59,908 nt of DNA from a virus (IMGVR_UViG_3300033141_003139:1-59908); one strand, 5' to 3'; counted from the stretch's first letter, positions 1 to 59,908 are shown. Program-made: numbers and translations. The notes: a model not told the origin generated them from the sequence alone.

Positions 1-114
1 GCTCATGCAGATGCGTTGGACGCTCATGATACGGCAATGGATACTGCGCATGCTTTACTCGCTACCGAAGAGAAGCAGGATGTTATCGACACCGTAGTAG
101 ACCGCATCGAGCAG
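1..114. repeat. Terminal direct repeat, left copy (circular overlap)
   Basis: The first 114 bases are identical to bases 59795-59908. The reading frame of the tail-fibre gene passes through the joint without a break. The simplest reading is an assembly overlap of a circular or circularly permuted genome, giving 59,794 unique bases. A true short terminal repeat is unlikely because the joint lies inside a gene. Confidence 0.93.
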
Positions 115-1287
115 CAAGTAGGCTTAGGCTATCCTGCGGCAAACATCTTCTATATTGACCCGACTAATGGTAGTGACGATGACGATGTTCCTGGCACAAA
201 GGATGCACCGGTCAAGAGTTGGTACGAGATGTTCAATACCGACGATGGGCGTGCCTATGCGAAGTCGCCTGAGCCGGTACTTGTCTATATGCTCGCCCAG
301 CAAGACCAGACCCCTATTGATATGGACGCCTCTGCTGAAACTCCCTTAGGCTGTAACATTGAACAACCTAATGTACGGATTGTCGGTGTTGGATACCCAT
401 GGTTAACGAACACTGATGATGGTGATTGTACGATAAGTTTTGAGGATGGTGCCCATAACTGCGAGATTAGTGGATTTCGTATATCTCATCCAAGTGCTCA
501 AGGTATCCATTGTTATGCAGACGATGTTCTTATACACGATATTATTCTTTGTGGTGATTGTAGCAAAGAAACTGCTGCAGGCATTGGTTTCCAGAATGCA
601 AAACGCTGTCATGTGTGGAACGTTCGGTCAGTGGCTGATGCGGATAAACCAGAATCAGTTACGGTTAGTTTTATAGATAGCCACTACTGCTCGGCTAGGG
701 ATATTAGAAGTAATTACGTTAGTCATTCTCTTGTTTATTTCTATCGATCTCATCAGTGTAGGGTAATAAATTGTCATCTTACTAAGGCTGCGGGGACACA
801 AGGAATTTACTATGGGCTAGAGTGCACAGATTGCATTGCTTTAGGCTGCACTGAGGCTTGTGATGTTATAAGCAGTAATGTTTTCGGAAGTGGGAATAAA
901 GTATCGAGCCTCGAACGGCAGACCGCTGATGATGCACTAACGGCTTACGATCCGCCGACGAAAGCTGAACTAGACGCATCTGAAACGCGTGTTGAAGTCA
1001 ACGCTGCTTATGACTCTAGTTCAGGAGTTTTACAAGTCAACGCATTTCTTGAACAAGCTGGACAGCTGAGAACAGTAACAGACTGGACTGCAAAGCTGTA
1101 TGATTACAAGGGTGCAGAAGTAGAAGACTTAGAAGGAGAAGCTGGTACTACGAATGATGTTGCTTACTGGCAGGCCACATTGAGTACCAGGCTTACCGCT
1201 GGCGTAGCTTATTACGTTAAGGTATTATGTACCTATAGCGGTGTTACTTATCATGGCGTCTGCTTGATTTCAACTGGGCTTGTGTGA
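1..1287 (+). CDS. Tail fibre / receptor-binding protein, C-terminal part (gene continues from 58085)
   Basis: This is the 3' part of a gene that starts at 58085 and crosses the circular joint; the joined protein is about 998 residues. The part here opens with a His/Ala/Asp-rich helical linker, then a helix with the motif EEKQDVID. A region beginning NIFYIDPTNGSDDD follows, which is the usual entry of a right-handed parallel beta-helix (pectate-lyase-like spike). Short repeated rungs rich in Cys, Asn and Ile come next, then a C-terminal Ig-like beta domain ending at residue 998. Such proteins bind or depolymerise host surface glycans. A TTG at 16 could act as a start only if the window were linear; the frame is open upstream in the joined genome, so that start is not used. 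The beta-helix fold is inferred from sequence style; catalytic residues cannot be assigned. Confidence 0.8.
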   Translation, partial: AHADALDAHDTAMDTAHALLATEEKQDVIDTVVDRIEQQVGLGYPAANIFYIDPTNGSDDDDVPGTKDAPVKSWYEMFNTDDGRAYAKSPEPVLVYMLAQQDQTPIDMDASAETPLGCNIEQPNVRIVGVGYPWLTNTDDGDCTISFEDGAHNCEISGFRISHPSAQGIHCYADDVLIHDIILCGDCSKETAAGIGFQNAKRCHVWNVRSVADADKPESVTVSFIDSHYCSARDIRSNYVSHSLVYFYRSHQCRVINCHLTKAAGTQGIYYGLECTDCIALGCTEACDVISSNVFGSGNKVSSLERQTADDALTAYDPPTKAELDASETRVEVNAAYDSSSGVLQVNAFLEQAGQLRTVTDWTAKLYDYKGAEVEDLEGEAGTTNDVAYWQATLSTRLTAGVAYYVKVLCTYSGVTYHGVCLISTGLV

Positions 1288-1493
1288 TGATACTGGTTAA
1301 AGGTTACAGGTCTCAATTACTAATGTTGAGTGGTTCTGGGGCTACTATCGCTATTGGCCGTGACTCCCAGATATTTTTCAGCAGGAGACTATATCCTGAT
1401 AGTATTCCGTCGTCGACGCCATTGGAAACAATACCATCTAGTACACCAAGATGGAGTATTCCTTCGAGTACTCCTATAGAGACAGTAGAGTAG
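1287..1493 (+). CDS. Small protein with three IPSSTP repeats downstream of the tail fibre
   Basis: A 68-residue frame whose ATG overlaps the tail-fibre stop codon (TGATG); a GTG three bases upstream is also possible. The N-terminal half is hydrophobic and glycine-rich. The C-terminal half carries three tandem copies of a unit beginning IPSSTP, spaced ten residues apart. I recognise no family. Its place between the fibre gene and another virion gene suggests a small fibre-associated structural protein, perhaps a trimer tip or an adhesion decoy. Overlap and context support translation. Confidence 0.6.
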   Translation: MILVKGYRSQLLMLSGSGATIAIGRDSQIFFSRRLYPDSIPSSTPLETIPSSTPRWSIPSSTPIETVE

Positions 1494-1503
1494 GAGAAAC
1501 TCT

Positions 1504-1887
1504 ATGCCTGGGCGTGATCCTGAAGTAATTTACATAAATCATCGGGGTTTCTTCCAACGCACGTTCAAGTTAGAAGGTGTTGCCCAGGATATGTCTGCCT
1601 ATACGGATGCTTCTAACAATATTACATTCGAGTTTTATGAAGAAGGGCAGACTGTCCTGTATTCTTTCAACAACTATAGTGATGCTTCTAACTTTGATGA
1701 TAGCAACCTATCTACAGGGGTCATAGTATTCAAGTACACCGAAGAGACTTTCGATGAAGCGACCATATTTGGGACATCTGATGACGTGAGTCGTCGCTAC
1801 CGTTGCAGAGTAATTCAGATAGACAGCACTTACCCCAGTCCAGGAAGAGTAAACCCTGAAACATTCGAGGTGGAGTTTAGACGCTAA
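1504..1887 (+). CDS. Putative baseplate/tail beta-sandwich protein
   Basis: 127 residues with a good ribosome binding site (AGGAGA 11 bases upstream). The sequence is almost all beta: alternating hydrophobic strands with many Asp, Ser, Thr and Tyr, including phrases such as ITFEFYEEG and TGVIVFKYTEE. These resemble the N-terminal Ig-like domain of BppU-type baseplate proteins. No catalytic motif is visible. It is followed by a TAATG overlap with the next gene, so the two are translationally coupled. Likely a virion structural protein; the exact role is unknown. Confidence 0.6.
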   Translation: MPGRDPEVIYINHRGFFQRTFKLEGVAQDMSAYTDASNNITFEFYEEGQTVLYSFNNYSDASNFDDSNLSTGVIVFKYTEETFDEATIFGTSDDVSRRYRCRVIQIDSTYPSPGRVNPETFEVEFRR

Positions 1888-3743
1888 TGATTTACAAGGA
1901 ACAACAGGATATATTTGTAGATGCCATGGTGCATCAGTATGAACTAGCATCTGGTTCTTTGCAGGCGTTATTCCTGATACCTAAGTTGATAGGTAAAGTA
2001 CGTCATGAAGAAGACATTAAAAGGATAGACAGGCTTGAGCGTATTCTTATGAGTAGGTATAAGCCACGCAAGAAACGAAAGCGATCTAAAAAGTACATGC
2101 TGCAATATGGGTGGTTCGACTGGTTGCTTAGAGAAAAAACGCCTGAAGAATTGAGGCAGCGAAAACTAGCTAAACGCAAGAAAATTCTAATGGAGAAGTT
2201 TGGCCCTCACCTCGCAGCCGAGCAAGACTGGATAGCGGCTTCAACTGCAAGAAGGTTGTCACCGTTGGCGGAAGAAGCCAGCAAGGCTGAAGCGGTTACT
2301 CGTGTAGTAGACAGGCCACAAACTCCTTTCAGGGTTGCCCTGCGTGAACAACGCCTCAAGCGCGCTGAGGCAGGTTTCCCTGAAGTTGGCAGGCCAGTAA
2401 GGGTTGCTACCAGAAAACAGCGTGCTGAATGGGAGAAAGACCCTAGAAGAACTATAACACCCAAGCGGAAACTCGGTGAAAGCATCCAGTTGAAGCTAGA
2501 ACAATTTCTCAGGAAGAACCGTCTTTACGGCAAAAGCCCAAGTGAGATTAAAGCCCAGTTGAACAGAATGAGCTTTGATACAGTCGTACGAGGTTACAAA
2601 CTGTTTAAGATTTTAGCTGCAAAAGGAGCTAAGTCAGTAGGCGGGTCTATAATAGAAGGATGGCTCCAGGCTTTCAAAGAAAATCTCTGGGAAAAAGAGC
2701 AACGCACCCTTTTTGCTAATAACAGTAACGTCGTTCGTTATGCTGACGAAAACTTGTTTACTGAGTTGCTTCGTGCAATTGCGATGAGTGCAAGGAATGC
2801 TAAAACTGAAGTACTGGAAAAAACATTAGCCAAGGCTCATCGTATGGCCATGCGAGTCCGTGAGATTGCTCTTAAGAATATGTTCATGTTCTGGGCTGGA
2901 TTGATAGCAGGAGAGCTGATGCATCGTGCTGCAAGCAAGCAAATGGTAAACGTGGTAACGCCTGAAGGCAAGAACCTGTCACGTGAAAGACGAATGATGT
3001 ATGCTGGTCCGTTCCTGACAATGGCCAGTAGTATTATTGCAAGGTTATTTCCAAAGGCTGTAGCTAAAAAGGCATTGTGGAGTAAGGCTATATCCAGTGG
3101 AAGAGCCGCAAGTGTTACCAGGGCAGCAAAGACAGCCCAGGTTCGTGGCGTTGCAAGGGCGGCTCTCAGGGAGACCAAGCAGAAAGGTATTCGTGGTGTC
3201 AAAACAGGAATAGCAACAGCTGGGGAGGTAGTAAGACCTCATTGGAAAACGTTCAAGTGGACTCATCCTCATGCTGGGGCTATACTGACGAAAGGTGGAC
3301 GGGCTGGGCGCTTCATAGTCAAACATCCTTTTGCTACGTGGATTGGAGCCGAAGTTGGTCTTCAAGCTCTCCGCAAGAAAAAACAACGTCAATTGGAAGA
3401 TCAGTATTACCCACGGTACGACTTGCAAAGGGAAGCCTTCAAAAGGTATGCCTTTTATGCACCACTTACGTCATGGCTGAAGAAAGCAAAGAAAGCGTAC
3501 GAAGGTTTCATAATGAAAGGTTCCGTTGGCAGGGGGTTGGTAACCGCTACACGAGGCGTTGGTATGATTGGACGTGGTGCCGTGAAAACCGTAGGTGGAG
3601 CAATGAAAGCAACGTCTCGTACTATGACACCTAAAGGCAAGATACTAGCAGGGGGCTTAATGGTAGGCGGATATGCCTGGGGCAAACGAAAGGGACGACA
3701 GCAAGGTCCCCGTCGGCCTTTTTTCAGGGGGCATTTACGATGA
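1887..3743 (+). CDS. Large Lys/Arg-rich helical protein (possible internal virion protein) 1
   Basis: 618 residues with start overlapping the previous stop (TAATG). Very rich in Lys, Arg and Ala. A basic patch near residue 70 (KPRKKRKRSKK) precedes a helical segment with LREKTPEELRQRK. Two or three Gly/Ala-rich hydrophobic stretches lie in the C-terminal half (for example MFMFWAGLIAGELM and GKILAGGLMVGGYAWG) and could insert in a membrane. I recognise no family. It is the first of three adjacent overlapping genes of the same composition, placed between fibre and head genes. Basic, helical, membrane-capable proteins in such places are often ejected with the DNA (inference); a DNA-condensing role is an alternative. 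Confidence 0.65.
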   Translation: MIYKEQQDIFVDAMVHQYELASGSLQALFLIPKLIGKVRHEEDIKRIDRLERILMSRYKPRKKRKRSKKYMLQYGWFDWLLREKTPEELRQRKLAKRKKILMEKFGPHLAAEQDWIAASTARRLSPLAEEASKAEAVTRVVDRPQTPFRVALREQRLKRAEAGFPEVGRPVRVATRKQRAEWEKDPRRTITPKRKLGESIQLKLEQFLRKNRLYGKSPSEIKAQLNRMSFDTVVRGYKLFKILAAKGAKSVGGSIIEGWLQAFKENLWEKEQRTLFANNSNVVRYADENLFTELLRAIAMSARNAKTEVLEKTLAKAHRMAMRVREIALKNMFMFWAGLIAGELMHRAASKQMVNVVTPEGKNLSRERRMMYAGPFLTMASSIIARLFPKAVAKKALWSKAISSGRAASVTRAAKTAQVRGVARAALRETKQKGIRGVKTGIATAGEVVRPHWKTFKWTHPHAGAILTKGGRAGRFIVKHPFATWIGAEVGLQALRKKKQRQLEDQYYPRYDLQREAFKRYAFYAPLTSWLKKAKKAYEGFIMKGSVGRGLVTATRGVGMIGRGAVKTVGGAMKATSRTMTPKGKILAGGLMVGGYAWGKRKGRQQGPRRPFFRGHLR

Positions 3744-5518
3744 GTAATTTCAATCGTGCTGGCAACTTAGTCCTAAAATATGCCGTTCAGCGACAGAGTC
3801 TTATCAACCGGCTATTGGATCTGGCGTCTTCGATTAAGCATGGTATGGGAGCGGGTAAGGCAGTAGAAATACTAAGGTCTCCACTTGGAGCTAAGTTAGC
3901 CGCTGGTGTAGCAGGGGGAGCGGTAGGCATATCTTTAGGTAAAGCATTACAGCGTATAGAAGACGAAGAGGAAGCAATAAGAGAAAAGGAACGTGCTCGA
4001 ATACTTGCTGCTGTCAACATGCTTGAGTCATTAAATGCTCCTGTTGATTATATGACGATCGATACGATTGTCAGGTATGAAGGATGGAGAGAAGAACTTG
4101 CTAAGCGGACTCCTGAGTCGTTGTTAGCTGCATGGAATAAGTTCCGCGAAGAAACCGCTCGTACCACGGACGTGCCCAGGCAGGTTAGCGAAGCTCGAAA
4201 AAGCGTTGGTCAGGCTCTTTTGGATACTCTGGCTGCTCATGGATACATACCAGATAAAGAAGGCAGAATGAGACTATCCGAGGCTAAGCCAAAGGGAGTA
4301 GCATTTCCTGCTCCTCCGCCTGGGATGCGTATAAAAGCCGCAGAGGAACATATTACCAGTACATCGCATATCCCAATGGGCGAAGCCAGGTCCATAGAAG
4401 GCATGGAGGTAGGCGGAAAAATAGTTGTGCACCCAGCGAAGTTGACGGCCCCAAGATACGTAGCAAAGCCCAGGTATGACCTGGATGCCTTATCAAGGAT
4501 CCAGATGGAGAGAGCTGCGAAGGGCACATCTGTTACTGGTCTAGGTGCAGTTAGAAAAAGAATCGGTGAAATACATGAAGCAACCAGGGGTGGTCGTGAA
4601 ACACCACTCATGAAGTCTGTACTCAGTAAAACAATAGATGCTGCTGAGCATGCTCGCATCCAGAAGAAGCTCGCTACAAAAGGTTTTCGCTCGTTGACTG
4701 GTGTTGAAAAGCGAACTATTGGACGGCTTCTTACCAAAAGGGCAAAGCGTTGGGGTCTTCGTTTCAATGAACAAGCTCCTACCCAGCAGTACGCTTTTGA
4801 ACGCACCAAGCGAGCATGGCGTAAGGCCAAGAGAAAAGTAAAAGGAGCTTGGCGAACAGGGACAGCGTGGGGACGTAGGTTAGCCAGAAGGATTTCTTCT
4901 GCTGCCAGGGTTGCTACTGCTCAAAGTATGGTTACTGCACCAGGTGTTGCGTGGCAGGAAACAGGACGTTTCTTGGAACGTGAGGCTTCAGCAAGAATTC
5001 CTGCCCTGAGCGAATCCCATCCAAGGCTGGCTGCAATAGCTGCAATGGGTGTCAGGCAGGCGGCTGTTACAAGTAGGAGGCCTACCAGCGTTGATCCTCG
5101 ATTTAGAGAATATACCACGGAAGAACTACTAGTAGAAGCATCTGGTCTCAGCGGGGATTTGCGAAAGCTATTGAATGATTTTGCGAGTAACAAGGCTACA
5201 CAAAGTGGTTTTGAAAGCAAACTTCACAACGCAATAACTGAGAGCGAGCGAGCAGGGATACTCAATGAAAAGAAAAAGGTTGATACGACCAGGGGGCTTC
5301 TCAAGGAAGACATACTGTTTACTCGTAACAGGTTACGGGATATACGAGATGAACTAAGGTCACGTGGTACTCGTGTACCCAACGATATTAACGCTGTATA
5401 TGCTGAAGCCATATCTCTTGCCGAAGTACCACCATCACCAAGGCGACCAGTAAGACCTGCTCCTACCCTGGAAAAGCAATTGATAACAGAATTACTTGGT
5501 AACAGGTACTACAGATGA
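3740..5518 (+). CDS. Large Lys/Arg-rich helical protein (possible internal virion protein) 2
   Basis: 592 residues with an ATGA overlap to the preceding gene. An N-terminal hydrophobic Gly/Ala segment (residues about 40-70, KLAAGVAGGAVGISLGKAL) is followed by a charged helix, a central basic region with many Arg/Lys, and a C-terminal coiled-coil-like part rich in Glu and Arg. Composition matches its neighbours at 1887 and 5515. No known domain is visible. The run of three such genes suggests a complex, perhaps an ejection apparatus inside the capsid (inference). Codon use matches the surrounding virion genes. Confidence 0.65.
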   Translation: MSNFNRAGNLVLKYAVQRQSLINRLLDLASSIKHGMGAGKAVEILRSPLGAKLAAGVAGGAVGISLGKALQRIEDEEEAIREKERARILAAVNMLESLNAPVDYMTIDTIVRYEGWREELAKRTPESLLAAWNKFREETARTTDVPRQVSEARKSVGQALLDTLAAHGYIPDKEGRMRLSEAKPKGVAFPAPPPGMRIKAAEEHITSTSHIPMGEARSIEGMEVGGKIVVHPAKLTAPRYVAKPRYDLDALSRIQMERAAKGTSVTGLGAVRKRIGEIHEATRGGRETPLMKSVLSKTIDAAEHARIQKKLATKGFRSLTGVEKRTIGRLLTKRAKRWGLRFNEQAPTQQYAFERTKRAWRKAKRKVKGAWRTGTAWGRRLARRISSAARVATAQSMVTAPGVAWQETGRFLEREASARIPALSESHPRLAAIAAMGVRQAAVTSRRPTSVDPRFREYTTEELLVEASGLSGDLRKLLNDFASNKATQSGFESKLHNAITESERAGILNEKKKVDTTRGLLKEDILFTRNRLRDIRDELRSRGTRVPNDINAVYAEAISLAEVPPSPRRPVRPAPTLEKQLITELLGNRYYR

Positions 5519-6372
5519 AGTTAGAACTCGTATGGAGTTATCTGGGACGGAACTGGGACTCACCAGTGAAGCGTTACTTGATAAGAGAATGGCAGGAAGC
5601 ATACGCCCGCCCCAGCATGGGTAAGACCAAGAGTAAGCAATCCTGGTGGCAACGTATGAAGGGCCGTGTTAAGTGGTACAAGAGAGAAAAGGCCCGTGCT
5701 CGTATTAAAGAAATACGTCGCCAGCTTGGCAACCTGAAAACAGCAGGACTCAGAGCTATCAATCGTGCTTACAACGAGATAGTCGCCATTGGGATAGAGA
5801 CTAAGGATCGTACCATCCAACGTGAAATTGCCCGTCATAAACGAGAGCTTAAAGCAGCTGGTCAAAGGATTGTCCTGGAAGGTAAACATATAGACTGGGA
5901 AAAATCTCATGAGTCCAAACTCAAAGGAAGAAATCTTGCACGGGTTGCCGAGATATTACATCGTATGGGCGAGTCTGAAGCCAAGGCTAGGCCTGCCCCC
6001 AGGGCCATCATAGGAGGAGTCGAGACAGGACTTTTCGGTCCTGAGATCAAACGAACTGTTTCCCAGTCGCATAGGCTGGCTGCAAAAGGAATGCAACTGA
6101 AAGATTTAGCCGAGGAACTTACGAAATCTCCTGAAAGTACATTACCACAACATCACCCTGCATACGTAAGGGTACCTGGAGCAAAAGGGCCAGCAGGAAT
6201 GAGTACACATGACCTCAGAGAATTAACGGGCATAGGTGTTAGGTCAATCGGCTGGACCAAGCCAGTTGACCCTGCATCTCAAGCATTTCTTGCTCCCTTT
6301 AGAGAAGAGCTTGGTAAAAGAGTGGCCAGGGCTGAACTTGCAATGGAACGGGAGGCTTTAGGACGACAATAA
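5515..6372 (+). CDS. Basic helical protein (possible internal virion protein) 3
   Basis: 285 residues, ATGA overlap with the gene before. The first 150 residues form charged helices rich in Lys, Arg and Trp (QSWWQRMKGRVKWYKREKAR). The last part is more acidic. No family recognised. It ends the three-gene set that starts at 1887 and is followed by a promoter-like sequence, so it probably closes the fibre/internal-protein transcription unit. Confidence 0.62.
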   Translation: MKLELVWSYLGRNWDSPVKRYLIREWQEAYARPSMGKTKSKQSWWQRMKGRVKWYKREKARARIKEIRRQLGNLKTAGLRAINRAYNEIVAIGIETKDRTIQREIARHKRELKAAGQRIVLEGKHIDWEKSHESKLKGRNLARVAEILHRMGESEAKARPAPRAIIGGVETGLFGPEIKRTVSQSHRLAAKGMQLKDLAEELTKSPESTLPQHHPAYVRVPGAKGPAGMSTHDLRELTGIGVRSIGWTKPVDPASQAFLAPFREELGKRVARAELAMEREALGRQ

Positions 6373-6397
6373 TGTAAAAAAAATTACAATTTAGTTC

Positions 6398-6425
6398 TTG
6401 CTTTTTTATTTCATTATGCTATATT
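6398..6425 (+). promoter_or_regulatory. Promoter TTGCTT-N16-TATATT before the head genes
   Basis: TTGCTT at 6398-6403 and TATATT at 6420-6425 with 16 bases between them, in an AT-rich 68-base gap upstream of the protease/scaffold gene. The same -35 hexamer occurs at 20128 and 43707. The -10 overlaps a small palindrome (TGCTA-TATT-TAGCA), a possible operator. Confidence 0.5.
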
Positions 6426-6440
6426 TAGCATAGAGGTGTA

Positions 6441-7766
6441 ATGATGGCGAAACTATTTGACTTGTCACGTAGTACAGATGGACGCACTTATACTCTCAGG
6501 AACGTCCCGATCTTCAAAACTCATGATGATCGTGGGTTCAATTGCGATGAGAAGTGGCTCGATGAAGCTATCGAGAACCACAACCTTCGTAAAGCAAAGG
6601 GTTATTTGCCTTCTGTTTTCGTTGGACATACATCTAAGAATGGCGAGGAGAAAGAAGCAATAGGCTTTTTGGATACCCTTTATCGCAAAGGCAAGATAAT
6701 TTATGCGAATATCGCAAAGATACCTGAGACTATAGCACAAAAGTTCAAAGCGAATGCGTTTCCCAATCGTTCGTGCGAGGTACTCCCTAAGAGTAAAAGG
6801 ATCGTCGGCCTTGCGTTCCTGGGAGCCACGCCACCGCATTTTGCTTTACCTTCGATGATATATGAACAGACCGACGAGAAGTCCCATTGGGTTAATTACG
6901 AACAACAGGAGGAAAAACGGATGAGTGGAATTGGTGAAATGTCTCCAGAGCAGTTTGGTGAAATTGTTGCCAACGCAGTGGTTGCAGGTATTGAGAATTA
7001 CAACACCAAGATGGAGAACGAAGAGCAGGAAGAATACCAGAAGTTTGTTGACGGCCTATCCAAGGAAGAGAAAGAAGCGTTCAATTTGAACCCAGAATTG
7101 TTCCTGGAGTTGTACGGTCAGTATGGCCCTGGTGTCGTGGATGTAGATGTTATCCAGCAAACTTCAGGTGGACCGCTCAATGAAGAAGCAGTAGGAGAAG
7201 AGACCAATGTTGACAGGGCCAAGCAAATTGACGTTGGTAACCTGGATGATACCATGATGCGTACCGTCGATGAAAAAGGGGCTGTAAAATCAGCTGGTGC
7301 TCCTGAAGTAGAGCCTGGTACTGCTGTTGCCGAAATGACGCAGATGAAAGAAGACACTGAAACCCTGGCTTATGCTATAAGAGATCTCCAGGAAGAAGTG
7401 GACGTGTTGACGACTGCTAATCGTGCTCTACAAAGTCAGAAAGCTGCCAGTGAAATTAAGGCTTACCTGATGGATTTGAAAGCACGAGGCTATGCCTTGA
7501 ATGAAAAAGACATAGACCATCGTGTTGACATGATGATGAGAATGGATGAAGATCTCCGTAAGGATTACATGAAGGACCTGGAAAGTTCGCTCCCGAAAGT
7601 CCCTACTGGCCGGTTTGATTTTTCAGGTGGTCTTACCAAGGCTCAGCTTGGCGACTCGAATGAACTGGCAGTCAAGTTTGAAGCCAACGAAGAAAAGTAC
7701 AGGGCAGCTGGTGTAACTTGTGCGGATGATCTTAAGTACGTATCCCTTACCGGTGGCGAACTTTAA
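6441..7766 (+). CDS. Head maturation protease and scaffold, Mu gpI-like
   Basis: 441 residues. The N-terminal 150 residues match the pattern of Mu gpI-type prohead proteases: PSVFVGHTSK around residue 57 with a candidate catalytic His63, then AIGFLDTLYRKGKIIYANI, a Ser in FPNRSCEVL, and the typical IVGLAFLGATPPHFALP. The C-terminal part is acidic and helical with coiled-coil character (residues about 300-390), as expected of scaffold. An in-frame internal start at 6921 with a perfect binding site should give the scaffold alone. It lies two genes upstream of the major capsid protein, as in Mu. The enzyme would cut the scaffold and itself during capsid maturation (family knowledge). Confidence 0.82.
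   Translation: MMAKLFDLSRSTDGRTYTLRNVPIFKTHDDRGFNCDEKWLDEAIENHNLRKAKGYLPSVFVGHTSKNGEEKEAIGFLDTLYRKGKIIYANIAKIPETIAQKFKANAFPNRSCEVLPKSKRIVGLAFLGATPPHFALPSMIYEQTDEKSHWVNYEQQEEKRMSGIGEMSPEQFGEIVANAVVAGIENYNTKMENEEQEEYQKFVDGLSKEEKEAFNLNPELFLELYGQYGPGVVDVDVIQQTSGGPLNEEAVGEETNVDRAKQIDVGNLDDTMMRTVDEKGAVKSAGAPEVEPGTAVAEMTQMKEDTETLAYAIRDLQEEVDVLTTANRALQSQKAASEIKAYLMDLKARGYALNEKDIDHRVDMMMRMDEDLRKDYMKDLESSLPKVPTGRFDFSGGLTKAQLGDSNELAVKFEANEEKYRAAGVTCADDLKYVSLTGGEL
6921..7766 (+). CDS. Nested in-frame scaffold protein, Mu gpZ-like
   Basis: The ATG at 6921 is in frame with the protease gene and has AGGAGG at 6907-6912, eight bases upstream, which is far stronger than expected by chance inside a gene. The product is 281 residues: acidic, helical, and without the protease domain. 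In Mu, lambda and relatives the scaffold is made in the same way from an internal start. The sequence shows site and frame; function follows from family knowledge. Confidence 0.75.
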   Translation: MSGIGEMSPEQFGEIVANAVVAGIENYNTKMENEEQEEYQKFVDGLSKEEKEAFNLNPELFLELYGQYGPGVVDVDVIQQTSGGPLNEEAVGEETNVDRAKQIDVGNLDDTMMRTVDEKGAVKSAGAPEVEPGTAVAEMTQMKEDTETLAYAIRDLQEEVDVLTTANRALQSQKAASEIKAYLMDLKARGYALNEKDIDHRVDMMMRMDEDLRKDYMKDLESSLPKVPTGRFDFSGGLTKAQLGDSNELAVKFEANEEKYRAAGVTCADDLKYVSLTGGEL

Positions 7767-7798
7767 GTTCAGACTAGTATAAAGGAGGATTGCAAGTT

Positions 7799-8956
7799 AT
7801 GGCGACTTATGGCAATAAGACGTACAAGTTTAAGAATTCTGCTGGGGCTATTTGCAGGTATCCAGTTGCTGCCAACGTTGTAATTTATCGCGGACAAATG
7901 GTGGCGTTGGAGGCCAGCGGGTATGCAATCCCTGGAGCTGATGATCCTACGCAAGTTGACGAGACTGCGTTGACACCAACGCTTTTCGTAGGGTTTGCGA
8001 TGGAGCAGGTTGATAATACCAATGGCAGCGATGGCACCAAGTACGTCAGGGTGGACCGACGCAAGCAGGTTATGCGGGATATGGTCATCACTGATACTAC
8101 AACGATAGCCAACGTTGGCGATATTGTCTACCTTGGGCTTCAGGAAATAAATTCTGATGAGTACACTGCTGATAGCGATCAGAACGAAAGCGTTTACCTG
8201 GCAGCTAGCTCTACGAATTACGTTCCCGTTGGCATGATTACCAAGTGGACTAGTGCCCACGTTGTAGATGTCGATATTATGTGCGGCGTGCTCCCGTTCT
8301 CAACGGCATTGTATACGACGACTGCTGACCTTGCGTCTGTTGCTGATGCTAAGGGTGCTGACCTTATCGGTATTACCACTGATATTGGGTTTACTGGTAC
8401 TGACGTAAAAGCAGCCCTGGAAGAAATATACACGCACATGACTACAAGCCAGGGCTACATTCCGCTGGATATATGCAGCCTGAGAGTGATTGATAGCGAT
8501 GAGGTTCACAACAAGACTAATATCGGTGGTCTTCTTTGCGAGGATTCAACCCCGATATTGAAGCGGACGGATACAGCACAGGACAAGTCACTGGTCGTGC
8601 ATTGGACGACATCCGGCGTAGAAGAACTGATATGCCAGATTCCCAAGCCTCCAGACCTGGATGCAAGTGCTAACCTCGTATTGCATGCCTTGATTGGTAA
8701 AGGGTCGAATACAGATGATTCCGCCAAGTTCGAGGTTGGCTTCTGGGATGGTATAGGCGATACGGAATATTCTACCCAGGTTACTCTTGCTACCAGCGCG
8801 TTGACTGAGTATACGATGGCACTTACTGCGGCGAATCTTTCGGCTGCACCAGGTGTTATCAACGTCCGTATGAACCCGACTGACACGCATGACAATGACA
8901 CTATTCAACTTGCCGGTTTGTGGGTTGAATATACAAAAGCACAGTTGACATCATGA
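7799..8956 (+). CDS. Capsid decoration / head-associated beta protein
   Basis: 385 residues. The ATG at 7799 has AGGAGG ten bases upstream; a TTG at 7790 is too close to that site. The N-terminal 150 residues resemble DUF2190-like capsid cement proteins (phrases VIYRGQMVALEASGYAIPG and NVGDIVYLGLQ). A short helix-rich linker near residue 210 leads to a C-terminal all-beta domain that looks like a carbohydrate- or protein-binding jelly roll. It lies between scaffold and major capsid genes, where decoration proteins are usually encoded. The C-terminal domain is probably displayed on the capsid surface (inference). Confidence 0.66.
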   Translation: MATYGNKTYKFKNSAGAICRYPVAANVVIYRGQMVALEASGYAIPGADDPTQVDETALTPTLFVGFAMEQVDNTNGSDGTKYVRVDRRKQVMRDMVITDTTTIANVGDIVYLGLQEINSDEYTADSDQNESVYLAASSTNYVPVGMITKWTSAHVVDVDIMCGVLPFSTALYTTTADLASVADAKGADLIGITTDIGFTGTDVKAALEEIYTHMTTSQGYIPLDICSLRVIDSDEVHNKTNIGGLLCEDSTPILKRTDTAQDKSLVVHWTTSGVEELICQIPKPPDLDASANLVLHALIGKGSNTDDSAKFEVGFWDGIGDTEYSTQVTLATSALTEYTMALTAANLSAAPGVINVRMNPTDTHDNDTIQLAGLWVEYTKAQLTS

Positions 8957-9150
8957 TGATTGATCATTGGAAAAAAGTAATAGAAGATGCAAAGGGACCA
9001 GGCAATACATCCAGCCAATGCCTGGTTGACGTTGGTCGTAAGTTGGGCTTTATTACGGAGGGAGCTTCACAGGTAGAGGCTCCCCCCGTGACGGCGGAAA
9101 AAAGCACTAGTAAAAGAGCCAAACGAAAAAAAGGCTCGACCACAGCGTAA
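8953..9150 (+). CDS. Small protein with Lys/Arg-rich tail, between decoration and capsid genes
   Basis: 65 residues, start overlapping the previous stop (ATGATGA). The N-terminal half is amphipathic; the C-terminal half is Lys/Arg/Ser/Thr-rich (KSTSKRAKRKKG). No family recognised. Its stop codon lies in the 5' arm of a hairpin (9141-9160). Confidence 0.55.
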   Translation: MMIDHWKKVIEDAKGPGNTSSQCLVDVGRKLGFITEGASQVEAPPVTAEKSTSKRAKRKKGSTTA

Positions 9151-9160
9151 TCTCGCTGTG
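9141..9160 (+). other. Hairpin before the major capsid gene
   Basis: CACAGCG and CGCTGTG form a perfect 7-bp stem with a 6-base loop. No T-run follows, so a terminator is unlikely. Such structures upstream of capsid genes can act as processing or stability elements (inference). Confidence 0.45.
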
Positions 9161-9225
9161 TCCCGTATTGACGGAGTATTTAATGTGGCCCCTATTAAAC
9201 TAACAGGTTAGAAAGGAATGGGGCG

Positions 9226-10365
9226 ATGCTAGGTTATGACTTAGGAATTTTCGATGCAGGTGTAAGGTCTACTTTTTGCAAGGAATTCATTGCCAGGGCC
9301 AGGAAAACGGTCTGGCAGGAAATCTGTACTGTAGTGCCTTCGGACAAGAAGACGGAAACGTATAAGATGTTGTCCAGCGTACCAGCGTTGGAACGTCTTA
9401 TGGATGAGGTTACTCTGCATAGTTTCAGCGAGTATGAATATGCATTGACTAATCTCACCTTCAAGACAGGGTTCGAGATTGAGAGGGACGTACTGGAATT
9501 CGACCAGACTGGTCAAACGCACACGTTCCCTGCTCAGCTTGGGTCCCGTTCAGCAAGTCACCCTGATAAGTACATTGCTGCATTGTTGAAGCATGGTGCA
9601 ACTAGTACGATTACTGAGGCTATTCGCAAGGACGGTATCGAGTCTACCAGCGGTTATGATGGTACCACTTTCTTTTCTACCAGTCATGCCCTGGCAGACG
9701 AGTCGCAACCCTCCAGTGGTAACTTGTTGACTGGAACCCTGAGCGCTGATGACTTGACTGCTCTTGGTTCTGTTGATGGAACTCATGGCGGAACTAAACT
9801 TGAGGAATGTTGCGCCCAGTTCACCAACGACTTGAACAATGCTATCGTGGCGATGGCTAATTTCAAGGACTCCCGTGGAGAGCCTTGGCATGAAAGCATC
9901 GAGCCTGAAAGTCTTGTGCTCATCTGTGGGCCTGAAATGGTTATGGTAGCCAGGGCGGTTATCGAAGGCATTACCAATGTATTCGGTGGCGGCGGAACCA
10001 ATCCGATGGTGAAATCGGTTGGTCGTATCATCGTAATGAACAGGGACATCGGCAACCGCACCGGTGATAACCCCAGGTATGGAACATTCTACCTGTGCAA
10101 GGTTGACACACCCGTGCGTCCGTTCCTGCTGCAATCGTTTACGCCGAAGACGATCGACCCGTCTGAATTCCCTGAAGTAGACCCGAACATTCTGACAGCA
10201 TTGGCGGGAACTACGATCGAAAGCAATCTGCCACGTGTCAATGGCCCAATGGACTCCCAGTTCATCTTGACCGAGAAGATTATCTGGGCTGTCCGGCGTA
10301 AGTATGCCATGGGCTATGGTATCTGGCAGAATTGTGTCAAGAGCGTAGGGCTGCCTCTGTCGTAG
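9226..10365 (+). CDS. Major capsid protein, Mu gpT-like
   Basis: 379 residues. The N-terminal region has the layout of the gpT family: a helix FCKEFIARARKTVWQEICTVVPS, then a segment around MLSSVPALERLMDEV, and the conserved style of FKTGFEIERDVLEFD. A central part with GYDGTTFFSTSHAL follows, and a C-terminal region typical of HK97-fold capsids of this family. It is preceded by protease/scaffold and decoration genes and followed by a DUF1320-like connector, which is Mu order. Start chosen at ATG 9226, about nine bases after AAGGA. It forms the capsid shell. Confidence 0.83.
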   Translation: MLGYDLGIFDAGVRSTFCKEFIARARKTVWQEICTVVPSDKKTETYKMLSSVPALERLMDEVTLHSFSEYEYALTNLTFKTGFEIERDVLEFDQTGQTHTFPAQLGSRSASHPDKYIAALLKHGATSTITEAIRKDGIESTSGYDGTTFFSTSHALADESQPSSGNLLTGTLSADDLTALGSVDGTHGGTKLEECCAQFTNDLNNAIVAMANFKDSRGEPWHESIEPESLVLICGPEMVMVARAVIEGITNVFGGGGTNPMVKSVGRIIVMNRDIGNRTGDNPRYGTFYLCKVDTPVRPFLLQSFTPKTIDPSEFPEVDPNILTALAGTTIESNLPRVNGPMDSQFILTEKIIWAVRRKYAMGYGIWQNCVKSVGLPLS

Positions 10366-10377
10366 GGAGATACTTGA

Positions 10378-10851
10378 ATGTCGGCCTATCTGACCGTACG
10401 TGAACTTGACTTGATGTACGACAGAGAGATGATCTCCAGGCTGAGTTCAGAAGATGACAGGGGTGAGCGTGACATAGCAGTAATACAAGCTGCGATTACG
10501 AAGGCATCATCTATCGTTCGTGATACCTTGCGTGCCGTTTACAGCGATGCCACGTTGGCTGCTTCTGAGACTATCAAGGAAATAACCGGCAGACTTGCCA
10601 TGAAAGCATTATGGGGGAGGCGACTCGATCGTGGTCGTCTCCCTGATATTTTGCTTGAGCAAATCAAGGAAGCCATGACGTTCTTAGAGCTTCTCAAGAC
10701 TTCCAGGATGCACCTTGATGGTAATTATCCTACACCCTGGATTGGACCTGACTCGTTGAGTGAACCGAAAAACGTGTTTGCAGGGAGCGGGGCGTTTGAT
10801 GGCATGCCTGATATTGACCATGAATACAATAATGAAATAGGGGATAACTGA
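10378..10851 (+). CDS. Head-tail connector, gp36/DUF1320-like
   Basis: 157 residues, mainly helical. The start MSAYLTVRELDLMYDREMISRLS matches the DUF1320 pattern, where YLT.~EL....~ is followed by helices with a basic stretch (AMKALWGRRLDRGRLPD). A GGGAG binding site precedes the ATG. Directly downstream of the major capsid gene, it probably forms a ring at the portal exit in the head-completion step. Confidence 0.7.
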   Translation: MSAYLTVRELDLMYDREMISRLSSEDDRGERDIAVIQAAITKASSIVRDTLRAVYSDATLAASETIKEITGRLAMKALWGRRLDRGRLPDILLEQIKEAMTFLELLKTSRMHLDGNYPTPWIGPDSLSEPKNVFAGSGAFDGMPDIDHEYNNEIGDN

Positions 10852-11375
10852 TGGCACTCGCATATTTTCCTGGGTGCTTCAAGGTTACTTTTAACAGTAA
10901 AGATTTAGGAGCTACCCAGAATGGTGTAGAGATACATGAGACAGTTTTATGGTCTCCTATCAACGTAGACCACGAGGGTGGGACGGAGATAAACGCAATC
11001 TACGCTGGTAAGCGAGTAACCCTTTCTGTTATCATGATGCAGTATGATAAAGAAACCATTGAAGCTCTCTTCGTAGAGGGTGATGATGGAAATACTACCA
11101 GGGGGAAAATAGGGCCCATTGGACAGTTGGCTGTTGATGGTGATAACTCCCTGGCTAAGACTTTAGTACTCAACGAAATAATTGCAAGTACTCGTGCTAA
11201 CAAGGAGAAGGGTGTTCAAATAACTGCAAATAGGGCCGTTTTAGAGGGAGACACTGCCTTGTTACTTTCAACAACTGCTCCTTCCAGGCTGACGCTTACC
11301 TTTAAACTGCTACCGGATGATACACAGGATAATGAACGGGTTTACTATAAAGAAGAGGAAAATCCTGCTGAATAA
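10851..11375 (+). CDS. Major tail tube protein (putative)
   Basis: 174 residues, TGATG overlap with the connector gene. All-beta, with the pattern VTFNSKDLGATQNGVEI...HEGGTEINAIYAGKRVTLSVIMMQYD that is usual in tail tube proteins of siphophages and Mu-like phages. It is directly followed by a frameshifted chaperone pair, the classical tube-chaperone order. It would polymerise into the inner tail tube. Confidence 0.7.
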   Translation: MALAYFPGCFKVTFNSKDLGATQNGVEIHETVLWSPINVDHEGGTEINAIYAGKRVTLSVIMMQYDKETIEALFVEGDDGNTTRGKIGPIGQLAVDGDNSLAKTLVLNEIIASTRANKEKGVQITANRAVLEGDTALLLSTTAPSRLTLTFKLLPDDTQDNERVYYKEEENPAE

Positions 11376-11385
11376 GGGAGAAATC

Positions 11386-11838
11386 ATGCCTGGTGAAGAT
11401 ACATTTGAAGTTGACCTTTCGACTGCTCCTGCCCCTGTAAAATTCAAACTTGTCCTGGAAGATGGAAGCTCACTTGAGTATGACCCAACCGTACTCCTGA
11501 TGAAATTCTACAGGTACATTCGCATACCAGAAATAGATCCTTCCCTCGATGATACCCAGGTAACAGCACTGGTTGAGAAGCACTTGAAAGAATTGGACCC
11601 AGGGGTCTTCCATCGTGCCATCAACTCCCTGTTCCCAGAACAAGTGGAAATGTCATTGGGTGTTTGCCAGGCAGTGTACAAAAAGATACTGGAAGCCGCT
11701 ACCGAAGATGACAGGCGATTAAAAAAAAATCGCTTCCTAGAGCAGAACTTTGCAGGTTCTACGGATGGAAACCAGAAGACCTTGAAAACATCGATCCAAT
11801 CACCCTCCGAGAGTTCTACAGATGTATCTCCATCCTGA
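11386..11838 (+). CDS. Tail assembly chaperone, zero-frame product (gpG-like)
   Basis: 150 residues. The ATG at 11386 follows AAGGGAG; upstream in-frame codons lie inside the tube gene and lack a site. The first 110 residues look like a tail assembly chaperone: a beta start (FKLVLEDGSSLEYDPTVLLMKFYRYIRI) and a helical part. After a run of nine A (11721-11729) the zero frame adds a low-complexity Ser/Thr/Gln tail and stops at 11838. The longer -1 product is listed separately. It assists tail tube and tape measure assembly and is not in the virion (family knowledge). Confidence 0.76.
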   Translation: MPGEDTFEVDLSTAPAPVKFKLVLEDGSSLEYDPTVLLMKFYRYIRIPEIDPSLDDTQVTALVEKHLKELDPGVFHRAINSLFPEQVEMSLGVCQAVYKKILEAATEDDRRLKKNRFLEQNFAGSTDGNQKTLKTSIQSPSESSTDVSPS

Positions 11839-12005
11839 AAGCACGGGAGCAGCTGGACCTGGCTATAGTCATGATGGCTGCAAAAGAAGGCCACCTGGAA
11901 CCCTTGATAAAAGGCACGGAATATCCTCACAAGGAACATTACCTATGGCAAGCCAGGCGTTTAAGACGGAAGAAATCAGATGAGTTTTACCAGTACGACG
12001 TTTGA
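11386..12005 (+). CDS. Tail assembly chaperone, -1 frameshift product (gpGT-like)
   Basis: The zero-frame codons TTA AAA AAA AAT at 11719-11730 form an A-AAA-AAA slippery site. A -1 shift there opens a frame that runs to TGA at 12003-12005 and gives about 206 residues. The shifted part reads like a true protein (LCRFYGWKPEDLENIDPITL..., then a helical segment with LDLAIVMMAAKEGHLEPLIKG), as expected for the T domain of gpGT. It overlaps the start of the next gene at 11980 by 26 bases. Position and order match the programmed frameshift of lambda and many other tailed phages. Confidence 0.82.
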
Positions 12006-13401
12006 TACGTTTTGGGAAAGATTAGGCAGGCTGGTCTATCTTGTCACGGCTCTGGACAAGATAGAGGAAACTACAACTAAACAAACAGGCGATATTTGTC
12101 AGGGTCTGCCTTACCTAGAAGATATAGCAAAGGACCCCTTTGAAGAAGATACCGATGAATGGGTTGAAGCTTATGGTAAAGCTCAAGCCGAAATTGAGAA
12201 CTTGACTAATGCCTTTCGTGCTGGGCGAAACTCCCTCGTGTCATTGAAACGTGCCGTTAAATCGTCGATTGATCGACTCATGTCTGATGCCGTTCAAGCA
12301 TGGGATTATCCTGATCCCAGTCCCGTCAACCAATGGTCTTACCTGACGAAAGAAATGCTTGCCGCCGATCCGAACGAATTGCTGGTAGCTAACGACGCCA
12401 AGGTCAACGTAGCAGGAGGTGGTGCTGCTTACGAAGGTAAAGGGCAGGATTCTGGAGCTAAGACTACACAGGACGGCTACATCATAGCGTCTACTATCAG
12501 GCCTCATTCAGATGGGACAAGTAAACTAACGGAACTTCCCATCGCTGAAACCATGAAGGTAACATGTACCAAGGATGTATTCGGTGGGGCGACAGCTGGT
12601 AGTGAACGCTTCACGATAAGAGGTACTCCCAAGCTGCCGTCGGTTTACCATGGCGGAACAAGAGGTTCTGGAGCAGGGCCCAGTTTTACAGTAATCCATG
12701 GAGCAGGAACCAATGAGATTACTAACGGGGATTGCGAAAACTGGACTAGCAGCGCTTTGGATGGTTGGACAGCTGTTGATGGTGCCTTCGGAACGGAAAT
12801 AACACAATATTCAACGACTTCCTTTTTGTCGACTAACGTCGTCAAGATGACGGCTGCATCGGCTGCGGACACGTTATCTATCAAGCAGGATCTTACTAAC
12901 CTTACTGCGAATACTGTTTATGGCGTGGGGTTATGGACATACTGGAACATTTCCTCTGATGATGGCACCAACACGCTGGAGATAACGTTACATGATGGCG
13001 ATGACAACGAGGTAGGCACTACCGACCTGGCAGTAGCAGATGGTAATAAGCTCACGCTTACTACTGCTGCCGAAGCTACCTGGACTTTCCATGGTTTCAT
13101 GTTTGCAACACCAGATACGATAACAGGCACACCCTACCTGAAGATCGAAGCAAAAATGAATGCTACCAGCGACCTGATACTGATAGATAATATCGCCATG
13201 GGTAAGGCTACCGAACATAACCACGTGCAGTTTGCTGCATTTCGTGGGAACGTCGATTTCGTGCTTGATGATGAAGTCACAGTAGTTGTTACCAATAACA
13301 ATACCAGCATCATGCAAACGCAAATTGGAAGATTGTATGACGTGCAATTACCTTCAGGTACACCCGTAACGGTTCCAAACTCCTTGAGCGAGATTCCATA
13401 G
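11980..13401 (+). CDS. Tail/virion protein with a carbohydrate-binding-like jelly-roll domain
   Basis: 473 residues. Residues 1-110 are helical with Glu-rich segments. A middle beta region follows, and residues about 240-410 show the style of a CBM-like jelly roll: NGDCENWTSSALDGWTAVDG, later WTFHGFMFATPDTITG and LILIDNIAMGKA. No catalytic site is visible. It lies between the tail chaperone and a tail-terminator-like gene, so it is probably a virion protein that can hold sugars. Known jelly-roll modules on phage virions help weak adhesion to glycans or mucus (family knowledge; role here inferred). Confidence 0.62.
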   Translation: MSFTSTTFDTFWERLGRLVYLVTALDKIEETTTKQTGDICQGLPYLEDIAKDPFEEDTDEWVEAYGKAQAEIENLTNAFRAGRNSLVSLKRAVKSSIDRLMSDAVQAWDYPDPSPVNQWSYLTKEMLAADPNELLVANDAKVNVAGGGAAYEGKGQDSGAKTTQDGYIIASTIRPHSDGTSKLTELPIAETMKVTCTKDVFGGATAGSERFTIRGTPKLPSVYHGGTRGSGAGPSFTVIHGAGTNEITNGDCENWTSSALDGWTAVDGAFGTEITQYSTTSFLSTNVVKMTAASAADTLSIKQDLTNLTANTVYGVGLWTYWNISSDDGTNTLEITLHDGDDNEVGTTDLAVADGNKLTLTTAAEATWTFHGFMFATPDTITGTPYLKIEAKMNATSDLILIDNIAMGKATEHNHVQFAAFRGNVDFVLDDEVTVVVTNNNTSIMQTQIGRLYDVQLPSGTPVTVPNSLSEIP

Positions 13402-13853
13402 TGCGTTACTCATTGTTAAAACAAGCAGTCAAAGAACTACGTGAAAGCACGTACGTAACATTGTCTCGTGATATGTGTTATGCTGTACCTTCACCCGTGA
13501 CCATGCCTGAGATGCCGGAATTTGCAGTACAGGTATGGGACAACGGTACGCGCTGGACTGACATCGCAGGCGGTTCGATCAGTGAACAAATCTCGCTGGG
13601 AATAGCAGTATACTCCAGGCAACCGATGGATCGCACCGGTCACAGGGCTCTTACTGAAGACTTGCTTGACAAGTACAGGGGTGTACTGAGAACACTATAC
13701 TTGTCTACACTGGATGACGCCTTGACGGTTCCCTTAGTTCCAGTCACCGAAAGTTCCGTTGATCGCATGGAAGCCAGCGAGATAACACATTTACGTAAAA
13801 CCATGATCTTCGCTGGTCAAATTTGGATGGATACTGATAGTATAACCTGGTAG
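13401..13853 (+). CDS. Tail terminator / tail completion-like protein
   Basis: 150 residues starting with GTG overlapping the previous stop (TAGTG). Alternating helix and beta with a size and layout like tail terminators: N-terminal helix RYSLLKQAVKELRE, central strands around ISLGIAVYSR, a helix LTEDLLDKYRGVLRTL, and a final strand LRKTMIFAGQIWMDT. Family assignment is by style and position only. Confidence 0.5.
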   Translation: MRYSLLKQAVKELRESTYVTLSRDMCYAVPSPVTMPEMPEFAVQVWDNGTRWTDIAGGSISEQISLGIAVYSRQPMDRTGHRALTEDLLDKYRGVLRTLYLSTLDDALTVPLVPVTESSVDRMEASEITHLRKTMIFAGQIWMDTDSITW

Positions 13854-13861
13854 ATTCAACG

Positions 13862-14791
13862 ATGCCCAATGGCGATTATACGTATCATATAGGCAGGGGC
13901 TTCGAGGAAATGCGACCTGGCGTATTGTCTGAGGTTGCTGGCATTCCTGGACGAGCCTTGCGCGGAACAGTAGGAGGAGTAGGAACAGGAGTTGTAACAG
14001 GGGCTGTTACTGGCGTATTATTTGGTGGCCCAGCGGGAATGGCTGTTGGGGCTGTTACTGGAGGAGCAGCATTACTGGTAAAGGCTTTCAAAGGCCTTAC
14101 TGAAACAACTCGCAGGTTGACCAGTACCGTCCTGAGATTCTCAAGGACTTTCGAGGATATAAATCCTGTTTTTGCCAGGGTCGCTGCTGACTTGGAACGA
14201 AATGCCGGTCGCATGCGGCGGAGAATAGCCCGCACGCTGGAGCCAACGTTACTGGCACAATCCCGTCTCGCAAAAGAGACTGCGAAGAGTTATGAACGTT
14301 TGGCCACGTTGTACAACAAACTACGAGCTAGAATAGAAGTGCCTGTCCTGGATGCTTTCACTGGTCTGGTCAAACGCATAAACAGGTTGTTCGGTGTTGA
14401 TCAACCGAACGTCAGGAATATAAATTATCTATTCGAGGCAATGCGTAGTATCCAGGGAGCAGTTGCTCGCCGTCATCAACAGCTTGTTGAAACTAATGCT
14501 CCTGGACTAGTAACACCTCGTCCACCGGAAGAAGCTGCCATCCAGGATATTGTTGTACGACGCCGGAGGAACGTTGAACCTAGTTTACCAGTCATGCCGG
14601 CAGAGGTAATACAGAGAAAAGCTACCAGGCGCTTTGAGGGAGGTGCTCCAGGTGGAGTAAACGTTCATGCAGAATTTTACCTGGATGACAGCGAGTTGCA
14701 ACGTAAGATGAGCCAACTGGCAAGGAAAGTCGAAAAAGAGATATGGCTTAATCGTTTTGCCAGCTTGAATGGGAATCTTGTAAGGCCGTAA
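13862..14791 (+). CDS. Short tape-measure-like protein
   Basis: 309 residues. Residues about 35-75 form a long Gly/Ala/Val segment (GGVGTGVVTGAVTGVLFGG...) that looks membrane-active. Helical, Arg-rich segments follow up to residue 200 (LERNAGRMRRRIARTLEP), then a Pro-rich linker. Tape measure proteins have such helical and hydrophobic parts, and this gene sits where one is expected, after chaperone and terminator. If correct, the tail is short, because tape length sets tail length. An alternative is a minor tail protein. Confidence 0.5.
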   Translation: MPNGDYTYHIGRGFEEMRPGVLSEVAGIPGRALRGTVGGVGTGVVTGAVTGVLFGGPAGMAVGAVTGGAALLVKAFKGLTETTRRLTSTVLRFSRTFEDINPVFARVAADLERNAGRMRRRIARTLEPTLLAQSRLAKETAKSYERLATLYNKLRARIEVPVLDAFTGLVKRINRLFGVDQPNVRNINYLFEAMRSIQGAVARRHQQLVETNAPGLVTPRPPEEAAIQDIVVRRRRNVEPSLPVMPAEVIQRKATRRFEGGAPGGVNVHAEFYLDDSELQRKMSQLARKVEKEIWLNRFASLNGNLVRP

Positions 14792-14810
14792 ACAGCGGAG
14801 ATATTTCCAG

Positions 14811-16454
14811 GTGGCTGTAACCGAGACCAAGCTGACGTATAATGACGTTACCCTCAATCGTGTCAGGGTTACGATTGATTGGATGCCTGTACGCAAGGGT
14901 GGCAGGGATACGCCTTATGATAGCAATGAACGTTGGGACGAGAGTGTCTTGCGGTTTCGTATTATGGCGGATGGCTATCTGATCGCATCATCACAGGAGA
15001 CGTTTCAGGCGTCACTAAGATCTCTTGCCCAACATGGGGGATCAGGCCTGGAAGTACTTCAGACTGTCTCAGGTGAAGACCAGAAACTTTTCCCCAGTGT
15101 AAACGACGGGGATATTTCCAGCACTGACCTTACCGGTGGCCCTTACGTGGAGACATGTGAAGTTTCCCAGTTCTTTAACGAAAAGGTAGCTCGGATAAGA
15201 TGGGCGTGTACTACTGATCGCATCAGGGGTTCTAATGCTCTTGCCCAGAATGAACCGTTACGTCATATTTATACCGTCAATCATACCGTTGATTTGAATG
15301 GGCGAGTAGTAAGAACTATCAATGGGACAATTGAATTTCAACATAACGTAGCAGTCGATGCTGACGCCACGTTCCGGCCAAACTTAGATGCTTATAAAGT
15401 ATGCCCAAGGCTTCAGAATTTTGAACGTACATACAGCACGCAATTGGGACCATACGGTCGTATCCTCAATTACACGATAACTGATACACAAGTAAGGTTC
15501 CATTGGCCTGGCTACGTTACGGATGGCAACATTCACTATAGGATTATATTTGTTGGGGACCCATCTAATGCTGTGAAACTGCGTCGTGAACTCAGTGGCG
15601 CAGTAACTGCTCCATTCGGAGTAGGGATAACTGAGCATTATAATGCTATCATAGCCGTAATCGAGTCCAAGTTCGGGACTGCTTTCTCCAGCCCGTCTAA
15701 TTCCAAGATACTCTGGAAGCATTTTTCACTAGATGAAGTAGTCGAGACCAATACATTGAGTTTTCGTATAGCCTGCGAGGAGACGCTTGCAGACAGGCCG
15801 TCTACCAAGGAATACCAGGACATACTGTTGTCACGTGGCCTTGGTAACACACCCGATCCAGGTTGGTCTTTCAGGCTGGGAGCACTAGGAGCTACCAACG
15901 TTTCTGGGCGATGTGGTGATGGTAAATCTTATGGTGGTTCTTCTGCTGGCGACAGGCAAGGTGTTTATGATACAGAAGAGGTCAAGTGGGGTTATGGAGG
16001 AGCAGACAGCAAGATAGGAGAAGTAGCCGATAATTCCAATTCTGATGACCAGAACAAGGAAGACGACTACATTACTTACGTTAATGAATTCAGTTACATG
16101 ATCAAGACTGGTTATCGACGAATGGTTACTCTTGGAGTTACCGATGATGTAATGTTGCGTTTACATGATCCAGTCATCTACCTGACAATGGATGGTTATG
16201 CTGAGCGTATTAACAACATGCCTGAACCTCCAGTAATACCAGACGGCTCACGTATCATAGAAAGCAAGCTGGAACCCAAGCTGGGTGAAATCGGTGCTCT
16301 TGGCGGACAACAGGTTTACCAGTTATCATGGAATATTATCGCTACTGATCCTTCATGGAAAGTAGATGATGCCGTCATTGCTGGTACCAAGACTGGATTT
16401 CCTGCCGATGAACAACACCTGGTGCCCATGGACAATATCAAGGATGCCTTCTGA
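14811..16454 (+). CDS. Baseplate/minor tail protein
   Basis: 547 residues with a GTG start preceded by GCGGAG ten bases upstream. Predominantly beta with repeated strand-turn units and no catalytic motif I can name. A Gly/Asp-rich insertion lies near residues 360-420 (SGRCGDGKSYGGSSAG). The gene overlaps the next start by one base and belongs to the late tail operon. Probably a distal tail or baseplate component. Confidence 0.58.
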   Translation: MAVTETKLTYNDVTLNRVRVTIDWMPVRKGGRDTPYDSNERWDESVLRFRIMADGYLIASSQETFQASLRSLAQHGGSGLEVLQTVSGEDQKLFPSVNDGDISSTDLTGGPYVETCEVSQFFNEKVARIRWACTTDRIRGSNALAQNEPLRHIYTVNHTVDLNGRVVRTINGTIEFQHNVAVDADATFRPNLDAYKVCPRLQNFERTYSTQLGPYGRILNYTITDTQVRFHWPGYVTDGNIHYRIIFVGDPSNAVKLRRELSGAVTAPFGVGITEHYNAIIAVIESKFGTAFSSPSNSKILWKHFSLDEVVETNTLSFRIACEETLADRPSTKEYQDILLSRGLGNTPDPGWSFRLGALGATNVSGRCGDGKSYGGSSAGDRQGVYDTEEVKWGYGGADSKIGEVADNSNSDDQNKEDDYITYVNEFSYMIKTGYRRMVTLGVTDDVMLRLHDPVIYLTMDGYAERINNMPEPPVIPDGSRIIESKLEPKLGEIGALGGQQVYQLSWNIIATDPSWKVDDAVIAGTKTGFPADEQHLVPMDNIKDAF

Positions 16455-18619
16455 TGAGTATTAGCGTTACCTATGGATACCCTGGTAACCCCTATCCCGT
16501 GTTGCTGGAATATGGTACTCGTATTTACCTGTCTGAAGGGGCATTCCCTGCGGTTATAACATGTCACGTTGATGGAGACACACTTGATAAGTTGCTTGCC
16601 TGCATGTCAGATGGAGCAGGTCATTATGGCACGTTCAAGGTCGAGGGTAACCCCGATAGTTTCACTTGGGATAACGTCTACTTGTGTGATTACACCCTCG
16701 TAGATGGTGCTACTGGAGCCATAGAAACGGGAGGCAAGATATATAAGCTCACGTTGATGGATGAACGTTCCGCTTGGATGGTTGAACACCTGGATTCAGA
16801 TTGGGTTGTCAACTTCATCAGTCCAAACAGGATTTCAGATGGGCCTGAAGGAGTTCTCTACAATGCAATTGGCAGTACACTCGGTGAGCTTATAGATGGT
16901 TTACGGACTGCTTTCCCAAGCTTCAACATCCCAGACACTGCTATTACACAACTGGCTCCAGTAAACCTATGCATGGTTGGAATGAACGTGCTCGAAGCCT
17001 GGCAGCTTATACTCGATTTATCATTTGGAACTGCTGGTGAAGGTCAAACCATATTATGGAACCCAAAGACTGGTTCCGCTGAAATTACTGCCAGGTATTT
17101 GACAGCAATAGATACTGATGACTTTCTTGAAGGTGAAGCTGGTGAACGATACCTGCGTGATTATTTACAGGACATGTCACAGACAACTTACCTGGAAGAC
17201 GTTAGAATACCAGCGACCGTAAGAACGCTAGTACCCGTAGTCGAGCCTTACATGATTGTTAAGGCAAGCGAAGACGCACAGGAATCGGTACACGGAGTAG
17301 TAGCTGATCCTGGTGGTCCACTTGCTACTGATGACAGGCGGTGGATATATTTCGACAATTCAGTTACCATCGTTGATAACACAGGCGCAGGCACAGCCAG
17401 GGTTTTTTGTACTGATGCTGTTGCTTATTACTATACTGATTTCGCCTCTTCGCCTGGCGTTTATCTCAAGTCCTGTCCTGCTGATATTGATGAGATAGAA
17501 GATGTTTGCAGTTATCGTGCCAACCAGTACGTTTACCAACTTGCTCATCCCAGCTTGATGGCTAAGCTGGCAGGTATTCATGACCTGGATCTTAATGCAA
17601 ACAGACGGGCCATCCTGTGGGAAATTGATGACGAAGGAGCAACCACTACTTATGCGACTAAGCCGTCGCTAATTATACCTGGATTCGCAAAAATCCCGCA
17701 ACGAACTTTACTTTCAGGAGATAATTTCTTTTCAGCTGAATATGATAAGGTTAGCCAGCGTATAGGTATGATCCGACGTACCGCTCTTGATAACGTGTAC
17801 TCAGCTGTAATCACTAGTGTTGGAGGAACTCCATCGAACTATACCTATAGGGTCAAAATGATTGCGGCTCCCTATGATGATACACATTTCCCAGATAGGC
17901 TCTTAAGTCCTATAAATAGCCTTGCTGACTGGGATATAACTGCTACTGTTACTCCTGCTTCCGTCGGCGATCCATGTCTGGTAGTTGTGCATGACATAAA
18001 CGACATCGACTTGATACAACTGACTGAAAAAATAGCCACCACAACTGGTGATTCCCCAATAAAATGGGCAATAGCTACAGCTGATTGGGTAAACGTCGAA
18101 CCAGGAACCGAGCATAATGCCTGTTACGTTCCGTGCAATCCTTGTGATGACAGGAAAGGCACTAATCCTGATACAGGTACTAATTTCAATGTATATCTAC
18201 CACGTACAGGTGACCAAGACCCCAACGTAAGAGGACCTTCGCCAGGCCCTGCTGATGTTATAGGCTACATTATCAACGGCGAGGGAGACCGCATTTGCGT
18301 GACTGATTATCTTGATGATAAGATAGGCACTATTAAGATGTGGAATGTTGGTGATGATGATGGTCCTACTGGAATACCTCGGGGCTGGGAGGAGCTGACT
18401 TATCTCAGAGGCAGATTCCCCGCAGGGCACTTCCAGGGAGATGACGATTTCGGTACAAAAGGAGGGACGGGTGGGGACAAGAGTCACTCCCATTCTATTA
18501 TTACTGTTCTCCCTACCGCAATACAAGCGGCTCAGGAATATGAAGATGAAATAGGTACTGACACTCAGAAGCATTTACCTCCCTTCTATACGCTCTTCTT
18601 CATTATCAGGGTAAATTAG
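16454..18619 (+). CDS. Baseplate/tail protein with collar-like C-terminal receptor domain
   Basis: 721 residues, TGATG overlap. The first 350 residues resemble a baseplate hub or distal tail protein (beta-rich, LTLMDERSAWMVEHL). The C-terminal 110 residues carry the phage tail-collar signature: GWEELTYLRGRFPAGHFQGD, then FGTKGGTGGDKSHSHS, and the ending LPPFYTLFFIIRVN. In T4 gp12-like proteins this region is the receptor-binding tip with metal-binding HxH (here HSHS). It closes the late operon; a strong terminator follows at 18764. Confidence 0.68.
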   Translation: MSISVTYGYPGNPYPVLLEYGTRIYLSEGAFPAVITCHVDGDTLDKLLACMSDGAGHYGTFKVEGNPDSFTWDNVYLCDYTLVDGATGAIETGGKIYKLTLMDERSAWMVEHLDSDWVVNFISPNRISDGPEGVLYNAIGSTLGELIDGLRTAFPSFNIPDTAITQLAPVNLCMVGMNVLEAWQLILDLSFGTAGEGQTILWNPKTGSAEITARYLTAIDTDDFLEGEAGERYLRDYLQDMSQTTYLEDVRIPATVRTLVPVVEPYMIVKASEDAQESVHGVVADPGGPLATDDRRWIYFDNSVTIVDNTGAGTARVFCTDAVAYYYTDFASSPGVYLKSCPADIDEIEDVCSYRANQYVYQLAHPSLMAKLAGIHDLDLNANRRAILWEIDDEGATTTYATKPSLIIPGFAKIPQRTLLSGDNFFSAEYDKVSQRIGMIRRTALDNVYSAVITSVGGTPSNYTYRVKMIAAPYDDTHFPDRLLSPINSLADWDITATVTPASVGDPCLVVVHDINDIDLIQLTEKIATTTGDSPIKWAIATADWVNVEPGTEHNACYVPCNPCDDRKGTNPDTGTNFNVYLPRTGDQDPNVRGPSPGPADVIGYIINGEGDRICVTDYLDDKIGTIKMWNVGDDDGPTGIPRGWEELTYLRGRFPAGHFQGDDDFGTKGGTGGDKSHSHSIITVLPTAIQAAQEYEDEIGTDTQKHLPPFYTLFFIIRVN

Positions 18620-18950
18620 TGAAAATAGCACGCTTTTTACAGCTCGACAGACAATAGGCCACCCTTTATAGTGTTAGCCTTTATTCAACGGATAGATTAG
18701 ATATAATTACCAGGCAACATGTTACTCTGCTCTCAGGCTGCTGGAAGTCGGGCCTGAAGCACTGATCCTCCTGGCCTTCTCCCTCCAGGAGGATCTTATT
18801 TTGCTTGAAAATAATCGTAAAATAATGCAAAAAAACTATAAAATAACCGCAAAAACGCCTTATTCCTGTATTATTACAGAGAGGCAGGTTTTATTGGAGC
18901 ATTCGCACCATACCTGGCTTTCATAGGCTCATGAACATGAGGAGACCAGC
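18620..18950. other. 331-base intergenic region between late and early genes
   Basis: It holds a rho-independent terminator (18764-18803), an A-rich stretch (18805-18850) and a small inverted repeat CTGTA-TTATT... at 18866-18879. I see no good promoter; TTGCTT at 18801 has only TAATGC 16 bases downstream. No convincing gene on either strand. Confidence 0.6.
18764..18803 (+). terminator. Rho-independent terminator of the late operon
   Basis: GATCCTCCTGG (18764-18774) pairs perfectly with CCAGGAGGATC (18785-18795) around a 10-base loop and is followed by TTATTTT. Confidence 0.88.
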
Positions 18951-19181
18951 ATGAGCAAGAATGAAAATGGCAGTGACGTAGTGACAGATGCCGAGAGAAC
19001 GCAAAAGCGTGGCAAATTTCTTGATGCCCTTAAGTGGCATGCCAGTATGCACCTCCAGGAAGTGGCGTATGGGTTTTTCTTCGCTGCGGGGATGCTAGCA
19101 CTGAACGTCCTCGTTGGAGGGATAGCAGGTAAACCAAAGAGGCTGACAAGGCCTCCCCAGGATGATGGTCCTGGGGCATGA
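18951..19181 (+). CDS. Small single-span membrane protein
   Basis: 76 residues after TGAGGAG. A charged N-terminus, one hydrophobic helix (about residues 39-57, AYGFFFAAGMLALNVLVGG) and a basic/Pro C-terminus. A class-III holin or a membrane anchor is possible, but no family can be assigned. It stands alone between two terminators. An 8-bp hairpin (CCCCAGGA/TCCTGGGG) lies inside its last codons. Confidence 0.6.
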   Translation: MSKNENGSDVVTDAERTQKRGKFLDALKWHASMHLQEVAYGFFFAAGMLALNVLVGGIAGKPKRLTRPPQDDGPGA

Positions 19182-19192
19182 TTTCGGACATA

Positions 19193-19225
19193 GGGGTAAC
19201 TCGATTATGAGTTGCCCCTTTTTTT
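19193..19225 (+). terminator. Rho-independent terminator
   Basis: GGGGTAACTC (19193-19202) pairs with GAGTTGCCCC (19209-19218) with one G-U, six-base loop, followed by seven T. Confidence 0.9.
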
Positions 19226-19246
19226 AGCAGCATAAGGAAAAACAAA

Positions 19247-19399
19247 ATGTATGAGAGTTCAAAAAACATAAACCTTTGTGATGTTTGTGTATTGACCGCA
19301 GCCCAAGTTGTAACTACCTTGGCCACATTCGCTATATGTTATGGCATTGGCGAATTGCTCAATAGAGCATATAAGTGGACTAAAAATCGGGTAAAATGA
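19247..19399 (+). CDS. Very small membrane protein (50 aa)
   Basis: ATG at 19247 after AAGGA (eight bases). The 50-residue product has one hydrophobic segment (AAQVVTTLATFAICYGIGELL) and a basic C-terminus (KWTKNRVK). Its stop overlaps the next start as ATGA, which supports translation. It lies directly after the terminator at 19193, so it may depend on read-through or an unseen promoter. Confidence 0.58.
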   Translation: MYESSKNINLCDVCVLTAAQVVTTLATFAICYGIGELLNRAYKWTKNRVK

Positions 19400-19719
19400 A
19401 CCTACCTCAAGCACGAAGGATGTCCAACGAGAGCAAACTCTTGTTGGAACAGCTTTGGGCAGGATCATGGAAAGCAACAGTTATTGCTAATCCTGCTAAG
19501 GAAGCCTACATCTATTTCCTGAGATGCTTATGCTCTGAAGCTAAAGCATCAAAATGCAAGTGGATTATAATGGGAATACGGGCTTATTATCAACGTCGTG
19601 GGCGATCATATATGCCCGACGTGATATTTTTAGACCGTAAAACTTTGAGTACGTGGTCAGCAAAACATCTCGATAACATGAGTGAAGGCTGGCTGCGTTA
19701 CCTGGAGTCCAGCCTATGA
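19396..19719 (+). CDS. Hypothetical protein
   Basis: 107 residues, ATGA overlap on both sides, helical, with basic and aromatic residues (MGIRAYYQRRGRSYMPDVIF). No family recognised. Coupled with the genes at 19247 and 19716 in a small operon of early accessory genes. Confidence 0.6.
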   Translation: MNLPQARRMSNESKLLLEQLWAGSWKATVIANPAKEAYIYFLRCLCSEAKASKCKWIIMGIRAYYQRRGRSYMPDVIFLDRKTLSTWSAKHLDNMSEGWLRYLESSL

Positions 19720-20024
19720 AATACCGTTATGTTACCTGGTGGACAAACGCTAGCCAAGAGCAACGGTCAAGTATCGTTGACAAAGCCCGTCTTATCTACG
19801 GCGGGTTTCGGCTGGAGGCTTGTAAGAGATGGACTGTGCCAGGCAAAGCTGTTTCAGATGAGCCTCTAAAGATGCTGTACGAGCATGAATGGCAGCATCT
19901 TAGTCCGTCGGAGAGATCTGCAATTGAGCGGACGCTGTATTACACGTGGAGAAAGAAGTACAACGTCCCAGCGAACAGAATTGAATGGCCTGCAAACGTT
20001 AGCAGCAGACCGTTCCTGAGCTAA
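19716..20024 (+). CDS. Hypothetical protein
   Basis: 102 residues, ATGA overlap with the previous gene. Rich in Trp, Tyr and Arg; helical segments QEQRSSIVDKARLIYGGF and SPSERSAIERTLYYTWRKKY. No family recognised. Followed by a long terminator hairpin. Confidence 0.58.
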   Translation: MKYRYVTWWTNASQEQRSSIVDKARLIYGGFRLEACKRWTVPGKAVSDEPLKMLYEHEWQHLSPSERSAIERTLYYTWRKKYNVPANRIEWPANVSSRPFLS

Positions 20025-20033
20025 GGCTAAATA

Positions 20034-20115
20034 AGCCCCCCTCCTCTTGAGGGTGCTCTTACTGCAACTCGCAGTGAGCGTACTCTTGAGGGGAGGGGGG
20101 CTGTCGTTTTTTTTT
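20034..20115 (+). terminator. Very long terminator hairpin
   Basis: AGCCCCCCTCC (20034-20044) pairs perfectly with GGAGGGGGGCT (20092-20102). With G-U pairs and one mismatch the stem continues inward to ACTGC/GCAGT, about 30 pairs in all around a 5-base loop. Nine T follow at 20107-20115. Confidence 0.88.
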
Positions 20116-20127
20116 CGTAAAACACCC

Positions 20128-20156
20128 TTGCTTTTACCAGGCGTATCAACTATAAT
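20128..20156 (+). promoter_or_regulatory. Strong promoter TTGCTT-N17-TATAAT for the replication operon
   Basis: TTGCTT at 20128-20133, exactly 17 bases, then a perfect TATAAT at 20151-20156, just after a strong terminator and before the replication gene set. This is the best sigma-70-type match in the window. Confidence 0.8.
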
Positions 20157-20329
20157 CAATAGACTACTAAGAGGGAGAAATCAATGTACCTGCCTACTAA
20201 GTTTCCGTTGGTTATATAGCAATACATACTAATTTCACAAGGAGGAAATCAGTTCTAATGTAAAGTAACTACCTGCCGTCGTAAACATTTCATTGATGAT
20301 ATTATGTATCATTTACAGGAGTCAGCCAA
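20157..20329 (+). other. Leader region with tiny SD-preceded reading frames
   Basis: After the promoter at 20128 there is an 11-codon frame at 20184-20219 (starts MYLPTK) behind GAGGGAG. Then comes AAGGAGG at 20239-20245, followed at 20258 by ATG directly adjoining a TAA stop. The leader may control translation or ribosome loading; no larger gene is visible. Confidence 0.4.
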
Positions 20330-20497
20330 ATGCCTAAGGGCAAACACCATACTTCGTGGAACGTATGGGTAGAAAACATATTGCTGGTGGGTTCTTTCCT
20401 GCTGGCCGTGGGCACCGCCCTCATAGAATTCGTCACAACTTTCAGGGAAAAAAAGAAGGAGCACCAGGATGACAACAAAACTGAGGCCGAGAACTAG
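20330..20497 (+). CDS. Small single-span membrane protein (55 aa)
   Basis: ATG at 20330 after AGGAG with eight bases spacing. One hydrophobic helix (NILLVGSFLLAVGTALIEF) between a His/Lys-rich N-terminus and a charged C-terminus (FREKKKEHQDDNK). It overlaps the next gene by 29 bases in another frame. No family; could be a small holin-like or host-membrane protein. Confidence 0.58.
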   Translation: MPKGKHHTSWNVWVENILLVGSFLLAVGTALIEFVTTFREKKKEHQDDNKTEAEN

Positions 20498-20744
20498 AAC
20501 GGTTTACGTCAGCGATGGTTTACACGAGGCCTTCCAGAGACTTGATACATTGGCAGGTAACAAGGGTATCAGTTTCGGAAAAGCAATGGAGTTAGCTCTC
20601 AAAAGAGGCCTCCGAATGAAAGCTCCTGATTTTGCCAAGCGTAAGAAAAAACAGAAAGCAGATAAATCTGCTAAGGCTAAGGCTCGTACCACCAAGGGTC
20701 AAGCTGCTGCAAAAAAGGCTGCTACAAAAATGGTAAGCAAATAA
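20469..20744 (+). CDS. Small basic DNA-binding-like protein
   Basis: 91 residues after AAGGAG. Residues 10-50 (RTVYVSDGLHEAFQRLDTLA...) have the strand-helix-helix pattern of a ribbon-helix-helix fold. The C-terminal 35 residues are Lys/Ala repeats, like the tail of histone H1 or HU-like proteins. Probably binds DNA; it may be a regulator or a nucleoid-like protein of the replication operon. Confidence 0.6.
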   Translation: MTTKLRPRTRTVYVSDGLHEAFQRLDTLAGNKGISFGKAMELALKRGLRMKAPDFAKRKKKQKADKSAKAKARTTKGQAAAKKAATKMVSK

Positions 20745-20745
20745 C

Positions 20746-21654
20746 ATGGCTAAACCAAAAATAATAAGTCTTACTTATAGTTCCCAGGACGCATTCTGGC
20801 ATTGTCCGATGAAGTACTACTGGAGTTACGAGGAACAAATAGCTACGTTAGTTCCAGCTGTCTACTTCGTGGTGGGTGGTGCAGGGCACGCTGGACTTGC
20901 CTCACTTCTTGCTAATAACAACGTAGAACTAGCTGAAAAGGCTGTCCAGAATTATTTTCGTGGTATACGCAAGTATGACCCTCCGTGGGATCCCACCAGG
21001 TATTGCCAGATGACACGAGCGTTGATACGGGCATACAGTCAGCAATACAGCCCCGTTCGTCTTGAAGAAGGTGAAGGACCTTTCAGCTTTGAACTAGGCG
21101 AAGTTGATGGGCATACGCTGGTCATTGAAGGACGCTTCGATGCTATCCAGAAAAAAGGTCGTAAACGTGAACTCATCGAGCACAAGTTCCTGGAATCGAC
21201 TTTACCAGATGACGAGGCATTGCTGTCGATGGATCGCCAGGTCACCACGTATATAATGGGAGCCAGGGAAGATCGCAACTGGAAGCTGTCAGGCGTTACT
21301 TATAACATTATATACAAGCCTAACATGTCATCTCGTACCAAGTGGACACGGCGGAAGGATAATGAAAGCTGGGAGCAGTATACCAATAGAATTGCCGAGC
21401 ATATTCTGAAATATCCTGGCAAGTACTTTGATCGAATACGAATGAAGAGGAACTCCAAGGATATTCAAGAACTTAAGCAGCATTATTTTTATACGGCTCA
21501 TCGTATCCTAAAATGTCGCCGTGACAAAACATGGGCCAAGCCATCCAGCATCTTTCGTTGTCGTTTCTGTGAATTCAAGCCGCTTTGCTTAGGACGGAAA
21601 GGAGCATCAAAGAAGTTTCGGAGAAAGACGGCGTTGCATGAGGAGCTAGAATGA
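20746..21654 (+). CDS. PD-(D/E)XK nuclease, Cas4/RecB-like with 4Fe-4S cysteines
   Basis: 302 residues. The start TYSSQDAFWHCPMKYYW is the usual entry of RecB-family nucleases. Catalytic residues: Asp132 in EGRFDAI and Glu145-x-Lys147 in LIEHK. Four cysteines, Cys20 and Cys272-x2-Cys275-x5-Cys281, form the Cas4/AddB iron-sulfur pattern. Probably a 5'-3' exonuclease acting in recombination with the RecA-like ATPase downstream. A second nuclease of this superfamily, without the cysteine cluster, lies at 34311. Confidence 0.86.
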   Translation: MAKPKIISLTYSSQDAFWHCPMKYYWSYEEQIATLVPAVYFVVGGAGHAGLASLLANNNVELAEKAVQNYFRGIRKYDPPWDPTRYCQMTRALIRAYSQQYSPVRLEEGEGPFSFELGEVDGHTLVIEGRFDAIQKKGRKRELIEHKFLESTLPDDEALLSMDRQVTTYIMGAREDRNWKLSGVTYNIIYKPNMSSRTKWTRRKDNESWEQYTNRIAEHILKYPGKYFDRIRMKRNSKDIQELKQHYFYTAHRILKCRRDKTWAKPSSIFRCRFCEFKPLCLGRKGASKKFRRKTALHEELE

Positions 21655-21878
21655 GTCAAAGCGATCTGCATATTATTGATAACTTGCTCTTAGCAATGCT
21701 ACAAACAGAAGAAACCCATGATATTGAAGTTCTTAAGCGGCATTGGGGTAGTTGCGTCTATGATGCACTTGACAGACTCCACGAAGCTTGGAACAGTAGA
21801 GAGATGAAATCTATTACTGCTACCTGGTCTATCTACTTCGCCAAGTTGGATGGGACCCCTTATGAAAGGCTGGAATAA
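21651..21878 (+). CDS. Small hypothetical helical protein
   Basis: 75 residues, ATGA overlap with the nuclease gene. Mostly helical and mildly acidic. No family recognised. Its coupling suggests a role in the recombination module. Confidence 0.58.
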   Translation: MSQSDLHIIDNLLLAMLQTEETHDIEVLKRHWGSCVYDALDRLHEAWNSREMKSITATWSIYFAKLDGTPYERLE

Positions 21879-21993
21879 TAGACATAATGACACCTGAACA
21901 TCCTCGTTGCTATAGAGAATGGGCATAAGGAGATAGCAAGACTATTAAGTACACACATGAAATACAGGAAGTTCCCTGATATAGGAGACCTGA

Positions 21994-22797
21994 ATGCCAA
22001 GACTTAAACTAGCAAAACCTGTCTTCGAGATACCAACGAAAATAACAGACTACCTTGTACTAATACACGGGGGCCCAGGCATCGGTAAAAGTTCTTTTGC
22101 TGCCCAAACGCCTGACCATTACATCTTCGACTTCGAGCATGGTTACAAGGCTCTGCCATATCGAGGCGAGTTCATCTCCAATGGATGGACTGGAGATGTA
22201 CCATCAGGTGCTCCCTTCGAGCATATGTGGGATGTGTTAGCCCTTTGTAAAGATGCCAAAGACATAACAACAATTATCATAGACCCAGCCGAAGCTTGGT
22301 TCGAGATGGTCTGTGCCTACGTTTGTTCAAATTCAGGGACTACTCACATTAACACAGGGCCCCTCAAATATGGCGTAGGATATAAATTCGCTTGCGATGA
22401 AATCCGTAATATATTAAACGAGACGCAAAACTTAGGCATGAACGTGCTTCTGGTGAGCCACTCCAGGGAGATTGAGATTGAAGAAGGAGATCTTAAGTAC
22501 TCCAAGTCCGTCCCTGATTTTCCCGCGTCAGCAAGGAAGGTGCTTATGGACCTTCCAGACTTGGTTCTTTACTTCGGCTGGGAACGGTTCGATGAAAAAG
22601 GAGAAGTTCTCGAAGAGCCAGAACGCCACATCTACGCACAACCATCTGAAGATTTCGAGGCGAAATCCCGTATCATGTCGTTTGAAGGTTGTAGCATGGG
22701 CAACAGCCCCCAGGAAGCCCGTGCTAACTTCGAGGCAGCATTCGAGAAAGCAATAAAGCAGGAACAAAAAGCCTGGGGTTCTAAAAGGAGGAAATAA
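21994..22797 (+). CDS. RecA-like AAA ATPase (Sak4-type recombinase)
   Basis: 267 residues after AGGAG. Walker A is GGPGIGKS near residue 27; Walker B is TIIIDPAEAW near residue 90; a later strand NVLLVSHSREIE is typical. Length and layout fit phage Sak4-like single-strand annealing/recombination ATPases (AAA_24). It would act with the Cas4-like nuclease and the DUF669 ssDNA-binding protein. Confidence 0.84.
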   Translation: MPRLKLAKPVFEIPTKITDYLVLIHGGPGIGKSSFAAQTPDHYIFDFEHGYKALPYRGEFISNGWTGDVPSGAPFEHMWDVLALCKDAKDITTIIIDPAEAWFEMVCAYVCSNSGTTHINTGPLKYGVGYKFACDEIRNILNETQNLGMNVLLVSHSREIEIEEGDLKYSKSVPDFPASARKVLMDLPDLVLYFGWERFDEKGEVLEEPERHIYAQPSEDFEAKSRIMSFEGCSMGNSPQEARANFEAAFEKAIKQEQKAWGSKRRK

Positions 22798-22800
22798 CCA

Positions 22801-23235
22801 ATGAAGAATAGGAACTTGGCACACAGCGACAATTGGGCTACACCAAAAGCATTGTACGATAAGCTGGACGCCGAGTTCCATTTCAACTTTGATCCTTGTC
22901 CGTTGCACGATGGTCCAATTGCTCCTGAACAAGATGGCCTGCTCATACCGTGGGGAACTCGGAACTTTATCAATCCGCCATACAGCCGAAAACTAAAGGA
23001 GGCATTTGTACACAAGGCTGTCGAAGAGGCCGCAAAAGGCAAACTATGTGTGATGTTACTACCAGTGAGTACTAGTACCGTGCTTTTCCACGAATGGATA
23101 CAGCCGAATGCAAGCGAGATTCGATTCTTAAGAGGCAGGGTAAAGTTTTCAGGTTATAATACCAAGGGTGAATGGGTGACGGACAAGGCAGGTATGCATG
23201 ATAGCATGGTTGTGATTTTTGATGGGAGGAAGTAA
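22801..23235 (+). CDS. Phage DNA N6-adenine methyltransferase (Dam-type)
   Basis: 144 residues after AAAGGAGG. It has the features of the compact phage Dam family: DNWATPKALYDKLDAEF at the N-terminus, FNFDPCPLHDG, and the catalytic NPPY motif in FINPPYSRKLKEAF. It uses S-adenosylmethionine to methylate adenine in DNA, often to escape host restriction. The recognition sequence cannot be read from the protein. Confidence 0.87.
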   Translation: MKNRNLAHSDNWATPKALYDKLDAEFHFNFDPCPLHDGPIAPEQDGLLIPWGTRNFINPPYSRKLKEAFVHKAVEEAAKGKLCVMLLPVSTSTVLFHEWIQPNASEIRFLRGRVKFSGYNTKGEWVTDKAGMHDSMVVIFDGRK

Positions 23236-23432
23236 TGGAAGCAACGGTCGAAGGTAACGAGTTGACCTTGAAAATCCACCTGGCGAAGCTGGACGAGGCT
23301 CCGATTTCCAAGCAGGGTAAATCTCGTGTAGTAGCTTCATCACATGGATTTCAGCACTTGGTGGTCTATGAAGGAGCATCATTGGCCATCAATTACAATA
23401 TCACTGCTCCAATTACACAGAAAGGGCAATAG
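23235..23432 (+). CDS. Small hypothetical protein
   Basis: 65 residues; its start overlaps the methyltransferase stop (TAATG). Beta-rich, with VEGNELTLKIHLAKLDEAPISKQGKSRVVAS, a pattern common to small conserved phage proteins of unknown function. Confidence 0.6.
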   Translation: MEATVEGNELTLKIHLAKLDEAPISKQGKSRVVASSHGFQHLVVYEGASLAINYNITAPITQKGQ

Positions 23433-23434
23433 AC

Positions 23435-23962
23435 ATGGCAAGACGTAGTTCAAAACCGAAGTCGGAATTTACTGGATTGACAGCGGCATGGAAGAAAACC
23501 AAGGCAAGAGAACGTCCTGACTTCACTGACCTGCCTGTAGGCTCTTACCAGTTTGAGATCACGAATGCTGAAGTCAAGGAGACCAAGGCTGGTAACTCGC
23601 TCCGGTTGTGGGCGACGTGCGTAGTTGTCGGTGGCGATTATGAAGGTCGCACCACGACTAAGAGCTGGACGCTGGCATCTATCGAATTGAAACCAGCTGG
23701 CCGTGGCAGTAAAACGAAGGTCAAGAGCTATGAATGGGACGAGATGGGCCTTGAATACCTGATGACCGACATGATTACGTTGGGCATCGCTGAAGACGAG
23801 AAAGATGCCCGCACGTTCGACCCCGCCACAGAAGTAGCAGAGGCAATGGTGGGATTGGTCTTCGATGGAGCTATCGTAGAAAGTAAGAAGGTCGACAGGG
23901 ATGGAAAGCCTTATCGTAACATTTACGTCAATGGCTTGGTAACTGAAGAGCATAGACTCTAA
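23435..23962 (+). CDS. DUF669-like single-strand DNA-binding protein
   Basis: 175 residues. The pattern FTDLPVGSYQFEITNAEVKETKAGNSLRLWATCVVVGGDYEGRT matches DUF669 proteins, OB-fold ssDNA-binding proteins found beside phage recombinases. The C-terminus is less acidic than in many SSBs. It lies in the recombination/replication module, two genes after Sak4. A second DUF669 gene is at 35164. Confidence 0.72.
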   Translation: MARRSSKPKSEFTGLTAAWKKTKARERPDFTDLPVGSYQFEITNAEVKETKAGNSLRLWATCVVVGGDYEGRTTTKSWTLASIELKPAGRGSKTKVKSYEWDEMGLEYLMTDMITLGIAEDEKDARTFDPATEVAEAMVGLVFDGAIVESKKVDRDGKPYRNIYVNGLVTEEHRL

Positions 23963-23981
23963 GTCCAGTAACTTAAAAGGT

Positions 23982-24042
23982 GCCTGGGGCTTCTTCATTG
24001 CATTATCTCCTCGATGCAACAGACAAGAGAGAAGCCCCAGGC
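23982..24042 (+). promoter_or_regulatory. Perfect 13-bp stem before the PTPS-like gene
   Basis: GCCTGGGGCTTCT (23982-23994) pairs perfectly with AGAAGCCCCAGGC (24030-24042). Inside are TTGCAT and ATGCAA, which form a second 6-bp stem. The structure ends three bases before the ribosome binding site (TAGGAG) of the next gene and has no T-run. It may control translation or protect mRNA ends. Confidence 0.55.
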
Positions 24043-24057
24043 CATAGGAGATTATAT

Positions 24058-24411
24058 ATGCCGCCGTTATTCACGTTCAAAACAGAAACCACGTTTCAAG
24101 CTGCTCATGACATCGAAGGGATGCATGGTCATACCTGGAAGGTTGAAGCTACTTTTCTGTTCAGTGTGATCAACCCTGAGACTAATAAGGTAGCTGATTT
24201 CACGCTTTACAAGGAGGCCCTCGATAATGTAGCAAGAAAGGTTCATAATACTATTCTCAACGAAGCATTAGCAACAGCTCACCCTACCGCAGAGAAGCTC
24301 TGCTTGTGGTTCAGTGAGCAGCTTAAAGCAGAAGGTTATCCACCGCGTGAAGTGACTATTTACGAAGGAGATGAGTCCAGCGTATCGTATCGCATTGAAC
24401 GCTCTCTTTAG
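24058..24411 (+). CDS. 6-pyruvoyl-tetrahydropterin synthase-like enzyme, PTPS-III type
   Basis: 117 residues from ATG 24058, which follows TAGGAG; an earlier in-frame start would run through the hairpin. Zinc-binding residues are His17 (FQAAH), His23 and His25 (HGHTW). The usual catalytic Cys of QueD/PTPS (CxxxHGH) is missing; instead Glu20 gives ExxHGH. This is the signature of PTPS-III enzymes, which make 6-hydroxymethyl-dihydropterin and can bypass FolB in folate synthesis (family knowledge). No other folate or queuosine gene is visible here, so it would use host substrate. Confidence 0.78.
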   Translation: MPPLFTFKTETTFQAAHDIEGMHGHTWKVEATFLFSVINPETNKVADFTLYKEALDNVARKVHNTILNEALATAHPTAEKLCLWFSEQLKAEGYPPREVTIYEGDESSVSYRIERSL

Positions 24412-24414
24412 CTA

Positions 24415-24681
24415 ATGACACCCCGCATACTAATATCCTGGCATTCCCTTGACCAGTTGAGTTTACGTGGCCTTGACTTCTGGCAGCGCCACAGTGACCC
24501 CAACGAGGGTATGGTTACTTTTCTCAAGCGAAAGGCCGTCGAAGCCTGTCACCAAGGTGACGTGCTTGAACATATCAAGGGTATTGCCAAGGTATCGTAT
24601 GCGGGGTATATTTGGATCTTCAGGACAAGTGATGACCCACGAACATATTACTTGAAAACGCTCTACAAGAGAAACTCATAG
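24415..24681 (+). CDS. Hypothetical protein between PTPS-like and polymerase genes
   Basis: 88 residues, four bases after the PTPS stop, with its own stop adjoining the polymerase start. Mixed helix/strand; the end AKVSYAGYIWIFRTSDD is strand-rich. No family recognised. Confidence 0.55.
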   Translation: MTPRILISWHSLDQLSLRGLDFWQRHSDPNEGMVTFLKRKAVEACHQGDVLEHIKGIAKVSYAGYIWIFRTSDDPRTYYLKTLYKRNS

Positions 24682-26550
24682 ATGGCTACTGATAATTTCG
24701 ACCTCGAAGAATTTGTCGCTTTTGATACTGAAACCACCGGCCTTAAGATGTGGCATCCACCAGGCGTCAGCGTCTTGACTTACTCGTCGAAGGACTGCTG
24801 TGGGAACGTTACTATTTCAGATAAGACCGAGGGTCTTTCACCTGAAAACCTTACCAGGTTGGTTAAGGAGACAGCCAGTTACAAAATGCCATTTGCGCAT
24901 AACTTAAAGTATGATCTGAGCGTGCTGGATGCCAATGGCGTAGACATTTCCTTGCTGGATCATGCTAACTGTACCATGCTGATGGCTCACCTTAGCAATG
25001 AGCACGAAGCATCACTACAGCAGGAAACCTTGTATGTAAGAAAACTAGGGCTTCCAGTAGATGATGCCGACGAGATGGACGCCTGGTTGAAAGAGCATGG
25101 TCTTACCAAGGGCGAAATGGTGAAAGTACCACCCAGGATACGCAAAAAATATGCAGTAGGCGACGTGCATCGTTGCTTGAGCCTGGGTGTACATTATGCT
25201 CCAATAATCAACCGCCGTGATTACAAGACTGAAATGCAAGTACTTCGTATTCTCATCAAAATGGAAAAGCGTGGCATCTTGCTAGACATATCTAAAGTCG
25301 AGGCTATTAGACAAAAGACACAACGGCAACTGGCCCGTCTTATCAGGAAATGGGGTCTTATTGACGCTGGTCCTTACTGGAAGCTCGAACGAGAATTACT
25401 CCACGAGGGATATAGCATCAAGAGAGCACGACAGAAAGCCAGTAACAAGATGAAGAAAGCTATCAACGACGCCGGTGGTATCAACCTGGGAAGTTCAGCA
25501 CAGGTTGGCAGCGTATTGCTCCAGGAGGGTTTCGCCCTTGAAGAGCTTCACAAAACTGAGACTGGAGCCATATCTGGTGCTGGTAAACACATGAAAGAAC
25601 TGGCACGACAGGGCAGCAAGGTAGCAAAAGCACGTATTGTTTACATGCAGTTAGGTAAATTACTAGGCACTTACCTTGACCAGTTGGAAGATGCTGCTGA
25701 TTGTAACTCGGTTATACATACCAACTACAACCAGACCGTGACTGTTACGGGCAGGTTGAGCAGTGATAACCCTAACCTGCAAAACGTGGCTACAGATGAA
25801 GGTCCTTACAAGGGAGTTCGTGAGCTATTTATATGCAGGCCAGGACACGAGTTGTTTTTTATCGACTATCGTGGCCTCCAGCTTAGGATTGCTGCTCATT
25901 ATGCCAGGGACGAGATCTTCCAGGATATTGTGTCTAATCATGACGATGTTCATGGAGCCGTAGCTAAAATGGTCGGATTGACGGGTAAGCGTGGTCGACT
26001 CCAAGCTAAAGGCGTAGTATTCGGCACCCTGTTCGGACGAACCCCTTACGGCTTATGGAAAGACCCATCATTAAAGCTGAAAAGCCTGGATGATGCAGAA
26101 CGACTCAGGGCTAAAGTACTAGGCTTCATGCCAGGGCTTGAGCGTAAGATACGAGAACTCCAAGAGGAATATGCTGCTTGTGGACACATTGAAGATGATT
26201 TTGGCAGGTTATACAGGCCGCTTGAACTAAAGGACTTGCTCGTGAACCTCGTTCAGGGTACTGAGGCAAGTCTCGTAAAGCGTGCCATGGTAAAGACTTA
26301 TCCAGTTGTAACAGACTTCGGTGGTCATACAATCCTGCAAATACACGACGAAATAGTATTCGAGGTGCCGATGAAAGGAAAGCGTCTTGCCAGTCGCCGC
26401 CGTAAAATAGCGACTGCACTAGGAGCCGCTATGGTAGAAGATGCACGACACCTGGAAGTACCATTAAAGGTACAAGTAAAAGTTACACAAACAAATTGGG
26501 CAGAGGCTGCAACCATATTACAATTTGATAGCAACAAAGGAGTATGTTAA
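24682..26550 (+). CDS. polA: DNA polymerase A with 3'-5' exonuclease
   Basis: 622 residues. Exonuclease motifs: FDTETTG (residue about 15), HNLKYDLSVL (about 75) and YAVGDVHRCL (about 155). Polymerase motif A is DYRGLQLR at 395-402; motif B has Arg439, Lys443 and Phe447 (E. coli Phe762 position) with Phe451 in place of Tyr766. Motif C is HDE at 555-557. The steric-gate Glu of motif A (E. coli Glu710) is replaced by Gln400. It is the replicative polymerase of the phage, in an operon with Sak4, SSB and a P-loop ATPase. No 5'-nuclease domain is present. Confidence 0.93.
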   Translation: MATDNFDLEEFVAFDTETTGLKMWHPPGVSVLTYSSKDCCGNVTISDKTEGLSPENLTRLVKETASYKMPFAHNLKYDLSVLDANGVDISLLDHANCTMLMAHLSNEHEASLQQETLYVRKLGLPVDDADEMDAWLKEHGLTKGEMVKVPPRIRKKYAVGDVHRCLSLGVHYAPIINRRDYKTEMQVLRILIKMEKRGILLDISKVEAIRQKTQRQLARLIRKWGLIDAGPYWKLERELLHEGYSIKRARQKASNKMKKAINDAGGINLGSSAQVGSVLLQEGFALEELHKTETGAISGAGKHMKELARQGSKVAKARIVYMQLGKLLGTYLDQLEDAADCNSVIHTNYNQTVTVTGRLSSDNPNLQNVATDEGPYKGVRELFICRPGHELFFIDYRGLQLRIAAHYARDEIFQDIVSNHDDVHGAVAKMVGLTGKRGRLQAKGVVFGTLFGRTPYGLWKDPSLKLKSLDDAERLRAKVLGFMPGLERKIRELQEEYAACGHIEDDFGRLYRPLELKDLLVNLVQGTEASLVKRAMVKTYPVVTDFGGHTILQIHDEIVFEVPMKGKRLASRRRKIATALGAAMVEDARHLEVPLKVQVKVTQTNWAEAATILQFDSNKGVC

Positions 26551-26900
26551 TGTATTTAAGAGACTTGATAACTTTCCTGGAAGAAGAGGATCCAACTCGA
26601 ATATTACCAGTAGGATTCAAGCGTCCCCACAGTTACAGGGGAGACTACTCTGAACTTGCATTCCAGCCAGCCCTGAATGTATCGGTCAAGGACATGCTGG
26701 AGGATGCCAAGTCCGCTCTGGGTCGTGAGTTTACTGGTTACAAGGGAGGCGAATATAAAATGCATGAATACACAGAATGTTACCTGGCTCATTATGGCCG
26801 CACGGGAGGGTTGATCAGCCCAATACTTCTTGCTTTTATGTTGGGTAAAACACAAGATGAAATCGCTGAGATAGCCATGCGCACAGACTGGCTTTTGTAG
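26550..26900 (+). CDS. Hypothetical protein downstream of polymerase
   Basis: 116 residues. ATG at 26550 is seven bases after AAAGGAG; an ATG six bases earlier is too close to that site. Helical; YLRDLITFLEEEDP at the start and EFTGYKGGEYKMHEYTECYLAHYG in the centre. Proteins of this style occur beside phage polymerases, but I cannot name a function. Confidence 0.62.
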   Translation: MYLRDLITFLEEEDPTRILPVGFKRPHSYRGDYSELAFQPALNVSVKDMLEDAKSALGREFTGYKGGEYKMHEYTECYLAHYGRTGGLISPILLAFMLGKTQDEIAEIAMRTDWLL

Positions 26901-26918
26901 TAGACACGGGTACAAGTT

Positions 26919-27536
26919 ATGAGCAACTTGAAATATCTTCGTAACTGGACAACAAGACTCCATAAGTGTGAAGCCTGTGAGTATCGAAGCCAGGCGTTAC
27001 GACCAGTGGGCACACGTGGTAATCCAGATAGCCCCGTAATGATAGTCGGTATGAACCCAGGTGTTACTGAGAACTGCAAGGGTATACCCTTCGTAGGGCC
27101 AGCAGGTCGAGAACTCGACAAGGTGCTGGCGTTCTGGGGTATTGAAGATCCTATCATTACTAACGTCTTGAACTGTTACGTTTATGATAACGCTATACTT
27201 ACACATGATGCAATGGACTTTTGCTCTAAGAAATGGTTACTGCCATTGATACGCAATCTCGATCCCAAACTGATTATAGGTCTTGGTGCCTGGGCAGCTG
27301 TTGAGTTATTAAAACATGCTGGCGAGACTGAGTTGGCTGCAAAGTCAGTAGGCAAACTTGCTGGCATGATGAAGCCGATTAAGCTCAAGGGCTGGCGCGG
27401 GTATCTTGCTATTACATATCATCCTGCCTACATGTTACGATCGAGAGGAAAAACTGGAGCTAAAGCTACCAACAAGTTCTGGGATGCAGTACGACAGTTA
27501 CGTTTGCCCATACAGGAATTACTACATGAAAGTTAA
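26919..27536 (+). CDS. Uracil-DNA glycosylase, family 4-like with 4Fe-4S cluster
   Basis: 205 residues. Motif 1 is GMNPGVTENCKGIPFVGPAG (in family 4 GEAPG.xED..G.PF); motif 2 is ITYHPAYMLR near residue 165. Four cysteines in the family pattern: CEAC near residue 13, then Cys in LNCYV and Cys 16 residues later in DFCSKKW. The water-activating residue of motif 1 is changed (NPGVTE), so substrate range may differ. It removes uracil or other damaged bases from phage DNA. Confidence 0.84.
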   Translation: MSNLKYLRNWTTRLHKCEACEYRSQALRPVGTRGNPDSPVMIVGMNPGVTENCKGIPFVGPAGRELDKVLAFWGIEDPIITNVLNCYVYDNAILTHDAMDFCSKKWLLPLIRNLDPKLIIGLGAWAAVELLKHAGETELAAKSVGKLAGMMKPIKLKGWRGYLAITYHPAYMLRSRGKTGAKATNKFWDAVRQLRLPIQELLHES

Positions 27537-27813
27537 TCTAGTTGCAAACGATGCTTGCTACGAATTCAGTGTTACGCAAGACGACCACAAAGAGCTACTC
27601 GATTTTGTAGCTAATAGATTTCGCCGGTGGGCAGATAGAGACGACGTGACTGGTACTAGAACTGTTGTAGATACAACTGGTGTTACTATCCATGTAGTTT
27701 TTACTAATGGCGCCACCCTGTGTATAGCTACATTTGAACCAGACGACAAAACTATTAGTAACATCCAGTTATTGCAAAAAATACTACTGGATAACCATAT
27801 CAACCCAAGGTGA
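27526..27813 (+). CDS. Hypothetical protein
   Basis: 95 residues from ATG 27526 behind CAGGA; it overlaps the glycosylase end by 11 bases. Beta-rich (MKVNLVANDACYEFSVTQ, then VTIHVVFTNGATLCIATFE) with an acidic C-terminal helix. No family recognised. Confidence 0.58.
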   Translation: MKVNLVANDACYEFSVTQDDHKELLDFVANRFRRWADRDDVTGTRTVVDTTGVTIHVVFTNGATLCIATFEPDDKTISNIQLLQKILLDNHINPR

Positions 27814-27816
27814 TTT

Positions 27817-29058
27817 ATGCCTAGAGCCAGTCCCTATGTATCTTTTAAGAGGTCGCTAAGAGAGTTATTAGGTCTGAATCAGACCCTTTCCTTGCATTTC
27901 GACCTGGTAATTGCTACAATAGTAGCCAACCGCTGGCCTGGGGATCCATTATGGCTGATGCTGGTAGCTCCTCCTGCGTGGGGTAAGACACTGGCTTTAA
28001 GCTGTACGTACAATGCTTCTGACGAGGTATATCCTCTAACCAAGCTCACGCCTAGAACCCTCGTAAGTGGCTGGGGAGGTGAATATGGTGCTGACGACTG
28101 TTCGTTGATTCCAAAGATCAACGGCAAGGTACTCATGATAGAAGATTTTACCGTTATCATGTGTCTCCGGCATGAGACAATGCTGGAAATACTTTCACAG
28201 TTACGAGCAGCCTACGGCGGGAAGTTAGCCTACGAGTTCGGGACTGGTGCCCAACGTATTTATGACTGTAAGTTCGGACTGGTGGGAGCCGTGACCGACG
28301 TGATAGATACGCATGCAGCGACAATGCAACAGCTTGGTGAACGCTTCTTGAAGTATCGACTGAGAGGCATAGATATGCGGGATCGTATCTCCAGGGCCTT
28401 GGATCAAGCGCATGACAAAGATAACATAATAAAAACTATCACCGGTAAAGTAACAAAAATACTATCCCATGTGGAAAAGGATCCCCCAAAGGTTCCCTTG
28501 CGTTTGAGAGATCGCTTATTCGACATAGCAGGGGTAATAGGAGATTTACGTAGTGAGCCTTACATGGACAGAACCAGGGCCCAGGTAGTATACCGTCCTA
28601 TGCCTGAGTCTCCTCTTAGGTTGGCTTTGCAATTGCAGGCGTTGGCCAAAGGTCTGGCTGCTATTCGTTTGAAGGACAAGGTTACCATTACTGAAATAGA
28701 TGATTGTGCTAGGGTGGCTTGGGATACATTGTCAGGGAGAACTCAAGCTGTATTGCATGCCCTATGGGAGCCGGATGCAGATGGTTCTACTGCGTTATCT
28801 ACTGTGAAGATAGCTAGCAAAACACAGTTAGGCTATCAGGTAGTGCGTAACGACCTGGCGATGTTCCAGTCTATGGGGGCTGCTTACTACACGTCTGCAA
28901 AGGAGTTACGATCCTGTACTGATGAGCCTATACCTGGTAACGAAGGACTCTGGAAGATGAGTGAAGATTTACGTAAAGCATTCAGTCTCTACAATATACC
29001 CGTTGAGCTGGGTGCTCCCTGTGGTTCTTCTTTGAGACGACGATGGGTCAGAAAGTGA
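27817..29058 (+). CDS. P-loop ATPase, probable replication helicase or loader
   Basis: 413 residues. Walker A APPAWGKT ends at residue 58; Walker B is VLMIEDF near residue 108. Sensor-like GLVGAVTDVIDTH and an arginine-finger-like LGERFLKYRL lie near residues 165-185. The C-terminal third is helical and looks like a winged-helix part (TQLGYQVVRNDLAMFQSMG). It fits AAA+/helicase-like ATPases that accompany PolA in phages without a DnaB-type helicase. Whether it unwinds DNA or loads a host helicase is not decided by sequence. Confidence 0.72.
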   Translation: MPRASPYVSFKRSLRELLGLNQTLSLHFDLVIATIVANRWPGDPLWLMLVAPPAWGKTLALSCTYNASDEVYPLTKLTPRTLVSGWGGEYGADDCSLIPKINGKVLMIEDFTVIMCLRHETMLEILSQLRAAYGGKLAYEFGTGAQRIYDCKFGLVGAVTDVIDTHAATMQQLGERFLKYRLRGIDMRDRISRALDQAHDKDNIIKTITGKVTKILSHVEKDPPKVPLRLRDRLFDIAGVIGDLRSEPYMDRTRAQVVYRPMPESPLRLALQLQALAKGLAAIRLKDKVTITEIDDCARVAWDTLSGRTQAVLHALWEPDADGSTALSTVKIASKTQLGYQVVRNDLAMFQSMGAAYYTSAKELRSCTDEPIPGNEGLWKMSEDLRKAFSLYNIPVELGAPCGSSLRRRWVRK

Positions 29059-29064
29059 GATAAT

Positions 29065-29544
29065 ATGGATGAAGACGAGCATGCTGGCATTATAATGACA
29101 ACTAAACTTGCTGATGCTACCAGGTCAGCAGCATTGGCTATTGGTAACTTCATTGACGTGCTCATAAAATCACGCTATTTCCACGTTAATGAAAATCGTC
29201 ACCCTAACGAAGGCGGCATTGTTCTAACGCTTAGTTACGCTACGTGCCTGTTATTTGAAGAGTTTACACGAGACAAATACAAGTTCAACAAGCCGGAACA
29301 TGATGCAGCTAAAGAAATAGCGAAGGTTGTTGTAAAACGCATACAAGAAGAAGATGCTATTGCACACTTGATAAAGGACATACGAGATGGAACTGACGAA
29401 CTTTCTGGAGCTAGTAAAGGAACATCCGAAGATGGAGGTAATAGCAACACTGGAAAACCCTTCGAGATTGATATTAGTAGTCTCTTCGGGGGATCCTCAG
29501 AAACCTTACCTCCCAGTGGAAGTAATGGAGACTGCGATACATGA
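29065..29544 (+). CDS. Hypothetical protein with acidic low-complexity tail
   Basis: 159 residues; ATG at 29065, an alternative ATG at 29095. The first 100 residues are helical. The last 55 are Ser/Gly/Asp-rich and overlap the next gene in another frame. No family recognised. Confidence 0.58.
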   Translation: MDEDEHAGIIMTTKLADATRSAALAIGNFIDVLIKSRYFHVNENRHPNEGGIVLTLSYATCLLFEEFTRDKYKFNKPEHDAAKEIAKVVVKRIQEEDAIAHLIKDIRDGTDELSGASKGTSEDGGNSNTGKPFEIDISSLFGGSSETLPPSGSNGDCDT

Positions 29545-29710
29545 TTACTCATGGGCTGAGTTAAGCGACGTAATACTTGGTGGCGATCCGTTTCCTCTCT
29601 ATCACGTCACGAGAATCGTCGGCTATTACAGCAGGGTTGAAAACTGGAATAAATCAAAACTAGGCGAGTTGAAGGATCGCCGTCAAGGTAGTTACGTACT
29701 ACAGGAGTAA
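29387..29710 (+). CDS. Stand-alone anaerobic ribonucleotide reductase C-terminal (glycyl-radical)-like protein
   Basis: 107 residues from ATG 29387 (AAGGA eight bases before) or 92 residues from ATG 29432 (AAAGGA). It overlaps the previous gene by up to 158 bases. The last 35 residues, VTRIVGYYSRVENWNKSKLGELKDRR, have the form of the NrdD tail (R.xGY...WN.gK..E...R), where the Gly of RxxGY carries the radical; here Gly79. No full NrdD is encoded nearby. It may be a spare radical domain for the host enzyme, as GrcA/YfiD is for pyruvate formate-lyase (inference). Confidence 0.66.
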   Translation: MELTNFLELVKEHPKMEVIATLENPSRLILVVSSGDPQKPYLPVEVMETAIHDYSWAELSDVILGGDPFPLYHVTRIVGYYSRVENWNKSKLGELKDRRQGSYVLQE

Positions 29711-29713
29711 CAA

Positions 29714-29941
29714 ATGCCAGGGATGAAAGGAGTTCCCCAGGAACGGGTAGGAGCTAAAAAAGTTCATCTTAATGGAAAAGCAGCCAGAAGACGAGTATGC
29801 CTGCGATGTACCAGGACGTTCATGTCTGAAGGTCCCTGGCATCGTATATGCCCCACGTGTCAGCGCCGTGAGGATGCAGCAATTACACCTGGGGCAGCTC
29901 GTGGCAGAGTTGATGCTTCCTTGGAGAAAGAAAAACAATGA
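29714..29941 (+). CDS. Small zinc-ribbon protein
   Basis: 75 residues after AGGAG. Two CxxC pairs in VCLRCTRTFMSEGPWHRICPTCQRRED form a zinc ribbon, flanked by basic segments. Probably binds nucleic acid or a host protein. ATGA overlap with the next gene. Confidence 0.68.
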   Translation: MPGMKGVPQERVGAKKVHLNGKAARRRVCLRCTRTFMSEGPWHRICPTCQRREDAAITPGAARGRVDASLEKEKQ

Positions 29942-30162
29942 CTACAAGACTCGAAGATGCAGACATGATCAATCATCCGCCACATTATTGTCATGGTGGT
30001 ATTGAAGTGATTGATGTCATAGAGGCATGGGAGTTGAATTTCAGACTGGCGAACGTGATTAAGTACATAGCCAGGGCCGACTTCAAGGATACACCTTTGC
30101 AAGATCTAAAGAAAGCCCAGTGGTACTTGAACCGTGAGATTGCAAAACGCAAGGAGAAATAA
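29938..30162 (+). CDS. DUF3310 protein
   Basis: 74 residues with the clear family pattern: NHPPHYCHGGIEVIDVIEAW, then ANVIKYIARADFKDTPLQDLKKAQWYL. DUF3310 proteins are common in phages, are often annotated as nucleotide kinase-like, and lie near replication genes. Function is not established. Confidence 0.8.
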   Translation: MTTRLEDADMINHPPHYCHGGIEVIDVIEAWELNFRLANVIKYIARADFKDTPLQDLKKAQWYLNREIAKRKEK

Positions 30163-30166
30163 TCTA

Positions 30167-30625
30167 ATGGAACCTGAACCAACTACATGCATGCGATGTG
30201 GAAGAACACTAGGTCCTGATGACTATCCAGCTCTTTACATAGGCGAACTGACTTCAGACATAACGCATATTGACCTTTGTGAAGAACATGCTGAGGAACT
30301 GGACAATCTAGTCGAAAATTACATATCACATCGTACAAGAAATTCTTCGGCGATAAATCCTAATATTATCTCCATAGGACAATACTACATGGAGCCTGGA
30401 ACCGTCAGAGACCCTGTATTGTACTTTTTAGCCAGGCCAACCCATTACAAGGCTGTACTGGTAAATACCAAGACTGGTAACAGGTGGGTGGACCCAGTAA
30501 CAGTAACTAATCCTCGTAACATAACAACGCAAGAGTGGAGCAGAATAGTGGGCAGTCATTATGATGCCCACGAATGGAAACTCCAAGCGGTAACCTTCAA
30601 TAGTAATGCAGAGGACTCAACATGA
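30167..30625 (+). CDS. Hypothetical protein with N-terminal Cys pair
   Basis: 152 residues from ATG 30167 behind AAGGAG. Residues 8-12 have CMRCGRT, and a Cys-x2-His pair follows at LCEEH, together a possible zinc site. The rest is mixed beta. No family recognised. It is the last gene before the gap that precedes the Ubl cassette. Confidence 0.6.
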   Translation: MEPEPTTCMRCGRTLGPDDYPALYIGELTSDITHIDLCEEHAEELDNLVENYISHRTRNSSAINPNIISIGQYYMEPGTVRDPVLYFLARPTHYKAVLVNTKTGNRWVDPVTVTNPRNITTQEWSRIVGSHYDAHEWKLQAVTFNSNAEDST

Positions 30626-30793
30626 AAAGGTAATATAAAACCCCTGGTAGTACAAGCACATCATTCAAAGGAGGCGCCTATGACATAAAGTAATAACATC
30701 CTGCTTAGTAATACAGCCCGCCAGGCAAGTAAAATCCCCCCTATTGGTGGTAACGTTTTTACTTTTCGGAATATTCCAAAGAAGGAAACCAGT
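30626..30793 (+). other. Leader of the ubiquitin-like cassette
   Basis: 168 bases without a normal gene. AAAGGAGG at 30667-30674 is followed, five bases on, by a two-codon frame (ATG ACA TAA at 30680). A perfect 10-bp palindrome GGAATATTCC lies at 30768-30777, just before the binding site of the Ubl gene. It could be an operator. No clear promoter. Confidence 0.45.
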
Positions 30794-31012
30794 ATGATTA
30801 CAGTATTATTCATCAATAATAGTGGTGGTGGTTTTGCAGACTATGTTACCATTGAGCCTAACGTGAGTGTCGGTGAATTCTTTATATCTCACATGGGTGG
30901 TAACCCCGCTGACTTCATGATTCGTGTTAATCGCCAGCCAGTGGCGAGAGATTACGTCTTGAAGGAGGGTGATCGTATCACCATTACCCCAACAAAAATA
31001 GATGGTGCTTAA
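30794..31012 (+). CDS. Ubiquitin-like beta-grasp protein (Ubl)
   Basis: 72 residues after AAGGAA. Pattern of a MoaD/ThiS/ubiquitin-type beta-grasp: strand ITVLFINN, strand [15 protein letters not shown] into a helix, then [27 protein letters not shown], the usual ThiS-like end. The C-terminus is KIDGA, so the last residues are Gly-Ala, not Gly-Gly. Removal of one residue would expose a Gly for adenylation by the E1. It is the first gene of a set with E2-RING, JAMM peptidase and E1; that context, not the sequence alone, makes it a protein modifier rather than a sulfur carrier. A terminator follows the gene. Confidence 0.83.
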
Positions 31013-31027
31013 GCAAGGATAACCATC

Positions 31028-31066
31028 GGGGGGCGTATCCTCAAGGGGGTACGCCTCCCTTTTTTA
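31028..31066 (+). terminator. Terminator or attenuator between Ubl and E2-RING genes
   Basis: GGGGGGCGTA (31028-31037) pairs with TACGCCTCCC (31050-31059) with one G-U; six T follow. It would let the Ubl mRNA exceed that of the enzymes, with read-through to the downstream genes. Confidence 0.82.
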
Positions 31067-31078
31067 TAGGGGTTATAG

Positions 31079-32131
31079 ATGGACAAACAATTACTTATGA
31101 TTTCTAAGCTGGTACATAAGGCGTTGATAAAACGCTATCTTGACAGGTACCGCATAATAGAATATTGTACAAACGAGATTGCTAACTTATCAAAACAGAT
31201 GGCTTGTAAAGGCCAACGTCACAAGCATTATTTAGCTCTCGAAGAGATTGACAACGCTACTAAAATTGCGTATGGCATTGCAAGTAGGACTAATACTTTA
31301 CAACGCTATACAGGGGATTTATCTTCAGCTTTATCCAGGCTGAAAGCCCCACGGGACCAACGTTATATCTACAAGGATTTAGTAGCCCTACAACAGGAGT
31401 TCGATGTTGTTGGTTACGATCATAACAGCCGGTGTTTAGGTGTTACTACTGAGCCTATAATTTTACATGGTATTAACCTGGGTCCGTTCAGCATTGAATT
31501 GATGATAGACGCCCTTCCCTGTCCTGATGATTCATGTTGTTGTAGAGTCGTAGCATTGTCCCCTAATCCTTCATCTTGTAATGAGTATGTAACCCATCCG
31601 CACGTAGAAGAAGAGACGATTTGCCTTGGCCAAGCGAAACAAGCTGTTGCTGAAGCGCTGGACGATAGTCGTATACTAGATGTATTCATGCTTATTGCAG
31701 GAGTACTACGCAACTATAACAGTGATTCTCCTTTCGTGAAACTGGAAAACTGGTATGGTGAACCCTGTTATAATTGCGGCGCTATTTGTGATAATAACTC
31801 TGAACTTCACACATGTGAATTTTGCGAGCATTTATTTTGCCCTGATTGTATAGGCACATGCGGATATTGTTCAGCGAGCGTATGTGTAAATTGCATGGAA
31901 TACTGCAACACTTGTGAAGAGTATTACTGTTCCAACTGCGTTTGTGTGTGTCCTCATTGTGAGAGACCTGTTTGTACTGCCTGTTTAGAAGGTGACGGCT
32001 GTGTATGCCAGGAGGAGTCTGAAAATGTTCAACAAGTGGCTTCAGTTCAAGAAAGAACCCAAGGTGTTGCCACCCAAGACGTTCAAGCAGCAAGTGGACA
32101 CTGGACGATCCAGTATCGTCCTGCAACCTAA
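31079..32131 (+). CDS. E2 (UBC-like)-RING fusion protein
   Basis: 350 residues. Residues 1-95 are helical. Residues about 100-225 have UBC/E2 features: a strand part around LGPFSIELMIDALPCPDD, PNPSS at 162, the flap-like HPH at 173-175, and Cys182 in ICLG nine residues on, where the E2 active Cys follows HPN. Helices DVFMLIAGVLRNYNSDSPF follow, close to the E2 pattern VLLSIQSLL..N..DP. Residues 229-310 hold over 20 Cys in repeated CxxC pairs with one CPHCERPVC, a RING-like/treble-clef region. So one chain would join Ubl-thioester transfer (E2) and substrate or E2 activation (E3). Confidence 0.78.
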   Translation: MDKQLLMISKLVHKALIKRYLDRYRIIEYCTNEIANLSKQMACKGQRHKHYLALEEIDNATKIAYGIASRTNTLQRYTGDLSSALSRLKAPRDQRYIYKDLVALQQEFDVVGYDHNSRCLGVTTEPIILHGINLGPFSIELMIDALPCPDDSCCCRVVALSPNPSSCNEYVTHPHVEEETICLGQAKQAVAEALDDSRILDVFMLIAGVLRNYNSDSPFVKLENWYGEPCYNCGAICDNNSELHTCEFCEHLFCPDCIGTCGYCSASVCVNCMEYCNTCEEYYCSNCVCVCPHCERPVCTACLEGDGCVCQEESENVQQVASVQERTQGVATQDVQAASGHWTIQYRPAT

Positions 32132-32141
32132 AGGAGCACAC

Positions 32142-32942
32142 ATGAAGAAAATGAACGATACTATCCTGCGGTTTACACCTACGGCCTGGGCCAAGCTCTT
32201 GTTTTTCAGGGATCTCGGCAAAACAGAAATAGGTGGCTTTGGTATAACGAAACCAGATGACCTTCTGTTGGTCACCGATTTTGTTACTGTTAAACAGAAT
32301 GTTAGCATGGCCAGTGTAAAATTTGATGATACAGCTGTTGCTGACTTTTTTGAAGACCAGGTGGCTGCCGGTCGTCATCCAAGAGAATTCGCACGTATAT
32401 GGGTGCACACCCATCCGATGATGAGTCCTTCGCCCAGTGGAGTAGACGAGGAAACTTTCGAGCGTGTGTTTGGTAGTTGTGATTGGGCTATTATGTTCAT
32501 AATAAGCTCTACTTCTAAAACCTACTGCAAGTTGTATCTCAACGTTGGGCTGAGTATTGCTATTGACATCCCAGTTGAGGTCAGCTATACAAATGAATTC
32601 GGCCCTAGTGATTTTGCCGCCTGGAAAGCAGAGTACGAGGCTAATATATGCAAGGAAGTCTACAGCATCAGCAAGAAACATACTAGTAAAGTATTCAAGG
32701 ACGGCATTTGGAGTGAGGAACCAGGATCACTTGACGATGAAATTTTTGATGATGATGACGATGATGATGATGATGATACAATTGACGTTGCCGAAGGGTT
32801 GGTTATCAATGAACAATACGATGATGAACCTCCCATGGAATGGGCTGAAGAACTAGAGGCAATGACCGAAGAAGAACGAGCTGAATTCTTGCAGGATCTA
32901 TATGATTATCCAGACGAATTAAGGAGTAGCAAATGGATGTAA
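32142..32942 (+). CDS. JAMM/JAB metallopeptidase (Ubl-processing or deconjugating)
   Basis: 266 residues; ATG 32142 is five bases after AAGGAG, which itself overlaps the E2-RING stop. Complete JAMM signature: Glu29 (TEIGGF), His89-x-His91 (HTHP), Ser99 and Asp102. This is the zinc peptidase fold of deubiquitinases such as Rpn11. The C-terminus has a run of ten Asp (from GAT repeats near 32750) and an acidic helix. It may trim the Ubl end (Gly-Ala) and release Ubl from targets. It overlaps the E1 gene by ten bases, so the two are coupled. Confidence 0.88.
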   Translation: MKKMNDTILRFTPTAWAKLLFFRDLGKTEIGGFGITKPDDLLLVTDFVTVKQNVSMASVKFDDTAVADFFEDQVAAGRHPREFARIWVHTHPMMSPSPSGVDEETFERVFGSCDWAIMFIISSTSKTYCKLYLNVGLSIAIDIPVEVSYTNEFGPSDFAAWKAEYEANICKEVYSISKKHTSKVFKDGIWSEEPGSLDDEIFDDDDDDDDDDTIDVAEGLVINEQYDDEPPMEWAEELEAMTEEERAEFLQDLYDYPDELRSSKWM

Positions 32943-33598
32943 TAGCAGATGAACGTTATAGCAGGCAAGCTGACATAATCCCAGCTGAAAAACTGGATGA
33001 AATAAAGCCCACTGTTATAGGGGTTGGAGCCATAGGCAGGCAGGTTGCATTGCAACTTGCAGCAATCGGAGTGAGTAGTCTCCAATTGATTGACCATGAC
33101 ACAGTAGAAGAAAGCAATATAGCCAGCCAGGGTTTTTATGAGACGGATATGTCCTGCTGGAAGGTTGATGCTGTAAAGCATACATGTACAAGCATCAATT
33201 GCCTGCTGCAAGTGGAAGCGAAGCATGAGCGTTTCAAACGCAGTCATACCGTGGGCAACATTGTATTTTGTTGTGTTGATGATATACAGACACGTAAGAT
33301 GGTAAATGATGTTGTCCACGCTGACTTATTTATTGATGGCCGCATGTCAGCTGAAGTGCTCAGGGTTCTAACTGTATGGGACTTCAAGACGAATGATTAC
33401 TACAAGGGAACGTTATTTACTTCAGAAGAGGCTTATGCTGGTTCATGCACGGCCAAGACGACTATTTACTGTGCAAATATAGCAGCGGCCTTGATGGTAT
33501 CCCAGTTGACCAAGTGGTTGCGAAGGATACCACTTGAACGAGATTTTACATTGAATATACTAACGAATGAACTTACGCTGGGAAATCCAGAAGGATAA
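32933..33598 (+). CDS. E1-like Ubl-activating enzyme (ThiF/MoeB fold)
   Basis: 221 residues; ATG 32933 seven bases after AAGGAG. Rossmann motif GVGAIG at 30-35, acidic residues Asp54/Asp56 ending the second strand (LIDHDTVEESN), Asn62, Gln66, Lys77, and Asp116 in CVDD. Candidate catalytic Cys172 in GSCTAKT, placed as in other E1s. The Arg of the MoeB-type NL.RQ motif is Ser here. It would adenylate the Ubl C-terminus and pass it to Cys182 of the E2-RING protein. Last gene of the cassette. Confidence 0.88.
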   Translation: MDVIADERYSRQADIIPAEKLDEIKPTVIGVGAIGRQVALQLAAIGVSSLQLIDHDTVEESNIASQGFYETDMSCWKVDAVKHTCTSINCLLQVEAKHERFKRSHTVGNIVFCCVDDIQTRKMVNDVVHADLFIDGRMSAEVLRVLTVWDFKTNDYYKGTLFTSEEAYAGSCTAKTTIYCANIAAALMVSQLTKWLRRIPLERDFTLNILTNELTLGNPEG

Positions 33599-33634
33599 AT
33601 CAATACAAGAACCTGAAAAACAGAAATACCAGGT

Positions 33635-33919
33635 ATGAAACGACGACACAGGAAATGGGACCGACGACAGAGGAGAGTATATTATCTCACAGAGGACATG
33701 GAGTATCGCTGGTGTGCATGTGGTGATCGGGCAACGGTTGTTGTTGGTAAGACGGCATATTGTCCTGATTGCGCGAATGAAGTGCTAACGGACAACGTGC
33801 ATGATAACGTTGAGAAGATTATGAATGAAAACGCCGCTCGATCGGGAGGCAGTTCAGGACGATTTCATAACGACGGTTGTCTGGACAATGGGGTTCGGGC
33901 GTTGGAAGATGCATCATAA
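33635..33919 (+). CDS. Small zinc-ribbon protein after the Ubl cassette
   Basis: 94 residues. Very basic start (MKRRHRKWDRRQRR), then CACGDRATVVVGKTAYCPDCANE, a CxC/CxxC zinc ribbon, and an acidic tail. The binding site is weak. It may belong to the cassette or to the accessory region. Confidence 0.52.
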   Translation: MKRRHRKWDRRQRRVYYLTEDMEYRWCACGDRATVVVGKTAYCPDCANEVLTDNVHDNVEKIMNENAARSGGSSGRFHNDGCLDNGVRALEDAS

Positions 33920-33930
33920 TGTTGCAATAT

Positions 33931-33986
33931 GCGGCACCTGGGCCGGTAGGCTAGCGGCAAAGCCGAGGTCGCCGGTCGGGTGCCGC
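33931..33986 (+). ncRNA. GC-rich structured element at the start of the accessory region
   Basis: GCGGCACC (33931-33938) pairs with GGTGCCGC (33979-33986); inside, GGCT and AGCC pair again. It is much more GC-rich than the flanks and is followed by a palindrome and an AAGGAG site. At 56 bases it is too short for a tRNA and there is no T-run. A small RNA, a control element or a relic of recombination are all possible. Confidence 0.35.
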
Positions 33987-34042
33987 GGCACCACAAAATC
34001 TTAAGGAGAGAAAAATGAAAAAAAAAAAGGAAGAAGGAAGAT

Positions 34043-34315
34043 ATGAATTACTTTGCGTGGTATGGCACTGTATTGGGCAATGACGGGCATACTCTTGGCC
34101 ACACGGTCAACGGTCAAGTTGTCCGAGCATCGGCCCGCATCCCGCTGGGTCGCTGGCTGTGGCTCGCTGAATCACGACGATCATGGCGTAACATGACAAT
34201 GAAGGAAACCGTTGAATGCGTGGGGGAATATTATCGGTGGACTCATCCTGAGATTGATTGGGAACATTACGATTGGGAGCAATACAGTAAGAAACAGAAG
34301 GAGAAGTATCATTAA
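34043..34315 (+). CDS. Hypothetical protein
   Basis: 90 residues behind AAGGAAG. Rich in Trp, Tyr and His; ends KKQKEKYH. No family recognised. Overlaps the likely start of the nuclease gene at 34311. Confidence 0.58.
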   Translation: MNYFAWYGTVLGNDGHTLGHTVNGQVVRASARIPLGRWLWLAESRRSWRNMTMKETVECVGEYYRWTHPEIDWEHYDWEQYSKKQKEKYH

Positions 34316-35114
34316 CATTAACCTGAACGTCCTCAAAGCTGAACCAGCTAAAGAATACTATGCCAAGGCAGGCGAATATCTCACCAGCCCACAATTGCTG
34401 GATTTTATGAAGTGTCCTTGGCTGTACCACAAGAAGCAGCTCGGTCTAATAGCTGAAGAGTACACGTCCGTACTACTGATCGATAGTGCCGCTCGCTGTC
34501 GGATTCTCGAAGGTCGGGACGCCTATGAGGCACAGTTCGCTTTCGATGGCCCCATCGATCCCAAGACGAACAAACCCTTCGATTCGAAAATAAAGGCCTT
34601 CGCTGAGTGGGCACATGCCCAAGGTAAACCCGTGCTGCCGCACGATCAGGCCGAACTCATCGAGCAGATGGCTTCCGGCGTCGCCATGAACGACGAGGCT
34701 GTTGACCTGCTGCTGTATGGCCGAGCTGAAGGCGTTGTTCGTGCTGAGTATTGTGGTGTGCCGTGTCAGATTCGCATTGATTGGATGCATCCACAGCGAG
34801 GTATTGTGGATTTCAAGACTTGCGATGACCTGACGTGGTTCGAGGCGGATGCCAGGCGTTACGGCTACCACTGGCAGATGGCGTTCTACCGTGCTATCCT
34901 CGCCCAACCTCTCGACGGTTTACTGGTGCCGGTTCATCTCGTCGCAGTCGAGAAGAAAGAACCCTTCCGCTGTGGTGTGTGGAGTGTCAGCGATGACACG
35001 CTGGCCATCGCCCAACGCGAGAACGAGGCGGCGATCCGTCGACTGGTGAATTGTCGTAAGCAAGATCATTGGCCAACCGGCTACGAGGAGGTCCGCATCC
35101 TCGACATTGCATGA
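34311..35114 (+). CDS. Second PD-(D/E)XK nuclease, RecE/DUF3799-like
   Basis: About 267 residues. The coding frame begins with no ATG/GTG/TTG near the strong AAGGAG site at 34298; an ATT at 34311, seven bases on, is the best start. The product begins INLNVLKAEPAKEYYAKAG. Pattern of RecE-like nucleases: LDFMKCPWLYHKKQLG, RAEGVVRAEYCGVPCQIRIDWMHPQRGIVDFKTC (catalytic Asp and Asp-x-Lys) and HWQMAFYRAIL. Downstream lies a DUF669 protein, a common exonuclease-SSB pair. No iron-sulfur cysteines. Confidence 0.76.
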   Translation: MNINLNVLKAEPAKEYYAKAGEYLTSPQLLDFMKCPWLYHKKQLGLIAEEYTSVLLIDSAARCRILEGRDAYEAQFAFDGPIDPKTNKPFDSKIKAFAEWAHAQGKPVLPHDQAELIEQMASGVAMNDEAVDLLLYGRAEGVVRAEYCGVPCQIRIDWMHPQRGIVDFKTCDDLTWFEADARRYGYHWQMAFYRAILAQPLDGLLVPVHLVAVEKKEPFRCGVWSVSDDTLAIAQRENEAAIRRLVNCRKQDHWPTGYEEVRILDIA

Positions 35115-35163
35115 ATCTTTGAACATGGTTAATATTAAAACTCTAACTTCGAGGAGATTGACA

Positions 35164-35865
35164 ATGGCTAACCTGAATGGATTTGACGCACGCACTGTTG
35201 AACCTGCTGTTGCTATTGATCTTGAACCGATCCCTGCTGGCAAGTATATTGCTGCGATCACCGAAAGCGAGATGAAACCTACCAAGAGCGGATCAGGCAG
35301 TTATCTCCAACTGTCCTTCACCATCCTGAAAGGCGAGTACAAGAACCGTGTCCTCGGGGCGCGGCTGAACCTTTATAGTCCTAATGCCACGGTAGTCGAG
35401 AACGCACGAGCGGAACTGTCGGCGATCTGTCACGCGGTCGGTGTATTGACGCCGAAGGACTCAGTAGAACTTCATAACTTGCCGCTAATAATCACGGTCA
35501 AGATTGTAAAGCGTTTCGATACAGGTGACTTGGTCAATGAGATTATAGGCTACGCCGAAAGGAAAGTTGCGGTCCATCAGATTCAGCGGACTTTTCCTGC
35601 TGATGACGTCGAAAAGGTTGATACAGAGAGTGTATGCACTTGTAAGATGCTTCCCTCTGATTATATGATCGATAAGATGCAAGCTGACGGATATGTTTTG
35701 ATGAATGCGTTTGTTGATCGCTTCGGTCTCTATGATTTGACTTTTCATCGTTGGGATAACGGTGATATTATTTCAGTAGACAGTGCTGAGACGTGGCGAG
35801 ATGCAATCTGTAATATATATGCAAAATTCTTGAAAAGTAGGAGTACCACTGATGGCAGAGAATGA
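35164..35865 (+). CDS. DUF669-like ssDNA-binding protein with unrelated C-terminal part
   Basis: 233 residues from ATG 35164 behind GAGGAG. Residues 1-125 match DUF669 (IPAGKYIAAITESEMKPTKSG, LQLSFTILKGEYKNRVL, then VENARAELSAICHAVGV). From about residue 135 the sequence and base composition change: the DNA becomes AT-rich, and the protein holds CTCKMLPSDY and a mixed alpha/beta part. The gene thus looks chimeric. It pairs with the nuclease upstream, as in phage recombination modules. Confidence 0.68.
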   Translation: MANLNGFDARTVEPAVAIDLEPIPAGKYIAAITESEMKPTKSGSGSYLQLSFTILKGEYKNRVLGARLNLYSPNATVVENARAELSAICHAVGVLTPKDSVELHNLPLIITVKIVKRFDTGDLVNEIIGYAERKVAVHQIQRTFPADDVEKVDTESVCTCKMLPSDYMIDKMQADGYVLMNAFVDRFGLYDLTFHRWDNGDIISVDSAETWRDAICNIYAKFLKSRSTTDGRE

Positions 35866-36049
35866 GACCAAGCGAATTTACAAACGGATAATCAGCAATT
35901 GTATAATGTGCCCGAACGCCCATGATGTCTTTCCGTGGCGAGGCACGTGGTGGTGTATGGCAGCTAAGCGGACTGTCGACGATCCGGAAGGGCCAATACC
36001 GGACTGGTGTCCGCTGGAGACGGCAGACACTGAACAGAGGACCTTGTAG
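35852..36049 (+). CDS. Small Cys/Trp-rich protein
   Basis: 65 residues behind AGGAG, overlapping the previous gene by 14 bases. Four Cys (NCIMC, WWCMAAK, DWCPLE) suggest a zinc site. Small proteins of this style are common in phage accessory regions; function unknown. Confidence 0.6.
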   Translation: MAENETKRIYKRIISNCIMCPNAHDVFPWRGTWWCMAAKRTVDDPEGPIPDWCPLETADTEQRTL

Positions 36050-36085
36050 AAGCAATAATATCTAATACAAAAAGGAGGATTCAGT

Positions 36086-36379
36086 ATGTCACATCCGTTA
36101 GTAGTGCACTGTAAGAAGTCGAAGTTTGACGTTTACATAGGTAGACGGTGCGGGAGCTTTCCAGCAAGTTTCTGGGCGAATCCCTTTCGTATTGGTAAGG
36201 ATGGAACGAGAGAAGAGGTGATTGAGAAATATAAACAGCGCCTTCTAAATTCTCCAGTTATGCTCAAGAGGCTTGGGGAATTAAAAGGCAAAGTTCTTGG
36301 CTGTTGGTGTGCTCCTCTTCCTTGTCATGGGGATGTGTTAGCTGAGATGGCTAACGAAAGTGAGGAACAAGGAGAATAA
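36086..36379 (+). CDS. DUF4326 protein
   Basis: 97 residues after AAAGGAGG. Clear family pattern: VVHCKKSKFDVYIGRRCG, WANPFRIGKDGTREEVIEKY, and LGCWCAPLPCHGDVLAEMA. DUF4326 is widespread in phages; its Cys/His residues suggest metal binding but no activity is established. Confidence 0.82.
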   Translation: MSHPLVVHCKKSKFDVYIGRRCGSFPASFWANPFRIGKDGTREEVIEKYKQRLLNSPVMLKRLGELKGKVLGCWCAPLPCHGDVLAEMANESEEQGE

Positions 36380-36380
36380 G

Positions 36381-36758
36381 ATGACCTACAAGGAGATGTT
36401 GCCGCTGATGGGGCAGATTGTTACAGTAAGAACAACGCTAAGACGATACCACGAAGGTAATTATGGCAGGGTGTGGCGCTCTGTCCCTTGTCACAAACCT
36501 TGGGCAGGCTGGGTTGTAGGTTTCAGGCACAAACACAATGGGACTGTTGATCATCCTTTTTATCATGCTATGCTCGGCAAATCTACACCCTTCACTATAA
36601 TTAGTAGTATCCCTTGTATGATGGTTGCTCCCTGCCCCACGATGAATGCAATACCTGTGCCGCTTGATGGATACGAGTTAGGCGGCAAGCCTGAACCACC
36701 TGACAATGGAGGTTGGCGTAGTTATAAGGCATTCGCAAAGGAGCCAGAAAATGAATAG
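36381..36758 (+). CDS. Hypothetical protein
   Basis: 125 residues from ATG 36381 behind AAGGAG. Beta-rich start TYKEMLPLMGQIVTVRTTLRRYHEG and a Cys/Pro-rich part (SSIPCMMVAPCPTMN). No family recognised; overlaps the next gene by eight bases. Confidence 0.58.
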   Translation: MTYKEMLPLMGQIVTVRTTLRRYHEGNYGRVWRSVPCHKPWAGWVVGFRHKHNGTVDHPFYHAMLGKSTPFTIISSIPCMMVAPCPTMNAIPVPLDGYELGGKPEPPDNGGWRSYKAFAKEPENE

Positions 36759-36993
36759 CAACTCAATGCTTTTCCTAGATTTTGAGTCACCAAAGACGAT
36801 AATTGCTATGCAGCAAATGCTCGATAGGCTCAGACTCCGTCGAGTGCGGAAAGTAGTTATTAGTCTTGAGTATTTCGAACATCTTCGTGTTGCTCAACGA
36901 AAAGTCGAGCAGCTCAGAGCAATCCTGGAAGATACGGACAAAATCACTATCTCCGAAGAGGAACAAAGGAAGCTTTGTGATGACGAAGAATGA
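36751..36993 (+). CDS. Small helical protein
   Basis: 80 residues behind AAAGGAG. Mostly helical with Arg-rich segment and acidic end. No family. Overlap with both neighbours. Confidence 0.55.
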   Translation: MNSNSMLFLDFESPKTIIAMQQMLDRLRLRRVRKVVISLEYFEHLRVAQRKVEQLRAILEDTDKITISEEEQRKLCDDEE

Positions 36994-37411
36994 AACGAAA
37001 GCAAAATGGAACTTGATAAAATATGAGTTTAAGATGCTGCGTGCAACAGCAGAAAACATTCACGGAACGGGCGATTATCAACAGCCACAGTTGAATGCCT
37101 TCCTTGAGTCATTCTTGATTCATGCTCGTAACTTGATCACATTGTTTTTCATCGAAGGAAAAGGTGATGATATTACGGCAAGAGATTTCTTGAGCGACAA
37201 AGGTCAAGCTGAATGGGCAGACTATAGCCTTCGCTCTGGCCTTAGAAAACAGTATTTATGTAAATTACTTCGCCCAATCAATAAAAGGCTTGCTCACATA
37301 ACCAGCTACAGATTGAAGCATTCAGACAAAGAGTGGTTCACATGGGATATTTGGCTTAATATTTCTTATTACTGGGACAAGTTTTTGTCGATCAAAGGAG
37401 AAGAAAAATGA
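36980..37411 (+). CDS. Hypothetical helical protein
   Basis: 143 residues from ATG 36980 behind AAAGGA. Helical and aromatic (FLIHARNLITLFFIEGKGDD); the length and style recall small host-type helical proteins, but I cannot assign a family. ATGA overlap with the NADAR gene. Confidence 0.58.
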   Translation: MTKNETKAKWNLIKYEFKMLRATAENIHGTGDYQQPQLNAFLESFLIHARNLITLFFIEGKGDDITARDFLSDKGQAEWADYSLRSGLRKQYLCKLLRPINKRLAHITSYRLKHSDKEWFTWDIWLNISYYWDKFLSIKGEEK

Positions 37412-37860
37412 GCATTATAAATAGATTCAGAGGCAAGTACAGTTTTCTCTCTAACTTTGCTGCCGCCGATGTAGAATTAGATGGTAAGATATATCGGACG
37501 GTAGAACATGCATACCAAGCAGCTAAAACTTGTGATCCTTTTATTCGTTTCGAGATTAGAACTCAACCGACGCCTGCTGATGCCAGGCGACTTGGTCGTA
37601 AGGTTAAACTACGCGATGACTGGGAGTCAAGAAGACTTCAAGTCATGCGAGATTTGCTTTACAAGAAGTTTCAGAGAGCGGATTTGAAGGAACTGCTGTT
37701 ATCAACTGGTGACAGTGAACTTGTAGAAGGCAACTACTGGCATGATAACTATTGGGGTTCGTGTGAATGTTTCAAATGTTCTACTTGTTTGCACCAAAAT
37801 CATCTTGGGAAGTTGTTAATGGAAGTTAGGACACAACTCAGGAGGAGCACAAATGGCTAA
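37408..37860 (+). CDS. NADAR-family (DUF1768) protein
   Basis: 150 residues. Family pattern: FRGKYSFLSNFAAADVELDGKIYRTVEHAYQAAK, later ARRLGRKVKLRDDWESRRLQVM, and LVEGNYWHDNYWG. NADAR proteins cleave N-glycosidic bonds of ADP-ribose compounds; some reverse guanine ADP-ribosylation of DNA by DarT-like toxins (family knowledge). Here it may protect phage DNA from a host toxin (inference). The DNY...GSCECFKCSTC insert is Cys-rich, so zinc may be bound. Confidence 0.83.
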   Translation: MSIINRFRGKYSFLSNFAAADVELDGKIYRTVEHAYQAAKTCDPFIRFEIRTQPTPADARRLGRKVKLRDDWESRRLQVMRDLLYKKFQRADLKELLLSTGDSELVEGNYWHDNYWGSCECFKCSTCLHQNHLGKLLMEVRTQLRRSTNG

Positions 37861-38152
37861 GTATCGAAAGAAACCAGTAATCGTCGAAGCAGAGCAATTT
37901 CTTCCTCCGCATAACTGGCCTGAGTGTGTTGAACCTCTGATAGTTTATCGTGGCGTAAGTTCTGCATTATGCGAGGAATGCCACCTTCGTTTCAGCGAGT
38001 CAGAACATGGATGGATATGTACCCGCGAAGGTCTACGAATTGTCTGTCCAGGAGATTGGATTATTACTGGTGTTGAGGGCGAGAAATATCCTTGTAAACC
38101 TCGTATCTTCAGGAAGTCATACGAGCTTGTTGAAGAAGGAGAGAGCGAATGA
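37853..38152 (+). CDS. Conserved phage protein of the YRKKPV type
   Basis: 99 residues. The pattern KYRKKPVIVEAEQF..., TREGLRIVCPGDWIITGVEGEKYPCKPRIFRKSYELV occurs in many phages; the function is unknown. CEECHLRF in the centre may bind metal. ATGA-type overlaps on both sides. Confidence 0.75.
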   Translation: MAKYRKKPVIVEAEQFLPPHNWPECVEPLIVYRGVSSALCEECHLRFSESEHGWICTREGLRIVCPGDWIITGVEGEKYPCKPRIFRKSYELVEEGESE

Positions 38153-38739
38153 ATTTACTTATATTGGTCACCGTTTCGCTTATAGGAAATGCAATGGATT
38201 TTCGTCATGACGTAAACGGCGATTGTGTAGTGAATGTTCTTGACATCATGGTAATAAGAGCTAACTTAGGCAGAGAAGGAAGTAGTATCGTCCCTACAAC
38301 AGCTGATGTTAATAGAGATGGCGTCTGTAATATGGTCGACTTATTGGCAGTGAGAAGCCAACTTGGAACCTTGTTAGAGAGGGTGTCCGTCTCAGAAGAA
38401 GATCATCGGCCTTTCTATTTCATCAGTGCTTATGAGAGCGGTAGCAAGGTGAGGCGTCTTTGGCATCCAGAACATCGCAACATCCTTTGTTATGTAGGTC
38501 AAGAACTGCCTCTTGTATGGAGCAGACAGTATTTATCTCCTGTGGTAGTTGAGGGAGTGAGATTTTGGTTGAATGACGCAGACGGTCCAGCATTGTTCGC
38601 TTCGATAGAGAATGCAGAGAAACTAATCAAAGTCTATGCCTGGCACAATAAGGCAGATATGTATGAAGTGCAAGAACTTAGAGTAGTGTCTCGTTGGAAG
38701 ATTACAAGAGACATGGGATTTACATATCCCTGGGATTGA
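38149..38739 (+). CDS. Dockerin-like protein with possible signal peptide
   Basis: 196 residues behind AAGGAG, ATGA overlap upstream. A short hydrophobic N-terminus (LLILVTVSLIGNAM) could be a signal peptide, though it lacks a basic n-region. Two type-I dockerin calcium loops follow: Asp21/Asn23/Asp25/Asn29/Asp32 and Asp53/Asn55/Asp57/Asn61/Asp64, each with a LG-type helix end. The remaining 120 residues are beta-rich and of unknown type. Dockerins bind cohesins on cell surfaces or large complexes (family knowledge). If exported, the protein might attach to the host surface. Confidence 0.72.
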   Translation: MNLLILVTVSLIGNAMDFRHDVNGDCVVNVLDIMVIRANLGREGSSIVPTTADVNRDGVCNMVDLLAVRSQLGTLLERVSVSEEDHRPFYFISAYESGSKVRRLWHPEHRNILCYVGQELPLVWSRQYLSPVVVEGVRFWLNDADGPALFASIENAEKLIKVYAWHNKADMYEVQELRVVSRWKITRDMGFTYPWD

Positions 38740-38756
38740 TGTAAGGAGGACAAGAA

Positions 38757-39395
38757 ATGAAAAATGGAGTTTATTGTCCTACTTGTAAGAAGATTGTATC
38801 TTCGGGAGGAATGGATTTTTCTCGGATTGGCGGAAGTCATCCTGATGTAAGAGTTGAGCATAGAGACGAGTGGGGACATTTACAAGACCACGTCTGTCCT
38901 GTTTGCGGAACATCGTTGCAGTCCAGTCCTCCTGGTTGTTTGATAGCTTTCCTTGTCTCTATCCTTCTCTTTATTATTCTATGTGGTGTTATGCAGAAGC
39001 CTTATGGTGGCACTATTCCAAAAGGTAAAGCTCTCACAAGGCATGTTCTTATCTTCAGGAATCTCTATTGGGGAGAGAAAGATGGAGAACCATATCCTGT
39101 TGGCTTGAAGGTAAACCATTTATCCTATGGTCTTTTCTATAGATATTCATTTGAATCAAAAAGAGAGGCTAAGGCACTGTCTCGAAGGTTCCCTGTTGGT
39201 AAGGTGTTCCCTTTAGAGTATCGTATCTATGGATACGACATAGCAAAAGCTACCGCAAAAGGCAGTAAAAACCTTGGTTCGTTCGGTTCTTACAGCGGAA
39301 AAGTAAAGCTCACAGAAAAGGAGATACAGAGTTGGATAAATTCAAAACTTGACGAGGCTAAAGTAGAACACAACAGAATGCCAGAAGGTAAGTGA
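38757..39395 (+). CDS. Zinc-ribbon membrane protein
   Basis: 212 residues behind AAGGAGG. CPTCKK near residue 7 and CPVCGT near residue 45 form a split zinc ribbon, followed by one strongly hydrophobic helix (CLIAFLVSILLFIILCGVM, about 59-77) and a basic soluble part. No family recognised. Likely inserted in the host membrane. Confidence 0.62.
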   Translation: MKNGVYCPTCKKIVSSGGMDFSRIGGSHPDVRVEHRDEWGHLQDHVCPVCGTSLQSSPPGCLIAFLVSILLFIILCGVMQKPYGGTIPKGKALTRHVLIFRNLYWGEKDGEPYPVGLKVNHLSYGLFYRYSFESKREAKALSRRFPVGKVFPLEYRIYGYDIAKATAKGSKNLGSFGSYSGKVKLTEKEIQSWINSKLDEAKVEHNRMPEGK

Positions 39396-39423
39396 AGCCT
39401 CAGATATAGTTGCCTCTGATCCT

Positions 39424-39516
39424 ATGAGTGATGAGAGCTATCCTAATTTCCCCTTCGTCGTATCGAAGGGTTGGCTCTATGGTAGTCTTGTCGAAGAAGG
39501 AGAAAGTGAATGTTAG
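39424..39516 (+). pseudogene. Small frame resembling a duplicated gene end
   Basis: 30 codons ending LVEEGESEC; the gene at 37853 ends in LVEEGESE over almost the same bases (GAAGAAGGAGA...). It overlaps the next start. Most likely a remnant of a lost gene's 3' end kept because it carries the binding site for the gene at 39510. Confidence 0.4.
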
Positions 39517-39872
39517 GAATATTTATATGTGTACTTGTCGGTCTTGCTGTTGTATTTACGATTATAGCAGCTGTGTATTATCTTGACCAAACACCTGAAC
39601 AGCGTGCGATAACTGCTGCTAAACGTGAGCTTTTGAAAGAGGAGAAAGGATTACTTGAAAGAATATTTAAGCTCCAACAAGAGGTGTCCAGACTTAAACA
39701 AGAGGCAGATGATAAGAAGCGTTTTGATAAGATTGAGAACCAAAGAGTGAGAGAGCAAAGTAGAGCATTTTACCTAGCGAGAACATACAATATCTGTTTG
39801 GACCAAGCCTGGGAGTTAGCTCAAGATATTGAAACTGGGAAGTTGAGAGAACCGAGAACGAAAGGAGAATAG
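39510..39872 (+). CDS. Membrane-anchored coiled-coil protein (120 aa)
   Basis: One N-terminal membrane helix (IFICVLVGLAVVFTIIAAVYY) and a charged coiled coil (residues about 38-85). Good AAGGAG site. Similar in design to the gene that follows; spanin-like or host-membrane roles are possible. No family named. Confidence 0.6.
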   Translation: MLGIFICVLVGLAVVFTIIAAVYYLDQTPEQRAITAAKRELLKEEKGLLERIFKLQQEVSRLKQEADDKKRFDKIENQRVREQSRAFYLARTYNICLDQAWELAQDIETGKLREPRTKGE

Positions 39873-39873
39873 G

Positions 39874-40812
39874 ATGGCTGTTGTTTACCTGTGTGTTGTG
39901 ATTATACTCGCAGCCTGTGGGATACTTTCTATCGTCTGCTACAATCACATGACGGAAGGTTATCGTAAGCTTTCTTTATATAATATGGTTGCAAGTGTTG
40001 TAATCATAGGGTTGTATTCGGCCTATATGTTTGATGAACGAATTAAGGACGCTGAAATAAAGAAGGAGAGCCAACGACAACAAAAGATTCTTGAAGAACA
40101 AAGACAGTCTGAGGTCAAATCTTGGACGAACAAATGGGAGGCTAGTATAGCCAAAGTTCGTGCTGATGCAAAGAAATCTGTAACTGAAGCACGACAGCAA
40201 GCGGAACAGCATATACAAGAGTTGAAAAGTGCTCTGAAACTCGCAGACGAAAATCATGCAATGCACCGAGCAACATCTGATAAAGAAATAGAGAGGTTAC
40301 GTAAGTTAGTAAGAGAGTATCAGAAACAGGTAGAAGACTATGAGAAGGTTCTTACTGAAAATAATGACAAAGCAATATCTCCAAAGCCTACGGTTGCTAA
40401 GTGTGAAAAGCTGCCAAAGCGAAAACCAAAGATTCCTCTTTCTCGCGAATCTATTACTCTTGTTACCAACCGCATTGGAACCTTTGCACGAAAAACTGGA
40501 AATGAGATGGGTCTGTCTGTGGGTTCTGGTTGTGTATATGACATTAAAAGAACTATGTTTCGCATTATCGCACAACGGGAAGCCCAAATGAAAGCAGTGA
40601 AAATCTTGGGCAGATCTGCGGAACAACATTCCCGTTACAATTGGCCCGTGTTTCTTTCAGATAAATTGAAGAAGCAGCTTGAAGGAGCAAGCAGATCATT
40701 AAGAGGTTCACACACTAAAGCAAATGGTGACAGGCTTGTAAAAATCCTTGCAGAGAAATGTCGAAAGCATGCCCTCATGTGTTTACGTGAGATTGATTGG
40801 AAGATTAAGTAA
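39874..40812 (+). CDS. Two-helix membrane protein with long coiled coil
   Basis: 312 residues behind AAGGAG. Two hydrophobic helices (about 4-22 and 37-53) precede a coiled coil of about 120 residues (AEIKKESQRQQKILEEQ...). A basic soluble C-terminal part follows (residues 170-312). Not a tail protein by position. It could sense or block host membrane processes; no family recognised. Confidence 0.6.
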   Translation: MAVVYLCVVIILAACGILSIVCYNHMTEGYRKLSLYNMVASVVIIGLYSAYMFDERIKDAEIKKESQRQQKILEEQRQSEVKSWTNKWEASIAKVRADAKKSVTEARQQAEQHIQELKSALKLADENHAMHRATSDKEIERLRKLVREYQKQVEDYEKVLTENNDKAISPKPTVAKCEKLPKRKPKIPLSRESITLVTNRIGTFARKTGNEMGLSVGSGCVYDIKRTMFRIIAQREAQMKAVKILGRSAEQHSRYNWPVFLSDKLKKQLEGASRSLRGSHTKANGDRLVKILAEKCRKHALMCLREIDWKIK

Positions 40813-40833
40813 AGGAAAAAGTTAAGGAGAAGT

Positions 40834-41094
40834 ATGATGATAAGTTGGTTAGCGTCTCATGTTACTGAGGTGTGTGCTATATTTACTTGTGTGTCTGCTG
40901 TTGCTACTATGATAGCAGCTATCGCAACTTGGAGAGAGTCACAAGGTTTAACAAATGCTTGCAGACAAATGGTAAATACATTTGAACAGATGGCCAGAGC
41001 TTCTGAAAGCATGAAGAATCATACACGAGATATACAGTCAAGCATAGGAAACATAGCGAGAACTATACCTTTTCTTGAGAACAGGAGAATGTAG
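40834..41094 (+). CDS. Small membrane protein
   Basis: 86 residues behind AAGGAG. One hydrophobic helix (TEVCAIFTCVSAVATMIAAIATW), then a polar helix with Met/Asn/Ser. Third membrane protein in a row; the set may act together. Confidence 0.58.
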   Translation: MMISWLASHVTEVCAIFTCVSAVATMIAAIATWRESQGLTNACRQMVNTFEQMARASESMKNHTRDIQSSIGNIARTIPFLENRRM

Positions 41095-41141
41095 CAGAAT
41101 AAAAGAGCTTCATCCTGTTCACCTTTCGTAAGGAGAGTAAA

Positions 41142-41432
41142 ATGAAAGTAGTAATAAATAAATGCTATGGTGGCTTTGGTTTATCATCTAAAGCCGTAGC
41201 AAGATTATACGAACTGCGGGGCCTCTCCTGCACTGATGCAGTTGACAATTCATTTTTCGACATCAATCGAACCGATCCTAACCTTATCAAAGTCGTCCAG
41301 GAACTTGGCAAAGAAGCAAATGGAAGTTATTCCAAGTTGAAGATAGTAACAATACCAGATGACGTTGATTACGAGATCGAAGAGTATGACGGCATGGAAT
41401 GGATTGCTGAGAAACATAGGACATGGGGATAG
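41142..41432 (+). CDS. Conserved phage protein of the CYGGFGLS type
   Basis: 96 residues behind AAGGAG. The start MKVVINKCYGGFGLSSKAV and the later KLKIVTIPDDVDYEIEEYDGMEWIAEKHR are typical of a widespread small phage family of unknown function. Confidence 0.75.
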   Translation: MKVVINKCYGGFGLSSKAVARLYELRGLSCTDAVDNSFFDINRTDPNLIKVVQELGKEANGSYSKLKIVTIPDDVDYEIEEYDGMEWIAEKHRTWG

Positions 41433-41448
41433 TACGAAGGGAACAAAC

Positions 41449-41505
41449 ATGAGTAAGAACAAGAAGTCTTACAAGGAAGGTTGTTGCATAAGGAGAACTG
41501 TATGA
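41449..41505 (+). CDS. 18-codon leader peptide coupled to the next gene
   Basis: MSKNKKSYKEGCCIRRTV, with a GAAGGG site upstream and a stop overlapping the next ATG (ATGA). It may be a leader that couples translation of the gene at 41502, or the relic of a longer gene. Confidence 0.4.
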   Translation: MSKNKKSYKEGCCIRRTV

Positions 41506-41714
41506 CTCGTTGGCCTGCCCCTAAATTCCAGACTGGGAATTATCCGCGTTCAGCTTCATGTTGCGATGAAGTCGTAATATGTCAAGCTGAGTGGGATGCT
41601 TTGCAAGCCTTATATAATGCAAGTATGAAACTGGACCTGTTTGACTATGGTTTTATACCTGGCAAATCAGACTTCAGTCGTGCACTTGAGTGCATAAAGA
41701 AGCGGGTGTCATAG
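41502..41714 (+). CDS. Small hypothetical protein
   Basis: 70 residues from ATG 41502 behind AAGGAG. Contains SCCDEVVICQAEWDALQALYNASMKL, a pattern also seen in the gene at 41811 (LVICEEREYRALIDIYACANML), so the two may be distant paralogues. Function unknown. Confidence 0.6.
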   Translation: MTRWPAPKFQTGNYPRSASCCDEVVICQAEWDALQALYNASMKLDLFDYGFIPGKSDFSRALECIKKRVS

Positions 41715-41810
41715 TTAATGTCTAATCTACGTCCCTCATCTGATGCTCCAGGAAACATGTTAATAAGATGTGAATACATGCTAAATTAACATTAACAAGG
41801 GAGAACTAAT

Positions 41811-42098
41811 ATGAATACACCCTGGACTGCACCGCTTTTCTACCTTGACCATCCAGAAGACGATGATGTAGACCTTCTTGGGATGATTAGAGAAGAAGGG
41901 CTAGGAGGCAAATCGCTCGTAATTTGCGAGGAAAGGGAGTATAGAGCTTTGATCGATATATATGCCTGTGCTAATATGTTGATAGCTGAGAATCCCAATG
42001 TGACTCCAAGTGCTTGGGCAATGGAGAGAGATAAACTAGTTAGGCTTGTAGAGTTTGCTCATAACAGGGGAGTAACTGATGAGCAAAACCAAGAATAA
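41811..42098 (+). CDS. Small hypothetical protein, paralogue-like to 41502
   Basis: 95 residues behind AAGGGAG. Acidic start DHPEDDDVDLLG, then LVICEEREYRALIDIYACANML, which aligns with the protein at 41502. Overlaps the next gene by 20 bases. Confidence 0.6.
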   Translation: MNTPWTAPLFYLDHPEDDDVDLLGMIREEGLGGKSLVICEEREYRALIDIYACANMLIAENPNVTPSAWAMERDKLVRLVEFAHNRGVTDEQNQE

Positions 42099-42594
42099 GA
42101 AGTTGAAAGCAGGAGGCGCCACCAGCATGGACTCTCAAACGCAGATTGACCTACTGCGATCAGCACTTGATGACAAACTCGAACAAATCCAGGAACTGGA
42201 AGCCGAGAATAAAAAGTTGAAAGCACGTTACAATAAGGAGAGCAACATGCCTGAAAAGCTACGAGCGAAGAATATCAAGAGTACCAAGTATCGCCCTGGA
42301 GCAAAGGAACATACTCGCATCGTACGAGAGCTAACGGTCAAAATAGAAATGCTGGAAAAGCAACTTGCCGCAGCGGAGACGGGGCGTCAACATGCTTTTG
42401 ACTTGTCTGACAAGTATCACGCTGACTTGGAGAAACAGAAAGTCAAGGCGCAAGAAGCCCTCACGCTACTCAATAACGCGCTTGGCCGTGCTGACAAGGC
42501 AGAGAAGGTCATATTAGCAATGCTGTATGAATGGTACCTGCCGGTCAAACAATATTGCGCTAAGGACAAACGGTGTTGCATAAAGGATAAGTAA
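42079..42594 (+). CDS. Coiled-coil protein
   Basis: 171 residues; coiled coil at residues about 20-50 (DDKLEQIQELEAENKKLKAR) and 75-140, with a Lys/Cys-rich end (CAKDKRCCIKDK). The stop overlaps the next start (TAATG). No family. Confidence 0.58.
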   Translation: MSKTKNKKLKAGGATSMDSQTQIDLLRSALDDKLEQIQELEAENKKLKARYNKESNMPEKLRAKNIKSTKYRPGAKEHTRIVRELTVKIEMLEKQLAAAETGRQHAFDLSDKYHADLEKQKVKAQEALTLLNNALGRADKAEKVILAMLYEWYLPVKQYCAKDKRCCIKDK

Positions 42595-42791
42595 TGTTGA
42601 CTAACAAGTATCAATCTACCACCAAGAAAGTATGCAGTCGATGTGGAAGCCGCTTGGATTATCCTACTATTTTTACCGACATCGGGGAGTTTCATACGTT
42701 TCCAGGGGTGCCAGATTCTGTTACCCTTTGTACAAAATGCTACTGTAAACTGCGTGACATGATATTAGCATTTTTCGATGCAACTGTATAG
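42594..42791 (+). CDS. Small zinc-ribbon protein
   Basis: 65 residues, TAATG overlap. VCSRCGSRLDYP and TLCTKCYCKL give two CxxC pairs. Similar to host-type zinc ribbons for nucleic acid or protein binding. Confidence 0.62.
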   Translation: MLTNKYQSTTKKVCSRCGSRLDYPTIFTDIGEFHTFPGVPDSVTLCTKCYCKLRDMILAFFDATV

Positions 42792-42831
42792 TAGTACTTG
42801 AAGCGATGCTCCAGTAAGAGGAAGGACGAAC

Positions 42832-43026
42832 ATGTCACAAAAACCCAAAGAATGTGCTGTATGTTTTGATACGATTACTATAACACCAGCCAATGACGGC
42901 TCAATCTATTGCTGTAATTGTGGAGTTGGACCATTATGTGATGATTGTTACGTTATGCCGGATTATGACCCCTACTGTTGGGAGTGCTGGGAGATGTTAC
43001 TAGTAGAAAGAGAGAAGCATACGTAA
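42832..43026 (+). CDS. Small stand-alone RING-like zinc protein
   Basis: 64 residues. Cys pairs C8-x2-C11, C27-x2-C30, C36-x2-C39 and C49-x2-C52 have the spacing of a two-zinc cross-brace or double treble clef, as in RING fingers (with Cys in the His place). It is 9 kb from the E2-RING gene but in the same genome, so it might be a second E3-like factor (inference). A plain zinc ribbon pair is the alternative. Confidence 0.6.
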   Translation: MSQKPKECAVCFDTITITPANDGSIYCCNCGVGPLCDDCYVMPDYDPYCWECWEMLLVEREKHT

Positions 43027-43125
43027 CGTGCTGGTTGCCAGCTAGTACTTAGAATAAAAGGAAACGTAAATAATGGAACCAAGGAATTTACTTTGCTATT
43101 ATCTAATCATGCAAGGACACAACTA

Positions 43126-43332
43126 ATGCACGACGACGCTGGAATCGTAAAAAGCCCACGCTCATACTTTGAACCCTACTGCGGTAACATGTTTGATTAC
43201 AACGGCCTCATATTTTACTGCTGGTTTCCTAAGGGCCATAAAGGGCCTCACCAAGCTAGTGGCGTCGACCCAGGTGGCCGTAAGTGGCAACTGCAATGGG
43301 GAGATTATAATCAGGAAAAGTCAGCGAAATAG
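43126..43332 (+). CDS. Small protein with Cys/His zinc-like motif
   Basis: 68 residues from ATG 43126 behind AAGGA; an earlier TTG lacks a site. CWFPKGHKGPH in the middle, with an upstream Cys (YCGNMF), looks like a metal site found in several small phage proteins. Confidence 0.55.
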   Translation: MHDDAGIVKSPRSYFEPYCGNMFDYNGLIFYCWFPKGHKGPHQASGVDPGGRKWQLQWGDYNQEKSAK

Positions 43333-43706
43333 TTTTGCCGCCTGTATTTTATGCATGCATTTTATCACCGTTTTACTTGAGAATTGCCAGCAAAATAGTA
43401 TAGTATGTCCTGTAACTTGCTTAATTTTTTCTTGCGTTTTACCTCATTTTGGCCATGTAAACGGCCATTTTGCCCTCATTTTATGCTGATTTTGCTTGTA
43501 TATTTGTCTATTTTGCCAGTGCCTTACCTGTACTTTCCCTGTATTCCGAGTATATTTACCCTTGTTTTCCTTGAATTTTAAACCTATTTCATGTATCAGA
43601 CCGTATGAACTTCTCCTGGTTTTTCACATGTGAACACTCATTTTCAGCTGTTTCTTGCCTGTTTTTGGCCTGTTCTTTGGCTGTTTTGGATGTTTCTAAG
43701 GCTTTT

Positions 43707-43735
43707 TTGCTTGTTTTTCATCCCTGTTTTATACT
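43707..43735 (+). promoter_or_regulatory. Promoter TTGCTT-N17-TATACT
   Basis: TTGCTT at 43707-43712 and TATACT at 43730-43735, exactly 17 bases apart; same -35 as the promoters at 6398 and 20128. It would drive the packaging genes from 44235 on. Confidence 0.65.
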
Positions 43736-43968
43736 TGTAATACATAGCAAGCGTTATTGCATTACAAAGTCCCAGTTGGCCTAACTCTAGATATAACAAC
43801 AACTTAGATGCTAAAGTACGTACATTTTACTAGTCATGTAAAAGGGACCTATCTAAGTCTAAGTATATCAACGACTTAGCGCCTGCATAGTATTCTATAC
43901 TAAAACACATGAATTACTCAAATTGCACTTAAGTTCAAACAAAATAAGCACTTACAAAAAATCAGGAT

Positions 43969-44081
43969 GTGTTACCCATATACTTACTAAGAGAGTCCCT
44001 CGGTGTGCGGAAATGTTATAGTATAATATATATAAGGACCGACAGAGGGGAGGAGACTTTTAGTAAGTATATAGGTAACAC
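43969..44081. repeat. Long inverted repeat around an AT-rich core
   Basis: GTGTTACCCATATACTTACT... (43969-43990) and its reverse complement at 44060-44081 match in 21 of 22 positions. Between them are 69 bases with partial further pairing and an AT core containing a perfect TATAAT (44022-44027). It could be an origin hairpin, a binding site for a replication or packaging protein, or a very large hairpin in the mRNA. Confidence 0.7.
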
Positions 44082-44234
44082 CTTTTTGGTGCTATTTGCC
44101 TACAGGGAGGAAGAACAAGGAAGGACCAGATACCAAGCAGGGCATGCCTTGACTTTTCCCGTTGGTTCTATTATAATACCAGTAGAATAAACTCGTACTG
44201 TTTATCAGGAAGTACCAGGAAGGACAAGTAAGTC

Positions 44235-44651
44235 ATGCCACGGATTATTGGTAACACGTCAAAGGCTCACAAGCTGAGTCGTGTTCGTGAAGTAGCTCGT
44301 TATCTCGGTGAAGGTCATACTCGTGAAGAAGCGTGTGCTTATGCTGAGAGAGAGTGGCACGTATCACGTAGGACAGCAAGGTCTTACCTTGATGATTGTT
44401 TTCGTATACATCTTGAGCATCAAAGCGAGGAGTACCTGCGTGAGCATCTTGCCAAGCACTTGATGATACGACATAAGATTGTAGAAAGAGCTATCGCCGC
44501 TGAACAGTTTGACGCTGCGTTACGAGCAGCGCAAGACCTGGCTAAACTAGAAGGAATAACCCCATCGAGTTTTACTAATGGTAACGAACCAGAAGAAGTA
44601 CAAGCCCAAGTCAAGTTTATCATACAACAGGTGGAACAGCACACAGCCTAG
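44235..44651 (+). CDS. Terminase small subunit (putative)
   Basis: 138 residues. N-terminal helix-turn-helix-like region (SRVREVARYLGEGHTREEACAYAEREWHVSRRTARSYL) and a helical C-terminal part that could oligomerise. This is the layout of terminase small subunits; it lies 1.3 kb before the large subunit gene. It would bind the packaging site, perhaps in the repeat-rich region just upstream. Confidence 0.68.
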   Translation: MPRIIGNTSKAHKLSRVREVARYLGEGHTREEACAYAEREWHVSRRTARSYLDDCFRIHLEHQSEEYLREHLAKHLMIRHKIVERAIAAEQFDAALRAAQDLAKLEGITPSSFTNGNEPEEVQAQVKFIIQQVEQHTA

Positions 44652-44695
44652 TACCTGCTAGTACTTGGCACTGATACCAGAATGGAGTATAAGTT

Positions 44696-45187
44696 GTGGC
44701 TCATGCCGAAACTAATGCCTGGCAGATTGTAATTGATAGTCGTGAAAAGCAGCCCCTTGAAGGCTTTCGGCGTGAGACATACGTTGAAAAACTGGACATC
44801 GGGGACTATGCAATCTCCGGCTTTGAGAAACGAATCGCAGTAGAGAGGAAAGGTCGCCAGGAAATATTCACTTGTTGCGGCACGGACATCAAGCGTTTCC
44901 GCAAGCAGCTTAAAAACATGCAGCAACTTGAGTATCCTTACTTGCTCGTTGAAGCTACAATCGACCAGCTGCTTGCTGGTTCCAGGCATAGCGAAATGCC
45001 AGGTAGTGCTGTGGTGCGTAAGCTCGTAGAGCTTCAGATCCAGTATGGGTTTTACCTGGCTCTTGTAGACTCACGGGATGCTGCTAAGTACGTTGAGCTT
45101 ATCTTCGACTCGTGGTATGACTACTATGGGCCTGGAAATCCGTGGCGTGGTACTGGTGGTTATAAAAGAAAAAAAAGGAGAACTTGA
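44696..45187 (+). CDS. ERCC4-type nuclease
   Basis: 163 residues; GTG start behind GGAG. Core motif of the XPF/Mus81 nuclease domain: VIDSREKQP, then LDIGDYAISGFEKRIAVERKG (GDx...ERK) and KQLKNMQQLEYPYLLVEA. Such nucleases cut branched or junction DNA. Located between terminase subunit genes, it may trim replication intermediates during packaging. No helix-hairpin-helix domain follows, so it acts alone or with a partner. Confidence 0.83.
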   Translation: MAHAETNAWQIVIDSREKQPLEGFRRETYVEKLDIGDYAISGFEKRIAVERKGRQEIFTCCGTDIKRFRKQLKNMQQLEYPYLLVEATIDQLLAGSRHSEMPGSAVVRKLVELQIQYGFYLALVDSRDAAKYVELIFDSWYDYYGPGNPWRGTGGYKRKKRRT

Positions 45188-45393
45188 TGAGCAAAATATT
45201 CAAGTGGGTAATAATAGTAACAATATGCTTATTTGGAATCATAAGTCCAGCACTTGGAGTTATAATCTTGATAATCAGTTTAAGCTGGTGGTACTTCCAT
45301 AGTCCCGTTGCAAAATATTACCGCAGGCATGCAAAACACAGCTACAAATGCTGGCATAATAGGATACTTGCCGAGGAAAAATCCAGGGAGTAA
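45187..45393 (+). CDS. Small two-helix membrane protein
   Basis: 68 residues from ATG 45187 behind AAGGAG; overlaps the nuclease stop. Two hydrophobic stretches (FKWVIIVTICLFGIISPALG and VIILIISLSWWYF) and a basic tail: a holin-like design, but family not assigned. Confidence 0.58.
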   Translation: MSKIFKWVIIVTICLFGIISPALGVIILIISLSWWYFHSPVAKYYRRHAKHSYKCWHNRILAEEKSRE

Positions 45394-45399
45394 AAAGTA

Positions 45400-45594
45400 A
45401 TGAAAACTTGTACCGCCGTTGTAGATGGTAACAGAATTCAACTGGACATCAACAAGGAGGACGAAGGTTACAAAGAGTTCGCACTAGTACTGCATGACAT
45501 TGAAAAGTATGGCTGCTTGTCATGGTACGGTGATATATGTCTTCCAGACGGTACCGAAAGGAGCGGTTTGGTTATTACTGCTGGTAAGTACTAA
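45400..45594 (+). CDS. Small hypothetical protein
   Basis: 64 residues. Beta-rich start TCTAVVDGNRIQLDI and end CLPDGTERSGLVITAGKY. No family recognised. A terminator follows. Confidence 0.55.
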   Translation: MKTCTAVVDGNRIQLDINKEDEGYKEFALVLHDIEKYGCLSWYGDICLPDGTERSGLVITAGKY

Positions 45595-45602
45595 AGGATA
45601 AA

Positions 45603-45650
45603 GCCCTGTAACCTGTTTAACCGCAGGCTACAGGGCAATCCTGTATTTTT
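45603..45650 (+). terminator. Terminator-like hairpin
   Basis: GCCCTGTA (45603-45610) pairs with TACAGGGC (45629-45636), with CCTG/CAGG pairing inside; six T follow after a short gap (45645-45650). Confidence 0.66.
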
Positions 45651-45677
45651 TATTTATCTCGACATAGGGAGAAAAAC

Positions 45678-45810
45678 ATGCCGGTAATAGCAAAGGCTGC
45701 TGTCAACAATGACGGTCTTGTAGGGAGCTATGGTAGGAGCGGGTAGCGTGGTTACCAAGAGCGTGCTACCAGGGAGAACTGTTGCTGGTAACCCAGCTCA
45801 CACCTTGTAA
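45678..45810 (+). pseudogene. Frameshifted remnant of a hexapeptide-repeat acyltransferase
   Basis: One frame (45678-45746) gives 22 residues starting MPVIAKAAVNNDG; the next frame (45730-45810) gives MVGAGSVVTKSV...VAGNPAHTL, the usual C-terminus of left-handed beta-helix acetyltransferases. A +1 shift near 45723 would join them. Both have purine-rich sites upstream. Probably the tail of an acquired, decayed gene; two tiny peptides cannot be excluded. Confidence 0.55.
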
Positions 45811-45828
45811 ACGCAATTATATACACGC

Positions 45829-46002
45829 ATGAGTTACGTAAGAATAACCCAATGGAATGACTTGAAGGCAAGACTGAACGGCGCGATATACAGTTTCCGT
45901 GAAGACCATCCTGAAATGACCAAGAAACAATTCAGCCGCATGGTATTATTACTGCTTGGGGAATTGCTCCGTGACTACCAGCAAGAACACGATAAAAGTT
46001 AA
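45829..46002 (+). CDS. Small protein (57 aa) overlapping the large terminase start
   Basis: 57 residues, helical (WNDLKARLNGAIYSFRED..., then MVLLLLGELLRDY). It overlaps the start of the large terminase gene by 32 bases. No strong binding site; composition is protein-like and context supports coupling. Confidence 0.5.
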   Translation: MSYVRITQWNDLKARLNGAIYSFREDHPEMTKKQFSRMVLLLLGELLRDYQQEHDKS

Positions 46003-47341
46003 AGGCTTGCCCAAACAAGTGGAATTCATGCGGGCTGCCGAAGTTACCGACTCGAAGTATGTAGCCTATATCGGTGGCTTTGGCAGCGGTAAAACGCAGG
46101 TGCTATGTATGCGCCTGCTTCAATCATGCCTGGAGTGGCCAGGCGGAACATTCGTTGTAGGAACGCAAGGTGAAAATCTCCTTAAGCTGACGGTCATACC
46201 CACCTGGAACCAAGTATGTCCTACCTGGATGTGGACGAGGCCTCCCCTTATGGGCAAGCTCATCACGTATTTTCTCAAGGGTGGTGTTACTGTTTATTTT
46301 GTTACTTATTCCGACTACCAGAAAATTCGTGGCTGGAACATGGATGGCTTCTTTGTCGATGAAGCATCGGAAATATCTGAAGAAGCCTTCAAAATGCTGC
46401 AAGCCCGCATCAGGGACATCAAGGGAGCAAAACGACGTAAACGTGGTTATATCGTTGGCAACCCCAATGGGCACGATTGGGTCTGGCAGTATTTCCAGGA
46501 CAAGGGGCATCTCCACAAGCCTGAAGATTATTACTTTATCAACGCTCCGACGCAGGAAAACACCTTTCTGGAAGATGATTATGCAGAGGGGTTGATCGAC
46601 AGCTATGGTGGGCCTGATTCACTGTATGCGCGGCGTTACGTCTTCGGTGAGTCATGTGTTTTTGAAGGAACCGTGTGGCCTGGTTTTGATGACACACTGC
46701 ATGTTGTCAAAGGCAAGGGACTGAGGGCTTCCATCATCAAGAAAATAACGCATAATAGCAATTGGCGCATGATAGCAGGCATTGATTTTGGCTGGGTACA
46801 TCCTTTTGTTTACCTGCAAATAGCTGTGTCGCCGGATAAAAGGTATTATGTTATCGGTGAGCATTATGCTAATCGCACGCCACTTGAACATCATGCTGAA
46901 GCCATCCGAGAAATAGACAAAGGTATCAAGTGCAAAATAATACGTTACCATGACCATGATGCTCAGGACGCAGAAGAACTCAAGTACCACGGCATTGGTA
47001 ACCTGTTACCAGCTAAAAAGGATCGCAAGGTAGCAGGAGTGGCTTACGTTGAAAGGTTGTTTCGTGATACAACGCCAAAGGGCCCGCGGATAACCATCGA
47101 CGGAGATGCTTGCCCGAACCTTGTTCACGAGATACCACACTGGGTTTATAATGAGAAAACAGGCGAGCCTGAAACTCTCAAGGAAGATGCGTGTTCAGCC
47201 CTATGGTATGCCTTGTACAGCGAGGGTGGTTGGCTGGCACGTGGAGGCAAGGTAATAGCTGGTACTTACAGGCCAATTCTTGGTACAAGGGGCGAGTTGG
47301 GAAGATCCCTGGACGAAGTTTATGCTAATATACTGACGTGA
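45971..47341 (+). CDS. terL: Terminase large subunit
   Basis: About 456 residues from GTG 45971 (GGGGAA site); a TTG at 45956 would add five. Walker A GGFGSGKT near residue 37; Walker B DGFFVDEAS near residue 127; later GNPNGHDWVWQYF (coupling region). The RNase-H-like nuclease begins at GIDFGWVHP near residue 265 with its catalytic Asp, and another acidic site is YHDHDAQDAEEL near residue 320. It packages DNA through the portal. The overall type resembles P22/Mu-like terminases, suggesting headful packaging, which fits the permuted genome. Confidence 0.92.
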   Translation: MTTSKNTIKVKGLPKQVEFMRAAEVTDSKYVAYIGGFGSGKTQVLCMRLLQSCLEWPGGTFVVGTQGENLLKLTVIPTWNQVCPTWMWTRPPLMGKLITYFLKGGVTVYFVTYSDYQKIRGWNMDGFFVDEASEISEEAFKMLQARIRDIKGAKRRKRGYIVGNPNGHDWVWQYFQDKGHLHKPEDYYFINAPTQENTFLEDDYAEGLIDSYGGPDSLYARRYVFGESCVFEGTVWPGFDDTLHVVKGKGLRASIIKKITHNSNWRMIAGIDFGWVHPFVYLQIAVSPDKRYYVIGEHYANRTPLEHHAEAIREIDKGIKCKIIRYHDHDAQDAEELKYHGIGNLLPAKKDRKVAGVAYVERLFRDTTPKGPRITIDGDACPNLVHEIPHWVYNEKTGEPETLKEDACSALWYALYSEGGWLARGGKVIAGTYRPILGTRGELGRSLDEVYANILT

Positions 47342-47385
47342 TTTGTGTGCTGGCATACATGCGTACTCATGCAGGGAAAAATATC

Positions 47386-47414
47386 TTGCTCCTTGCATGA
47401 AACATTGATACAAT
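47386..47414 (+). promoter_or_regulatory. Promoter TTGCTC-N17-TACAAT before the portal gene
   Basis: TTGCTC at 47386-47391 and TACAAT at 47409-47414 with 17 bases between, in the 94-base gap between terminase and portal genes. Confidence 0.55.
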
Positions 47415-47435
47415 GGCACACAAAGGAGTTATGAA

Positions 47436-48875
47436 ATGCCGGTTTTACTACGGACACATGGCGGCGAAGACGGCAAGATGGACCCGCGCACTGCACGTGC
47501 CATGAACATGCGGGTTCTTGAGGAGCGTTATGCTGGGATCGATAGACTATTTTCTACCTACATGATGGGCATTGTTGCTGATCCTGACTTTGCGAAGCGT
47601 AAAGACCCCAGGATTTATCAGCGTATGCTACGTGATCCAGTCATATATTCAGCGCTTCTCGTCAGGCAATTAACTACGGCAGCGTTACCATGGGACGTTG
47701 AGTCCGTTGATGAAAGTGAAGAAGCAAACCAGCTGGCACTTGGTTACAAGCAGCGTCTCTCACAGTGCCGCAGGCTCAGTGAAACGTTTCAGAACATGCT
47801 TGAGGCCATACTCTACGGCTTGTCTGTCATCGAGTTGATGTGGAAATATACTAAGATCGGATACGTCGTAGAAAGAACTTACCCTGTAATGAAGGATCGC
47901 TTTACGTTCACAGTCAACGGGGAGTTGCGCCTTAAAACGCCAAGTTATCCTATCCGTGGAGTATCTCTTCCCTTTGGTAAGTTCATCCCGCATACACATG
48001 ATATACAAGATGCCAGCTTCGACAAGCCGGATGATGCTGGCTATTGTTTTTACGGGATGGGACTGGCAGATCGACTTTACCATATCTTCTACTTCAAGAT
48101 GACAGCGATACGTATGTGGCTGAAGTTTCTTGAAAGGCATGGTTCGCCTTTTAAGATAGCGTATGTACGTGAAGGCGGTACTGCATACGACAGCATGAAA
48201 GAAATCCTACTGGCATTACAGAACGATACCTCGATTGCTATCCCTGGAATGAAAGGCGAAGACGTAGAAATAGAAACAAGCCGGAGCGGTGGTGGTGGAG
48301 CCATGACGTTCGCCGGTTTTGTCAGCGACTATTGTGATGAGTTGATTACACGGGCGATCCTCGGCCAGACGATGGTAACATCAGTACCCAAGGTGGGAAG
48401 CTATGCTTTGGGTCAGGTACAAGAATCGGTCCTCTCTCGTATCGTCAACTTTGATAAGAGCGGTATCGAAGACACATGGAACTATTATCATGTATCGTAC
48501 GACATGAGGTTTAATGTACCTAATGCTCCTGAAGAGTTGTATCCAAAGTTGACGTTCAGGTACAGGGAACCTCTCGACGTTGAGATGTACTTGAGAGTTG
48601 CCGACGGGGTTCGCAGCATGGGCTTACCCATTTCCGAGCAGGACGTTCGTGAAGCTACTGGGTTCCGTACGCCGACGAAAGGCGAAGCGATTATAGCACC
48701 GATAATGCCGGAGCTGATGGGCGAAGGACCTCCAGAAACGTTAGCAAAAGAACCTGATACCAAGGAGGAAAAAGACAAGCAGAATGAAGAGGTTTCCAAG
48801 CGTATGTTGAACTTGCAGAAAGTAATACGTTATGCACTGGAGTCCCAGCATCCCAGAGTACCTGTGTTTAGATGA
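47436..48875 (+). CDS. Portal protein, DUF935/Mu gp29-like
   Basis: 479 residues behind AAAGGAG. Family pattern: MNMRVLEERYAGIDRLFSTY, DPVIYSALLVRQLTTAALPWDVES, LEAILYGLSVIELMWKY, and KMTAIRMWLKFLERHGSPFKIAYV. The dodecameric portal is the DNA gate of the capsid and docks the terminase. The order terminase-portal fits head operons; the capsid genes lie 19 kb further on across the circular joint, which is an unusually large gap. Confidence 0.86.
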   Translation: MPVLLRTHGGEDGKMDPRTARAMNMRVLEERYAGIDRLFSTYMMGIVADPDFAKRKDPRIYQRMLRDPVIYSALLVRQLTTAALPWDVESVDESEEANQLALGYKQRLSQCRRLSETFQNMLEAILYGLSVIELMWKYTKIGYVVERTYPVMKDRFTFTVNGELRLKTPSYPIRGVSLPFGKFIPHTHDIQDASFDKPDDAGYCFYGMGLADRLYHIFYFKMTAIRMWLKFLERHGSPFKIAYVREGGTAYDSMKEILLALQNDTSIAIPGMKGEDVEIETSRSGGGGAMTFAGFVSDYCDELITRAILGQTMVTSVPKVGSYALGQVQESVLSRIVNFDKSGIEDTWNYYHVSYDMRFNVPNAPEELYPKLTFRYREPLDVEMYLRVADGVRSMGLPISEQDVREATGFRTPTKGEAIIAPIMPELMGEGPPETLAKEPDTKEEKDKQNEEVSKRMLNLQKVIRYALESQHPRVPVFR

Positions 48876-48891
48876 TTACAAGGGAGAAAGT

Positions 48892-50244
48892 ATGTTTGTA
48901 AAGAATAAGTTGTTTGGAACTGAGCCGTGTATAATACATGCTAATGGTGGTAAACACCTGGACGATCCTACCTGGGATACTATCCTGGCCAGTTACTTTG
49001 GACAAGTCGGCGAGCTGAAAGATGGACTGGACCCATCTATTGCTGTTATTCTATGTAACAGCAAGAAAGAAAAAGGGCTAACCGAATTGTCACTTGACCG
49101 CCTGGGTATCAAGTACATGGTACTCGGTAGGGGTGTACCTGGCTGGATTAACTTGAACAAGATACCGCTTACCAGGGAAGCATTGGCTGCATTGAGTGTA
49201 TGTCCAGGCATCAAGTATGTGCTAGCATTAGATGCTCATGACGTAGTAGTGTTGCCAGGCATAGTAAACATCCTGGACGTTTGGGAAGAGCAAGGCAGCC
49301 CGAAGATGTTATTTCAAGCGGAACGAAATCCCTATCCTCCATGCACCGAACTACGGAAACATGAAGAGAAAATAACACCTCCAGGAACGCCTTACCGATA
49401 CTTGAACTCCGGTGTCTGGTTCGGAGAAATCGGTTATACAAGGGAATTCTTTGAAAAAGCCTTGAGAACCAAGCCTATCCCTGGTTTCTTACAGAGTGAC
49501 CAGGGAATTTACAGGCAGTTACGACTTGAAGACCAGTTCAACGTCAACATAGACCATTTTTGTACTATGTCACAGAGTATTTACTTGGTACCCAATGGTG
49601 AGTTGGAGTGCCATAGTACCAGGCACGATGATGCTACTTCGATAATACTTGGTGGCCACCCTGAAATACCGATGCTGCCTATTACCAGGGAGGCCCTGTT
49701 GGAGTTGTTGCCGGAGGGAGGTGATACAGTAGAAATAGGCGTTGAAAGAGGAGTGTTCTCAGATGAAATACTAAGGCGTAATAAGCCTAAGAGTTTGCTG
49801 CTTATTGATTCATGGCAGGAAAGTAATTACAACTTTGTGATTGGTAAATACAAGGACAATGCCAAGGTAACAGTACATCGTGGCGATTCAGTCGAGTCAG
49901 CTGGTGTTTTTGCAGGCAAGCAGTTTGACTGGGTTATGGTTGATGCTAATCACCTGGAAGACCGCGTATACAACGATATTAACGCCTGGCTCCCACTGGT
50001 AAAAAACGGTGGATACATGTTATGCCATGACTATACACGCTACGGTTTGTATGGAGTGATTGAGGCTGTAGACAGGGTACTATCTGAAAACGATTGCCTT
50101 GAGCCAATAGGTAATACTATTGACACGTTCGCTACGATTGTCATGAGAAAGGTTATACCTGGTACCAAGGTAGAACCATGTTCAATCAGGGAGAAATTAA
50201 ATGAGCAAACCAACGCTGACAATGGCTGTTTTGAACTGGAATAG
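48892..50244 (+). CDS. Glycosyltransferase-methyltransferase fusion
   Basis: 450 residues from ATG 48892 behind AAGGGAG. Residues 1-260 are GT-A-like: KYVLALDAHDVVVLPG (DxD-like), FQAERNPYPP, RYLNSGVWFGEIGYTREFFEKA and DQGIYRQL, the style of PLOD/collagen-type galactosyltransferases. From about residue 280 a class-I SAM methyltransferase follows: TVEIGVERGVFSDEIL, LLLIDSW, and FDWVMVDANHLEDRVYNDINAWLPLVKNGGYMLCHDY. One protein could thus add a sugar and methylate it. It overlaps the next gene. Confidence 0.8.
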   Translation: MFVKNKLFGTEPCIIHANGGKHLDDPTWDTILASYFGQVGELKDGLDPSIAVILCNSKKEKGLTELSLDRLGIKYMVLGRGVPGWINLNKIPLTREALAALSVCPGIKYVLALDAHDVVVLPGIVNILDVWEEQGSPKMLFQAERNPYPPCTELRKHEEKITPPGTPYRYLNSGVWFGEIGYTREFFEKALRTKPIPGFLQSDQGIYRQLRLEDQFNVNIDHFCTMSQSIYLVPNGELECHSTRHDDATSIILGGHPEIPMLPITREALLELLPEGGDTVEIGVERGVFSDEILRRNKPKSLLLIDSWQESNYNFVIGKYKDNAKVTVHRGDSVESAGVFAGKQFDWVMVDANHLEDRVYNDINAWLPLVKNGGYMLCHDYTRYGLYGVIEAVDRVLSENDCLEPIGNTIDTFATIVMRKVIPGTKVEPCSIREKLNEQTNADNGCFELE

Positions 50245-50896
50245 GCCTAAGCAGATAGACTTCGTATTGTCTACGCTGGAACAGCAAACGCTAAAGCCTG
50301 TTATTTTTGTATGGAATAACGGACAACCAAGACTATTTCCTACTGCTGACTGGGTTGTCCAGTCGAATCAGAACATAGCGTGTGTCGCCAGCTGGATGAT
50401 GCTGACACGAGCGGAAACAGACTATATTGGAACCATTGGGGATGACGTACTTGTATGTGATACCCAGGTACTGGAACATGCCGTTGATTTTCTCAGCAGG
50501 CAGGATGATCCAGATATGATAGTAGGAGCAGCCGGTGTCAGGTTAAAAGCAGGTAAGACCTATGGAGATTCTGATCATATTCATTGTTGTAGTAATTTTG
50601 GCTTTGTCAAGGGAGAAATGGCCGCTCCAGTTGACGTTGTTAAGGGATGGTTCAGTATCATGCGGCGTGATGTATTAGCCAAGGTGCCGCGCATGATAGA
50701 TAGAGGCTTCATCGAAGATGACATTTTTGTGAGCGGGCATGCTGCTCGTGGTGAAAAAGGCAAGCATAGGGTACTGGGAATGTTACGTGGCCGATGCAAA
50801 GATCTTTTTGATACAAGTGATGTTGCTCTTTGTAGTCGAAAAGATCATTTGTTACGTCGGGAATTGGCCCGTCGTAAATATTGTTTTGGTTTGTAG
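50201..50896 (+). CDS. Family-2-like glycosyltransferase
   Basis: 231 residues, overlapping the previous gene by 44 bases, behind AGGGAG. GT-A start TLTMAVLNWNRPKQIDFVLSTLEQQ and the metal-binding region TDYIGTIGDDVLVCD. A second acidic site is GFIEDDIFVSGHAARG. Nucleotide-sugar donor and acceptor are not evident. Confidence 0.78.
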   Translation: MSKPTLTMAVLNWNRPKQIDFVLSTLEQQTLKPVIFVWNNGQPRLFPTADWVVQSNQNIACVASWMMLTRAETDYIGTIGDDVLVCDTQVLEHAVDFLSRQDDPDMIVGAAGVRLKAGKTYGDSDHIHCCSNFGFVKGEMAAPVDVVKGWFSIMRRDVLAKVPRMIDRGFIEDDIFVSGHAARGEKGKHRVLGMLRGRCKDLFDTSDVALCSRKDHLLRRELARRKYCFGL

Positions 50897-50916
50897 TTGA
50901 AAAAAGGGAGAAGATA

Positions 50917-51792
50917 ATGAGTAAAGCACAAGAAGACGAAGGTCGTATTGACAGCGTTGAACTCGTAGAACCAGAAAGCAATTTCGGCGAGCAAGCCTCA
51001 ATCGAAACGCAAGAAATACACCTGGGCGAAAAAGTCATACCTGGAATTGCACCTGACAAATGCGGGCCTGTAATGATTGGGTATGGTTGGCATAGGGGTG
51101 TTAATGGAGAGTTCCCCTGGTTCTATAGCAACTGGCTGGAGTTTCTGCAACGGCAAGGTTTCACGATTGCACGAGCCAGGGTAAACGGTACCTACCTGGC
51201 CGATGGCAGGAATTCGCTTGCTATGGCAGCGAGACGAGCAGGTGTCAAGTGGCTCTGCATGGTAGATGATGACATGCTTGCTCCTGATAATATATTGTAC
51301 CGGTTGCTTACACTTGCCAGCTCACACGAGATACCCGTGCTGGGTACTAATTACGTTAGTCACAGCCAGTTCGGTCCTAAGCCTGTTACCCAAATCGTCG
51401 AGGGAGAATTTGCGAGTGAAGCTCAATGCAGGATTGAGATTGCGAAAGCTCGCAAGGGAGAGTTGTCCAAGGTTTACTCTATTGGCACTGGTATTACTGT
51501 TTTCAATATTGAAGCGTTGACGGCTTTGAATGAGTACTCCAGCAATGAAACTGGATGGTTCGATGAGTATCCAGGGATAGGTGAGGATTTATCCTTTTGT
51601 AAACGTTGTCATAAGGCTGGCCTGGACATATACTGTGACTTTGGCTTGCCATTAGATGTAATGCATGCTGGTACTTACTTTTACAGCATGGCTGACTACA
51701 TGGGGTATCCTCCGATGTGGAAGCGTACGAAGCAGATGGTACCAGAATACTTGCGGGACTTAAGGTTGCGAGGGGTGTTAGCTAAGGACTAG
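50917..51792 (+). CDS. Glycosyltransferase-like protein (GT-A)
   Basis: 291 residues from ATG 50917 behind AAGGGAG. An acidic N-terminal tail of 50 residues precedes a GT-A domain: VMIGYGWHRGVNGEFPWFY, AARRAGVKWLCMVDDDMLAPDNILYRLL (DDD metal site), and YSIGTGITVFNIEAL, then YPGIGEDLSFCKRCHKAG. Third glycosyltransferase in a row, in a virion operon. It may glycosylate capsid proteins, DNA or host glycans. Confidence 0.76.
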   Translation: MSKAQEDEGRIDSVELVEPESNFGEQASIETQEIHLGEKVIPGIAPDKCGPVMIGYGWHRGVNGEFPWFYSNWLEFLQRQGFTIARARVNGTYLADGRNSLAMAARRAGVKWLCMVDDDMLAPDNILYRLLTLASSHEIPVLGTNYVSHSQFGPKPVTQIVEGEFASEAQCRIEIAKARKGELSKVYSIGTGITVFNIEALTALNEYSSNETGWFDEYPGIGEDLSFCKRCHKAGLDIYCDFGLPLDVMHAGTYFYSMADYMGYPPMWKRTKQMVPEYLRDLRLRGVLAKD

Positions 51793-51796
51793 TGGG

Positions 51797-54055
51797 ATGG
51801 AATGGCTGGAACGTTACGCTAAAAGGCCGAAGGTCTTACCGGAGTTGTATCCACCAAGGACCAAGAGAGAAGTACAGCGAGCCACCAAAGCTGTTGAGAG
51901 AATGGGCGGCAAGTCAGCAGCTTGGGCTCTCAAGGTGGGGTTGCCAAGACCAGATGTCTTTGGTGAAGCCAAGCTTCCTGATGTCCCATTTAAACTTCGC
52001 CCAAGGGTGGGGCATGTTCTCAGGCATGGTGTTGGAGTCAGGACGCCTGGGTTGAGGCACTTACAGTGGACAGAGGAATACTTGCCTCCGCTCAAGCTGA
52101 AAGGCCTGAAACGTGGAGTTTTCTTGAAGCTTAGGAGGTTGGTTACTGAGGGGCAGGCGAAAGCTAAGGCTGGCAGCCTTGCTCAGAGAGTGTTAGCTAG
52201 GCTGGCGTTTGGGTTTAGAAGGCCTCTGCCTGAAGATATTCCATTGATGAAGTCGATACGCCGTCAAATGGAGAAGCGTGCTGGATACTCGTTGCAACGA
52301 TATGCAAGACGCCGTGCATTAGTTAAAGTTGTAGCCGCCCTTAAAAGGCAAGGCGTGCGTAGAATAAAAATTGCTAAAGGAAAGCGTCGGGCTGGAGGAT
52401 TTATACCTATAATAGACAAGATAGTGATAACTGATCCTGGTACAATGGACCCAGAATCTATCATCGCTATGAGACCGGTCGTGGGCCATGAACTAACACA
52501 TAGATGGCTTAAGAGAATAGGAGATCCTAGATGGGCAATAGACCCATATTTGGAGCCACCTGAAGAGATTAAAGAAGAAGTAGCCAAGGTTGCTAAGTGG
52601 GGCTGGCCTAAGGTTAATAGATTGAAAGAAGGAAGGTTTAAGCGTTTTTTAGCTAGTGCTTTGCATAGGTTATATCCTTCTAAGGCTGACATAGCGTTTC
52701 ACAAATCTGTTCGCAGGCAAATGCAACGTCGGGCTTTCAAGAAACCCTATTCCATGCTGGATGCTTACAATGAATTGATGCAATATAAGTATGGTAGACC
52801 ACTTCCAAAAGACTTTTATAAACAAAAGCGTTACGTGCGTACACTTGATAAAGAACTAAGACAACACAAGGTGCCACGGCAACAGCGTTTACAATGGTTG
52901 AGTCGTGTGTATGGTGGTAAGGGCGGCCTTATCTCAGAAGAAATTGAGCTTGCACTGAAAGGACGTTACCCAGCAAAGCAAGTCTTTATTATGCCCTACG
53001 TGAAGAAGGCCCCCCGTGAAATGAACGTGCTATTACAAAAGGCTTACAAACGTCGCCGAGAACAGGGCCTTAATCGAACGGCTGCTGCCAGCCAGGCATG
53101 GAGAGAAGTAAAAAAGGCAGGTTGGAAGCGTGATGCATCTGGAAGGTGGACCCATCCACGGAAACCTGCTGTAACGCCGTCGGACATATACCCATTTATA
53201 AGTAACGCTCCGAGTGAGGTCAACAGAATTGTCGAGCATGTATACAGGGACATGCGTCGTCGAGGACATAGCAAGGTAGTAGCCGGTATGCAGGCGTGGC
53301 GCAGCGTAAGAGCACATGGCTATCGTAAGATCAACAACGAGTGGAAGAAGCGGGCGAAACCAGTCGAGACGATTACCAAGCGTGGGTACCCACTATATCC
53401 ACTTGCTTACTCAGATGCTGGATGGCTTGAACACTATGCTACTATAGTAAGTAAGCGTAAGCAAAAAGATTCTAAGCTTAGACGTTTTGGTAGAGGGTAT
53501 CTTGGTATGGCAGTTGGTACTGGAATGGTCACCGTTCCAGCTATGGCTGCTTCTGCTATCTCTGCTGGTAGCCTTAAAAATGTTATTGCCAGCGTGAGAG
53601 GTGGCGGTCCAGTATACCAACCACTTACCCATAGAATCTCGTTGGGGGGTTTTAGATTTAAGTCCAAAGCTCGGAGGCGCGCCTTTCTTGCCCACGAACT
53701 AGGACATAAAAAGGTATTTAGTAAATTAGCTAAGACAGCGAGGGGTAGACTTGCTTGGGAACTTGCTTCTTCTAAAGGTCCAAAAGTTCTTGGGAATATA
53801 GCCATGTTAGGCATGCTGTTTCATCCAAGGCTTAGAGAGCATGCTTGGAAAGCTCCGCTAATAGGTCATGTTCCTGCTCTGGCTCATGAGGCAGCAGCCA
53901 CAGCTATAGCTATTAAAAGGGTTGGACCTAGAGCGTTGGGTACTTTAGCACCAGCATTTATAACACATGCTGCTGAACCTGCTGCTTTGGCTGCGGGGGC
54001 TAAGCTTGCTGCTAAGTGGTCGAGGAAAAAGAAAGCTCGTGGTAAAGATAAATAA
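51797..54055 (+). CDS. Large basic protein with two HExxH metallopeptidase motifs and ChaB-like repeats
   Basis: 752 residues, very rich in Arg and Lys. Two zinc-peptidase motifs: HELTH at 231-235 (after VVGHELTHRW) and HELGH at 633-637 (after FLAHELGHKK). Repeated units: KSIRRQMEKRA near 152 and KSVRRQMQRRA near 307. Two further repeats near 410 and 475 have the form M/EVN..L/IV...Y..RR..G..R/K..A..QAWR.V...G, like ChaB-type domains. Gly/Ala-rich hydrophobic stretches lie after residue 565. Probably a virion protein that cuts host wall or membrane proteins at entry, or matures virion parts (inference). Confidence 0.72.
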   Translation: MEWLERYAKRPKVLPELYPPRTKREVQRATKAVERMGGKSAAWALKVGLPRPDVFGEAKLPDVPFKLRPRVGHVLRHGVGVRTPGLRHLQWTEEYLPPLKLKGLKRGVFLKLRRLVTEGQAKAKAGSLAQRVLARLAFGFRRPLPEDIPLMKSIRRQMEKRAGYSLQRYARRRALVKVVAALKRQGVRRIKIAKGKRRAGGFIPIIDKIVITDPGTMDPESIIAMRPVVGHELTHRWLKRIGDPRWAIDPYLEPPEEIKEEVAKVAKWGWPKVNRLKEGRFKRFLASALHRLYPSKADIAFHKSVRRQMQRRAFKKPYSMLDAYNELMQYKYGRPLPKDFYKQKRYVRTLDKELRQHKVPRQQRLQWLSRVYGGKGGLISEEIELALKGRYPAKQVFIMPYVKKAPREMNVLLQKAYKRRREQGLNRTAAASQAWREVKKAGWKRDASGRWTHPRKPAVTPSDIYPFISNAPSEVNRIVEHVYRDMRRRGHSKVVAGMQAWRSVRAHGYRKINNEWKKRAKPVETITKRGYPLYPLAYSDAGWLEHYATIVSKRKQKDSKLRRFGRGYLGMAVGTGMVTVPAMAASAISAGSLKNVIASVRGGGPVYQPLTHRISLGGFRFKSKARRRAFLAHELGHKKVFSKLAKTARGRLAWELASSKGPKVLGNIAMLGMLFHPRLREHAWKAPLIGHVPALAHEAAATAIAIKRVGPRALGTLAPAFITHAAEPAALAAGAKLAAKWSRKKKARGKDK

Positions 54056-54058
54056 TAG

Positions 54059-54087
54059 TTGACCTTTACCATATATTTTGGTATCAT
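54059..54087 (+). promoter_or_regulatory. Promoter TTGACC-N17-TATCAT
   Basis: TTGACC at 54059-54064 and TATCAT at 54082-54087 with exactly 17 bases between, in the 45-base gap between genes. Confidence 0.6.
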
Positions 54088-54100
54088 TCAGGTATAGATA

Positions 54101-54289
54101 ATGCGACGTTTGCCTGAGAAATGGTTAAAATGCTTGAAGTGTGGCAGGATGATTTTTACTGATAAGAATCATCGCTTTTGTGCCAAGTGTAAAATAAAGA
54201 ATGCTATGCTTAGGAAACATAATAAAGTAACTACGGTCAGGGCTGTAATACCTGAATCCTATAGTGATACTTTTGACGAGGAAGAATAG
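54101..54289 (+). CDS. Small zinc-ribbon protein
   Basis: 62 residues. CLKCGRMIFTDKNHRFCAKCK forms a classical zinc ribbon; the rest is basic then acidic. Such proteins are common in phage late regions. A promoter lies 14 bases upstream. Confidence 0.66.
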   Translation: MRRLPEKWLKCLKCGRMIFTDKNHRFCAKCKIKNAMLRKHNKVTTVRAVIPESYSDTFDEEE

Positions 54290-54291
54290 TG

Positions 54292-55158
54292 ATGTGGCCA
54301 GCCAAGCAAGATTATTTATGGGACAACAGAGTTCTTAGAGGTAAACCTAAGATGAAATACTCACGTGTAGAAGCAATCCTGCAATATCCTCCTCCATCCT
54401 GGAAAGATGAGCCTGCTGAACGTAAACGCCAGTGGGAACATGTCTATCATGCTATGCTGAAGAAAGGCCTTTCCAAAGAACGAGCAGCTAAAGCGGCCAG
54501 CTCAGCAGCAAGTGAGAATTATTCATGGCGTGAAACAGCACAGCTTGCCAAAGCTGCCTGGCATGAGGGCCTTGTCCCTGGCAGCAAAATTCTAGGGGCA
54601 CGGATAAAAAAGGTTTGGGGTAAGAAGCATTTACCATTAAGAACGAGAATAAGAGGTATATGGGCGGCTCCAGCTAGAATACAAAGTAGTGCTGGTCGCG
54701 CTCTCAAGAAAGCCGGCGGGTATCACCAGGCCATGCAGGAAGCCATAAAAGAAAAAAGCCTTTTAGGTGAGGCTATAACTGCTCCTTTGTTTGTTGAAGC
54801 AGAACGAAAAGCCAAGGCTAAAGTAGGAGGGGCTGTAATTGGAAGGGCTGCTCAAGCGGCTATTATAGGCGCTCCTATTATTGCTGCTGGCTCTATGCTG
54901 GGTCGGAAAGTCCCTCCAGCATTCGGTAAAGGTGGTTGGGTTACACGTAAGAAAAAAGTAACACCTCTTGATGAGCTTCGTGACGGACGTGGGAGCGGCA
55001 AAGGTATGCCTGGTGGCTTGCGTCGTAATAGAAATACAAAGGCATGTACGATTGGTGGCCCAGGCTATGGGAAAGGAGCAGGCCGTGGCCTGGGAACAGG
55101 TCGTAAATATACTTTGCTGGGCGATCCTACTCCGATTACTACTTATCAGGAGATATAA
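54292..55158 (+). CDS. Lys/Arg/Ala-rich protein with ChaB-like and Gly-rich parts
   Basis: 288 residues; ATG 54292, or GTG 54289 overlapping the previous stop. Residues 28-80 (YPPPSWKDEPAERKRQWEHVYHAMLKKGLSKERAAKAASS) resemble the ChaB-like repeats of the protein at 51797. A hydrophobic Ala/Ile stretch lies near 190-210 and the end is Gly/Arg/Lys-rich. Composition matches the proteins at 1887, 3740 and 5515, so all may act together in the virion. Confidence 0.6.
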   Translation: MWPAKQDYLWDNRVLRGKPKMKYSRVEAILQYPPPSWKDEPAERKRQWEHVYHAMLKKGLSKERAAKAASSAASENYSWRETAQLAKAAWHEGLVPGSKILGARIKKVWGKKHLPLRTRIRGIWAAPARIQSSAGRALKKAGGYHQAMQEAIKEKSLLGEAITAPLFVEAERKAKAKVGGAVIGRAAQAAIIGAPIIAAGSMLGRKVPPAFGKGGWVTRKKKVTPLDELRDGRGSGKGMPGGLRRNRNTKACTIGGPGYGKGAGRGLGTGRKYTLLGDPTPITTYQEI

Positions 55159-55161
55159 ATC

Positions 55162-55956
55162 ATGTGTATTCCAGTTCGTTACCTGTCATTAAGCCTGGTA
55201 CTTGTTCTAACGGCTTGTCATGGCAAGTCTACAATGATAGAAGAGCGTACTGATGAAACGCACGCTCAAGTAGCTGACCTTGCTGCTCAGCTTGCCCAGA
55301 AGGCTTACGTCGGCGAACCAGTCGGAGAGCCACTAGTTGCTTCAACTGAAGCTCTTAGTACCTTCGCAGGGATTCCAAGCGAGCGATTGGATCCAGCAGA
55401 TGACCACACCGAAGTATATGCAGAGTTGATTAGGCTCAAGGATGAACGAGACAAGTTGCGAACGATGGAAAAAGCGAAAGCACGAGCTTCGGAAACAGAA
55501 CTAATCACTGCTCGCAAACAAATTGCTGCGTTTCAAGAGATAGCAAAGCTACGTCCAATAGTAACAGTAGTTTGGTATGCAATCTTCGGTCTCATTGGTA
55601 TCCTTGGAGCACTTATCACTGTTTACCAGGTCGGCGTGCGTTATGGAATAGGAAAATCCGTGAGAGGATTGATACTAGGGATTGGAACGGGAATTGCCAC
55701 GCTTGTAACAGGTACAGCCTGGTATTTCTGGGGACGGACTGTTATAATGTGGGGTATTGCTGCTGTAATTGTAAGTCTTGTTGTACTTGCAATACGTTAT
55801 TACCTTCGCACGGAAGCATTTGCTGAGCTTGTCAAGAAGGTGCAGGACGCCCGTATTGATGATGCTGGTTTCAAGGCGGCCTTCAAGAAGAAAATAGAAT
55901 TAACAGGTAGAGCAGCAACAGAAGTAAATCGCTTGAAAACCAGCATGAAAATATGA
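55162..55956 (+). CDS. Membrane lipoprotein
   Basis: 264 residues. Signal peptide with lipobox LTAC, lipidated at Cys19 (VLVLTACHG), a charged coiled coil at about 30-130, then three hydrophobic helices (residues about 138-165, 171-190, 193-215) and a basic C-terminus. A lipoprotein with later membrane spans is unusual; an outer-spanin-like or superinfection-exclusion role is possible. The lipobox implies a host with lipoprotein processing, so phage entry or lysis at the envelope is likely. Confidence 0.65.
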   Translation: MCIPVRYLSLSLVLVLTACHGKSTMIEERTDETHAQVADLAAQLAQKAYVGEPVGEPLVASTEALSTFAGIPSERLDPADDHTEVYAELIRLKDERDKLRTMEKAKARASETELITARKQIAAFQEIAKLRPIVTVVWYAIFGLIGILGALITVYQVGVRYGIGKSVRGLILGIGTGIATLVTGTAWYFWGRTVIMWGIAAVIVSLVVLAIRYYLRTEAFAELVKKVQDARIDDAGFKAAFKKKIELTGRAATEVNRLKTSMKI

Positions 55957-55966
55957 GGACCAGTCA

Positions 55967-56173
55967 ATGACGGAGAAGTTGAATGGGGCAGCGAAGTGGG
56001 TTGGGATGATCCTGGTACTGATACTGGCAGCCTTGGGTAGTGCTTATGGATATGGCCAACTAGCTCATCGAGTGAAGACAAATGAAGATGAAATCAGGGC
56101 TTTGAAGCCGCTTGTAAGCGAGATCCATGCGACGGTAATACGCATAGAAGAGCGGATGAAAAAAGGACCTTAG
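55967..56173 (+). CDS. Holin-like or XhlA-like small membrane protein
   Basis: 68 residues; one hydrophobic helix (WVGMILVLILAALGSAYGYG) and a coiled-coil C-terminus (KTNEDEIRALKPLVSEIHATVIRIEERMKK). This is the inverse order of XhlA but the size of small lysis proteins; it follows the lipoprotein gene. No endolysin is recognised beside it. Confidence 0.55.
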   Translation: MTEKLNGAAKWVGMILVLILAALGSAYGYGQLAHRVKTNEDEIRALKPLVSEIHATVIRIEERMKKGP

Positions 56174-56174
56174 T

Positions 56175-56426
56175 ATGAGTATAACTGAGCCTGTACTCTT
56201 AGTTGGTTCCCAATGCCCGCATTGTCAAGCGGTGCGGGAGCGGTTTCCTGACGTCAAGTGTCTCGATGCCGTCAAGTCTGTAGACGGGGCAGCTATGGCA
56301 TGCTTCCATGATGTCTTCAGCTTGCCAGCACTGGTCTACGGCGAGGGCGAGGGAGACGTCGAGAGAACGAGAGAAGGGATAATCAAGAGGCTTGAGGCAA
56401 TGAGGGCCTGTAGCTCAGATGGTTAG
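56175..56426 (+). CDS. Thioredoxin/glutaredoxin-like protein
   Basis: 83 residues. A CPHC active site in LLVGSQCPHCQAVRERF, then a strand PALVYG near residue 55, as the cis-Pro strand of the thioredoxin fold. Its last 23 bases lie inside the tRNA gene. It may reduce ribonucleotide reductase or virion disulfides. Confidence 0.68.
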   Translation: MSITEPVLLVGSQCPHCQAVRERFPDVKCLDAVKSVDGAAMACFHDVFSLPALVYGEGEGDVERTREGIIKRLEAMRACSSDG

Positions 56427-56477
56427 AGCACACCCCTTATAAGGGTGAGGTTAAAGGTTCAATTCCTTTCAGGCCTA
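56404..56477 (+). tRNA. tRNA-Ile (anticodon UAU)
   Basis: 74 bases, all arms fold: acceptor GGGCCTG/CAGGCCT (one G-U), D arm GCTC/GAGC, anticodon stem CACCC/GGGTG with loop CTTATAA (anticodon TAT), T arm AAAGG-TTCAATT-CCTTT, discriminator A. No CCA is encoded. It decodes AUA, which many genes here use often. It starts inside the thioredoxin-like gene. Confidence 0.93.
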
Positions 56478-56512
56478 TTTGTGATAAAGCAATTCTTAAA
56501 GGAGGATAAACA

Positions 56513-56542
56513 ATGGCAGAGCGAACACAGGAGGACAAATAA
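56513..56542 (+). CDS. 9-codon leader frame coupled to the gene at 56542
   Basis: MAERTQEDK behind AAAGGAGG at 56499 or so; its stop overlaps the next ATG (TAATG). The inner bases ACAGGAGGAC also serve as the binding site of the next gene. Confidence 0.35.
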   Translation: MAERTQEDK

Positions 56543-56823
56543 TGGCTGTCAAGTGGGCAGTCGAGATTAGTGTGATAGATTTAGCAGAGAATCGCATCAA
56601 GGCCACCTACAGGCGGACGGATGATCTGGATGGTAGTACGTGGTCGCATACAGTCAAAGGCATCGTCGATGCAAAAAATCCGGCAATGGCACGTGCGGCG
56701 ATGACCAATAAAATCTGGGCCGAGTGGCAAGAACACTTATCCAGACGGGCAAAGATAAAGGCAAAAGTTGATGCTTTAGAATCCGCTTTCGCCGCCGATA
56801 TCCAAGCGAAGGAGGATAGCTGA
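56542..56823 (+). CDS. Hypothetical protein in the fibre module
   Basis: 93 residues; strong AGGAGG site. A beta start (KWAVEISVIDLAENRIKATYRR) and a helical end. Stop overlaps the next start (TGATG). Perhaps a chaperone or small fibre protein. Confidence 0.58.
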   Translation: MAVKWAVEISVIDLAENRIKATYRRTDDLDGSTWSHTVKGIVDAKNPAMARAAMTNKIWAEWQEHLSRRAKIKAKVDALESAFAADIQAKEDS

Positions 56824-57251
56824 TGGCTGATACAGGATTTAAGGCGGGAAGTCTTACCCATTTAACATACAGCACTGGTACGGATATAGATGGCGTGCTC
56901 GTTGATGACAATTGGGATCTGACGAGTGATGCTGTCGATCTTAGCGGTAAGTATGGTCGTGTATATTCTGTCATCAGTGTCGAAGATAATACAGGTGCTT
57001 GCGATGGCGATGTCAATGTTTTTGTGCTGGCGAGCGACCTTGACCCTGATGGCGAAGGATATCAGGGATATAACGATCGACCGTATGCGGCAGCGATTAT
57101 TGATCAGACACAAAATGCGACTATACGCAAATCGTTCACTGTTCTGGCGAGCCATTTCCCGCGACATAAGATTTACGTCGAGAATATGTGCGGGCAACAG
57201 GTGGCGGTGACTGTGAACTATGTGGATATAACGATCCCTGCTGCAAGTTGA
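56823..57251 (+). CDS. Tail-fibre-associated beta protein
   Basis: 142 residues, all-beta with Asp/Gly turns (DLSGKYGRVYSVISVEDNTGACDGDVNVFVLASDL). No catalytic motif. Between fibre genes, so probably a virion protein. Confidence 0.6.
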   Translation: MADTGFKAGSLTHLTYSTGTDIDGVLVDDNWDLTSDAVDLSGKYGRVYSVISVEDNTGACDGDVNVFVLASDLDPDGEGYQGYNDRPYAAAIIDQTQNATIRKSFTVLASHFPRHKIYVENMCGQQVAVTVNYVDITIPAAS

Positions 57252-57260
57252 GGTTAGAGA

Positions 57261-58082
57261 ATGCCTGTTGCAACTGCTCAAATTGCAAAGCCATCCCTAT
57301 GGTGCCCAGGCCGCAACCCTGATGCGTGGGAGTTGTGGCGGGGGTGTGTGGGTTTGTGGCCATTTTGGGCTGGGGCTGGGACTGCCGTGTATGATTTTAG
57401 CCTATACCACAATTTGCTGTCGGCAAGTATAGGCAGCATCAGTTGGGTTACGGACTTGTACGGCATCGTGGGCGATTTCAATGCTGATCGTTTGTATGTC
57501 GCCGGTTCTGATGTGGCTGGTCATTCACTTGATTTTACTACAGATTTCACTCTATGGTGTTTCGCTCGACCTGATGGTGGCGACACTTATAAGCATATAT
57601 TGGGCAAACGGGGGGCGGCTGGCTATCAGTATCAGTTTCGGGTTGATGGGACACTTGCAATTAACATATTAACTACAACTGGTGGCTCAGTAGCTGGGGA
57701 TACTACGCTAACGCTAGGAAAATGGTATAGCATGGCGGCAACCTTATCTAGCACCGATAGCACTAAGCGATTGTGGCTTGATGGTATCGAAGATGGATCT
57801 GATACCAATAGTTCTTGTTCGCATGTTGCAGAAGAGTTTAGTGTGGGAAATCAAATGCAGGGTCTTGCATCATATACCGGCGCTATTGCAATTGCCGGTG
57901 CTTGGAATCGGGCCTTGAGTGGCCATGAACTCATGCAATTAACCGCCGACCCATTCTGCATGATTCGCCCACCTGAGTTCACGCCGTTCTGGGACGCGGC
58001 TGCTGAGGCTCCTTCTGCGTGTGCAATGCCGATACTTGGCGGCGGAATATCAATGTTTCGTGGCGGGATATTGCGAGGATAA
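57261..58082 (+). CDS. LamG/concanavalin-like lectin tail protein
   Basis: 273 residues. Residues about 70-225 have the pattern of a LamG/pentraxin jelly roll: SLDFTTDFTLWCFARPDGG, YQYQFRVDGTLAINI, LTLGKWYSMAATLSSTDSTKRLWLDGIEDG, and FSVGNQMQG...GAIAIAGAWNRALSGHELMQL. The end is GGGISMFRGGILRG. Such domains bind sugars of the host surface. It adjoins the large fibre gene. Confidence 0.78.
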   Translation: MPVATAQIAKPSLWCPGRNPDAWELWRGCVGLWPFWAGAGTAVYDFSLYHNLLSASIGSISWVTDLYGIVGDFNADRLYVAGSDVAGHSLDFTTDFTLWCFARPDGGDTYKHILGKRGAAGYQYQFRVDGTLAINILTTTGGSVAGDTTLTLGKWYSMAATLSSTDSTKRLWLDGIEDGSDTNSSCSHVAEEFSVGNQMQGLASYTGAIAIAGAWNRALSGHELMQLTADPFCMIRPPEFTPFWDAAAEAPSACAMPILGGGISMFRGGILRG

Positions 58083-58084
58083 TC

Positions 58085-59908
58085 ATGGGTTGTCAGAGCG
58101 AAGTAACTATCGGCGATAACCTGACGTTCACGGTAACAACGCACGACCCTGATACTGGCGTGCTGACCGATGCCGATGCTGTGCCGTCCTACCGCGTCTA
58201 CGAAGACGAAACAGGCACGCCGATTCTGACCGGCTCGATGGCGAAGTTGGACGGTGACAACACTACCGGATATTATTCCGAGCAGATTGCATGTACCTCA
58301 GGGAACGGTTTCGAAAGCGGTAAGAGCTATAACATATACATCTCGGCCACGGTTGGTGGCGATACGGGTGGATTGAGCTATGGATTTCGCACACTGGCCC
58401 GTGATGCGGATGACCTGGCAACTGAGGCGAAGCAGGATGTTATCGACGGGATTGTCGATGACTTGAAGGCTGCCCTGACCGTCGTCAAGGGCACTATTCA
58501 AAGCGAGAACATAACAAGTACGACGTTGCAGATTGCGAACGGCGAAGATACTGACGACGCTTACAACGGCATGACCGTAGTTTTCGAGGATACTGTACTT
58601 GGCTGGGTTGCACGTCCAATCAGCGATTATGCTGACAATGGCGTGATAACATGGGTGCTGGAGACCGATGGGTTGCCGAAAGATGGTGGAACGGCGTATA
58701 TCATACCTGTAGCATCTGATGTCATGCGTGGAACGGATGATGCAGCAACAGCCAACAAACTCCTAGCGTACGTGCAGCTACTGGCTCGTTCGGATGAGGG
58801 CATTGCGACCGATAATGCCACTGAACTATCAGAAATCAACGCTGACGGCGGACACGGAGAAGGCGACTTCGCGAATACGGTTGACAGCATAGAAGCACTG
58901 GCTGATGCCCTGGATGCCGGTCTGCCGCGTTATACGGCAGCAAGTGCATCCCAGGTTGACAACGGAAGCGGCACGGGAGACTATGAGGACACCGCAGCCG
59001 ACGATGGTAGCTACTGGCAGATAGCAGGAGCGGACAAAGGCGAAGAGGATGACTATGGTATGGATGCCACGCTCACCTTTTCGCTGGGCACGACGACTAA
59101 GCCGTCTTTCGTCCACATCAATGCGTATGAGACGTTCAATGCAGGGCCAGTTCTGGTATGGGCATATAACTACGTGACGAGCAGCTGGGATGCGATTGCC
59201 GACAGTAACACGGGCATCAGCGGGAATTCAGAGCGAAACTACACGTATATCCTGCTGGCTGATTACCATCAGCAGACAAGCGACGGCGAGGTGAAAATCA
59301 GGTTCACATGCGTAGATGAGTCGACGAATAAGTACCTGTTTCTCGACCAGGTGTTGATAGGCGGCACACGGGTATCCGGCCTTACGGCGGCAGCCATCGC
59401 TCGTGCGGTGCACGAATACAATCTTGACTATATCCGGCATACTCCTGACGAGATGATAGCAGGGCACTTGCTGAAGCGTGGCATAGCATTGGGCACGACT
59501 GTGGCAGCGGCGGATACGAATTCGACTTTCACGCTGGCTGACGGTATCGAAAGCGACGACGCTTACAAGGACATGCGCATCGAAGTGCGAGACGAATCTT
59601 CAGAAACACGTGCTATTGAAACACGGAGGATCACGAGTTATACGAGCGGCAGAGTCGTAGTAGTCAGTCCGGCCTTTACGTTTGTACCGGCAGTGGGCGA
59701 TTCGGTGCACATTCACAACCAGTTCGATGATGGGCCTTCGCAGACTTCGATGGATATGGCCCATGCTTTACTGGCTACGAGTTCGGCTCTTAGTGCTCAT
59801 GCAGATGCGTTGGACGCTCATGATACGGCAATGGATACTGCGCATGCTTTACTCGCTACCGAAGAGAAGCAGGATGTTATCGACACCGTAGTAGACCGCA
59901 TCGAGCAG
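58085..59908 (+). CDS. Tail fibre / receptor-binding protein, N-terminal part (continues at 115)
   Basis: 608 codons open to the window end; it continues in frame at base 115 to 1287 in the circular genome. The start MGCQSEVTIGDNLTFTVTTHDPDTG and an Ig-like region (residues about 1-110) probably attach to the baseplate. Helical segments EAKQDVIDGIVDDLKA (about 123) and, near the joint, EEKQDVIDTVVDRIEQ are two copies of one motif, each near a repeated beta unit (NGEDTDDAYNGM and DGIESDDAYKDM). Tandem SALSAHADALDAHDTAMD helices suggest a trimeric coiled-coil shaft. The beta-helix follows after the joint. Confidence 0.82.
   Translation, partial: MGCQSEVTIGDNLTFTVTTHDPDTGVLTDADAVPSYRVYEDETGTPILTGSMAKLDGDNTTGYYSEQIACTSGNGFESGKSYNIYISATVGGDTGGLSYGFRTLARDADDLATEAKQDVIDGIVDDLKAALTVVKGTIQSENITSTTLQIANGEDTDDAYNGMTVVFEDTVLGWVARPISDYADNGVITWVLETDGLPKDGGTAYIIPVASDVMRGTDDAATANKLLAYVQLLARSDEGIATDNATELSEINADGGHGEGDFANTVDSIEALADALDAGLPRYTAASASQVDNGSGTGDYEDTAADDGSYWQIAGADKGEEDDYGMDATLTFSLGTTTKPSFVHINAYETFNAGPVLVWAYNYVTSSWDAIADSNTGISGNSERNYTYILLADYHQQTSDGEVKIRFTCVDESTNKYLFLDQVLIGGTRVSGLTAAAIARAVHEYNLDYIRHTPDEMIAGHLLKRGIALGTTVAAADTNSTFTLADGIESDDAYKDMRIEVRDESSETRAIETRRITSYTSGRVVVVSPAFTFVPAVGDSVHIHNQFDDGPSQTSMDMAHALLATSSALSAHADALDAHDTAMDTAHALLATEEKQDVIDTVVDRIEQ
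59795..59908. repeat. Terminal direct repeat, right copy (circular overlap)
   Basis: Exact copy of bases 1-114. Joining the two ends fuses the open frame that starts at 58085 to the one that ends at 1287. Confidence 0.93.

Follow-up and report, generated by a model that had tools for sequence, protein, structure and literature searches.

Can a bacterial virus own a complete ubiquitin-type pathway? To date, ubiquitin-like (Ubl) conjugation in bacteria has mostly been connected with anti-phage defence, a view that would be reversed if many phages maintained a full set of modifier, E1, E2 and protease. RING-bearing prokaryotic ubiquitin-like operons exist. Prokaryotic operons combining Ubl, E1, E2 and JAB proteins are known as types 6a-6e on mobile elements (PMC1779556) and act in anti-phage defence, according to work cited in PMC12687455; the anti-phage Bil and Bub operons unite a Ubl, an E1, an E2 and a specific protease (PMC12687455). 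Caldiarchaeum subterraneum encodes an E1, an E2, a small RING protein and ubiquitin together (PMC5654768).

The question is raised here by four adjacent genes in the viral record IMGVR_UViG_3300033141_003139, whose 59,908 b constitute the window, that is, the whole stretch of DNA analysed. A sequence-only reading had described them as a phage-owned cassette of a Ubl, an E2-RING fusion, a JAMM peptidase and an E1. Sequence comparison and structural models make it highly probable that the phage carries a working Ubl conjugation and deconjugation cassette. Beyond that first reading, we report that the cassette belongs to a family widespread in phages and shared with mobile islands of Planctomycetota, that crAss-like phages carry a related E1 and JAMM block, and that terminator-like hairpins recur between the Ubl and E2 genes.

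Genome and location of the cassette

An exact direct repeat of 114 bp is found at both ends of the window (1-114 and 59795-59908); since this repeat is terminal, the genome is complete, at about 59.8 kb. Its virion and replication genes are collected with those of the cassette in Table 1. The cassette (30794-33598, + strand) sits between the DNA polymerase gene and the RecE-type exonuclease and single-strand-binding genes, and the flanking genes examined are of replication, recombination or unknown type. A capsid search gave a weak indication of a planctomycete host, with matches in 5 of 294 genomes and a best identity of 33%. Elsewhere, methyltransferase/PLOD-type and glycosyltransferase genes (48832-51792) adjoin the portal gene and possibly serve capsid or DNA decoration.

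Table 1. Features of the cassette and of the phage genome around it
Feature	Position	Strand	Description
Family A DNA polymerase	24682-26550		upstream of the cassette
Ubl modifier	30794-31012	+	72 aa, ending TPTKIDG71-A; predicted precursor, trimmed after Gly71
Intrinsic-terminator-like hairpin	31028-31059	+	14 pairs (9 GC) followed by TTTTTT; between the Ubl and E2 genes
E2-like protein	31079-32131	+	350 aa; AlphaFold pLDDT 89.0; N-terminal helices 3-86, UBC-like ~94-225, Cys-rich zinc module ~230-315
JAMM peptidase	32142-32942	+	266 aa, ATG start at 32142; E29, H89, H91, S99, D102 (HTHPMMSPSPSGVD)
E1/ThiF-fold adenylyltransferase	32933-33598	+	221 aa; Pfam ThiF 7.4e-23, above cut-off; GVGAIG 30-35, D54, D56, N62, Q66, K77, D116, candidate catalytic C172
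RecE/exonuclease VIII-like gene	34212-35114		downstream of the cassette; phrog_412, 3e-38
Single-strand-binding-type gene	35107-35865		downstream of the cassette
Large terminase	in the phage genome		phrog_2, 7e-36
Mu-type portal	in the phage genome		PF06074, 3e-63
Major head protein	in the phage genome		phrog_371, 1e-34
Head protease	in the phage genome		family search

The four genes and their products

The open reading frames lie exactly where the sequence-only reading had placed them, in the order Ubl, E2-Cys-rich, JAMM, E1, and plausible Shine-Dalgarno sequences precede the Ubl, JAMM and E1 genes. Residue conservation was counted across deduplicated homologs (108-129 sequences per protein).

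The E1 gene certainly encodes a ThiF-type E1, with the motifs of the fold and a predicted catalytic C172 that, like K77 and D116, is present in 121 of 121 homologs; its nearest named families are ThiF and MoeB. Nearly all members have S, T, P or A at residue 65 in place of the Arg found in the standard NLxRQ motif, a point against the conjugation reading, with D, N, Q and K retained.

For the JAMM peptidase, the Shine-Dalgarno sequence AAAGGAG stands before ATG 32142; the listed frame begins at an earlier GTG. Numbered from this ATG, the five signature residues are precisely those of the sequence-only reading, which was equally exact for GVGAIG and C172 of the E1. The predicted peptidase displays the JAMM/MPN+ isopeptidase motif E...HxHx7Sx2D, with H89, S99 and D102 in all 129 homologs, E29 in 128 and H91 in 128 plus one in which the position is masked. 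As a single sequence it reached Pfam Prok-JAB at 7.5e-4, below cut-off, and the best matches of the family profile were the Caldiarchaeum Rpn11-like protein (3.5e-6) and proteasomal Rpn11 (2e-3). A tblastn search of phages with the JAMM protein gave no match.

The AlphaFold model of the Ubl (pLDDT 92.9) adopts a beta-beta-alpha-beta-beta, beta-grasp arrangement and carries the C-terminal Gly of ubiquitin-like modifiers. Its best PDB match is Caldiarchaeum ubiquitin (TMq 0.70), and SUMO, SAMP1 and a ubiquitin-like protein of Bacteroides fragilis are also among the top matches; the sulfur carriers TtuB and MoaD-like proteins are likewise among the fold matches. Pfam gave ThiS (3e-3) and TGS (0.03), both below cut-off, and tblastn against phages returned only noise (Vibrio ICP1, E ~1). 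Gly71 is the sole invariant residue in a 30-row homolog alignment and is present in all 108 rows with a letter at that position. It is usually followed by one to four variable residues, as in IDG-A (this phage), IDG-ASR (L009) and LEG-AFAA (L010). An invariant Gly with a short variable tail is the pattern of a precursor trimmed to the Gly.

Fused tandem Ubl genes of two to three units occur in L019 (2375-3112), L022 (1426-2091) and L023, an organization that recalls polyubiquitin. The two fused units of L022 retain KVEG-A at the inner junction, and in the triple Ubl of L019 the Gly is found in the last unit only.

Terminator-like hairpins resembling the one behind this Ubl gene were detected in 13 of 32 viral Ubl-E2 gaps (0.3 expected in shuffles) and in 14 of 50 planctomycete gaps (0.2 expected), the control consisting of base shuffles that preserve base composition only. 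The hairpin probably lets the modifier exceed its enzymes in amount.

The E2-like protein is the most divergent from known families: Pfam, PHROGs, NCBIfam and PADLOC gave no meaningful match for the gene, nor did Pfam for any of 37 members of its family. After residue 86, the model shows a helix, strands, the H173-P-H...C182 loop and helices 186-195 and 199-211, which is the order of a UBC domain. C182, P174 and G184 are found in 111 of 111 homologs and H173 in 110; all four are invariant across 37 aligned rows. Similarity to known E2s is weak: Foldseek, dominated for the whole chain by the N-terminal helices, matched human UBE2H (E 0.43, prob 0.66, TMt 0.47), and hhalign of the family against three human E2s aligned HPHV...C on HPN...C with a probability of 26%. 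In the C-terminal part, 12 or more Cys are invariant and most of them form CxxC pairs; Foldseek gave weak matches to FYVE, LIM and RING domains, and Pfam no RING match. We retain the E2 half of the proposed E2-RING fusion as E2-like, on the order of UBC elements around HPH...C, and replace the RING half by a Cys-rich zinc module of uncertain type, RING-like at best.

Three tandem E2-zinc genes were observed in the cassette of one phage contig (L010, 660-4151), as in L027 and L052. The third E2 of L010 reads HPNINFQGNVCLG and resembles a eukaryotic E2 active site.

Distribution in viruses and Planctomycetota

Single-protein searches of viral contigs with the E2 or the E1 gave no relatives. The family was opened by a degenerate DNA pattern for HPHV-x4-[IVM]CLG, which retrieved three IMG/VR contigs, each carrying a complete cassette. 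Searches with E1 and JAMM alignments extended the set to 51 loci on 41 distinct viral contigs, including these three; an E1 alignment including crAss rows was too divergent for scanning. With profiles built from the cassette, Ubl-E2-JAMM-E1 was recovered on one strand in 39 of these 41 further contigs, so the search for this gene order in other phages, which the sequence-only reading had suggested, was positive. The two exceptions are L037, where the contig breaks off within the cassette, and L061, whose E2 did not reach threshold.

When 84,980 species genomes of bacteria and archaea were scanned with the JAMM alignment, 90 matches emerged; nearly all of the 80 listed come from records titled Planctomycetota or its subgroups. 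The complete ordered cassette is present on the same strand at 61 of these 80 listed loci, and many of the others are cut by contig ends. Only 10 of 294 planctomycete genomes harbor a cassette, one chromosome having four copies. Conservation of order, strand and catalytic residues in relatives excludes a chance assembly and, by sequence criteria, the four genes form one conserved system. Carriage by a phage is confirmed by the genome and its replication/recombination block; a system private to one phage is not, given about 40 IMG/VR contigs and the Planctomycetota islands.

The planctomycete chromosomal copies adjoin recombinases and transposase-like genes and often genes for DUF1257, TOPRIM-like, AAA ATPase and ~320-aa proteins, absent from this phage genome. 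Such recombinase and transposase-like neighbours and the patchy islands suggest a mobile system common to Planctomycetota and phages. A whole planctomycete island was encountered on a viral contig only in L021/L044. In a quick JAMM+E1 tree, the copy of this phage falls beside a clade of planctomycete chromosomal copies with modest support (SH-aLRT 84 and 86), and the majority of phage copies lie on deeper branches of greater diversity.

Several observations accompany these loci. The islands run DUF1257, TOPRIM-like, AAA ATPase, ~320-aa protein and finally the Ubl cassette, and have recombinase or transposase-like genes in the vicinity (L100, L115, L118, L122, L146-L149, L151-L153). AAA ATPases are encoded close to some phage cassettes as well as in islands, which is no more than a lead towards degradation of tagged proteins. 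Repeated short peptides resembling translated CRISPR arrays (VSIHAPVMGATW, ASMGPLFFRAED) appear within ~10 kb of chromosomal cassettes in L150 (~1300-2500) and L152 (~4570-4890). On the large phage contigs L045/L047, L056 and L060, two whole or partial cassettes adjoin each other; the E1 of the second is of a different type (GAGATG/GVGATG, ...MCGARTVVG), and a separate small Ubl-like gene belongs to it, for instance at 1844-2050 of L060 (...RKVKGN).

E1 matches extend to crAss-like phages, Flavobacterium phages and Xanthomonas/Erwinia jumbo phages. In crAss001, cr111_1, DAC15, bajarodcaudo virus and FpV4, the E1 gene follows a JAMM gene (HSHNxMxxFFSGTD) near primase and UDG genes, and the positions of Ubl and E2, ahead of the JAMM gene, are taken by two further genes. 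Homology of the crAss-like Ubl candidate was rejected as unproven (hhalign 1.7%). PhiXhv-12 encodes, close together, an E1, an 892-aa protein (HPHM...CLG, Cys-rich tail) and a small protein with the C-terminus ...KASGG, and no JAMM was recognized there.

Proposed pathway and purpose

From the genes, their order, their conservation and the predicted folds, we infer each biochemical step, the targets and the purpose as follows. The JAMM peptidase would cut the Ubl precursor behind Gly71, so that Ala72 is lost here and one to four residues in most relatives. The E1 would adenylate Gly71 and take the Ubl as a thioester on Cys172, from which it would be transferred to Cys182 of the E2. The N-terminal helices and fused zinc module of the E2 may act as a built-in E3-like adaptor that picks the targets, on a lysine of which the Ubl would be joined, and the JAMM peptidase could take it off again. 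The hairpin behind the Ubl gene would keep the modifier in excess over the enzymes. Location in a replication/recombination block, here and in several other phages, suggests that the system acts early, and this genomic place points to host takeover, DNA replication or counter-defence as the likely business of the modified proteins. The roles envisaged by the sequence-only reading, namely degradation of host RNAP or defence proteins, tagging of virions and competition with a host Ubl system, are speculative.

A role in the phage's own cycle is favoured by this block and by the neighbours of several other phage copies, which include helicase, SbcC/SMC-like and DnaB-like genes. The bacterial islands instead favour cargo defence, in which the phage would shield its host against rival phages, as bacteria are protected by their Bil, Bub and CBASS Ubl systems; we hold this to be possible, on the doubtful side. 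This alternative concerns the purpose and is compatible with the conjugation chemistry. Close homologs do lie in patchy, often multi-copy planctomycete islands (up to four per chromosome in the 10/294 genomes), beside recombinases and AAA ATPase, DUF1257 and TOPRIM-like genes, a setting typical of the spread of defence systems. However, the cassette occupies no cargo locus: in this genome, as in several unrelated phages, it belongs to the replication/recombination block. The island partner genes are missing from this phage, and in many crAss-like phage genomes the related E1+JAMM block is retained next to primase and UDG.

Developing the reading of a phage's own modification system further, we tentatively propose that phages of several groups, among them planctomycete, Xanthomonas/Erwinia jumbo and crAss-like phages, might run their own ubiquitin/SUMO-like modification, of which the planctomycete islands would be domesticated or re-mobilized viral forms. 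The tagged proteins would in that case, no less tentatively, be those of replication/recombination or host takeover, and tagging a normal part of infection.

The chemistry itself could differ if the genes encoded a sulfur-carrier system (ThiS/MoaD-ThiF/MoeB) for a cofactor or a modified base, the refutation that the sequence-only reading had itself foreseen for the case of partner thiamine or cofactor genes nearby. The ThiF/MoeB affinity of the E1, the weak ThiS score of the Ubl and its fold matches to TtuB and MoaD-like proteins fit this explanation, but an E2-like gene with an invariant Cys and a JAMM peptidase are present throughout, residues extend beyond the terminal Gly, and family search revealed no thiamine, molybdopterin, thiazole or thiolase gene among the flanking genes examined, making it very improbable. 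Membership of a PRTRC operon, which we take to be the Iyer/Aravind type 6d, is scarcely credible and was rejected: the E1 does score with PRTRC_ThiF, but far under the cut-off (34.8 versus 144.75 bits), and there is no PRTRC A, B or C match. The four activities, Ubl, JAB, E1 and E2, are shared with that type, but a zinc module of the E2 is not listed for it (PMC1779556).

Comparison with known systems

The Planctomycetota chromosomal islands (L062-L141) resemble the phage cassette in the four genes, their order, the catalytic residues and the ...TPxKIEG(A) tail of the Ubl, with up to ~60% identity in JAMM+E1; unlike the phage, many of these copies have the DUF1257, TOPRIM-like, AAA ATPase and ~320-aa genes upstream.

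The crAss-like phages and FpV4 (gp79-gp76 in crAss001) share homologous adjacent JAMM and E1 genes in a replication block, and the gene in the E2 place bears an HSHV...CxG motif. The link between the two E2s is weak (hhalign 34%), and their sequences are suggestive of a relationship. In contrast to the cassette, no Cys-rich module was seen, and the genes are annotated as thiamine and metalloprotease genes. The loci of crAss001 (gp79-gp76, L007) and FpV4 (L004), as well as L002, L003 and L006, probably encode a mis-annotated Ubl-type system. The related blocks of crAss001, DAC15, FpV4 and PhiXhv-12 lie in cultured phages and are therefore testable now.

The operons described by Iyer, Burroughs and Aravind follow the same logic of Ubl, E1, E2 and JAB on mobile elements, whereas their type 6d is listed without RING (PMC1779556). 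The open literature searched contained no account of a family of phages with complete cassettes. The cassette E1 is similar to the solved BubCD; the cassette departs from Bil and Bub in that the E2 is fused to a Cys-rich zinc module and N-terminal helices, E1 and JAMM are separate genes, it is borne by a phage, and no curated family matched above cut-off.

Finally, the Caldiarchaeum system provides the closest solved structures for both the Ubl fold and the JAMM/Rpn11 protein. It differs in a Ubl identity of ~14% and in belonging to an archaeon, not a bacterial virus. A Ubl and a JAMM peptidase of Planctomycetota and their viruses that stand nearest to Caldiarchaeum among solved structures may thus bear on the origin of eukaryotic ubiquitin.
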